Origin: a virus
Reading direction: 5' to 3' (one strand)
Virus record (IMG/VR): IMGVR_UViG_3300025131_000197
Location: 1 to 34,923 of that record
DNA length: 34,923 bases
Under the pieces are notes generated by a model that was not told the origin of the DNA, made no database searches, and saw nothing but the letters and a program-made list of their open reading frames with translations. The position numbers and the translations under genes were made by a program. Positions 1 through 34,923 of this stretch are shown here, one piece after another; the first letter of the stretch is position 1; the number at the start of each line of letters is the position of its first letter.

Positions 1-2064
1 CTACATCAATACTTCCAGTAAACATTGCTAACCGTTGATAGTCTGCATCTAATGCTACTGAACCACTTGAATTATCATATTGTAACCTTCCTCTAGTTAA
101 ATCCCATCCAGCAATCATAGCCCTATTTCTATGAATTAACATTACTGCATTTGTATCTGGATCTGAAATATCACTTCCTGTAAATGCTGCCATTCCATAA
201 TAATGGTTGGTATCTATACTTCCAGTAGGCAAATTACCTACTACAAATCTTGGTTTATCTACATCAATACTACCTGTAAACATAGCTAATCTTTGATAAT
301 TAGCATCTAAAGCAACTGAACCACTTGAATTATCATATTGAAGTCTTGCTGGTGTTAAATCCCACCCTGCAATCATAGCTCTATTTTTATTAACCAACAT
401 CACTGCATTTGTATCTGGATCAGAAATATCCGAACCTGTGAAAGCTGCCATTCCGTAATAAGAAGCACTATCTACACTTCCAGTTGGTAAATTACCAACT
501 ACAAATCGTGGTCTATCCACATCAATACTTCCAGTAAACATAGCAAGTCTTTGATAGTTAGCATCAAGAGCTACAGAACCACTATCGTTGTCGTACTGTA
601 ATCTGCCTGGCGTTAAATCCCAACCTGCAATCATTGCTCTATTTCTATGAACTAACATTACCGCATTTGTATCTGGATCTGAAACTTCACTTCCCGTAAA
701 AGCTGCCATTCCATAATAATGAGTGGTATCTACACTACCAGTTGGAAGTTTACCTACTACGAATCTTGGTTTATCTACATCAATACTACCTGTAAACATA
801 GCTAACCGTTGGTAGTTAGCATCAAGAGCTACAGAACCACTAATGTTATCATATTGAAGTCTCGCTGGTGTTAAATCCCATCCAGCTATCATAGCTCTGT
901 TTTTATTAATCAACATTACTGCATTTGTATCTGGATCAGAAATATCTGAACCTGTAAAAGCTGCCATTCCATAGTAAGAAGCACTATCTACACTACCAGT
1001 TGGTAAATTACCTACAACAAATCGTGGTCTTTCTACATCAATACTGCCTGTGAACATAGCAAGTCTTTGATAGTTAGCATCTAATGCTACTGAACCGCTA
1101 TCATTATCATATTGTAATCTACCTGGAGTCAAATCCCAACCAGCTATCATGGCTCTGTTTTTATGTATTAACATAACCGCATTTGTATCTGGATCTGAAA
1201 TACCACTTCCTGTAAAAGCCGCCATTCCATAATAATGAGAATTATCTACACTACCAGTTGGTAATTTTCCTACTACAAATCTTGGTTTTAATACATCAAT
1301 ACTACCTGTGAACATAGCTAATCTTTGATAATCTGCATCTAATGCTACTGAACCACTATCGTTATCATATTGTAATCTACCTGGAGTCATATCCCAACCA
1401 GCTATCATGGCTCTATTTTTATGAACTAACATTACAGCATTTGTATCTGGGTCAGAAATTTCGCTTCCTGTAAATGCTGCCATTCCGTAATAATGAGAAT
1501 TATCTACACTTCCCGTTGGTAACTTACCCACTACAAATCTTGGTTTTAATACATCAATACTACTTGTATACATTGCTAATCTTTGGTAATCTGCATCAAG
1601 AGCTACTGAACCACTAATATTATCATATTGCAAACGGCCTGGAGTTAAATCCCACCCTGCAATCATAGCTCTATTTTTATTAACCAACATTACTGCGTTT
1701 GTATCTGGATCTGAAACTTCAGAGCCGGTAAAGGCCGCCATTCCATAGTAAGAAGCACTATCTACACTACCAGTTGGCAAATTGCCAACTACAAATCGTG
1801 GTCTTTCTACATCAATACTGCCTGTGAACATTGCTAGTCGTTGATAATCTGCATCAAGAGCAATCGAACCACTAACATCATCATATTGTAAACGACCTGT
1901 AGTCATATCCCAACCAGCAATTGTATGTCTATCATCCGTACTAACAAAAAGAGCATTACTTTCTATATCTGATTCCCAAGCTGCACCACTTCCACTAAAT
2001 ATTGCAAAACCATAATGTGTACCTGCAGACGTTGGTAATTTACCCATTACAACTTTTGGTTGTT
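1..2064 (-). repeat. Eight tandem in-frame 258-bp (86-aa) repeats in the fibre gene
   Basis: The phase marker ctacatcaat or a variant recurs at 1, 259, 517, 775, 1033, 1291, 1549 and 1807, an exact 258-base period, and a diverged echo begins at 2065. Each unit encodes xPRFVVGxLPTGS, then YYGMAAFTGS, SDPDTNAVML, NRAMIAGWDLT, RLQYDN, SGSVALDA and YQRLAMFTGSIDV. The unit at 1807-2064 (nearest the N-terminus) is the most diverged in its first two thirds. The other seven are close at protein level but differ at many third codon positions. The array continues past the left edge, so the copy number is a minimum. Confidence 0.95.
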
Positions 2065-3742
2065 TTACATCTGCATCATTCCAATCACTTGAAGCAGTTA
2101 TACTTGATGTATAAACTGATAATCTTCTAAGATAACTATCCCCATCAAATGATACTGTACCTTCATCTTCACCTCTCCAAAATCTATTTTCTGAAATAGA
2201 CCATCCAGAAAAAACTCCTGAAGATCCATCTCCGTAAGGAAAACTTGAAACTTCAAATACTGAATTATCCGAACCATCTAAAAGTTTAATACCAAAAGTT
2301 GAAGCATCTAACTGTCCAATTCTTGTCCACTCATAAAAATTTGTAGTATCCTTAACTTCAATTCTTGAATCGACAGTATCAGAATATTTTGCCCATAACT
2401 TTACTCCAAGTCCATCTAATGAAGATGTAGTAGCTGTCCATCCAGCAAGTTTTCCACCATATAAAACTTCAACATCAGAAGTAGAAGATGATATTACAAG
2501 ATTAGAAGTTCCCTTAAGTGCGTTTGAAGTACCTCCAAAAGATCCTGAATACACCGCAATATCACCGCCCGATCCACTTTTTATTGATACTGGAGCAGCT
2601 GCACTAGCTAAGGGATCCCATCCAAATGAAGTATATCTATATACTGAATCATCAGTAGTATTAAAAAATAATTGTCCTAATGTTCCTGTAGAAGGATTTG
2701 AAGCTCCACGAGAAAGTATAATACCTGGACCAGTTAAATCTAAACTTCCAGTTAAATTAACAGATCCTGTAATATGTGAAGAACCACTAACATACAATCC
2801 AGATAATCCATACGGGAAACTAAATCCCTCACTTATATTTTCAAAAAAAGCTGGAGTGCTAAGTAAACTATTAACTACATTAAATCTTAAATCATGTCTA
2901 TGGTCTCCTTTAGCGTAAAGACCACCCAAGTTTCCTTCATATGCCCCCTGGTCTACCGATATTGGATTTGGAGTATCACCGTATGCTGTTGGTAAATCAG
3001 CCGAAAAATCTCCCAGTACACTCATATCTAACGCAGCCAACTCTCCAAATGCTGATTCTTCACTTTTAATAACTAACCCATTTTCATCTAACCTAATATA
3101 ACTGTCTGGGGAACTATATATTAATAAACCATCTGGAGTCAATTCTACCGTAGGTTTTTCTATTCCAATTGAAAACTTATCAAAATATAATTCTGTTTCA
3201 CCAGTATAATCACCCACCTTATTAGGATCTGAACCAATACTACCTGTTAGTTGTAACCATATAACTTCAGAATCCACAGGCATAGCAGCGGTAAAGAATT
3301 TCTTTTGAAAATTATTTCCTATAGAAAATCTCTTCCAATTACCACCCCCACCAGAACCAGAACCTGGACCAATATAAGAATATGCACTTCCAGATGGGTA
3401 AATTCTCATTGCACTTCCACTCCATGCCCCATTTTCCCAATTACTTCCACTATTTTCAGCAATTTGTAATCTATACCAATTTGACATACCAGATGGAGAA
3501 CGACTTCCAGATAAGTTAGACCAAAAACTAACAGATACAGTTTCTCCAGCAGAAAAACTACCCGTTAAAACTTGCTCTAAGTAATAACTTCCTGTAACAT
3601 AATTTTCTCCTGCTGATCCTGTGTATGAAGTATCATCATCAGCATCTGGCCAGCCCCAAAAAGACCAATCACCACCACCACCCATTTGTGGTATTGCGGT
3701 AAAATCTTTACCGCCCCAATATGTTATTCTTTTATTTTTCAT
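1..3742 (-). CDS. Giant repeat-containing tail fibre protein, C-terminus beyond the left edge
   Basis: The frame is open from an ATG at 3742 to the left edge, giving 1247 residues with no stop. The start overlaps the stop of the upstream gene as ATGA, so translation is probably coupled. Residues 9-20 carry the WGGxxxTxIPxM motif shared with three other tail proteins here. Residues about 45-195 form a jelly-roll-like, CBM-like stretch ending ELYFDKFSIG. Residues 279-284 read GDHRHD, an HxH pattern common in phage fibres. A stretch near 318-350 (SGSSHITGSVNLTGS) is typical of trimeric fibre shafts. From about residue 560 to the edge the protein is built of eight 86-residue repeats. The domain names are inferred from pattern. 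A receptor-binding or long-fibre role is inferred from size, repeats and position beside another fibre gene. Confidence 0.85.
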   Translation of the reverse strand, partial: MKNKRITYWGGKDFTAIPQMGGGGDWSFWGWPDADDDTSYTGSAGENYVTGSYYLEQVLTGSFSAGETVSVSFWSNLSGSRSPSGMSNWYRLQIAENSGSNWENGAWSGSAMRIYPSGSAYSYIGPGSGSGGGGNWKRFSIGNNFQKKFFTAAMPVDSEVIWLQLTGSIGSDPNKVGDYTGETELYFDKFSIGIEKPTVELTPDGLLIYSSPDSYIRLDENGLVIKSEESAFGELAALDMSVLGDFSADLPTAYGDTPNPISVDQGAYEGNLGGLYAKGDHRHDLRFNVVNSLLSTPAFFENISEGFSFPYGLSGLYVSGSSHITGSVNLTGSLDLTGPGIILSRGASNPSTGTLGQLFFNTTDDSVYRYTSFGWDPLASAAAPVSIKSGSGGDIAVYSGSFGGTSNALKGTSNLVISSSTSDVEVLYGGKLAGWTATTSSLDGLGVKLWAKYSDTVDSRIEVKDTTNFYEWTRIGQLDASTFGIKLLDGSDNSVFEVSSFPYGDGSSGVFSGWSISENRFWRGEDEGTVSFDGDSYLRRLSVYTSSITASSDWNDADVKQPKVVMGKLPTSAGTHYGFAIFSGSGAAWESDIESNALFVSTDDRHTIAGWDMTTGRLQYDDVSGSIALDADYQRLAMFTGSIDVERPRFVVGNLPTGSVDSASYYGMAAFTGSEVSDPDTNAVMLVNKNRAMIAGWDLTPGRLQYDNISGSVALDADYQRLAMYTSSIDVLKPRFVVGKLPTGSVDNSHYYGMAAFTGSEISDPDTNAVMLVHKNRAMIAGWDMTPGRLQYDNDSGSVALDADYQRLAMFTGSIDVLKPRFVVGKLPTGSVDNSHYYGMAAFTGSGISDPDTNAVMLIHKNRAMIAGWDLTPGRLQYDNDSGSVALDANYQRLAMFTGSIDVERPRFVVGNLPTGSVDSASYYGMAAFTGSDISDPDTNAVMLINKNRAMIAGWDLTPARLQYDNISGSVALDANYQRLAMFTGSIDVDKPRFVVGKLPTGSVDTTHYYGMAAFTGSEVSDPDTNAVMLVHRNRAMIAGWDLTPGRLQYDNDSGSVALDANYQRLAMFTGSIDVDRPRFVVGNLPTGSVDSASYYGMAAFTGSDISDPDTNAVMLVNKNRAMIAGWDLTPARLQYDNSSGSVALDANYQRLAMFTGSIDVDKPRFVVGNLPTGSIDTNHYYGMAAFTGSDISDPDTNAVMLIHRNRAMIAGWDLTRGRLQYDNSSGSVALDADYQRLAMFTGSIDV

Positions 3743-4107
3743 ATCTTTTTTTCTAACACCCAAAATTTATCAAGTTTTGAAAATCCCCATCTACGAACCC
3801 AAGTATCTGGATTTCTATGGGTTTGGAATAAAATTCTATTACACCCAAGAGATTTAGCAGATTCAAGAATTTGTTCATAAACTTCATTATCATAATTACT
3901 ATTTTTCTTTAACATTTCTTGTTCAGCATTTGAATCTGCGTAAATACTAAGTATTATACAATCATCATTTTTTTTACGATAATTAACCCATCCCTTTCCA
4001 TTTAAAATTTCCAATGTATGAAAGTTTGGAGAAGTTAAAGTATCTTGATTAAAAAAAGGATCTTTTGCTCTTTGTTTATAATCATTTATATATTTTTGTT
4101 CAATCAT
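3739..4107 (-). CDS. Small GNAT-like (acetyltransferase-type) protein between two fibre genes
   Basis: This is 122 residues when started at ATG 4107. A longer frame begins at 4149, but it overlaps the upstream gene, whereas 4107 lies 13 bases after the upstream stop with AAGGA in between. The C-terminal third, with LGCNRILFQTHRNPDTWVRR then WGFSKL, resembles the end of GNAT acyltransferases, where an alpha/beta segment is followed by a (Y/W)GF turn and a last strand. No clear acetyl-CoA P-loop (Q/RxxGxG/A) is visible, so catalytic activity is doubtful. It sits between two large fibre genes and its stop overlaps the start of the next one. It could act on fibre proteins or be an accessory factor, but that rests on position alone. 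Confidence 0.5.
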   Translation of the reverse strand: MIEQKYINDYKQRAKDPFFNQDTLTSPNFHTLEILNGKGWVNYRKKNDDCIILSIYADSNAEQEMLKKNSNYDNEVYEQILESAKSLGCNRILFQTHRNPDTWVRRWGFSKLDKFWVLEKKI

Positions 4108-4120
4108 AACATATTTTCCT

Positions 4121-7100
4121 TTATGGTGCTGTTCCAGCTGGATTTTCAATTTTTAAAAGACTCAATAAATCAACAGTTATATTTTGAGATGATGTTACTG
4201 CATAAGTAGCAGAATTAGTAGTCTCAATTCTCCATCCAGGAACATCTTGAGCATTAGATCCTGTAACTTCAAAACTTCCATTTGTAGATTCATTTGCAGA
4301 TCCTGTTATTTCACCTAACGATTTATCACCAACATAAACTCTATCCTTTCCATAAGCATTTTTAACTACAAATCCAGAACGATCTGAATCCAAAGCTACA
4401 GAACCACCGCTTGGACCAGTGCTATATAATCTTCCAGCTTCAACTACCCAACCACCAATATTACCAGTTTCTGCAGTAACATGACCTGCAAGATTTACAT
4501 TTGAAGCTGAAATGTTACCATTTTCTAATAAAAAGTTAGATGATGAAATATATACACTATCTCCTTTAGCCGAAAAATTTTCTACATCAATATTAACATC
4601 AGACCCAGTTATTAAAGCTGCACTAGCTGTTATCTGTCCACTATCTTTTAGATAAAGTTTAGCTGGACTACCTAATGTAATATCCCCACTCGTCATAGTA
4701 AAACTAGTATTAGTTAAAATAACTGAATTATCATCAGTTCTAATTTTTCCTGCTGCATCGTCAAGAACAACTTCATTTTTAATAAAGAGTTCATGTAATT
4801 CTCCACTATATGCTTGAATGTGTCCTGAAAACCAAGCACTTGAAGCAGACATAGTTCCATCAGTTTTAACTTTAAATGCACCACCTGCTCCAGCAACAAT
4901 CTCACCACCATCTACTTTAATAATTGGAACTCCACCAGTACCACCATCATCATCTAATATAATTTCTCTACTATTTCCAAGTGACATAGATTTTTGAGTT
5001 GAACTAATTTCAAGTCCTGAAGCAGACACTTCAAGTTCTCTTGGATGTAACGAAATCTTACCATCAGTAGACCCAGAAAAATAAAATTCTTCATCTCCTA
5101 ATCTAAACTCTCCTGAATCAAACCATTTATTATAAGGATTAATCCAAAGTCCAGCACTTCCACTTTCGTCAACATCATTACCCATTACAATACCCTTACC
5201 ACCATTTCCAGTTCCAGCGTGTACCCTACCAGAAAATGAACCTGTTGTTGCTCTTATAGCTCCCTGTAAAAATATATTTTCAGTAAATAAACCAAATCCA
5301 GGCTCAGTTTCACCGTACAATAAATCTGGACTTATTCCACTTAAATCTCCAAGTCTAGTTGTCAATTTAACATCATAAACTCCACTTCCAGTTCTTTCAG
5401 CTATATCGATATAAGGTGTTGTTGGATCACTTGGATTTGCATTCATTCTCATATATCCAGTACCAATTGTGTCATCTCCAGTTCCACTAATATATCTACC
5501 AGTAGAAACAATAACTTGTCCTGGTTCATATGATTGTGATATACTTGCTGTTCCAGCTAAATATACCGCTTGGTCTGTATTAGTTTCTGTGTTTCCGTAT
5601 GCTCTTTCTACATAAAGACGACCAGTATAATCCGTATTACTGTCAGGATTATTTTGAGAACTACTTATTATTTTAACATACTCAATTGCAAATCCTGTAT
5701 CCGTTAGTTTCTTAGCTACTACAATTTCATCCTCTGCCCATCCTGACGCATTTTCAACACTCCATGTAGTTTCAGAATCAGGAATTGTTCCCGAACTAGT
5801 AATAACAGTAGAATTTGCTATCCATAATTGACCACCAACGGCATTAACAGATTCTTTCTCAAAAGTAGTAGTACCAAGAGTTCCTCTAACCTTTACATTT
5901 CCAAATTCAGCAAACCCATCATCAGCTGAAGTTATTATCCAACCTTTCTGATTAGTTACATAATCTTTAGTTCTTATTGTTCCTTCAGATTCAATAGCAA
6001 GATTTGTACTTTCAAGACTAGAAGTATTAATTGTCCAACCACCAATAGTTCCACCATCAAATAAAACATTTGACCCTGATATATCACCGTTTTCTTTAAC
6101 ATTGAAATTTGATGTTGATATAAACATATATCGTGGATCGTCAACACCCCCTACTAATGGACTACCACTTATAAAAATATGATCTGAATATAATGATGAT
6201 GTTTCAATATGGAAACCACCAATTAAACCTGCACTTGCAGTGATTGTTCCTTCAAATACAGCTCCACTTGCGTATAAAAATCCACTATGACTTACAGCAA
6301 AATTTGGTCCAAACTTTACATAATACTGGCCATTTACATTTTGATCAGCTGGAGTAAAATCTACATAATATTCATCTGATTGTAATGAAAAAGGTGCAGA
6401 ACCATCACTTCCTGGACCTTGATCTGCTTTATATAACATAGAACGACTAGCATCCAATACAATATTACTACCACTTAATAAAGACTCGTCCATTGTAGAA
6501 CCAGTAATAATCTTCCATCCAGCTATTTGCCCCTGTTCAGCATAAACTGTTCCCCTCATTATAACATCACCCTCTGGAGTCAAGTGAAAATTAGAAGAAC
6601 TTATTTCTAAAAGAGAATCCGCCCCACTAACAAACATCGTATCTTCTCTACCAAAGAAAAATCTATCAGTTCGAACTTCAAATTTGCTTGGATCTGTTCT
6701 AAATATCATTGATCCACTATTACCATCGTGTAATTCTAATCCAACTCCTTTATAATCATCACCACTATCTGGTAATATAGAACCACTAAAAAATACAAAG
6801 CCTCCGAGCCCATACTCAGATGCACTTGAAAATCCTTCATATCCTATTGAACGAATATAAGCGGAATTTCCACCATACATTTCAATCCCTTCTCCCACAA
6901 CATTTCCCACACAAATAGAACCAGAAAATAAATTTCCAGATCCATCAATATTAAGTGGTGCTCCATTAAAAGGAATATTATCCTTAAAAGTTATAGATTC
7001 TGCAACATTATTATTTAAATCATAAAATTCTACAAGAAAATCAAATGTATCTGGACGTTTTTCCATATTCATTGGAGCTACAATCTGTATAAATTCAGGA

Positions 7101-9007
7101 TTAAATGAAGTTTCTGTTGCTGGTGTTATTGATATATCTGATATATGCCAACTTCCAGCGTTAGAAACAAATACTGGAGTACCAGTTCCTGTTTTATCTG
7201 GATAAATTGTTGTTTCTACTATACCATAATTCCACTCTGGAATATCAATAGTAGGTGCTTCATATTGAGTACTGAGATGCCCAATTCGTTTTCCATGATG
7301 TCTATCCCATGTTCTACTTACAGGAACTGCAAATGCTGACCCAGAAAGATAAGTACTAAGATAAGCTATACCCGCCTCCGCTCCAGGATAAGTCTGCTCT
7401 GACCAATTTTTTGGCCCCTTAACTCCATGAGCACTATACCTTAAAGTATACGGAACACCTTCAACAAAATCAATATCCTTTGTTGTCCTAGCTTCTAATC
7501 TATAACCATTAGTATAATTAGATCCTGATAAATACATTGAATCTACAATCTTAGACGAATTATATGTTAAAGTAACATCACTATACTCACCATAAGAGTC
7601 TTGACTTCCACTTAAATATTTTGCAGAATATGCTCCAGAACCTGTCCAATAGACATCAATATCATCTTGATTTAAAAATCCACCAATTCTTGTTTCACCA
7701 GTTATAGAGAAGGTATCAGTTAAGAGTTCAGGAGTTTCTATTGGAGAATCATAAATTGGTTCATAATCTCCAAATGTACCATCACTTTTAGCATAAACTT
7801 TTACTCTAAAAACATCACCTGAAAATGTTCTTAAATCAGATAATCTAATATCAGCAAAAGACCTAAAATGTGTTGTACTTAATTCTTGTCCAGGATAAGG
7901 TTCGTATGAAGCAGTAAAATATGTTTCACCTATTCTAGATGGATATTTTATACCACTCTGGGTATCCAATACCAAAAAATCATTTTCTGGTACAAATTGT
8001 AAGTTATTATTAACAGATTGAATCGATGAAGTATAAACTGATGGCCAGGTGTATCTACTACCACTCCCATCTATATAAAGAGAGTTTTCATTTCCATCTA
8101 CAGGTTGAGGATTATTAAATGTAACAGTTCCACCAACCCATTGAGAACTTGCAGTTGCCTCTCCTACTCCTGTTGATGTAATATTAATTAAAGCTCTTGG
8201 TTGAGGAGGAGATGCAAATCTCATTAATCTCTTTAAATTACCAAAAAATCCACGTTTCCTATTTCCACGATACATTCTTTTAATTTTAGTTATCATGGCA
8301 TTTTGCATCTCTATTCTATCCATGGGATCCATAAATGGAGGTTGAGATGGTAATGGCGGAGGAGGTGGTTCAATAGGAACAGCTGGTGGAGATACTGGAG
8401 CTAGTTTAGCACTACCAGTTACAATAAAAGAACCAGTAATTGGAATTGTTTCTACATAACCTTTTACTATTTCAAAAGTATTTATTACTGGTTGTTTATA
8501 AAACAAAATAGGTTGACTATTTATACCAGCAGAATTAATAGAAAGGCTCCTTGACCACCTTACATTATAATGATTTCTCCATTGTCTTGGAACATTAGTT
8601 CCTCCAGTAGGCGGTCTACCTCGTCTACGACCCCACCACCACCAATAAGGAAGTTCAGCTACTTCACCCTGATGTAAAAGTTCACCAACAACATGCATTG
8701 TTGCATCACCAGGAACAGTGTCCTGATAAACTTCAATGGAAACTCGTCTGAATGGAAGTTCGTTTTCATACCCAGAAACTGCTTCTGTATATATTGAATT
8801 ACCAGATGCATCTATAATTTCAATTTTTACTTCAACATTAGGTTTAAGTAATTCTGAGCCTGCTATGAGAAATGAAGTTTTGCCTTGTGTTAATGAGTCT
8901 GGCAACTCCATAATATTGAAATATTTAGAAATATGAGAATCGTCATCAATTAAAACATCTAATTCTCCCAATCCCTGATATTCATTTTGCCTTCTAATTA
9001 CGCCCAA
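4121..9007 (-). CDS. Large tail fibre/appendage protein, 1628 aa
   Basis: The start is TTG at 9007: an in-frame stop lies immediately upstream, GGAG sits about 7 bases before the TTG, and the next Met is residue 33. Residues about 120-131 contain YWWWWGRRRGR, and residues about 203-230 are proline-rich. The rest is beta-rich with many (S/T)GS tripeptides. Residues about 825-1525 contain recurring blocks of the form GxI(A/G)G(W/F)xI followed by a Leu-Ser/Tyr element: GQIAGWKI near 830, GLIGGFHI near 930, GTIGGWTI near 990 and GNIGGWVV near 1518. The same element occurs in the repeats of the left-edge fibre. No enzymatic motif was seen. The protein is probably a structural trimeric fibre or large appendage. 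A TATATTTAT-like element lies upstream at 9038-9047. Confidence 0.8.
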   Translation of the reverse strand: MGVIRRQNEYQGLGELDVLIDDDSHISKYFNIMELPDSLTQGKTSFLIAGSELLKPNVEVKIEIIDASGNSIYTEAVSGYENELPFRRVSIEVYQDTVPGDATMHVVGELLHQGEVAELPYWWWWGRRRGRPPTGGTNVPRQWRNHYNVRWSRSLSINSAGINSQPILFYKQPVINTFEIVKGYVETIPITGSFIVTGSAKLAPVSPPAVPIEPPPPPLPSQPPFMDPMDRIEMQNAMITKIKRMYRGNRKRGFFGNLKRLMRFASPPQPRALINITSTGVGEATASSQWVGGTVTFNNPQPVDGNENSLYIDGSGSRYTWPSVYTSSIQSVNNNLQFVPENDFLVLDTQSGIKYPSRIGETYFTASYEPYPGQELSTTHFRSFADIRLSDLRTFSGDVFRVKVYAKSDGTFGDYEPIYDSPIETPELLTDTFSITGETRIGGFLNQDDIDVYWTGSGAYSAKYLSGSQDSYGEYSDVTLTYNSSKIVDSMYLSGSNYTNGYRLEARTTKDIDFVEGVPYTLRYSAHGVKGPKNWSEQTYPGAEAGIAYLSTYLSGSAFAVPVSRTWDRHHGKRIGHLSTQYEAPTIDIPEWNYGIVETTIYPDKTGTGTPVFVSNAGSWHISDISITPATETSFNPEFIQIVAPMNMEKRPDTFDFLVEFYDLNNNVAESITFKDNIPFNGAPLNIDGSGNLFSGSICVGNVVGEGIEMYGGNSAYIRSIGYEGFSSASEYGLGGFVFFSGSILPDSGDDYKGVGLELHDGNSGSMIFRTDPSKFEVRTDRFFFGREDTMFVSGADSLLEISSSNFHLTPEGDVIMRGTVYAEQGQIAGWKIITGSTMDESLLSGSNIVLDASRSMLYKADQGPGSDGSAPFSLQSDEYYVDFTPADQNVNGQYYVKFGPNFAVSHSGFLYASGAVFEGTITASAGLIGGFHIETSSLYSDHIFISGSPLVGGVDDPRYMFISTSNFNVKENGDISGSNVLFDGGTIGGWTINTSSLESTNLAIESEGTIRTKDYVTNQKGWIITSADDGFAEFGNVKVRGTLGTTTFEKESVNAVGGQLWIANSTVITSSGTIPDSETTWSVENASGWAEDEIVVAKKLTDTGFAIEYVKIISSSQNNPDSNTDYTGRLYVERAYGNTETNTDQAVYLAGTASISQSYEPGQVIVSTGRYISGTGDDTIGTGYMRMNANPSDPTTPYIDIAERTGSGVYDVKLTTRLGDLSGISPDLLYGETEPGFGLFTENIFLQGAIRATTGSFSGRVHAGTGNGGKGIVMGNDVDESGSAGLWINPYNKWFDSGEFRLGDEEFYFSGSTDGKISLHPRELEVSASGLEISSTQKSMSLGNSREIILDDDGGTGGVPIIKVDGGEIVAGAGGAFKVKTDGTMSASSAWFSGHIQAYSGELHELFIKNEVVLDDAAGKIRTDDNSVILTNTSFTMTSGDITLGSPAKLYLKDSGQITASAALITGSDVNIDVENFSAKGDSVYISSSNFLLENGNISASNVNLAGHVTAETGNIGGWVVEAGRLYSTGPSGGSVALDSDRSGFVVKNAYGKDRVYVGDKSLGEITGSANESTNGSFEVTGSNAQDVPGWRIETTNSATYAVTSSQNITVDLLSLLKIENPAGTAP

Positions 9008-9037
9008 TTAAATTCTCCAAGATAAATCTATTCAACA

Positions 9038-9047
9038 ATAAATATCA
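9038..9047 (-). promoter_or_regulatory. Candidate phage promoter element (TGATATTTAT) before the 1628-aa fibre
   Basis: The minus strand reads TGATATTTAT here, a variant of the TTATATTTATA element found in the other large minus-strand gaps. If it works as a -10 or late element, transcription would start near 9031 and leave a leader of about 24 bases that includes the GGAG ribosome site. The same gap (9008-9100) must also hold the promoter of the plus-strand gene at 9101. An AT-rich TATAAG near 9080 is the only weak candidate seen for that. Confidence 0.35.
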
Positions 9048-9100
9048 AAACCTCAAATTCTTACTATTTATTATATGTATAAGATATGGAGAATATCGGT

Positions 9101-9274
9101 ATGAAGAAGAAATATTCATTCACAATAGAAGATAGACTAATGGATTGGTTTAGGCTCTATGTTAGAGAAGAAAGCACAACTATGAGTGCTATACTTAATC
9201 AACATATTTTGGGTTTGAAAAGAGAACGGGAAGGACGTCCCGCTCCAAAGAATATTTTAAGAAGTTCTAGTTAA
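9101..9274 (+). CDS. Small ribbon-helix-helix (Arc/CopG-like) DNA-binding protein
   Basis: This is a 57-residue protein from ATG 9101. An upstream in-frame ATG at 9086 overlaps the best ribosome site (ATGGAGA), so 9101 is preferred, with 9 bases after GGAG. The layout fits a ribbon-helix-helix fold: a short strand (KKYSFTIE), helix 1 (DRLMDWFRLYVREE), a TT turn, helix 2 (SAILNQHILGLKRE), then a basic, disordered tail. Such proteins bind DNA as dimers through the paired strands. It is on the opposite strand from nearly everything around it, diverges from the 1628-aa fibre gene, and its last 8 bases overlap the end of the SbcDC gene tail to tail. It may repress the divergent promoter region at 9008-9100. 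Fold call moderate; target inferred. Confidence 0.6.
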   Translation: MKKKYSFTIEDRLMDWFRLYVREESTTMSAILNQHILGLKREREGRPAPKNILRSSS

Positions 9275-12200
9275 ATTTAGAAGGCAAATCAATTTTACTA
9301 TATCCATTTTCTTGTGTAATTTCAAGTAAAGAATCAACAGCATCTCTCATACCTTCAATATGAGATACAATTAATGCAAATTGAAATTGAGTTTTTAAAT
9401 ATTGAAATAACATATAAACAGAATTAAGATTATCAGAATCCATTTTCCCCCAACCTTCATCAATAGCAAGAAAATTACTTCTTGGTAAATTACATACATT
9501 TATTAACGCTGTACGAATTGATAGTGATGATATAAATTTTTCCATCCCGCTACTCAATTCAAGTGGCCAAACATTATCTGCATCATATGCAAGATAAGTA
9601 TTAATGTTCTTACCATCCATTTCAATAACTATACCAAAATCTACCATTTGAGAAAGTATATCATTTACTTCACCTTCAATTGTTGGTAAAGCTTTTTCAA
9701 TCAACTCATATGGAACACCATCTCTTTTTATTGCATCCAAATAATATTCATATGCATTATATTTTTGTTCAAAAGTTTCAACTTTATCAATATCATCCAA
9801 TATACTTTTTTTCTTTGACTTAAATACTTGAATTTCACTATAAATAGTTTGCATCTTTTGTACAAGAACATCAATTTGATAATTAACATTATCTAAATCA
9901 TTTTGTACATTATCAACCTCTGCTTCAATATCTTCATTATATTTAATATCACTTTCCTTCTCATAATACTCTGATATCTTATTATCAACAATAGAAATTT
10001 TTTGTAATATATTTTCTTTATTAGATTTAATTAATATGTTCTCTGAATCTAATTTATTCTGTTGTATATTTGTATTTTTTAAAGCTTCTAAAGTTCTATC
10101 AAAATTAATTTTATCAGTTCTAATTGAATCAATCTCTTTGAGTATATCATCAAGATTATCTATCCGTTCTACATATTTACTAGCAAGTTTTTTATCCTTC
10201 TCAAGTTCATTCTTAGTATGTATAGCATCCTTTACAAAAATATTATTCATACAGTAAGTACACTCTGGATCATATTCAAGATTACCAAGTTTATTTATTT
10301 TATCTATTTTATGTTGAACATCAATTTTTAATTTATCTATTTCAATTTTAGTTTCTGACCTATCACTTTCATATTCTTGTAATTCAAGATATTGTTTATT
10401 AATATTATGTTTAGTATAATGTTCAATACGCTCTTCTAATTCAATTACTTTTACTCCATTTTCATTTTTAGCAGACTTTATTGTACCCAACCTCAAATCA
10501 ATATCTCCAAGAGATTCTTTTAACGTATCTTTAACTTCAACTAGTTTATTTATATTTAATATTGAACTATCAATTGGTTTAATTTTTGTAGTCAACAATA
10601 TAACTTGTTCATCTAAATCACGTTTTTGATCAATTAATTTTTTATTATCATTTTTTAAATTTTTATGATGTTCTTTATAACTTATCATTTCCTTTTCTAT
10701 ATCTGCTAAATCCTTACCATAATCTTGTTTCTTAAAATTTTTCAATACAGAAAGTACATCTTTTATATCTTCTGAAGCAAGTTGGTATAATTCATCAAAA
10801 ATCCCCATTCCCATAAATTGAGCAAGTAATTCTTTCCTTTCTTTTTGTCCCTTATCTATAAAAACAGTAGAATTATCTTGTAAGGATAAAGAAGTCATTA
10901 CAAAATCTTCATAAGTTCCAATTACCTTTCTAATATTTGCATCAGTACTTCTTCTTTGGTCACCATTTAATGATATTTTATCACCACTCTCATCTACTAA
11001 CCAAAATTCAACATCAACTTTTACATGACCCCGTTTTAATTTTTTAGCATGTCGTTCTATAAAATAATCTAACCCTTCAATTTCAAAATTAACTTTACAA
11101 GAAAAAGAACCCTTTTTATTATTTAAAATACGATCTGCTTTAAATGTTCTTGAACACGTATCAAATAAACAAAATGATAAAGCATCTAACATTGCTGATT
11201 TACCACTAGCATTAGGTGCAAACATTCCAATAATACCATTTAACCTAGAAAAATCTACCACATTATCTTCACCATAAGAAAACATATTATCAAATTCAAA
11301 CCGCTTTAATTTCCAAAATACATTACGAGAAATTTCTTCACTTGGTATTAAAGTATTTAAATTATCATTTATATCTTTTATTTTTAATAAAGTATCATCA
11401 TCTACAATATGATTCCGTTTTAAATAATCCTCTATTAATTCATATTGATATCCTGGACTTGTAATATCACCCACATTTATTTGTTTACCATCCCGAACTC
11501 GTTCAGTTAATCTATCAGTTCTATTTACAACTATCTCTTTTATTCCATATCGTTTATGAATAATAGCTAAAGCTTTTTTTAACTGAACAGCATCTGTATC
11601 TGATACTCGTATTCTTAATCTAGCTTTCTGTGGCATATCATTCACATCTGGAACTATACCATTATCAACATCTAATGTATAATAACCATAATCATTCTGA
11701 ATAGGTATATATGTAGATTTACGACTTGGTACATCCCATAACAAATATCCATGATCTAATCCTTCTCCATGATTTTGTTGAACTAATGAACCACAATAAG
11801 AAATAGTTTTCTTTCTATTTAAATGTTGACGTTTATGAATATCACCAAGAAGTGCTAAATCATACCCTCTAAATTTAGAAATTTTTACTTTTGATGGTAA
11901 TCTAAATCCCAAATCAGTTCTTGATTGATCAACAGTTCCATGAAACAATACAACCTTTGTATCACCCTCTATATCCTTTGCTAATGGATAATCCTTTTGA
12001 TTATCCCAAACATCCCACACTGCAAATTGTACATCTGCACATTTATATACTCCAGTATTCTTTAAATAATGTAAATTTTTATGATTTAAATTGTTTACAA
12101 TTGGAGAAAGTACATCCATACGAGAACGATTATTTAAATTACAATCGTGATTTCCAGCAATGATTATAGTAGGACATATATCAGCTAAATTCTTAAACAA

Positions 12201-12428
12201 CCTTGATAGTTGATCAACTAACTCTGGAGACATTTGCGTTTTAGAGTGAGCTATATCTCCCCCAATATATGCTACAGAATTATATGGGTATTTCTTTACC
12301 TCTTCATACAACCGATCAAAAACTTCCTCATATTCTTTATGGCGTTTTAAATTACGAATTTGAATATCTGAAATGTGGTGTATATATCGTAATTTTCTAA
12401 AAGAAACTTTTATAGTATCTTTAATCAA
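9267..12428 (-). CDS. Fused SbcD-SbcC (Mre11-Rad50; T4 gp47-gp46-like) nuclease/ATPase
   Basis: One 1053-residue chain holds both subunits that are usually separate. Residues 1 to about 340 are the SbcD/Mre11 metallophosphoesterase, with SDIQ (20-23), GDIAH (57-61), GNHD (92-95), H163 and GDIH (195-198). The first motif normally reads DxH, but here the His is Gln23. Residues about 370-1053 are SbcC/Rad50: Walker A GMFAPNASGKS (401-411), Q-loop Q517, two coiled-coil arms, zinc hook CTYC (723-726), signature LSSGMEKF (958-965), Walker B FLAIDE (986-991) and H-loop H1023. The start is TTG, overlapping the primase stop as TTGA; the next Met (67) would remove the first two metal motifs. In T4 the complex processes DNA ends for recombination-dependent replication and host DNA breakdown. 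Here it is the last gene of a nuclease-primase cassette. Confidence 0.93.
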   Translation of the reverse strand: MIKDTIKVSFRKLRYIHHISDIQIRNLKRHKEYEEVFDRLYEEVKKYPYNSVAYIGGDIAHSKTQMSPELVDQLSRLFKNLADICPTIIIAGNHDCNLNNRSRMDVLSPIVNNLNHKNLHYLKNTGVYKCADVQFAVWDVWDNQKDYPLAKDIEGDTKVVLFHGTVDQSRTDLGFRLPSKVKISKFRGYDLALLGDIHKRQHLNRKKTISYCGSLVQQNHGEGLDHGYLLWDVPSRKSTYIPIQNDYGYYTLDVDNGIVPDVNDMPQKARLRIRVSDTDAVQLKKALAIIHKRYGIKEIVVNRTDRLTERVRDGKQINVGDITSPGYQYELIEDYLKRNHIVDDDTLLKIKDINDNLNTLIPSEEISRNVFWKLKRFEFDNMFSYGEDNVVDFSRLNGIIGMFAPNASGKSAMLDALSFCLFDTCSRTFKADRILNNKKGSFSCKVNFEIEGLDYFIERHAKKLKRGHVKVDVEFWLVDESGDKISLNGDQRRSTDANIRKVIGTYEDFVMTSLSLQDNSTVFIDKGQKERKELLAQFMGMGIFDELYQLASEDIKDVLSVLKNFKKQDYGKDLADIEKEMISYKEHHKNLKNDNKKLIDQKRDLDEQVILLTTKIKPIDSSILNINKLVEVKDTLKESLGDIDLRLGTIKSAKNENGVKVIELEERIEHYTKHNINKQYLELQEYESDRSETKIEIDKLKIDVQHKIDKINKLGNLEYDPECTYCMNNIFVKDAIHTKNELEKDKKLASKYVERIDNLDDILKEIDSIRTDKINFDRTLEALKNTNIQQNKLDSENILIKSNKENILQKISIVDNKISEYYEKESDIKYNEDIEAEVDNVQNDLDNVNYQIDVLVQKMQTIYSEIQVFKSKKKSILDDIDKVETFEQKYNAYEYYLDAIKRDGVPYELIEKALPTIEGEVNDILSQMVDFGIVIEMDGKNINTYLAYDADNVWPLELSSGMEKFISSLSIRTALINVCNLPRSNFLAIDEGWGKMDSDNLNSVYMLFQYLKTQFQFALIVSHIEGMRDAVDSLLEITQENGYSKIDLPSKFN

Positions 12429-13387
12429 AATATTTCCATATGTTTTCTCGTTTTTCCATTTAATTTATATTTTATTAAGTCTGAAAATTTCATTTTCTTT
12501 GTTTCTTTTAATAGTGGAATAACCTTTTCAAATCCCAAGTCTGATGGATCTTTTTCAGGTAAATCAACAAAATACACTTCAATATCATTTTTCATAAATT
12601 CTTCAACCATTTTTAGAGAATCTAATATAGCATCCTTATCTAAAGATATGTATATCTGTTTAACTTTTTTTTCAATAATTTTTCGTCTAAGATTTGATAA
12701 TATAGTTTTTCCAAATAACGGTATAGCGTTTCGTTTAACTGCTATGGCATCAAATGGGCCTTCACATAAGACTATTGGTTCATCCCAATTTATAAATAAT
12801 TCAAATCCAACCACATTTTTCGGTGTAGGTGAATTTTTATATTTCATTTTACTTTCAAATATATCTCGTCCTACAAAAAAATTCAACTTACCATCTTCAT
12901 CATAACTTGGAATAATAACTCTATTAGTATAAATTCCTTGATCACAATAACCAATATTATATTTTAATACATCCTCGTGTGTAATTCCTCTTTTAGATAA
13001 ATAATATATTGCATGTTTATATATTGGAGATGGATGTTTATATGACAAAGATAAAAATTCTTTTGGTAATTCTACTTTACTTTCTTTTTTTGTAATATCA
13101 CTTCCATAACTTCCATATTTATACGAAGTTGTACCTACTATATCACGAAGTTCTGTAAATTGTTCATTTGTAGCATTTAATTTCTTAAATAATTGAAATA
13201 AATTATGGCCACCTTCGTCACTTACCCAACAATGCCATTTACCACTAATTACATTTATTTGTAACTTTTGTTTATGATGTGAAACAAAAGGAGACCAATA
13301 CATATACTCATTTTGTTTCTTTAGTTTTTGACCTTTAGAACCTACTACTTTATCAATCAAATATACTATATTATTTTGGTCTGTCAT
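12425..13387 (-). CDS. DnaG-type primase-like TOPRIM protein with degenerate zinc ribbon
   Basis: The protein has 320 residues. The N-terminal 20-70 region aligns by pattern with the CHC2 zinc ribbon (SPFVSHHK ... WHCWVSDEGGHN). Only His37/38 and Cys53 remain; the other two expected cysteine positions are Ser32 and Ser56. Residues 155-175 (NRVIIPSYDEDGKLNFFVGR) match the DnaG core element before TOPRIM. TOPRIM motifs are CEGPFDA (E209) and SLDKDA (D250, D252), the usual Glu and DxD metal ligands. No helicase domain is attached. It probably lays RNA primers for phage replication. It overlaps the nuclease gene upstream by 17 bases and the SbcDC gene downstream by 4, so the three look like one translational unit. 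Confidence 0.82.
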   Translation of the reverse strand: MTDQNNIVYLIDKVVGSKGQKLKKQNEYMYWSPFVSHHKQKLQINVISGKWHCWVSDEGGHNLFQLFKKLNATNEQFTELRDIVGTTSYKYGSYGSDITKKESKVELPKEFLSLSYKHPSPIYKHAIYYLSKRGITHEDVLKYNIGYCDQGIYTNRVIIPSYDEDGKLNFFVGRDIFESKMKYKNSPTPKNVVGFELFINWDEPIVLCEGPFDAIAVKRNAIPLFGKTILSNLRRKIIEKKVKQIYISLDKDAILDSLKMVEEFMKNDIEVYFVDLPEKDPSDLGFEKVIPLLKETKKMKFSDLIKYKLNGKTRKHMEIF

Positions 13388-13718
13388 GTATTAATTTTAA
13401 AAATTCATCTATTTCTATAACTACATAAGTTTTACTTCTATTTCTTTTGAATATCAAAACGGGTGGATAATCTCCACTATTTTCTTCAGCCTGTTCTAAC
13501 GATGACCAAATATTTAATTTTTCTTGATTTTTACACTCAAATGAATATGGAATTAGTTTACGAGCTGCAGGGGATAATTTGATATCTTCACCAGTTTCAC
13601 CCATAATTGCTGTACGAATGTCATCTGGTTCTAATTCCTCTGAAAAATGTTCTAATAGAACATCTCTAACTTTGTTTTGGAGTCTACGGCCTTTGGCCTT
13701 ACCTGAGCGTGTGTTCAT
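13371..13718 (-). CDS. PD-(D/E)XK nuclease, Holliday-junction-resolvase-like
   Basis: This is a 115-residue protein with a basic N-terminus. GEDIKLSPAAR (43-53) supplies the Asp of the PD motif, and FECK (60-63) supplies the ExK element followed by a helix with a conserved-type Gln (LEQAEEN, Q76). A strand-rich end (PVLIFKRNRSKTYVVIE) completes the small restriction-endonuclease-like fold. In phages such proteins resolve branched DNA or act as recombination endonucleases. Its operon with a primase and SbcDC supports a role in replication and recombination. The assignment rests on motif order and spacing. Specific substrate is unknown. Only 33 bases separate it from the gene upstream. Confidence 0.65.
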   Translation of the reverse strand: MNTRSGKAKGRRLQNKVRDVLLEHFSEELEPDDIRTAIMGETGEDIKLSPAARKLIPYSFECKNQEKLNIWSSLEQAEENSGDYPPVLIFKRNRSKTYVVIEIDEFLKLIHDRPK

Positions 13719-13726
13719 AACCTATA

Positions 13727-13736
13727 ATAAATATAA
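13727..13736 (-). promoter_or_regulatory. Candidate phage promoter element (TTATATTTAT) before the nuclease-primase-SbcDC cassette
   Basis: The minus strand reads TTATATTTAT, identical over 10 bases to the elements at 15591, 17520 and 34369. It lies only 8 bases before the ATG at 13718. If it is a -10-type element the transcript would be nearly leaderless, and indeed no AGGAG site precedes this ATG. The short spacing makes this the least certain member of the set. Confidence 0.3.
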
Positions 13737-13751
13737 CCTTGTTTTCCCAAA

Positions 13752-14144
13752 TTAACGAAATTTTTGCTTCCATTTTCTACTATACTCTTTTTGAGCCCAT
13801 TTTTCTGCTTTTTCTTCAAATTCATTATCATCATGGAAATCACGACCTTTATTTACAGCTTCATCACCAGCTTTTTGATATGCTTTTTCATACTTTTTTG
13901 CACCCATTTTTTTCCTATCTGTTGCATGGTCTATTTCGTGTAATACTGTAATTATGAATTCCTTAACTGAAGAATAACTTTTTCTTAAATTAATTATATC
14001 ATTAATCCAATCATAATCTGCTTCATTAGTACCTTTACTTTTTCCAAATCTAACCTTTGAACGTAACTTATAACTTTTAATTAACTGTACTGCAGTTTCA
14101 TGATAATCAATTCTTTCTGATAATAAACTTTTTAATTTAATCAT
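13752..14144 (-). CDS. HExxH zinc-metallopeptidase-like protein with capsid-targeting-like leader
   Basis: The protein has 130 residues from ATG 14144, which overlaps the upstream stop as TAATG. A longer frame from 14156 adds four residues, but the shared MIKLK start argues for 14144. HEIDH at 69-73 is a zinc-binding HExxH motif in a helix. NEFEEKAEKWAQK (about 107-119) supplies a downstream Glu in the arrangement used as third ligand by gluzincins of the M78/SprT type. The N-terminus MIKLKSLLSE matches that of the next gene upstream and ends in LSE, fitting the (L/I)xE cleavage rule of T4-type prohead protease. A role as a peptidase carried in the capsid and delivered with DNA is inferred, not shown. 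No signal peptide or membrane segment was seen. Confidence 0.6.
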   Translation of the reverse strand: MIKLKSLLSERIDYHETAVQLIKSYKLRSKVRFGKSKGTNEADYDWINDIINLRKSYSSVKEFIITVLHEIDHATDRKKMGAKKYEKAYQKAGDEAVNKGRDFHDDNEFEEKAEKWAQKEYSRKWKQKFR

Positions 14145-14521
14145 TACCAATCCCATCCTATCATAGATTTTGTTCTTTTAAAATTGTCTGACGCTTCTTT
14201 TGGTGTATATTTTTTCACATTCTTTGGATTCCAGAATTTATAAAATTCTCTTTTAGGCCATCCCTTCATAGCCCATTTACTTGTACGAGGTCCTTTCGGG
14301 TCATTCGTTTGCCAATCTTTTACTAAATTACCTTCCTCTACCCAAGCGTGTGGATACCTCTTATTGTTACTAATCCATTTATTCTGAACTGTACCAAATG
14401 CAATCTTCATTCTACGATTTGCCGATTTATTATCTTGGTTTACAATATAGGTTCTCCAAGCATAAGAAAGACATTCACCACAGGCGATAGTTTCAGTTAA
14501 TAAATCTTTTAATTTAATCAT
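14144..14521 (-). CDS. Transglutaminase/papain-fold-like protein with capsid-targeting-like leader
   Basis: This is a 125-residue protein. After the leader MIKLKDLLTE comes CGECLSYAWRTYI, with Cys14 and Cys17 at the start of a predicted helix, then HAWVEEGNLVKDWQ with His58 and Asp69. Cys at a helix start, then HAWVE, then Asp on the next strand is the Cys-His-Asp pattern of transglutaminase-like and related cysteine peptidases. The C-terminal third is rich in Lys and Trp. It overlaps the zinc-peptidase-like gene by one base (TAATG), and no strong ribosome site is visible, so the two may be co-translated. The leader suggests packaging into the head. The enzyme class is inferred from pattern only; an amidase or inactive homologue is possible. 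Confidence 0.5.
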   Translation of the reverse strand: MIKLKDLLTETIACGECLSYAWRTYIVNQDNKSANRRMKIAFGTVQNKWISNNKRYPHAWVEEGNLVKDWQTNDPKGPRTSKWAMKGWPKREFYKFWNPKNVKKYTPKEASDNFKRTKSMIGWDW

Positions 14522-14523
14522 TT

Positions 14524-15552
14524 TTATACATCAAACCTTACAACAAAATTAAGTGGTAATGAGTCATCATTTTTTATTGGTTTTGCTAATTTTCCAACAG
14601 CAGCCAGATCTCCACCTTCAGTATAAAGTCCTACTGTTGTTACATATGGAGACCAATCCGAATGTGTGGCTTCAGTTGTAAAAAATTCTGTAGCTTGGTA
14701 TGAAGTTTGATATGATCCACTCCCCCCAAATGAATTTGATTGTGAAATTGGCTTATCTCCTGGAGGAAAGTAGATATGAATTTTTGGTGTTCCTTCTGTT
14801 ACAGTTATACTTCCACTTCTTTGATGTGATACACTTGGATTTGTAGTAAAATTAAATTCATTTATATTTGTTCTACATACATATTCATGTTCAAGTATAG
14901 TATGAGTTGATCTAAATTCTGTACTAAACCCATCAGATCCTGTACCCAAACTACACGAAACATATCTTGAACCTGTATCCGTAATAACTACTATACCATG
15001 TGAATAAAAAACATTTCCAACAACACTTCCACTACCATTTTCTGAACCTAGTGCTCCAACATCCCATTGATTGCTAGAATATGAAGCAAAACTAGCTGAA
15101 TACTCAATATCATATAAATTTCCATACTTATCATCTTTAATAACCACAGTTTCACTAGTAAAATCATCAGTCAAAGTTAAAGATCCAGGATGTATTTTTT
15201 CTCCAAAATATTCTTGTGGAATTGTTATAATATTAGCTCTATCATGTAACTTTCTTTTTTCTTTTTCTGTTCTATTTCCACCAAATGTTTGCCAAGGTTG
15301 ATCAGAATCAGAATAATATAAATGATTTATAAGTTGATATGCTGGTTCTTTATAAAAAGATTGAGAATACGGATAATTTGATTTTGAATAGGATTGTGAT
15401 GGTGAGTTTATAGGATCAAAATCCCAAGAAGTACCATAAAAAGTTTCTAAACCAATAACACCACTTCCACTATCAGCTTCAGTTAATGTAAATTGTTTAT
15501 AAGTTTTAAATGGTTTTATTGAAATATCACCAGATTCTATTTTTTTTAACAC
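14524..15552 (-). CDS. Phage structural protein, C-terminal TTVGLY module
   Basis: The protein has 342 residues. The start is GTG, supported by AAAGGAG six bases upstream. The N-terminus includes ISIKPFKTYKQFTL, then a Ser/Tyr-rich segment. The last 80 residues (CRTNINEFNFTTNP, YVTTVGLY, LAAVGKLAKP, VVRFDV) match the end of the 379-residue protein encoded just upstream, so the two are paralogues at least in this module. A segment with GEKIHPGSLTL near residue 120 also has a counterpart (REKMDPGNWEL) there. It is probably a virion or tail appendage protein. No enzymatic motif was seen. Its exact place in the particle is unknown. Confidence 0.65.
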   Translation of the reverse strand: MLKKIESGDISIKPFKTYKQFTLTEADSGSGVIGLETFYGTSWDFDPINSPSQSYSKSNYPYSQSFYKEPAYQLINHLYYSDSDQPWQTFGGNRTEKEKRKLHDRANIITIPQEYFGEKIHPGSLTLTDDFTSETVVIKDDKYGNLYDIEYSASFASYSSNQWDVGALGSENGSGSVVGNVFYSHGIVVITDTGSRYVSCSLGTGSDGFSTEFRSTHTILEHEYVCRTNINEFNFTTNPSVSHQRSGSITVTEGTPKIHIYFPPGDKPISQSNSFGGSGSYQTSYQATEFFTTEATHSDWSPYVTTVGLYTEGGDLAAVGKLAKPIKNDDSLPLNFVVRFDV

Positions 15553-15590
15553 GTATCACTCCTTTGATAAGAAAGATTCCTTATATCTAA

Positions 15591-15601
15591 TATAAATATA
15601 A
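15591..15601 (-). promoter_or_regulatory. Candidate phage promoter element (TTATATTTATA)
   Basis: The minus strand has TTATATTTATA 39 bases before the GTG at 15552. A start site about 7 bases downstream would give a leader of about 30 bases that contains the AAGGAG ribosome site. The same 11-mer occurs at 17520-17530 and 34369-34379, again in gaps upstream of minus-strand genes. Confidence 0.45.
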
Positions 15602-15634
15602 GAAAAAGCACTCATTTTTATTTTAAAAATACTT

Positions 15635-16774
15635 TTAAAAATCTAGACGTACTTTTATGATTGCTTCACGTGAATATGATTTCAATAACGGCTGACTTAA
15701 TTTTGCAACTGCTAATAATTCATTTGCATTATTATACAAACCAACTGTAGTAATATAAGTTTTTGGATCCTTATGAAATGAAGCATTTGTAAATGCACCA
15801 TCTGAAGCAGTAAAAAAAGTAGGATTATTACTGAAATTATATTTTTTATTTGGAACTCTACAGAAAAAATGAGTTGATGATATTTTTTCTTCTCTACGAC
15901 TCAAAAATTGACCTGCCTCATTTAATGCGTTAACAAACAATTCAGCATTATTTGTATCAACACCACTCGTTCTAGTAGTTCCCAAAGTTAATCCAGTTGC
16001 TCCAGCTTTATCTAATCTAGCTCCATTAAAAATAAGAACTCCCATATCTGGAAAAAACAATCCATAACTACCAACACTTGAATCTGTATTTTCTTGAGCT
16101 GCCGATTTATAAATAGTTGCTATTCCACCTTCAATTGAACCACTAACAATATTAAATACTCGTCCAGCTTGATTTACCTTTGGATTTGTTGTTGCACCAC
16201 TATCATCAATAAACTTAAATTGTTTAGCATTCGCTTTAAGTTCTAATTCCCAGTTTCCTGGATCCATCTTTTCTCTAAGTCTTGCTCTTTGTACCACAAG
16301 AGAATAAATATACTCGCCATCATATGTATCAAAATCAAATGTTAAATCACTTGGTGGTAAAAACACCTGAGCCATCTGTGAATACATCGCTTTACTTGGA
16401 CTATTATCTGTACCCTCATGAGTCAATACAGATCCACTTCCTCTATAATCACCATAACTAACTGCGAACTGCACTGCTGCTGTAGATGCTGATGGATCTT
16501 CGTGATATACATCATAAAAATATTGGCCAGTACTTCCACTTTGAGTTGAAGATGTATAAAATGAAGTTAATTCTCCAGTCCCAGTAGACCACATTCCTGA
16601 AGAGACTACACTTTTTTGATTTTCAATCATTGTATCTCCGCGTCTAAACCTTGAAAAGACAGCCGATCTTACCCTTCTTTTAGTCCTTCTCCGGCCGGCC
16701 CCCCCAAACTGCATAGTAGGAATGTTTGTATCTTCAGTTCCACCCCAATTTATAGTTAACTTTCTATTATTCAT
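15635..16774 (-). CDS. Phage structural protein with WGG N-terminal motif and TTVGLY module
   Basis: The protein has 379 residues from ATG 16774, with TAGGAG seven bases upstream. Residues 10-21 read WGGTEDTNIPTM, the N-terminal motif shared with three other tail proteins in the window. Residues 27-46 are unusually basic (GRRRTKRRVRS, then SRFRRGD). The central part is a beta-rich domain with a REKMDPGNWELEL element. The C-terminal 80 residues (CRVPNKKYNFSNNP, YITTVGLY, ELLAVAKLSQP, KVRLDF) match the 342-residue protein encoded next. I recall this C-terminal pattern from structural proteins of marine T4-like phages, but cannot check that here. It is probably a tail or baseplate appendage component. 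Confidence 0.7.
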   Translation of the reverse strand: MNNRKLTINWGGTEDTNIPTMQFGGAGRRRTKRRVRSAVFSRFRRGDTMIENQKSVVSSGMWSTGTGELTSFYTSSTQSGSTGQYFYDVYHEDPSASTAAVQFAVSYGDYRGSGSVLTHEGTDNSPSKAMYSQMAQVFLPPSDLTFDFDTYDGEYIYSLVVQRARLREKMDPGNWELELKANAKQFKFIDDSGATTNPKVNQAGRVFNIVSGSIEGGIATIYKSAAQENTDSSVGSYGLFFPDMGVLIFNGARLDKAGATGLTLGTTRTSGVDTNNAELFVNALNEAGQFLSRREEKISSTHFFCRVPNKKYNFSNNPTFFTASDGAFTNASFHKDPKTYITTVGLYNNANELLAVAKLSQPLLKSYSREAIIKVRLDF

Positions 16775-16788
16775 TTTGTATCTCCTAA

Positions 16789-17445
16789 TTATTCAGCTGT
16801 AGTTGAACTAGTGCTTGCTGGTGGATTGACTACTACTGAAACTGTATATGTCGTTCCTGTTTGATTTCCAGTTATAGTTAATTGAGTTGTCATTGCTGAC
16901 ACAACTGTTCTCGAAATTATATTAACTGATTGCCCAACTAACACAACACTTAATTTACGTTCTTCATCTGTCATAAAAACAGGTGCAGTTGGTGTTCCTC
17001 CTGGAATACCACCTCCTGTTGCTAATGTCATTCTACATGCATCAGAATTATGAAGTGTGAAAGTATATCCTAAAGCTGCGTCTGATCCGTTTCTTGTATT
17101 TGGAGACACAGTTTGTGTAATTCCTGCCCCATTAAATGTAAATGATGGTGCTGGTAATTCAAGAATTGGCAGTTTAGTTGTATTCTTTGGTAAAGTTGTA
17201 AGTTTATACCTCATAATCTGATTTTCATCTGGACTTGCTTCTAATAAAGGCATATTTTCAATAACTTCTCCATAATAATTAGTCCCATTAGGATGGGTAA
17301 CATCCCACAATGTATAATCAATTTCATCATCAGATAAAGCAAATTTTGTTATTTTGAATTCATTCTTTCCTCGTGCCAATAACTCTCGACCTTTTTTAGT
17401 TAAAATAGCATCTACAGTAATTGATGTGTTGTCAAGAAATCCCAT
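16789..17445 (-). CDS. Phage structural protein beginning MGFLDNTSITVDAILTKKG
   Basis: The protein has 218 residues with CAGGAG about seven bases before the ATG. The N-terminal 70 residues (ITVDAILTKKGRELLARG, KITKFALSDDEIDYTLWD, PLLEA) form a mixed alpha/beta domain that I associate with small virion proteins of marine tailed phages. The middle and C-terminal parts are Thr/Ser/Val-rich and strand-rich, resembling an Ig-like or BIG-type domain (TTQLTITGNQTGTTYTVSV). No catalytic motif, membrane segment or coiled coil was seen. It is the first gene after a 105-base gap with a candidate promoter, followed closely by the 379-residue structural gene. The function is probably structural; the precise role is unknown. 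Confidence 0.6.
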   Translation of the reverse strand: MGFLDNTSITVDAILTKKGRELLARGKNEFKITKFALSDDEIDYTLWDVTHPNGTNYYGEVIENMPLLEASPDENQIMRYKLTTLPKNTTKLPILELPAPSFTFNGAGITQTVSPNTRNGSDAALGYTFTLHNSDACRMTLATGGGIPGGTPTAPVFMTDEERKLSVVLVGQSVNIISRTVVSAMTTQLTITGNQTGTTYTVSVVVNPPASTSSTTAE

Positions 17446-17519
17446 TTTTTTCTCCTGTTTTTTTAAATTTAAATAATCCTCTGGAAATTATTCAAAAACT
17501 TGAAATATAACTACTCACA

Positions 17520-17530
17520 TATAAATATAA
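17520..17530 (-). promoter_or_regulatory. Candidate phage promoter element (TTATATTTATA)
   Basis: The minus strand reads TTATATTTATA in the 105-base gap between the end of the gpI/PKD gene and the 218-residue gene. It is 74 bases upstream of the ATG at 17445, which has its own AGGAG site. The element is identical over 11 bases to those at 15591 and 34369. No hairpin terminator was seen in this gap. Confidence 0.45.
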
Positions 17531-17550
17531 AAGTTTTGAATTTTTCCACC

Positions 17551-20500
17551 TTATTCTACTCTCAATTTAGAATCACTTGGATCTTGTGATACTAATACCG
17601 TTGGTGATGTCAACGTCAATTCAACTACCTTCTCACCAAAAAGAGTTGTTTCATCAGTATTTTTACATCCCTCATAATATAATCTATTATATGAAATATT
17701 TTCTTCTACCCTTGTGTCATATGAACTTCTAAAATATGAAGAACTATAGGGCCAATTCATAGACTGACTAAAACTTGAACTAAAATATAATTCCATCTCA
17801 TAATTAAAATCTGACAATCTTGAAGCAGAAATAAATGGTTGTACTGCTTCAACAAAAACATATTTTGGACCACCAAGTACAACTGATCCAGATTGATATT
17901 CTACCCAATCTCCATTTATTTCTCCAAATTTAACAAGAGTTGGTTGTTGTAAATAATCTGATGTATCAACGTTCCCGTCAGAATACTGTTGATATCCTCC
18001 AGGAATAATAAAATCTTCTATTTCAATAAGTGATGTATATGTATTTTCATTTCCTGTAAAAGTATATGTACTTGCAGTAAAATTAAGTGGAGCAGTATAC
18101 TGATTATGATATCCAATAAGTGATATATCCTCATTTATTTCTATGGAAGCTGAATGTTTTGGCATTTCACCAGTTACTACTATGCCATCATCTATAACTA
18201 TAGTTGATTCATAAGATAAATTTTCAAAGTACGGTGGATTTCCAATAATAACTTTTGGACGTTCAAGTATATTAGGTTCAACAACTACTCCAGTAAGTAC
18301 ATTTGCTCTAGCTGGAACTAATTTTTTTAACTGGTCAAATATTGAAAAATCGTAATTTTTAATAAGTCTCATATAATCCCAAAAATTATTTGGAGAAGTA
18401 TATTTTTGCCAATAAGAATCTCTAACTAATCTTAACCTTTTATATGATAATTCCCACTTATCTCGTGGATCTCCAACAAAATTATAAAAATCGGCTCCAC
18501 CAAGAGCCATTATAATATCTTCATTAATTACATCTGTTGGAGAAAAATATATTCCAATCTTATTTGAATCTAAAGGAGCAAAATCAAGATTACTTTTTTC
18601 TTTACGTTCTGTAGCACTTAAATGTATATACCCATCTGATCCTAATTCAATATAATTATTTTCAATTCTAATCTTATTAGAAGTTGGACGATTAGCTCCT
18701 ATATTTGGCATTATTACTTTTAATTTATCCGCTACAGCAGCAAAGTGTGGTCTATTGCCCTCTGTATACCCAATAGCACTTCCAGATTGAATGTAAGATT
18801 GGTCAGCACTTGTATCACCAATATCACCATCAAGGTCAAGATTTTTATTATCGTTAAATGAATATCTTAAAACCAAATCTGTATATGAAGCAGATATGTG
18901 ATTGCCATCATATGATTGTGGAGCCTCAACATGATTATCAAATGAAGATGTATTTAAAGTTGAATTCCAATATCTAAATTCCATCATATTCCCTGTAAAC
19001 TGGGAGCCAAAATCGTCACTTGGTTTTCCACCTATATATGATGTCTCATCCCCCACATAAGCACTATTATAAGAACTTTCTGTTGTACCATCTATAGACA
19101 TAGTAACAACCGAACTAAACATAATTTTTTCCATAGATTCATCATATTGTTTTGCAAATAATTGATATTCATTATCTATTCCAGTAGAATCACTACCTGT
19201 CATTCTTCTCATCATAACAGAAAAATATTTATCATTATAAACTGGTAATAACGAAGAACTTAATTCTTTATATCCACTAACTCCATTTAATAAAAACGAT
19301 ACATATCCGTAATTATCTGTTGAACCATTATCAGTCAATCTAATTGCCCAATCTGTTCCCGCCTGTACAAGAGTTTGGTTAGACCCAGTTGCAGTTTTAA
19401 ATCTAAATTCAACTGTATCTGGTTTTCTATTACTACTAGTATCATCCACCCAAGTAGTTTCAATATATTGACCACCCTTAAGATCAAGTGCTTTCGTAAA
19501 ATTTCTTAGTTGTAAATAAGATGGTGGTGCATCAGGTGGATCTGCTCCTCCAAATTCTTTTATTCTTAATATAGAAGTTGATATCCCAAAACAATTAAGA
19601 ACTGCTTTCAGAGATCTAATTGTTCCTTTAGTTTTTAAAATAAAAGGTAAATTATTAATTAATCTATTTTGTATATCCTTAGCAATATCCCTATCTGATA
19701 ATCCATGCGTGGTTACATCCCCAGAACCACTTACAATTTTACCAAGAGAATATTGAGATAAGGAAATAAGACTTTTACCATCTTCCATATGAAGTCCTAA
19801 TGATTTAGCCACATCAAAAATTAAATCTTTAGATATTCCAATTGACATATCATCATCTCTATTATGAATATCTGGCATATGTTTTATGTAGCTCCAAATA
19901 TTATCAAAATATTCTCCAAACATATCCAAAAAATTTAAAAATAAAGCATTACCATCATCACCAGCAACATGCATTGGAAGTTGATTTGACAACATATTTA
20001 AATTTTTCATATCATAGAAAGAAGCACTTTCAATTTGATTGTCATACCACTCTGTAACTTGTGATGAAGTTACTGGATACAAACTATATGGTTTACTTGA
20101 ATTTGTTTTTGGCCAAGAATTATCAAAATATTCACCAACTGAACTACTAACATAAGACGAACTTTCAAAATACAAATATTTTTCATACCCCATAAAACTA
20201 TTTATTGTTTGTCGTTTTTTAAGGTCCCAGCTAGCAACAATATCAGAAGAACCACTAACGGATGAAGAATAATAATTACTCTGGCTAGTATATAATTCAA
20301 TATTTTCTAATTTAGATTTAAAATTTTCAATTCGTTTTTTAGCAGAACTAAAATTAATGAAATTCTCATACTTACTATAATCAACATTAAGATATGAACT
20401 TCCTACTGGATTACTTGCACTAAAAATTAAATTTTCTAAATCATCTGATACAGTTTGATCATCTGTTAATATTTCATCCCAAGTTTGATACTGAGTTTCT

Positions 20501-21963
20501 AAATCAGAAATTGGACTTTCAAGTTCAGTTGTATTTGGATCTCGTAATATTAAAGCACCAATATCCTCATCTACATAATCTATTAATAAAACTTTATCTT
20601 CGTGTTGTGGAATCTTTTCTTGTACAACATAAGCAGAAGTTTTTTCAGTAATTCCAGCTGGTAAAGGTTCATATAACTTATAAACTACCGAATACGGCCA
20701 TTCCTTAAATTCACTATTATCTTGTTCTACATTTACAACAAGAGAAGTTTTATCGTTATCAAAATGTATATATGTATCTAAATCTTTTTTATCTTTTATT
20801 CTATAATCTAACTGCCATTTATCAAACGGATATTCCCAAGGTCCCCCTTCTCCCCAATCACCAGGATGCCTATTAGACCCCAAATCTCCTGCAATATGTC
20901 CTCGTAAAAGAGATTGGTCTTTCCATGTATCTTCCACTCTAACTTTAGTTTTATCTATAACATCACTCACAGTTGAAATAAATGGAGCGTAAGATGGAAT
21001 ATATTCTACATCATCAACTGTAATAGTAAGTTCTGCTTCTGTTTCTAACCCATTATTATCAATTGCAGTACAAGTAACAGTATAATTTCCCTCGGTATCA
21101 TAAAGGTGTGGCATTGTATATGTTCCACTTGAACTAAAAACTTGAATTTCATCACTTCCTTCCCACACATCCTGTTCTTCAGTTTTTCCATCTCCAAATT
21201 CCCATTCTAAAAGTTTAACAACTCCATCAGTATCCGATGCTTCTACTGTAAATTCAATGGGAGTTTCCTTATCAGTTCTCCTATTATCAACCGACAAAGT
21301 TATTGTAGGTGGATCATTTGGATATACAACAACTTCTCGTGCTCTAACAAGTGCACTTCCATTTGAATAATTAATAGAAACTGTTACAGTATAAGTACCT
21401 GCTTCATTATAAACATGGTTTGTAGCATATTCATCAACTACAGTACCATCTCCAAAATCCCACGAAACTGAATCAATTAATGGCTCAACAATTACATTTA
21501 TAGCACCAGCTTTTCTCGTACCATCATTGTATACAGTAACACAACTAACTGAATAAGCTCCAGGTTCATCAAAAGCATGATCTACATTTGGTTCTTCTGG
21601 AGTACTTTCAATAGTATTACCATCTCCGAAATCCCAAATATATTTTGTAATAAAAGCTGGAGATGGAATGCCTACAAATTGTTTTCCATATTCAGTGTCT
21701 CTGTGTGCCCACTCATAATCAGATCCTGTCCAAACCCAAGCTTTCTCTGGACTTAAATTTCCTATAAAAATATCAGGATTTAAACTTGGTATCCAACCCT
21801 CAGGTGGATTTGTAGGTTCATCTTCATCCGCATTATACGAACCTCCACTTCCAAAATTAAGTTGACTATTATTTAAAAAATTACTCCACCAACTCATTAA
21901 TGGTATTTTAGTAGAATTAAATCCACCCCAATTTACTGATTTTTTATTTTGTTTTTTCTTCAT
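17551..21963 (-). CDS. PKD-, gpI/gp7-like- and LamG-domain baseplate wedge/appendage protein
   Basis: The protein has 1470 residues from ATG 21963. A TTG at 21975 would add four residues, but 21963 better fits the shared WGGFNSTKIPLM motif (residues 12-23). Three PKD domains follow at about 105-320, marked by WDFGDG, WDFGDG and WEFGDG and GxYxVxxxV strands. Residues about 660-805 resemble the P2 gpI/T4 gp7 wedge core: LPMHVAG, FLNFLDMFGEYFDNIW, then INNLPFILKTKGTIRSLKAV and CFGI. Residues about 820-1040 resemble a LamG/ConA-like lectin domain (LDLKGGQYIE, VEFRFKT, YIGG, FTGNMMEFRYW). It may be the gp7 equivalent that pairs with gp6, with carbohydrate-binding additions. The wedge assignment is inferred from pattern and the gp25-gp6 neighbourhood. 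Confidence 0.72.
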   Translation of the reverse strand: MKKKQNKKSVNWGGFNSTKIPLMSWWSNFLNNSQLNFGSGGSYNADEDEPTNPPEGWIPSLNPDIFIGNLSPEKAWVWTGSDYEWAHRDTEYGKQFVGIPSPAFITKYIWDFGDGNTIESTPEEPNVDHAFDEPGAYSVSCVTVYNDGTRKAGAINVIVEPLIDSVSWDFGDGTVVDEYATNHVYNEAGTYTVTVSINYSNGSALVRAREVVVYPNDPPTITLSVDNRRTDKETPIEFTVEASDTDGVVKLLEWEFGDGKTEEQDVWEGSDEIQVFSSSGTYTMPHLYDTEGNYTVTCTAIDNNGLETEAELTITVDDVEYIPSYAPFISTVSDVIDKTKVRVEDTWKDQSLLRGHIAGDLGSNRHPGDWGEGGPWEYPFDKWQLDYRIKDKKDLDTYIHFDNDKTSLVVNVEQDNSEFKEWPYSVVYKLYEPLPAGITEKTSAYVVQEKIPQHEDKVLLIDYVDEDIGALILRDPNTTELESPISDLETQYQTWDEILTDDQTVSDDLENLIFSASNPVGSSYLNVDYSKYENFINFSSAKKRIENFKSKLENIELYTSQSNYYSSSVSGSSDIVASWDLKKRQTINSFMGYEKYLYFESSSYVSSSVGEYFDNSWPKTNSSKPYSLYPVTSSQVTEWYDNQIESASFYDMKNLNMLSNQLPMHVAGDDGNALFLNFLDMFGEYFDNIWSYIKHMPDIHNRDDDMSIGISKDLIFDVAKSLGLHMEDGKSLISLSQYSLGKIVSGSGDVTTHGLSDRDIAKDIQNRLINNLPFILKTKGTIRSLKAVLNCFGISTSILRIKEFGGADPPDAPPSYLQLRNFTKALDLKGGQYIETTWVDDTSSNRKPDTVEFRFKTATGSNQTLVQAGTDWAIRLTDNGSTDNYGYVSFLLNGVSGYKELSSSLLPVYNDKYFSVMMRRMTGSDSTGIDNEYQLFAKQYDESMEKIMFSSVVTMSIDGTTESSYNSAYVGDETSYIGGKPSDDFGSQFTGNMMEFRYWNSTLNTSSFDNHVEAPQSYDGNHISASYTDLVLRYSFNDNKNLDLDGDIGDTSADQSYIQSGSAIGYTEGNRPHFAAVADKLKVIMPNIGANRPTSNKIRIENNYIELGSDGYIHLSATERKEKSNLDFAPLDSNKIGIYFSPTDVINEDIIMALGGADFYNFVGDPRDKWELSYKRLRLVRDSYWQKYTSPNNFWDYMRLIKNYDFSIFDQLKKLVPARANVLTGVVVEPNILERPKVIIGNPPYFENLSYESTIVIDDGIVVTGEMPKHSASIEINEDISLIGYHNQYTAPLNFTASTYTFTGNENTYTSLIEIEDFIIPGGYQQYSDGNVDTSDYLQQPTLVKFGEINGDWVEYQSGSVVLGGPKYVFVEAVQPFISASRLSDFNYEMELYFSSSFSQSMNWPYSSSYFRSSYDTRVEENISYNRLYYEGCKNTDETTLFGEKVVELTLTSPTVLVSQDPSDSKLRVE

Positions 21964-21967
21964 AATT

Positions 21968-23506
21968 TTAATCAAATGGGTTCCACGGGCTATTTATATC
22001 AATATAAACAGTTTTTGTTGTTACAGTTCCACCCGCATTGGTTATTTTACATGAATAATTTCCTTCATCACTATATCTAGAATTATTAATTCTTAAAGTT
22101 GGAGTATTTGAACCATATCTTCCACCATTAGGTAATTTAGATCCTCCCCTATACCACGCATAAGATAATCCAACTCCTGTAACTCTAAGTCCATGTATAG
22201 AAAAACTTCTTCCTGGTCTTACTCGTGTAGAACTTGAAGTTGGTTGGTTAGTAATATTTGGTGGGTATGTAATATCAACACTAAACGGTGCACTATCTGT
22301 ATAAACATTTTTAGTAATTGGAATTGCTCCAACTCTTAAAAGTTCCAATCGTATTCTATAATCATTTCTATTTGGAAAATTAGTTCTATCTGAAATTCTT
22401 ATTCCTCTATGATATCTACCTGTATTTGGATATTCATCTTCAATAACTTTCCATTTATTTAATTTACCATCCCACAAAGATATTTTAATAAATCCTGATT
22501 CATTTTCATCATCCCCTTTAGGAATAAAATTAGACCTCCAAACAGGCATAACAACATCCCCCTTACCAAATGATTTTCCACTTATTGGACTAATAACTTT
22601 AAATCCAGTAGAATATTCTGGTGGTGGTGCTGGTTTTGGTGGAGCCCATGGTTGAACACCACTTGTTGTTACCCACCCACGAGTTTCTTCCACAGTATGA
22701 ACTGGAGGTATACCTTCTGTTACTTCAGTTGGTAAACTTGATTCATCTTCTACAAGTATTGGAATAACATTCCTTTCTTCATGAACTACAAATGCATTAT
22801 TAATAATAACTGTCCCACCAACCATTTGTTTAGTGAATCCAGGATCAACTTCTGGTTTTTTACTAACTCTTAATGTAGTTTCATCTTCATCTGATGTAAT
22901 AAATTGAATCTTACCATACTCATCTTCTTTAACTGGAGTATGACTTAAATGTGTTTCAGGAAGTAATGAAAAATCTTTTTTATATTTATCAGAAATAATA
23001 TCATATGGAGCTAATCTAATTTCTTTTCTATCTGGAGATATCTTATGAATCCAATACCCATAATCTTTAATAACTAACTCCTCTCCAATTTCACCATTTT
23101 CTTTATCTTCTTCACTTCCAGCATAAATTTTTCCATCTTCATCAACCCAATAAGATTCATTATAAATTTCCCCATATTCATCAGGATTAATTTTCATTAA
23201 AACTACTTCATCTGAACCAGCAAGTCGTCTAAAAAAATTATATTTAACATTATATCTTCCTTTATTATAACCAAGTTTTCTTAAATCTGCTCCAGGATTT
23301 AATCTTAACCCACTCGAATCAAGTTGTAAATCTTCATACTCAACAATTTTCTTTTCAATATAAGTTCCATCAACATCATAAACCCACATTTCGACAAAAT
23401 CAGTTTCTTCCCCAAATGTAGGCCATTGGTAACCAGAATCCCCAACCTCATGATAAGTTCCTAATCTTAATAATTTTTGATCTTCTTTATTTAATCCTTG
23501 TATCAT
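21968..23506 (-). CDS. Tail structural protein with Kre9-like and Ig-like domains
   Basis: The protein has 512 residues. Residues about 55-170 form a beta-rich N-terminal domain (LRLNPGADLRKLGY, KGRYNVKYNF, YWIHKISPDRKEIRL) that includes a short repeat of acidic loops. A proline-rich linker (about 285-298) leads to residues 302-412, which resemble the Kre9/KNH-type beta-sandwich (SPISGKSFGKGDVVMPVWRS, ISLWDG, NDYRIRLELLRVG). The same domain opens the 371-residue protein. Residues 413-505 form an Ig-like domain with W451 and YSC (485-487), lacking the usual first Cys. It begins 11 bases after the upstream stop with AGAG before ATG, and its stop is five bases before the next start. It is probably a tail appendage or adhesin-like decoration; target unknown. 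Confidence 0.65.
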   Translation of the reverse strand: MIQGLNKEDQKLLRLGTYHEVGDSGYQWPTFGEETDFVEMWVYDVDGTYIEKKIVEYEDLQLDSSGLRLNPGADLRKLGYNKGRYNVKYNFFRRLAGSDEVVLMKINPDEYGEIYNESYWVDEDGKIYAGSEEDKENGEIGEELVIKDYGYWIHKISPDRKEIRLAPYDIISDKYKKDFSLLPETHLSHTPVKEDEYGKIQFITSDEDETTLRVSKKPEVDPGFTKQMVGGTVIINNAFVVHEERNVIPILVEDESSLPTEVTEGIPPVHTVEETRGWVTTSGVQPWAPPKPAPPPEYSTGFKVISPISGKSFGKGDVVMPVWRSNFIPKGDDENESGFIKISLWDGKLNKWKVIEDEYPNTGRYHRGIRISDRTNFPNRNDYRIRLELLRVGAIPITKNVYTDSAPFSVDITYPPNITNQPTSSSTRVRPGRSFSIHGLRVTGVGLSYAWYRGGSKLPNGGRYGSNTPTLRINNSRYSDEGNYSCKITNAGGTVTTKTVYIDINSPWNPFD

Positions 23507-23517
23507 ATCTTATCTCT

Positions 23518-24408
23518 TTATGAAGAAGTAACTACCCACTTCGATTCTAAAGCTCCTATATTTACAGTTACTACTTGTTCTCCCCCTCCTACTGTTTTTG
23601 ATTTTCTATCTCGTCCTCTCCACCAACGCCTTTGTCTCCTACTCCAATAACCTTCTGATCTAACTGGTTCTGGAGCAAAACATTTTAAACTTATCATATC
23701 TCCGTTACTAACTTCATCCTCACCTGATTGCCACCTACCTCCATTTATATTATATTTAGCTCCAGGTTTAATATAATGGCTACCAGCATCACTATTATGA
23801 GCAGTTCCAGTTGATGAAATTGAAATTTTAATTGGTCTATTTATCCCAGTAATCATTACAGGATCACTGGTAACTTCTTTTGTTAAATTAGCTGAAGTTA
23901 ACGATTTACTATCAAAAATTATAGGATTTGGTATTACATCAGATATTTCTCCTGGAGATTCTACTGTTAATGTATCCCTTATTACTGGTGTTTCTGCTGC
24001 TGTCCCCCAAAGTGTAGCTGCCCATTCTGGATCTATTGTTGCTGCAGTAAAATCTATGGGGACTCCAACCTTATAAATTGTAGTATCATCATAAGACAGT
24101 TCAACTCCTGGATCAATTAGTTCTTCTTCTATAACTGCACCTAAGCGGGGAGAAATCACTTCAACTACAGGTTCACCTTCTTTTATTATCTTATGAATTT
24201 TATCAATGACTTTAGGACGCTTAACAATTTTTTCTGGTATACCTACTTCCTTCTTTACATTACTTACGCTACTTTTAGGATTACCACGGCTACCGCCACC
24301 AGAACCACCAGAACTCTGGCCACCCACAGCTTCTCTTAACATTTTAAGAATTGTAGTATTTTTACTACCACCCCATTCTATTTTAATATTTTTTTTCATT
24401 TTATTCAT
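23518..24408 (-). CDS. Tail structural protein with WGG N-terminal motif
   Basis: The protein has 296 residues. Two starts are possible, ATG 24408 (8-base overlap with the upstream gene) and ATG 24399 (just after its stop). Residues 12-23 are WGGSKNTTILKM, the shared N-terminal motif with Leu in place of Pro. A Gly/Ser-rich linker and a basic helix (KKEVGIPEKIVKRPKVIDKI) follow. The C-terminal 120 residues look like a repeat-type beta-sandwich (MITGINRPIKISIS, YNINGGRWQSGEDEVSNGD, VVTVNIG, WVVTSS) found in other phage and surface proteins. A long Arg/Trp loop (YWSRRQRRWWRGRDRKS) is inserted in that domain. It is probably an assembly or appendage component of the tail. Confidence 0.6.
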   Translation of the reverse strand: MNKMKKNIKIEWGGSKNTTILKMLREAVGGQSSGGSGGGSRGNPKSSVSNVKKEVGIPEKIVKRPKVIDKIHKIIKEGEPVVEVISPRLGAVIEEELIDPGVELSYDDTTIYKVGVPIDFTAATIDPEWAATLWGTAAETPVIRDTLTVESPGEISDVIPNPIIFDSKSLTSANLTKEVTSDPVMITGINRPIKISISSTGTAHNSDAGSHYIKPGAKYNINGGRWQSGEDEVSNGDMISLKCFAPEPVRSEGYWSRRQRRWWRGRDRKSKTVGGGEQVVTVNIGALESKWVVTSS

Positions 24409-25516
24409 CTTCTTCTTCAGTTGCTAATGCCTCGGTAAGTCTTACCAAATCAAATGATATTGCTTCCAATCTCGCTGGTTGTCCAGCTGTTGTTATATTT
24501 CCTTCCGAATCTAACTGTTCCCCAAATCGAGTCGAATCTGGCAACCCAATTATCGTAGGACTTATTACCCATTCAGACCAAGTATCTCCACCATATAATC
24601 TATTAAACATACCTCGATATGAAATTTCAAAATCTTGTGGAGCACCTTCAGTTCTAGCTTGAAATGCAGATATGTATCTATTTAATCCTATGTATCCTGC
24701 AGGTTCTCCATCTTTAACCCAATCCTGCCACCCAAGGTCTATACTATAAACTCTATATTCAATGGTTGCACCAGGACATTTCCTTAACCGCATCCTCAAT
24801 CCTTCAATTCCAGCTTCTGGATTACCAGCCTGTCCAATTCCCCCATCACCAAACCAACGATTTGGCTCCGAAGGCCCCCCTGGACCCATCCAATCATCAT
24901 CAGAAACACCCTTTATTTGAAACTGTATTGAAGGTTCAAGTGGAGTTTGTATTACTCCAGTAATTAATGGTTCTGCAGCATTTACTGAAAAGGTAACAGG
25001 TTCATCTTGTAATTGATGTTGAGTTGCAAGAGTTTGTCCTGAAGGAGCTGAAAGTATTGATATCAATACCTCATTATTACCATTAACTCCTGTTGGAACT
25101 GAACCTGCTTTTTGTGGAGCTGGAGGATCTTCTATAATATCCTCAACTATAGGACCTCCATTTATAGAAAAAACTTCAGATATATCTTCAATCTGTACAC
25201 CACGGTCTGGTAAAACTGGACCAGCACTTCCTATTCTTATAACTCTAGCTCTAAGTTTATAATCACTTCTTTCTGGATAATCACTTGGCAATAATACTCC
25301 ACCACTCAATGCACCATCATTATGAGTACCTTTATTTCGTACAATCCATTCTTGTAAATCTTGTCTCCAAATAGAAAGTTCAACATATGCAGTTGTTGAA
25401 CTATCAACTCCAGTAGGAAGTCTGTTAGTTGACCATTTTGGTACTATTCGTTGTCCTACATTATATGTTTCTCCTCCAACTGGAGCCCTAAGTGAGATAG
25501 TCGGTAATGTTGCCAT
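24401..25516 (-). CDS. Tail structural protein with Kre9-like domain and ChW-like repeat
   Basis: The protein has 371 residues from ATG 25516 with AAAGGA upstream. Residues 6-118 form a Kre9/KNH-like beta-sandwich (APVGGETYNVGQRIVPKWST, VELSIWRQDLQEW, SDYKLRARVIRIG), matching by pattern the one in the 512-residue neighbour. Residues about 236-290 resemble a ChW (hydrophobic-W) repeat: GLRMRL, IEYRVYSIDLGWQDWVKDGE, AGYIG, RYISAFQ. A second, weaker copy may follow at 295-357 (ISYRGMF, DTWSEWV, LEAISFDL). ChW repeats are known in secreted and surface proteins of Gram-positive bacteria, where they are thought to mediate binding. It is probably a tail appendage protein with a binding role. Confidence 0.62.
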   Translation of the reverse strand: MATLPTISLRAPVGGETYNVGQRIVPKWSTNRLPTGVDSSTTAYVELSIWRQDLQEWIVRNKGTHNDGALSGGVLLPSDYPERSDYKLRARVIRIGSAGPVLPDRGVQIEDISEVFSINGGPIVEDIIEDPPAPQKAGSVPTGVNGNNEVLISILSAPSGQTLATQHQLQDEPVTFSVNAAEPLITGVIQTPLEPSIQFQIKGVSDDDWMGPGGPSEPNRWFGDGGIGQAGNPEAGIEGLRMRLRKCPGATIEYRVYSIDLGWQDWVKDGEPAGYIGLNRYISAFQARTEGAPQDFEISYRGMFNRLYGGDTWSEWVISPTIIGLPDSTRFGEQLDSEGNITTAGQPARLEAISFDLVRLTEALATEEEDE

Positions 25517-25519
25517 TTA

Positions 25520-26419
25520 TTAATCCTTTGATGTCCATTCTATTGGTTCTGACCAAACTTCAGCTCCAGAATTCCAAACTTTACAAACATAAGTTCCAAT
25601 AGAATCTGCATTAGCGTGTTCATTTTCAAATTTAGGTTTATTAGCTCCTTCGATTTCAATTTCATTATGATACCATTGATAACTTGGTGTTTGTCCACTA
25701 ACCCTAATTTCACATATTATATGTCCACCTTCAGCTGAATTTGGATAAAATTCTGGACTTTCAGAATCAACTACAACATCATAAGATTCTAACCATTCTG
25801 CCCAACAATCCATTGGTTGTGAAAGTATTGTTAAAGCGAATTCTTCGTCTATAGTAGCTTCTAATTCAGCAACAATAGATTCATACTCTGTCCTAATATC
25901 AGCTTCAGTTTCTATCTTAGTATTTTGTATCGATACAGCAACTGCTTGGTCTCTTTCCTGTTTCGCTTCCAATAAAGATTGATTTAAAGTTAAATCTGCT
26001 TCCCTTTGTGATTCAGAAACTGCTTCTGAAACAGATTGATCTATAGCTGCTATATGTTCTTGTCGTGTTAAAACTCCACTTAAAACTTCTCCTGTTTCTG
26101 GATCTACCACAACTACATTCTTAAATATATTATCTATAACCTTATCAAATTTGTCATCCTTAGTGTGTTCTTCAGACATTTTATTAATTGTAATGTATTG
26201 ATTTGGATGATCAAGAGCATCTCCTGTATTACGATCCTCAAATGAAAGTACAACTCCATTTTCATCTCTTAAAGTTGGAGCTACATTTGGATCACCAGAT
26301 CCAGAAATATTTAAATTAGTTATAGCTTCTTGTAATAAAAGTTCATATTCCCTTGCATCTGCATCATTCATGCTTGTCCAAGCTTCATTATCTTTTAATT
26401 CTTTTAAAGTATACGGCAT
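25520..26419 (-). CDS. Tail protein with coiled coil and C-terminal Ig-like domain
   Basis: The protein has 299 residues. The N-terminal 100 residues are mixed helix and loop. Residues about 118-195 form a long Ala/Glu/Gln-rich helix (HIAAIDQSVSEAVSESQRE onward), probably a coiled-coil stalk that would oligomerise. Residues 198-297 form an Ig-like domain with Cys236, Trp249 and YVC (277-279), the standard disulfide-and-Trp core. The start ATG 26419 is four bases after the stop of the DNRLRE gene. The coiled-coil stalk with a terminal Ig domain suits a fibrous appendage or decoration near the baseplate. No homologous T4 protein is recognised. Confidence 0.62.
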   Translation of the reverse strand: MPYTLKELKDNEAWTSMNDADAREYELLLQEAITNLNISGSGDPNVAPTLRDENGVVLSFEDRNTGDALDHPNQYITINKMSEEHTKDDKFDKVIDNIFKNVVVVDPETGEVLSGVLTRQEHIAAIDQSVSEAVSESQREADLTLNQSLLEAKQERDQAVAVSIQNTKIETEADIRTEYESIVAELEATIDEEFALTILSQPMDCWAEWLESYDVVVDSESPEFYPNSAEGGHIICEIRVSGQTPSYQWYHNEIEIEGANKPKFENEHANADSIGTYVCKVWNSGAEVWSEPIEWTSKD

Positions 26420-26422
26420 AAT

Positions 26423-27544
26423 TTATCTTGAAACTTTAAATGTCCAATTTTCATCAAAATATTGAACGGTTTCACCAGCAGTTCCACTACCACTAACTAC
26501 TTTAAAAAGTACCCGATAAAATCTTTCGGACTGTAATCCGTTCATCCACAAATTGAAATAATTTCCTGTTGAATCACAACTTACCTTTGAACCATTACCA
26601 AATGGAATAATAACATCTTCCGTATGTGCATCTCTAATAGAATAATATGTACTACCACTTGGTAAAGTCTTTACTGTTAAATAATCTGATGTGGTGGAAA
26701 ATGTTTTAACTGGATATCTTTCTCTACCAACTACCCTAAACTTTGTCTTTGAAGTTTCTTGATACTCTGGTCTAACCCCTTTCATATAAAGAATCATATC
26801 TTCAACATCAGTATTAGAAAGTGCAGATAAAGACCCCGTTGTCCAAGTAGAATCATCCCATTCAACTTCTAATTTTGGTTGAAAAACAGTATGTGTTTCT
26901 CTTGAAAAGAATTTAAAATTTCCATAATGGACAGTATTTCCTTCTGAAGCTGAAACATTAGTATTACCAATACTACCACTTCTCTTTAACATGAATCCTT
27001 CGTTTGGATAATTAGAACCACTATAAATCCAATTATTTACAATACCAGTTACATCCATTCTAACATCTGCTGCTTCGTGCGTAAATGATTGAGAAGCCTC
27101 TAAACTATATTGTCCATCAGAACCACTATACCAAGTTCCACCAGAAGCAGATATTGCTGATGTCCAATAAGTTGAAGTATCATCATTATCTCTGTATGTC
27201 CAACTTGCTCCTTCCTTAACTATTGGATTGGAATCAAACCTTCCCGATCCCATATCCCAAGATTGACTTACTGGATATCCATATAAAGTTTGTACTGTAT
27301 TTAATTCTTCTGATCCCGCATCGTATAAATTAAGATAATATTTTGGATTAGATATAATTCCATTAGATATCGAAGAAGAAATATCTGTTAAATCAAATTT
27401 AATTAGTGCTCTAGAAACTGTAATTATTTCTTCTAAACTACTACCTATTTTTTGTATTTCAAGAATTTCATCTAATCCACTATTCATACTTGCACTTGAT
27501 TCGTATAATGTTGTATCTTTGGTTGCATATTCAAAATAATACAT
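26423..27544 (-). CDS. DNRLRE-domain tail structural protein
   Basis: The protein has 373 residues. The start overlaps the gp6 stop as TAATG, with GGAGGAGAG just upstream. Residues 9-230 follow the DNRLRE pattern: DTTLYESSASMNSGLDEIL, ALIKFDL, then MDVTGIVNNWIYSG, NEGFMLK and PKLEVEW. This jelly-roll domain is widespread in extracellular and phage appendage proteins. The last third has a separate beta-rich part (FRVVGRERYPVKTF, YFDENWTFKV). Directly following gp6, it sits where T4 has further wedge and pin genes, so a baseplate-periphery role is likely but inferred. No catalytic residues were seen. Confidence 0.7.
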   Translation of the reverse strand: MYYFEYATKDTTLYESSASMNSGLDEILEIQKIGSSLEEIITVSRALIKFDLTDISSSISNGIISNPKYYLNLYDAGSEELNTVQTLYGYPVSQSWDMGSGRFDSNPIVKEGASWTYRDNDDTSTYWTSAISASGGTWYSGSDGQYSLEASQSFTHEAADVRMDVTGIVNNWIYSGSNYPNEGFMLKRSGSIGNTNVSASEGNTVHYGNFKFFSRETHTVFQPKLEVEWDDSTWTTGSLSALSNTDVEDMILYMKGVRPEYQETSKTKFRVVGRERYPVKTFSTTSDYLTVKTLPSGSTYYSIRDAHTEDVIIPFGNGSKVSCDSTGNYFNLWMNGLQSERFYRVLFKVVSGSGTAGETVQYFDENWTFKVSR

Positions 27545-29562
27545 TAGCTCTCTCCTCCTGTACTATCTCCTTTAACCCTGCCTTCAATATCTTGATTTGG
27601 AAATTTAAGTTCAAATATAGCTGGATCAACAGAGGGATAAATTACTCCGTTTTTTGTAGATGATTGTATATTAAAAATATTTCCTGAATACCCATCAACT
27701 TGTTTATATTTATTATATACAACTACTGGCAAACTGTTTGGATTATTAGCTTCTGGAGGAACAACCGCGGCCACTCCTTCAGCAAAAGAAATTTGTTGTG
27801 CTAAATCTACAAGAACAATAGGCTGATTAATTTGCCACCTATCAATGGCGAAAAATTGTTTTACTTTATTAATACATCTTAAAATTACTTCTTGTTTATT
27901 ATATCCAGACTTCGTAATAATTGTAAATTTAACCCCAATATTAATAACCCAAGCATCTTTAATATTAACAGCATCAGTAATCAATCTATATTGTCCAAGA
28001 TATGTTTTAACATTTTCCTTTACTGCCTGATTTACAGTAACTATCTGTTTGGATGGTGTGTACCCTAAAACATACATATTTAATGCTAATGGATTTGCTG
28101 TTTCTATTGGTGGAGTTGAAGGGCCAGATGGAATATCATCCTCATTAATAAGACTTGGATCTATTGAAAAAACTCCAGGACTAACTTGTGTCTGCATTCC
28201 ACCTTCAAGTTGAGTATCTTGAACAATATATACTTTAGCAACATTACCATATTTTGGAGGCAAAGAATAAACACGAATTATATAATCTTCTTTTGTAACA
28301 CATCTATTTTGACTTTGAAAATGTTTAAGTGCATTATTCTTAACTTCTTGAATTGTCTCTTCTCCACCACCACCACTTGTTGGTTCTGGATTAATTACTG
28401 CTACAGAGTTTTTACTCTCCTGAACTAAACTCGCATTTAGTGACTGAGGAACTTCTCCATAAACAACATTGCCAAAATTAATTATACTTCCTGCAGCTGC
28501 ATTATCATTAATACTACCACCATATGAATATTGAACTGTTAATGTTGTATTAGAAGGAGCTAATCCATATGTTTTTGTATTTAAAAAATTTGTAGGATCA
28601 AAAGAACTATCTAACCTAGTAGCACCACCTGTTAAAATATCAGCGTTTACATTTCCAGGACTTGGGATTATTTCTTCATCTGGATTATCTGAAACTCCAG
28701 CCCCAAATCTCACTTCACTCCTACCATCTGGACGAATGAAAGTTGTAAATCTATATGGAGTCTTTAATAATTTTAATAAATACGGAGCTGTCTCATTAAA
28801 TTGAAATAGTTCTGGATCATTAGTTGATGTATTTTCTACTTCTTCAAAAACTGTATCTTGTGCTAAAAATGGAACTTCTTTCCAAATATTTCCATCACTA
28901 TCTGTAACACTTAAAATCTCTATAACATTAGGATTAGATAAAGTTACCTTATTATATTTAACTGCAGAACCAAAATCAAAAGTTTCTGTTGATGTTTCTC
29001 CACTTTTTACTTGTATTGATTTTTTAAGTAAATATTTACTTGGAGTTCCTCCGTTATCTACTTCAAAAATAGTTACATCTGTTTGATCAAATGAACCTGA
29101 ACTTTTAAAATTACAGTTATCAACACTTCTATATTCAGTACCAGTGGTTGATTTAACAACAAGTCCTTCTAAAAGATTTAACGCATATCTCATATCAGGA
29201 GCGACCGATTCTCCACTTCCACTTGATGGTACAGTTTGAAACACATCTAATTTACCGACAGATGGACTGCTAAGTCTAGGTCTGTATCCATAACCTTGTG
29301 CCATTTCAAATACAGTTTTTCTTTCCTCTGCATACGCTAATAAAGATTCTTTAAATTGTTCATCTATGTAATAAGATAAAACATCTCCAACATATGATGC
29401 CATTTCAATAAACATCATACCTGGTGATGCTTCATTAAAATCATTATATGTGTTAGGATAATAAATTTTTGTAAATTCAATTAATTGATTTCTAAGTGAT
29501 GCAAAATCCTTATTTAAATATTTTACTTCCTTTACTACATCTGCACTCTGGTTATACGCCAT
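27544..29562 (-). CDS. 6: Baseplate wedge protein, gp6/J-like
   Basis: The protein has 672 residues from ATG 29562, with GGGGAATTGGAA before it. A TTG at 29568 would add two residues and is less likely. The N-terminus matches the baseplate J/gp6 family: YLNKDFASLRNQLIEF, YYPNTYNDFNEASPGMMFIE, ASYVGDVLSYYIDEQF and FEMAQGYGYRP. A central helical part (NNALKHFQSQNRCVTKEDYI) and LPPKYGNVAKVYIV correspond to the conserved J-like core, followed by VKTYLGQYRLITD and the C-terminal WQINQPIVLVDLAQQI. In contractile tails gp6 forms the dimeric ring of the wedge with gp7. It follows gp25, as in many related systems, and overlaps the next gene by one base. Confidence 0.92.
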   Translation of the reverse strand: MAYNQSADVVKEVKYLNKDFASLRNQLIEFTKIYYPNTYNDFNEASPGMMFIEMASYVGDVLSYYIDEQFKESLLAYAEERKTVFEMAQGYGYRPRLSSPSVGKLDVFQTVPSSGSGESVAPDMRYALNLLEGLVVKSTTGTEYRSVDNCNFKSSGSFDQTDVTIFEVDNGGTPSKYLLKKSIQVKSGETSTETFDFGSAVKYNKVTLSNPNVIEILSVTDSDGNIWKEVPFLAQDTVFEEVENTSTNDPELFQFNETAPYLLKLLKTPYRFTTFIRPDGRSEVRFGAGVSDNPDEEIIPSPGNVNADILTGGATRLDSSFDPTNFLNTKTYGLAPSNTTLTVQYSYGGSINDNAAAGSIINFGNVVYGEVPQSLNASLVQESKNSVAVINPEPTSGGGGEETIQEVKNNALKHFQSQNRCVTKEDYIIRVYSLPPKYGNVAKVYIVQDTQLEGGMQTQVSPGVFSIDPSLINEDDIPSGPSTPPIETANPLALNMYVLGYTPSKQIVTVNQAVKENVKTYLGQYRLITDAVNIKDAWVINIGVKFTIITKSGYNKQEVILRCINKVKQFFAIDRWQINQPIVLVDLAQQISFAEGVAAVVPPEANNPNSLPVVVYNKYKQVDGYSGNIFNIQSSTKNGVIYPSVDPAIFELKFPNQDIEGRVKGDSTGGES

Positions 29563-29583
29563 TTCCAATTCCCCTTTTATTTA

Positions 29584-30027
29584 CTATTCAACTTCATTTC
29601 CATATACTAATTCCCCCCTTGAAGAATCAAAATTCAAAGTTAAATTACTATAATCGCCTGGATTTACCGCAAGACTAAATTCAAGTTCAATATTAACTAT
29701 ATTATCTACAAAACTAATATCTAATTTTGATATTGTAACGTGTGGCATCCAAATACTTATAGCCCCATTAATAGAAGTTGATATTTCTTCTTCCCATTGT
29801 CCCTCGTCTGCCATAGGTTCAAATACTGATTGGTGTAATGCTGATCCAAAAGTTGGTTGTCCAACTCTTTCTCCTGGAACAGTTAATAACAAATTTTTAA
29901 TATTGTGTCTAGTTTGTTCAAGTACTGTTTGAGTTTGTTTGAAAAATCCACCATTATGTCTACCTAACGGAAAACTAAGCCCTATCCAAGTATTTGGATC
30001 TAAGTTTTTTTCTCTAATACCAGCCAT
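29584..30027 (-). CDS. 25: Baseplate wedge protein gp25
   Basis: The protein has 147 residues, close to T4 gp25 (132) and to the W-like lysozyme-fold wedge family. GERVGQPTFGSALHQSVFEP (about 76-95) is the hallmark EPR-type segment. It is preceded by a helix that ends in LLTVP and followed by W-containing and strand elements (WMPHVTISKLDI, IVNIELEFSL). gp25 is a small wedge subunit that nucleates the sheath and binds gp6. It has no lysozyme activity. AGTGAGGAAGA precedes the ATG, and the gp6 gene begins 21 bases after its stop. Confidence 0.93.
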   Translation of the reverse strand: MAGIREKNLDPNTWIGLSFPLGRHNGGFFKQTQTVLEQTRHNIKNLLLTVPGERVGQPTFGSALHQSVFEPMADEGQWEEEISTSINGAISIWMPHVTISKLDISFVDNIVNIELEFSLAVNPGDYSNLTLNFDSSRGELVYGNEVE

Positions 30028-30042
30028 TTATCTTCCTCACTT

Positions 30043-30495
30043 TTATTTGTCAAATTTTTTCATTAAAGAACTATAATCTTTTGTTAACGCGTCTGTTACA
30101 TAATCAGGAACATCATTGACATTTTTACCTCGTGACTTTATAGATTCTACTGCTCCTATATCTCGCTTATCTTGATCTGATTTTCCATGTACCGCCAACT
30201 CATCTACTCTAGAAGTATCATATGTTCCACCACCCATAGTTGGATATGATTCTTGGCCATTTCCTTGTGGAAGCCCACCAACAGTTTCATTTAATACCTT
30301 ATTTAGAACTTTATTTTCTGTATAGTTTTTATACTCTACTTTAGTTTTCTTTTTTGATTTAGTCACAACTGGTTCCGAAACTAACTCGGTAAGTGAAGAT
30401 GAGTTTTCTTCTTTAATAAATATCTCATTTAATTGTTTTTTCACTTCTTTACTAACCAGCGATTCTATTATTTTTGTCAATTCACTTCTTTTCAT
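30043..30495 (-). CDS. Small, largely disordered phage protein
   Basis: The protein has 150 residues. The N-terminal 26 residues form a basic amphipathic helix (MKRSELTKIIESLVSKEV then KKQLNE). The rest is rich in Ser, Lys, Gly and Asp and probably disordered, with a short TYDTSRVDELAVHGKSDQ stretch. AGAGGTAA precedes the ATG. It sits between the 155-residue gene and gp25. I do not recognise it. Similar Lys-rich helix-plus-disorder proteins beginning MKxSELKxII are, from memory, common in marine phages. An LNE site ends the helix, so prohead protease processing is conceivable, but the position among baseplate genes gives no support. Confidence 0.6.
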   Translation of the reverse strand: MKRSELTKIIESLVSKEVKKQLNEIFIKEENSSSLTELVSEPVVTKSKKKTKVEYKNYTENKVLNKVLNETVGGLPQGNGQESYPTMGGGTYDTSRVDELAVHGKSDQDKRDIGAVESIKSRGKNVNDVPDYVTDALTKDYSSLMKKFDK

Positions 30496-30507
30496 TTTAT
30501 TACCTCT

Positions 30508-30975
30508 TTATCTATTAAAAAAATTTAAACCTCTATCAACTAACCAACTTGGTTTTTTACCTTGCCAAACTACCTTCCCCTTTACAGAAAAAGAATGTGG
30601 TTTTCTTACATTTTTAAATTTTGGAACAACCTCATGTCCTGTAGCAATACCTCTTCCAGTAGTAACTACTCTCCCAGCTCCTGCAGCACTCCACGAAGTT
30701 CCAACACTTTTAACAACAACTGGACCAGACCATTTAATTTTTGGTGAAGATCCAAGTTCTACACTTTCTATACTAACCAATCCTTCTGCCACACCTTTAA
30801 CTTCTGCTTCTAATACAAATTTACCAATAGCTTCAGATATAAGTCTAGATATTTTTTTATTCTTTTTAGACATATCTACACGCATTTTACCCTTTATTTT
30901 TTTTGGTATTTGAGAATCAAAAGCTTTTTTAATATCACTTGACAATCTTCTTACAGTAACTTCATTTATTGCCAT
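30508..30975 (-). CDS. Small basic tail-region protein of unknown function
   Basis: The protein has 155 residues. It overlaps the upstream stop as TAATG, and a near-perfect AGGAGGT lies inside the end of that gene, so expression should be strong. The N-terminal half is Lys/Arg-rich (KKIKGKMRVDMSKKNKKISR) and helical. The C-terminal half is Gly/Val-rich with strand elements (SGPVVVKSVGTSWSAAGAGR, KGKVVWQGKKPSWLVD). No known motif is recognised. Its place between the hub-region gene and gp25 suggests a small baseplate or tail-tube-associated protein. This is inference from position only. Confidence 0.6.
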   Translation of the reverse strand: MAINEVTVRRLSSDIKKAFDSQIPKKIKGKMRVDMSKKNKKISRLISEAIGKFVLEAEVKGVAEGLVSIESVELGSSPKIKWSGPVVVKSVGTSWSAAGAGRVVTTGRGIATGHEVVPKFKNVRKPHSFSVKGKVVWQGKKPSWLVDRGLNFFNR

Positions 30976-32384
30976 TATGTACCTCCTACAGTATCAGCAA
31001 CCGTGTTTACGGCTTCAGTTAAACTACCTGGAATCTTTTCCAATGAAGTTCCAAATCTTTTTTCATTTACATATGTATCTTTTTCATTATCTTCTAAATT
31101 TTTAAATCCAGTATACATAAAAGTTCCTGGAACTGCAAGTTCTTCGGATGAATCTCCATCAAAAAACAATACATTGACCGAAGCCTTTCCAGCTATTTCA
31201 ACAACATCATCTGTAAAAAGATAAAGTGATCCACCAGATGGTATTGGTATAGTTCCTTCTCCAAAATAAGCTGGTTTACGTTTTAATGTTTCACCCTTAG
31301 TACCTTCTGGAGCAAAATCTGGTCCTATTTGACCTGGTGAACTTCTTTTGACAAGTACATCAAAAAGACTTCCTGTAGTCATCGAAATTACTCCACATGG
31401 TGGTTCATATCCAATATTTTCAACACGTTCCCAATTATAATTTAAATCAGAATCAAATGGTAACTTCATTTGTATCTTTGTTCCATATAAAATAGGTGGT
31501 GGAGCTTTTAACTCTTCCATTATTTTATCATATTTAGGTTTTAAATAATCTTTAATTTTATCATCTAATTCTTCACACTCTTCTTTAACATTTTCAGCTG
31601 CAGCTTTTAGAATATCTGGTAACGGATCTAATTTTTCCTTAACATAATCCACCCCCATTTTTGCTATTGTAGATATACCAATAGTAGGTGCAAATGGTTG
31701 TGGTATCATAATACCCTGTTGTATATAACCCAACCATTTTAAAAGATGCATAATCGTTCTAAATACAGCTATTAATAATTTCAAAATTGATATTGCTAAT
31801 AAAATTTTTCCTATCAATTCAAGTAACCAAATTAATTTTTCCTTTACCCACCCCGGCAAATCAACTTTTAAATTTTCAGCTTCATCCAACTTCTCTTCTA
31901 TTTCTCTAATTTTTTCTCTAATCGGTTCTAACATTGCCATAAGTTCTGCAATTTTTGATTGAATATACTCTGGCAAATTAAATGAAAGTAACCAATCAAG
32001 AAAACCTTGTGGATCATATTCTTCAATATTACCCTCGTCTTGCATCTTAAATATTTTTGCTCGCTCTTCTTCCATTCCAACATTAAGTTGATCAACAAGT
32101 GACTGTATTGGATTTATAGTATCCTGTACGGCCGCAGGAATATCTTCAAGTGGTATTTCTGCTACTTCTTCAATAACACCTAATACCCACGATCCTCCCA
32201 TTAAAATACACTCTCGTTCAGTTAACATAAGAGTTTCACCAGAAGGTAAAGAACATACTCCCATTTCATCAGATGGGCCTGTGGTCATTGGTTGTTCAGA
32301 TCTAGAAGTTAAATCACCATCTTCTAATCTGCGTTTTTCTTGTAATTCTTGAAGTTCGTCTTGTCGTTCTTTATTTATTGGCAT
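30975..32384 (-). CDS. Hub-region tail protein with a long hydrophobic helix
   Basis: The protein has 469 residues. The start follows AAGGA, 5 bases after the hub gene's stop. Residues 42-66 (VCSLPSGETLMLTERECILM) hold two Cys in a compact motif. Residues about 140-170 are charged coiled coil. Residues 182-222 form an unusually long hydrophobic helix (LIWLLELIGKILLAISILKL, then LIAVF and IMHLLKWLGYI). Residues 245-295 are another charged helix, and the C-terminal third is beta-rich (ILYGTKIQMKLPFDSD, GSLYLFTDDVVEIAG). It is encoded directly after the gp5 hub protein. The hydrophobic helix could line a channel, pack inside the tail or insert in a host membrane. No family is recognised. Confidence 0.6.
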   Translation of the reverse strand: MPINKERQDELQELQEKRRLEDGDLTSRSEQPMTTGPSDEMGVCSLPSGETLMLTERECILMGGSWVLGVIEEVAEIPLEDIPAAVQDTINPIQSLVDQLNVGMEEERAKIFKMQDEGNIEEYDPQGFLDWLLSFNLPEYIQSKIAELMAMLEPIREKIREIEEKLDEAENLKVDLPGWVKEKLIWLLELIGKILLAISILKLLIAVFRTIMHLLKWLGYIQQGIMIPQPFAPTIGISTIAKMGVDYVKEKLDPLPDILKAAAENVKEECEELDDKIKDYLKPKYDKIMEELKAPPPILYGTKIQMKLPFDSDLNYNWERVENIGYEPPCGVISMTTGSLFDVLVKRSSPGQIGPDFAPEGTKGETLKRKPAYFGEGTIPIPSGGSLYLFTDDVVEIAGKASVNVLFFDGDSSEELAVPGTFMYTGFKNLEDNEKDTYVNEKRFGTSLEKIPGSLTEAVNTVADTVGGT

Positions 32385-32389
32385 TAGAA

Positions 32390-33931
32390 TTATCCTTGAG
32401 TCGTATCTGGTATTTCATATCCCTTAGTATGAATTTCTACTATATTATCCCAGTCTGTATTATCCCATAAATCGTCTAAGTTTGATCCTTCATTTACTAC
32501 TGGAACTTCTGGATCCATAGCTTTTTTCTTATCTGGAGATACTGACTTCGGAGACATAAATACTACATCACTTAAACATTTTGAATCTAATGGATATCCT
32601 TGTAAAGTAGTTCTCTTTGCAGCTGGAAATCCCCCTTGTAAATCTTCAATTGTTTTCTCTATAGCTTTTTTTACATTTTTTGCTGACCCTACCAATGGAT
32701 CTGGTTCTCCTTCTTTCACTTGAGGAGCTTCAACCGTCATGTTCATATGTTTCCATAAAGCTTTTAAAACTTCCGTCAATGTCATTACAGTTGCTTTTCC
32801 AAGTAATGCTTGTTCATAAGCAATTGTACCTGAAGCTTTAGCTCCTGGTGCTGAAAGTCCTAATTCTATTCTATTACTATTTAAAAGTATTCTTTGTTCT
32901 GCATCTACTACAAATTTTCTAGGTGTATTAAAATACATACCACCACCACTAAATCCATATATCTTATCATATTTAGAATTAAAAGTTATTCCACCAGAAT
33001 TAAGTATTATTTGTTTACCTTTCCATGTTGGTACTGGTAATCCAAGTATTGAAAGTGATTTCCCATACCATATATCACTATCCCACAATGCAGCTGGAGT
33101 TAAATTTACATCCTCATTTGTAGTCATCCACATAGAAGATCCATCAAAATTTATATTCTCCTTACATGGTAAATTATGATGTTTCACAAGTGGTTTCATT
33201 ACTCCAAGAGCTCTTTCACCAAACATTTGTAAGTCTGTCATTTGTCCAGCTCTTATTTTAATATTAGGAGAATGTTTATATTTTTTTCTACTTTCTTCAG
33301 TGTTACCTTTAACTATATTACTACTAAGTCTAATTGTATTACCAAATCTCCCCTGTATGGATAAATCTCCTTCTTCTGGAGTAAGTTGTCTAATTCGTTG
33401 AGCATAATCATGGTAAGCCTTACCTAGTTTTTCTATAAAAATTTTATCTTCAAATTCATTAGGATCATCTATTTTACGCAACATACTGCGAACTTCACTT
33501 AATCCAGGTACAACACTTTGATTTACAGAATTACGTATATTTAATTTTTGAGTATAATAAGATTTTCCCAAATAATTTGCAACAATAACATACTCATGTA
33601 CCAATGGATATTGTTTTATATTTGAATCTAATGGAAAAATCCATTCCAATTCTTCAACTTTAGCAGTTCCCTGTTGACTATAAACCATTCTAGCTTTAAT
33701 TGCTCCCAAATAACTAAAATCTGGAGTTTTATTGTCAGCCAATACAAGATTATTATCTATAAAATCTTGTGAGTCTAAAATAACCCTTTCTACTTCAGCT
33801 ACTTCTAATTCATAAAATTCCTGTTTAGATGTAGTAGCCTGTTTAATTAAACTATATACAAATGGAACTTTTGTAATTCCACCTTTAAACTTACTAAAAA
33901 TATTTTTAGTAGGACTAGACCACCATGCCAT
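32390..33931 (-). CDS. 5: Baseplate hub protein, gp5/VgrG-type OB-fold
   Basis: The protein has 513 residues. Residues about 85-205 form the gp5 OB-fold domain that closes the tail tube: VEELEWIFPLDS, HEYVIVANYLGKSYY and PEEGDLSIQGRFGNTIRLSS, the last being the typical (E)GD(L)xxxGRFGNxIR strand pair. The C-terminal half has repeated short strands (QIILNSGGITFNS, GGGMYFNTPRKFVVDA, QRILLNSNRIELG) consistent with the beta-helical needle or a pre-needle stalk. No lysozyme domain (T4 gp5 has one) is visible. AAGGA precedes the ATG. It is near the promoter-proximal end of the baseplate operon, next to a small helical protein and the hydrophobic-helix protein. Confidence 0.85.
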   Translation of the reverse strand: MAWWSSPTKNIFSKFKGGITKVPFVYSLIKQATTSKQEFYELEVAEVERVILDSQDFIDNNLVLADNKTPDFSYLGAIKARMVYSQQGTAKVEELEWIFPLDSNIKQYPLVHEYVIVANYLGKSYYTQKLNIRNSVNQSVVPGLSEVRSMLRKIDDPNEFEDKIFIEKLGKAYHDYAQRIRQLTPEEGDLSIQGRFGNTIRLSSNIVKGNTEESRKKYKHSPNIKIRAGQMTDLQMFGERALGVMKPLVKHHNLPCKENINFDGSSMWMTTNEDVNLTPAALWDSDIWYGKSLSILGLPVPTWKGKQIILNSGGITFNSKYDKIYGFSGGGMYFNTPRKFVVDAEQRILLNSNRIELGLSAPGAKASGTIAYEQALLGKATVMTLTEVLKALWKHMNMTVEAPQVKEGEPDPLVGSAKNVKKAIEKTIEDLQGGFPAAKRTTLQGYPLDSKCLSDVVFMSPKSVSPDKKKAMDPEVPVVNEGSNLDDLWDNTDWDNIVEIHTKGYEIPDTTQG

Positions 33932-33932
33932 T

Positions 33933-34325
33933 TTAATTTTCCTTAACTTCGCTAATATCTTTATTTATTTCATCTGATTTCTTTTGAATATCTACAACTA
34001 CTTCATCTATACTTGTTAATAATTGTTCTTTTTCACTATCCGATAATCCAAATTCTGAATCTGAACCGCCCCTTGCTTCAGCAGCTATTAATCGTTGTAC
34101 AACGGTTGCCAACTTAACAAGTTGTTCATCATTCTTTACATTTATATCCAAATACTCCTTTATCATAGGAATTAACTGAACAGCCATGTCCCCATCCTTA
34201 ATAAATCCAGCAACTTCTTTTACTAATACTTCAAGTTGTTTTTTATTATGAACGGAATTATCATATATGTCTTTAAATAATGAAGATAGCGATTTACCCT
34301 CAAATAATTCATAATCTTGACTCAT
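33933..34325 (-). CDS. Small helical protein heading the baseplate operon
   Basis: The protein has 130 residues. AGAAGGA lies nine bases before the ATG. It is acidic and helical throughout (YELFEGKSLSSLFKDIYDN, KKQLEVLVKEVAGFIKDGD, AVQLIPMIKEYLDI). A Gly/Ser-rich hinge (ARGGSDSEFG) near residue 87 leads to a last charged helix. No motif is recognised. It is first in the minus-strand baseplate operon and directly precedes the gp5 hub gene, which suggests a hub-assembly or chaperone-like role, inferred from position. Confidence 0.6.
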   Translation of the reverse strand: MSQDYELFEGKSLSSLFKDIYDNSVHNKKQLEVLVKEVAGFIKDGDMAVQLIPMIKEYLDINVKNDEQLVKLATVVQRLIAAEARGGSDSEFGLSDSEKEQLLTSIDEVVVDIQKKSDEINKDISEVKEN

Positions 34326-34368
34326 TTTGATTTCCTTCTAATATTAAAATAAGATATTATAACTCATC

Positions 34369-34379
34369 TATAAATATAA
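34369..34379 (-). promoter_or_regulatory. Candidate phage promoter element (TTATATTTATA) for the baseplate operon
   Basis: On the minus strand TTATATTTATA lies 43 bases before the ATG at 34325. A start near 34362 would give a leader of about 37 bases with an AGAAGGA ribosome site. The 11-mer also occurs at 15591 and 17520. On the plus strand the same bases read TATAAATA, the T4 late-promoter consensus, so a plus-strand role towards 34516 cannot be excluded. The divergent gap 34326-34515 (190 bases) holds this, a plus-strand TATAAT and a small hairpin. Confidence 0.45.
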
Positions 34380-34433
34380 AATATACCAAAAATAGAAGAT
34401 TTTAATAGCGCACATATATATCAAAAAATAAAA

Positions 34434-34439
34434 TATAAT
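34434..34439 (+). promoter_or_regulatory. Candidate -10 box for the small hydrophobic-protein gene
   Basis: A perfect TATAAT lies on the plus strand 76 bases before the ATG at 34516. The region about 17 bases upstream (CACATA) is a poor -35 match. The surrounding sequence is extremely AT-rich, so chance matches are likely. Confidence 0.3.
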
Positions 34440-34464
34440 ATATACCATATTTATTATACGGAAG

Positions 34465-34483
34465 AAGGGTAAATCCCTTTTTT
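34465..34483 (+). promoter_or_regulatory. Short leader hairpin followed by a T run
   Basis: AAGGG, loop TAAAT, CCCTT, then four more T. The five-base-pair stem plus T run looks like a weak intrinsic terminator, placed about 33 bases before the ATG at 34516 and downstream of the TATAAT. It could act as an attenuator or 5'-end stabiliser of the transcript. No upstream plus-strand gene in the window would need a terminator here. Confidence 0.35.
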
Positions 34484-34515
34484 GTTAAAAGATAAGTAAA
34501 TAACGGGAGAAAACA

Positions 34516-34737
34516 ATGAAGGAAATCATCGCATTAGTCAAAGGTTGGTTAGACGATTTAGTTCATCTAATGACCTCTTTTATAGCAATAGGAGCCGTTG
34601 GCGAAGTATTGTTTGGAAGTGGTGTCTTTGGCGTTAATGTTATAGGTAACCTAACATCAATCATAGATAAATTCGGCGAATCCGGTTTCGCTGGCCTCGT
34701 CGCTTTATTGGTGTTGGTGGGTTTATTTCGTAAATAG
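34516..34737 (+). CDS. Small hydrophobic (probably membrane) protein, single-gene unit
   Basis: The protein has 73 residues. The start has a strong ribosome site (GGGAG, 7 bases before ATG). Two hydrophobic segments are seen (about 17-36, MTSFIAIGAVGEVLFGSGVF, and 57-70, GFAGLVALLVLVGLF), with an amphipathic N-terminus (MKEIIALVKGWLDDLV) and a basic end (RK). The codons are visibly richer in G+C than in the minus-strand genes. It is the only plus-strand gene at this end, has its own leader and a strong terminator, and so is probably transcribed alone and highly expressed. No signal peptide is seen. A holin or small virion/membrane protein are possibilities; neither is supported by a specific motif. 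From memory, similar small proteins occur in marine phage contigs. Confidence 0.7.
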   Translation: MKEIIALVKGWLDDLVHLMTSFIAIGAVGEVLFGSGVFGVNVIGNLTSIIDKFGESGFAGLVALLVLVGLFRK

Positions 34738-34752
34738 CTATTATCGGATAAT

Positions 34753-34784
34753 AAAAAAGGGGAACTTCGTTCCCCTTTTTTTTG
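34753..34784. terminator. Strong bidirectional intrinsic terminator
   Basis: GGGGAA, loop CTTCG, TTCCCC is flanked by a run of A on the left and T on the right, so an A-T extension lengthens the stem. It ends the plus-strand small gene (stop at 34737). Read on the minus strand, it has the same stem followed by a T run, and it lies just after the stop (34787-34789) of the partial gene entering from the right edge. It therefore serves two convergent genes. Confidence 0.92.
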
Positions 34785-34786
34785 CT

Positions 34787-34923
34787 TTAAATTGTTATCC
34801 AAGTACTTAAATCAACATTTCTCGAATATATGTGACAAACTCGTATTTCGTATTCTCCAGGCAGTATTTCATCCCCGTAGTCCTGTGTATAATATAATGT
34901 CCAACTATAGGTAAAATCTCTCG
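34787..34923 (-). CDS. C-terminal end of a beta-rich phage protein, start beyond the right edge
   Basis: The frame is open from the right edge to TAA at 34787-34789, giving 44 residues. The sequence contains SWTLYYTQDYGDEILPGEYE and IRVCHIYSRNVDLSTWITI, an alternating hydrophobic pattern typical of a beta-sandwich domain end with a GEYxIRV strand. The other two minus-strand frames either stop early or read as unlikely protein. The bidirectional terminator follows within three bases. It is probably another virion or tail protein, but too little is visible to name it. Confidence 0.6.
   Translation of the reverse strand, partial: RDFTYSWTLYYTQDYGDEILPGEYEIRVCHIYSRNVDLSTWITI

Follow-up and report, generated by a model that had tools for sequence, protein, structure and literature searches.

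We found that a ten-residue N-terminal leader, MIKLKxLLxE, carried by two adjacent genes in the window (the whole 34.9-kb stretch of viral DNA analyzed here), quite probably acts as the capsid-targeting sequence in a lineage of T4-related myoviruses. Cargo bearing it would be docked in the prohead, cut by a gp21-type protease and ejected, and the lineage would also make cargo polyproteins. The internal proteins of T4 have been known for decades. For one of them, IPIII, the ten N-terminal residues are enough for packaging, and gp21 cleavage follows L/I-x-E (PMC9026906). As read from the T4 record, the leader of IPII and IPIII is MKTYQEFIAE, which matches MIKLKxLLxE in length and in its hydrophobic-hydrophobic-x-E end and otherwise has little identity to it. 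A literature search found no paper that describes the MIKLKxLLxE leader.

Both genes lie on the minus strand. Protein A (P0002; 14144-14521, 125 aa) begins with MIKLKDLLTE (14492-14521), a predicted capsid-targeting sequence with a predicted cut after E10, followed by a body with C14/C17, H58 and D69. Protein B (P0001; 13752-14144, 130 aa) begins with MIKLKSLLSE (14115-14144), followed by a body with the HEIDH motif at residues 69-73 and E110/E114. The first-pass annotation had reported the two open reading frames, their near-identical leaders, the catalytic-type motifs and the absence of relationship between the bodies, and we recovered all of these. The genes overlap by one base (TAATG), and that for protein A begins directly behind a structural-type ORF (14524-15552, minus strand). 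An alternative ATG for protein B lies 12 bases further upstream, at 14156, but the leader ATG at 14144 is the better start because relatives retain MIKLK there. E10 and R11 of protein B are invariant in nine aligned sequences, and C14/C17, H58 and D69 in protein A and HEIDH with E110/E114 in protein B are invariant in relatives, or so wherever covered.

The annotation had also called both proteins peptidase-like, a description that fits protein B and is probable for protein A. The AlphaFold (AF2) model of protein B has a pLDDT of 87, with residues 1-9 disordered, and its order of elements (helix, three strands, HEIDH helix, helix, Glu helix) is that described for zincins (PMC5512222). The best Foldseek matches were mini-gluzincins (probability 0.92-0.96, E about 0.1), and VIA-align returned mostly zincins, all with Z below 8: IrrE/PprI (Z 7.8), a DNA-protein-crosslink repair protease (Z 7.2) and ArdC (Z 6.9). 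Protein B matched MPTase-PolyVal (PF18818) with E=2e-4 and 21.8 bits; because this score is below the Pfam cut-off of 27.5, we file it as a zincin and not as a member of PF18818. By fold and motif, protein B is a zincin-like metallopeptidase with predicted activity. The model of protein A is of low confidence (pLDDT 61), with the Cys at a helix start and His58/Asp69 on strands. Foldseek found nothing significant for it among solved structures, while papain, NlpC and transglutaminase-like folds dominated a weak VIA-align list (Z up to 4.6), which points to a probable papain-like cysteine enzyme.

The window holds baseplate, fibre and gp46/47/primase-type genes, and those around proteins A and B are packed head to tail. 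On the far side of the two genes lie a RusA-like/PDDEXK nuclease gene (13371-13718), conserved in the related contigs G001, G003 and G004, and a conserved flank encoding a DnaG-type primase (12425-13387), both on the minus strand. The ORF at 14524-15552, in the fibre/baseplate region, forms the other border of a variable cassette. It had been proposed that proteins A and B act as an anti-host pair, but the pairing is not conserved: G001 and G003 have protein B without A, with about 5 kb of other genes at the cassette site, and G005 and G006 have A without B. We therefore rejected a functional pairing, since relatives hold one protein without the other; the two are tenants of a variable cassette between the fibre gene and the RusA/primase genes. 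At G001:76100-81500 and G003:26250-30900, secreted or lipoprotein-like and thioredoxin-like genes replace protein A, marking a hypervariable spot beside the metallopeptidase gene. Two other minus-strand ORFs of the window were conspicuous. An open-ended, fibre-like one (2-3763) contains many near-identical tandem repeats of AGWDLTPGRLQYDNxSGSVALDADYQRLAMFTGSIDV, and a single 1053-aa one (9267-12428) looks like a fusion of a gp47-type nuclease and a gp46-type ATPase.

Relatives of protein A were found at L007 (94%), L080, L009 and L079. When the baseplate wedge protein is used for comparison, the window lies closest among named phages to Microcystis phage Mel-JY01 (46%) and the Flavobacterium immuto phages (38%); each of these encodes a gp21 prohead protease and a T4-type capsid. 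Among 50,697 named phage records there were no relatives of P0001, P0002 or the one polyprotein tested. A search of the 34.9-kb window detected the leader on proteins A and B only and found neither head genes nor a prohead protease; G001 and G003, its nearest large relatives, are themselves fragments without head genes. Related contigs carry the leader on other unrelated proteins too: G005 has about nine, G006 has four, G004 has three and Mel-JY01 has two, at 60276 and 60923.

We scanned IMG/VR for the pattern M-I-K-[LF]-K-x-[LF]-[LF]-x-E and found it in at least 120 stretches. Among the matches listed, from 80 loci, 82 of 92 were gene-like ORF starts. The codon-reversed control pattern occurred in 55 stretches of the whole collection, of which 5 were gene-like (Fisher p about 3e-23), and in bacterial and archaeal genomes the leader pattern was gene-like in 11 of 118 matches. 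Since the scan loci had been picked by the leader itself, we addressed that bias with 74 MIKLK-start ORFs not selected by the scan pattern. [LIVM]xE ended exactly at residue 10 in 49 of these and within residues 9-12 in 57, compared with about 1-2 of 74 at most other positions. A chance match in AT-rich DNA was rejected by the reversed-pattern and bacterial/archaeal controls together with this unselected set. One jumbo-phage-sized record (L064/G019, 368,758 bp) has eight leader-pattern matches, and its gp21 match falls into two parts within a 367-aa frame.

The leader keeps company with the prohead protease. Among contigs longer than 20 kb, gp21 (PF03420) was present in 27 of 44 with leaders versus 4 of 34 controls (p about 6e-6), a statistic that overstates independence, as do the others given here, since many contigs are redundant or related (e.g. 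G014/G038 and G018/G028). The group's capsid gene was likewise missing from 16 of the 17 class-1 contigs without gp21. The exception, G016, is cut off about 9 kb ahead of that gene and has leader genes at positions 485 and 868, within its first kilobase. In the 207-kb leader record G036 we saw neither gp21 nor the group's capsid protein. Leader genes also cluster around the protease gene, with 24 lying between 1.5 kb upstream and 7 kb downstream of it where 10 were expected (0 of 5000 permutations). The T4 counterpart of the stretch around and after gp21 holds core and scaffold genes. In G005, which encodes a 94% copy of protein A, gp21 lies at 17066-17671, along with scaffold and capsid genes and with other leader genes in between, and in G006 the protein A copy is directly upstream of scaffold and capsid. 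Within one genome, gp21 was seen only alongside this 94% copy of protein A and, beyond that, in phages more distantly related. The proposed likeness to the T4 capsid-targeting sequence is supported by the ten-residue length, the (L/I)xE end, the many unrelated bodies, the co-occurrence and co-localization with gp21, and the shared motif in capsid protein, scaffold and gp21 described next.

The same candidate cut site recurs in the head proteins of these phages. In all 19 capsid N-termini examined, an [LIV]xE with A, S or T as the next residue (QLIDEA etc.) stands ahead of a variable linker, near the position of LTE65 before A in T4 gp23. The scaffold starts MAKSDLLKE-A, comparable to MLKEQLIAE-A of T4 gp22, and most of the gp21 proteins have an [LI]xE-[SA] site (QINES-type) near their own N-terminus.

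It also recurs inside longer proteins. Searches with leader-stripped bodies identified 73 junctions within longer ORFs, and [LIVM]xE fell at offsets -2, -1 and 0 of these in 9, 14 and 14 cases (37 in total), against about 2.4 per background offset. In L066 a protein B homolog comes after a Nudix-like and a further cargo module (LLLE, then RIDYLDT), and one in L006 follows a fossil leader, IIKLKDLLFE. Downstream of gp21, an ORF in G008 has EGKLTE four times between modules and one in G050 has ten candidate sites compared with 2.5 in shuffles. In other polyproteins the site density was only modestly above that of shuffles, so the polyprotein reading depends mainly on homologous boundaries. The ORFs downstream of gp21 in L230 and L233 are large polyproteins with a MPAKSKAQQRFMGMV-like start, in which [LIV]xE junctions repeatedly separate unrelated modules. 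One polyprotein ORF, at L233:11374-13467, is 698 aa long. A literature search on polyproteins and prohead proteases found nothing relevant beyond the polyvalent-protein paper (PMC5512222).

A second leader, MKITKSQLKEIIKEE, is just as widespread and co-occurs with gp21 (30 of 43 contigs). We observed it in L232, L237, L267, L272 and others, often on successive genes. The 390 proteins with a leader of either class fall into 273 sequence families, and seven body families (single linkage), such as the ELKLYIDND family, were found with either leader. Pfam domains in class-1 bodies include NUDIX, HD, GNAT, Zeta/AAA_33, ART-PolyVal, MPTase-PolyVal, Mom and lysozymes; a comparison of the leader bodies with defence genes gave one weak match only. 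The ART-PolyVal domain is found, for example, in a leader protein at L156:1479-2225 (minus strand).

These bodies bear on what the leader delivers. It may recruit proteins to the prohead core that are themselves structural core or scaffold components, kept in or cleared from the head and never delivered. In many contigs a leader family among the largest (e.g. MIKLKDLLNEEDVQQLPSNIKKHFLEIISTYG) does occupy the interval from gp21 to the capsid gene and has the look of a core protein, and the start of the scaffold is itself a similar DLLKE leader. However, many bodies are recognizable enzymes (zincin, NUDIX, HD, GNAT, ART-PolyVal and Zeta-type kinase), they vary highly between phages, and their genes often sit at a distance from the head cluster, those in the window included. 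We consider a purely structural role for the cargo unlikely.

It is considerably less probable that the leader is a docking peptide for some other machine, such as a chaperonin or the tail/baseplate hub, and that its (L/I)xE ending is incidental. A chaperonin role has been cited for the N-terminus of a T4 head protein (PMC10052503), some leader proteins have lysozyme or M23 domains, and the genes for proteins A and B sit in a tail-gene region. Such docking would leave unexplained the proximity and co-occurrence of leader genes with gp21, and the placement of [LIVM]xE at residue 10, at body boundaries in polyproteins and in the N-termini of gp21, scaffold and capsid. One leader protein, at L114:6471-7706 (minus strand), has M23 and tail-lysozyme domains, and proteins of this kind could be tail or lysis proteins instead.

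Of 196 leader-encoding 30-mers, 192 are distinct, and codon use in the leaders equals that in the bodies, so selection acts on the peptide. The bases upstream of leader genes are not conserved, and the simple motifs that we tested for a shared late promoter upstream of these genes showed no enrichment. A reading of the shared start purely at the level of DNA, as a translation-initiation region or recombination cassette that does nothing as a peptide, is scarcely credible: the leader does include the start codon and neighboring genes are packed head to tail, but the codon diversity of the leaders rejects a DNA-level cassette, the upstream sequence varies, and [LIVM]xE is fixed at residue 10 and recurs in polyproteins, where no start codon is needed.

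We return to the leader as a capsid-targeting sequence. Comparison of sequences establishes the leader, the candidate cleavage motif, its linkage to gp21 and the modularity of the cargo. Cargo proteins would be synthesized late, and MIKLKxLLxE would dock them on the prohead scaffold core. The gp21-type protease would then cut after the (L/I)xE glutamate (E10) and free the mature body inside the head, where it would be retained. Packaging and trimming of this kind are well supported by the comparative data and by analogy with T4 biochemistry, from both of which we infer them. On the precedent of the T4 internal proteins and Alt, the bodies may leave the head together with the DNA and act on host targets, and the cleavage motif would likewise separate the modules of the polyproteins. 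Proteins A and B may thus have an anti-host role, for which anti-restriction or host-takeover proteolysis are natural guesses. The wider proposal, that an uncultivated T4-related lineage loads many effectors per head by means of a two-class address tag and polyproteins cut by the prohead protease, we regard as evenly poised.

The capsid-targeting and internal-protein system of T4 is already known; what would be new here is its greatly expanded form, the second leader class and the putative protease-cut cargo polyproteins. If the leader is a capsid tag, ten residues would suffice to spot the effectors that uncultivated viruses deliver, among them peptidases, ADP-ribosyltransferases, nudix and HD hydrolases and kinases, and the tag alone would catalogue hundreds of injected host-takeover proteins. 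The head protease would then be an effector polyprotein processor, comparable to the processing of RNA-virus polyproteins, and protease-processed cargo polyproteins would be predicted in DNA phages. A packaging signal with its cognate protease would also be open to direct laboratory test.

Several known systems resemble parts of this one. The ArdC antirestriction protein of plasmid R388 shares the zincin fold class of protein B (VIA-align Z 6.9, rmsd 3.4, 91 residues), whereas protein B has only the length of the metallopeptidase domain, is phage-encoded, bears a leader and has a predicted function. In phiKZ and SPN3US many of the packaged proteins are cleaved after Glu by a protease related to gp21, but these proteins have long propeptides, an S/A-x-E motif in phiKZ and no shared ten-residue leader (PMC9026906, PMC10052503). 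Polyvalent proteins (Iyer et al. 2017, PMC5512222) have overlapping domains (zincin MPTase and ART), a proposed delivery with DNA and an analogy to polyproteins. They differ in being single large multidomain chains with proposed self-cutting by their own MPTases, while the leader group consists of separate small proteins, or of chains with prohead-protease sites between modules. The T4 Alt ADP-ribosyltransferase is a head-packaged enzyme processed by gp21, and one leader protein matches ART-PolyVal; Alt is processed at both ends (PMC9026906), whereas the small leader enzymes share one N-terminal leader. The leader group shares with T4 IPI-III a ten-residue (L/I)xE leader on unrelated small proteins, gp21 and a scaffold core in the lineage, and variable content. 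The three T4 internal proteins block GmrSD-type restriction enzymes, most other internal proteins have no known target, and ten or so body families have been reported among T-even phages (PMC12373910). The MIKLKxLLxE group has far more body families than these ten or so (PMC12373910), and it differs from IPI-III in its leader sequence, its recognizable enzymes, its second leader class and its polyprotein cargo.
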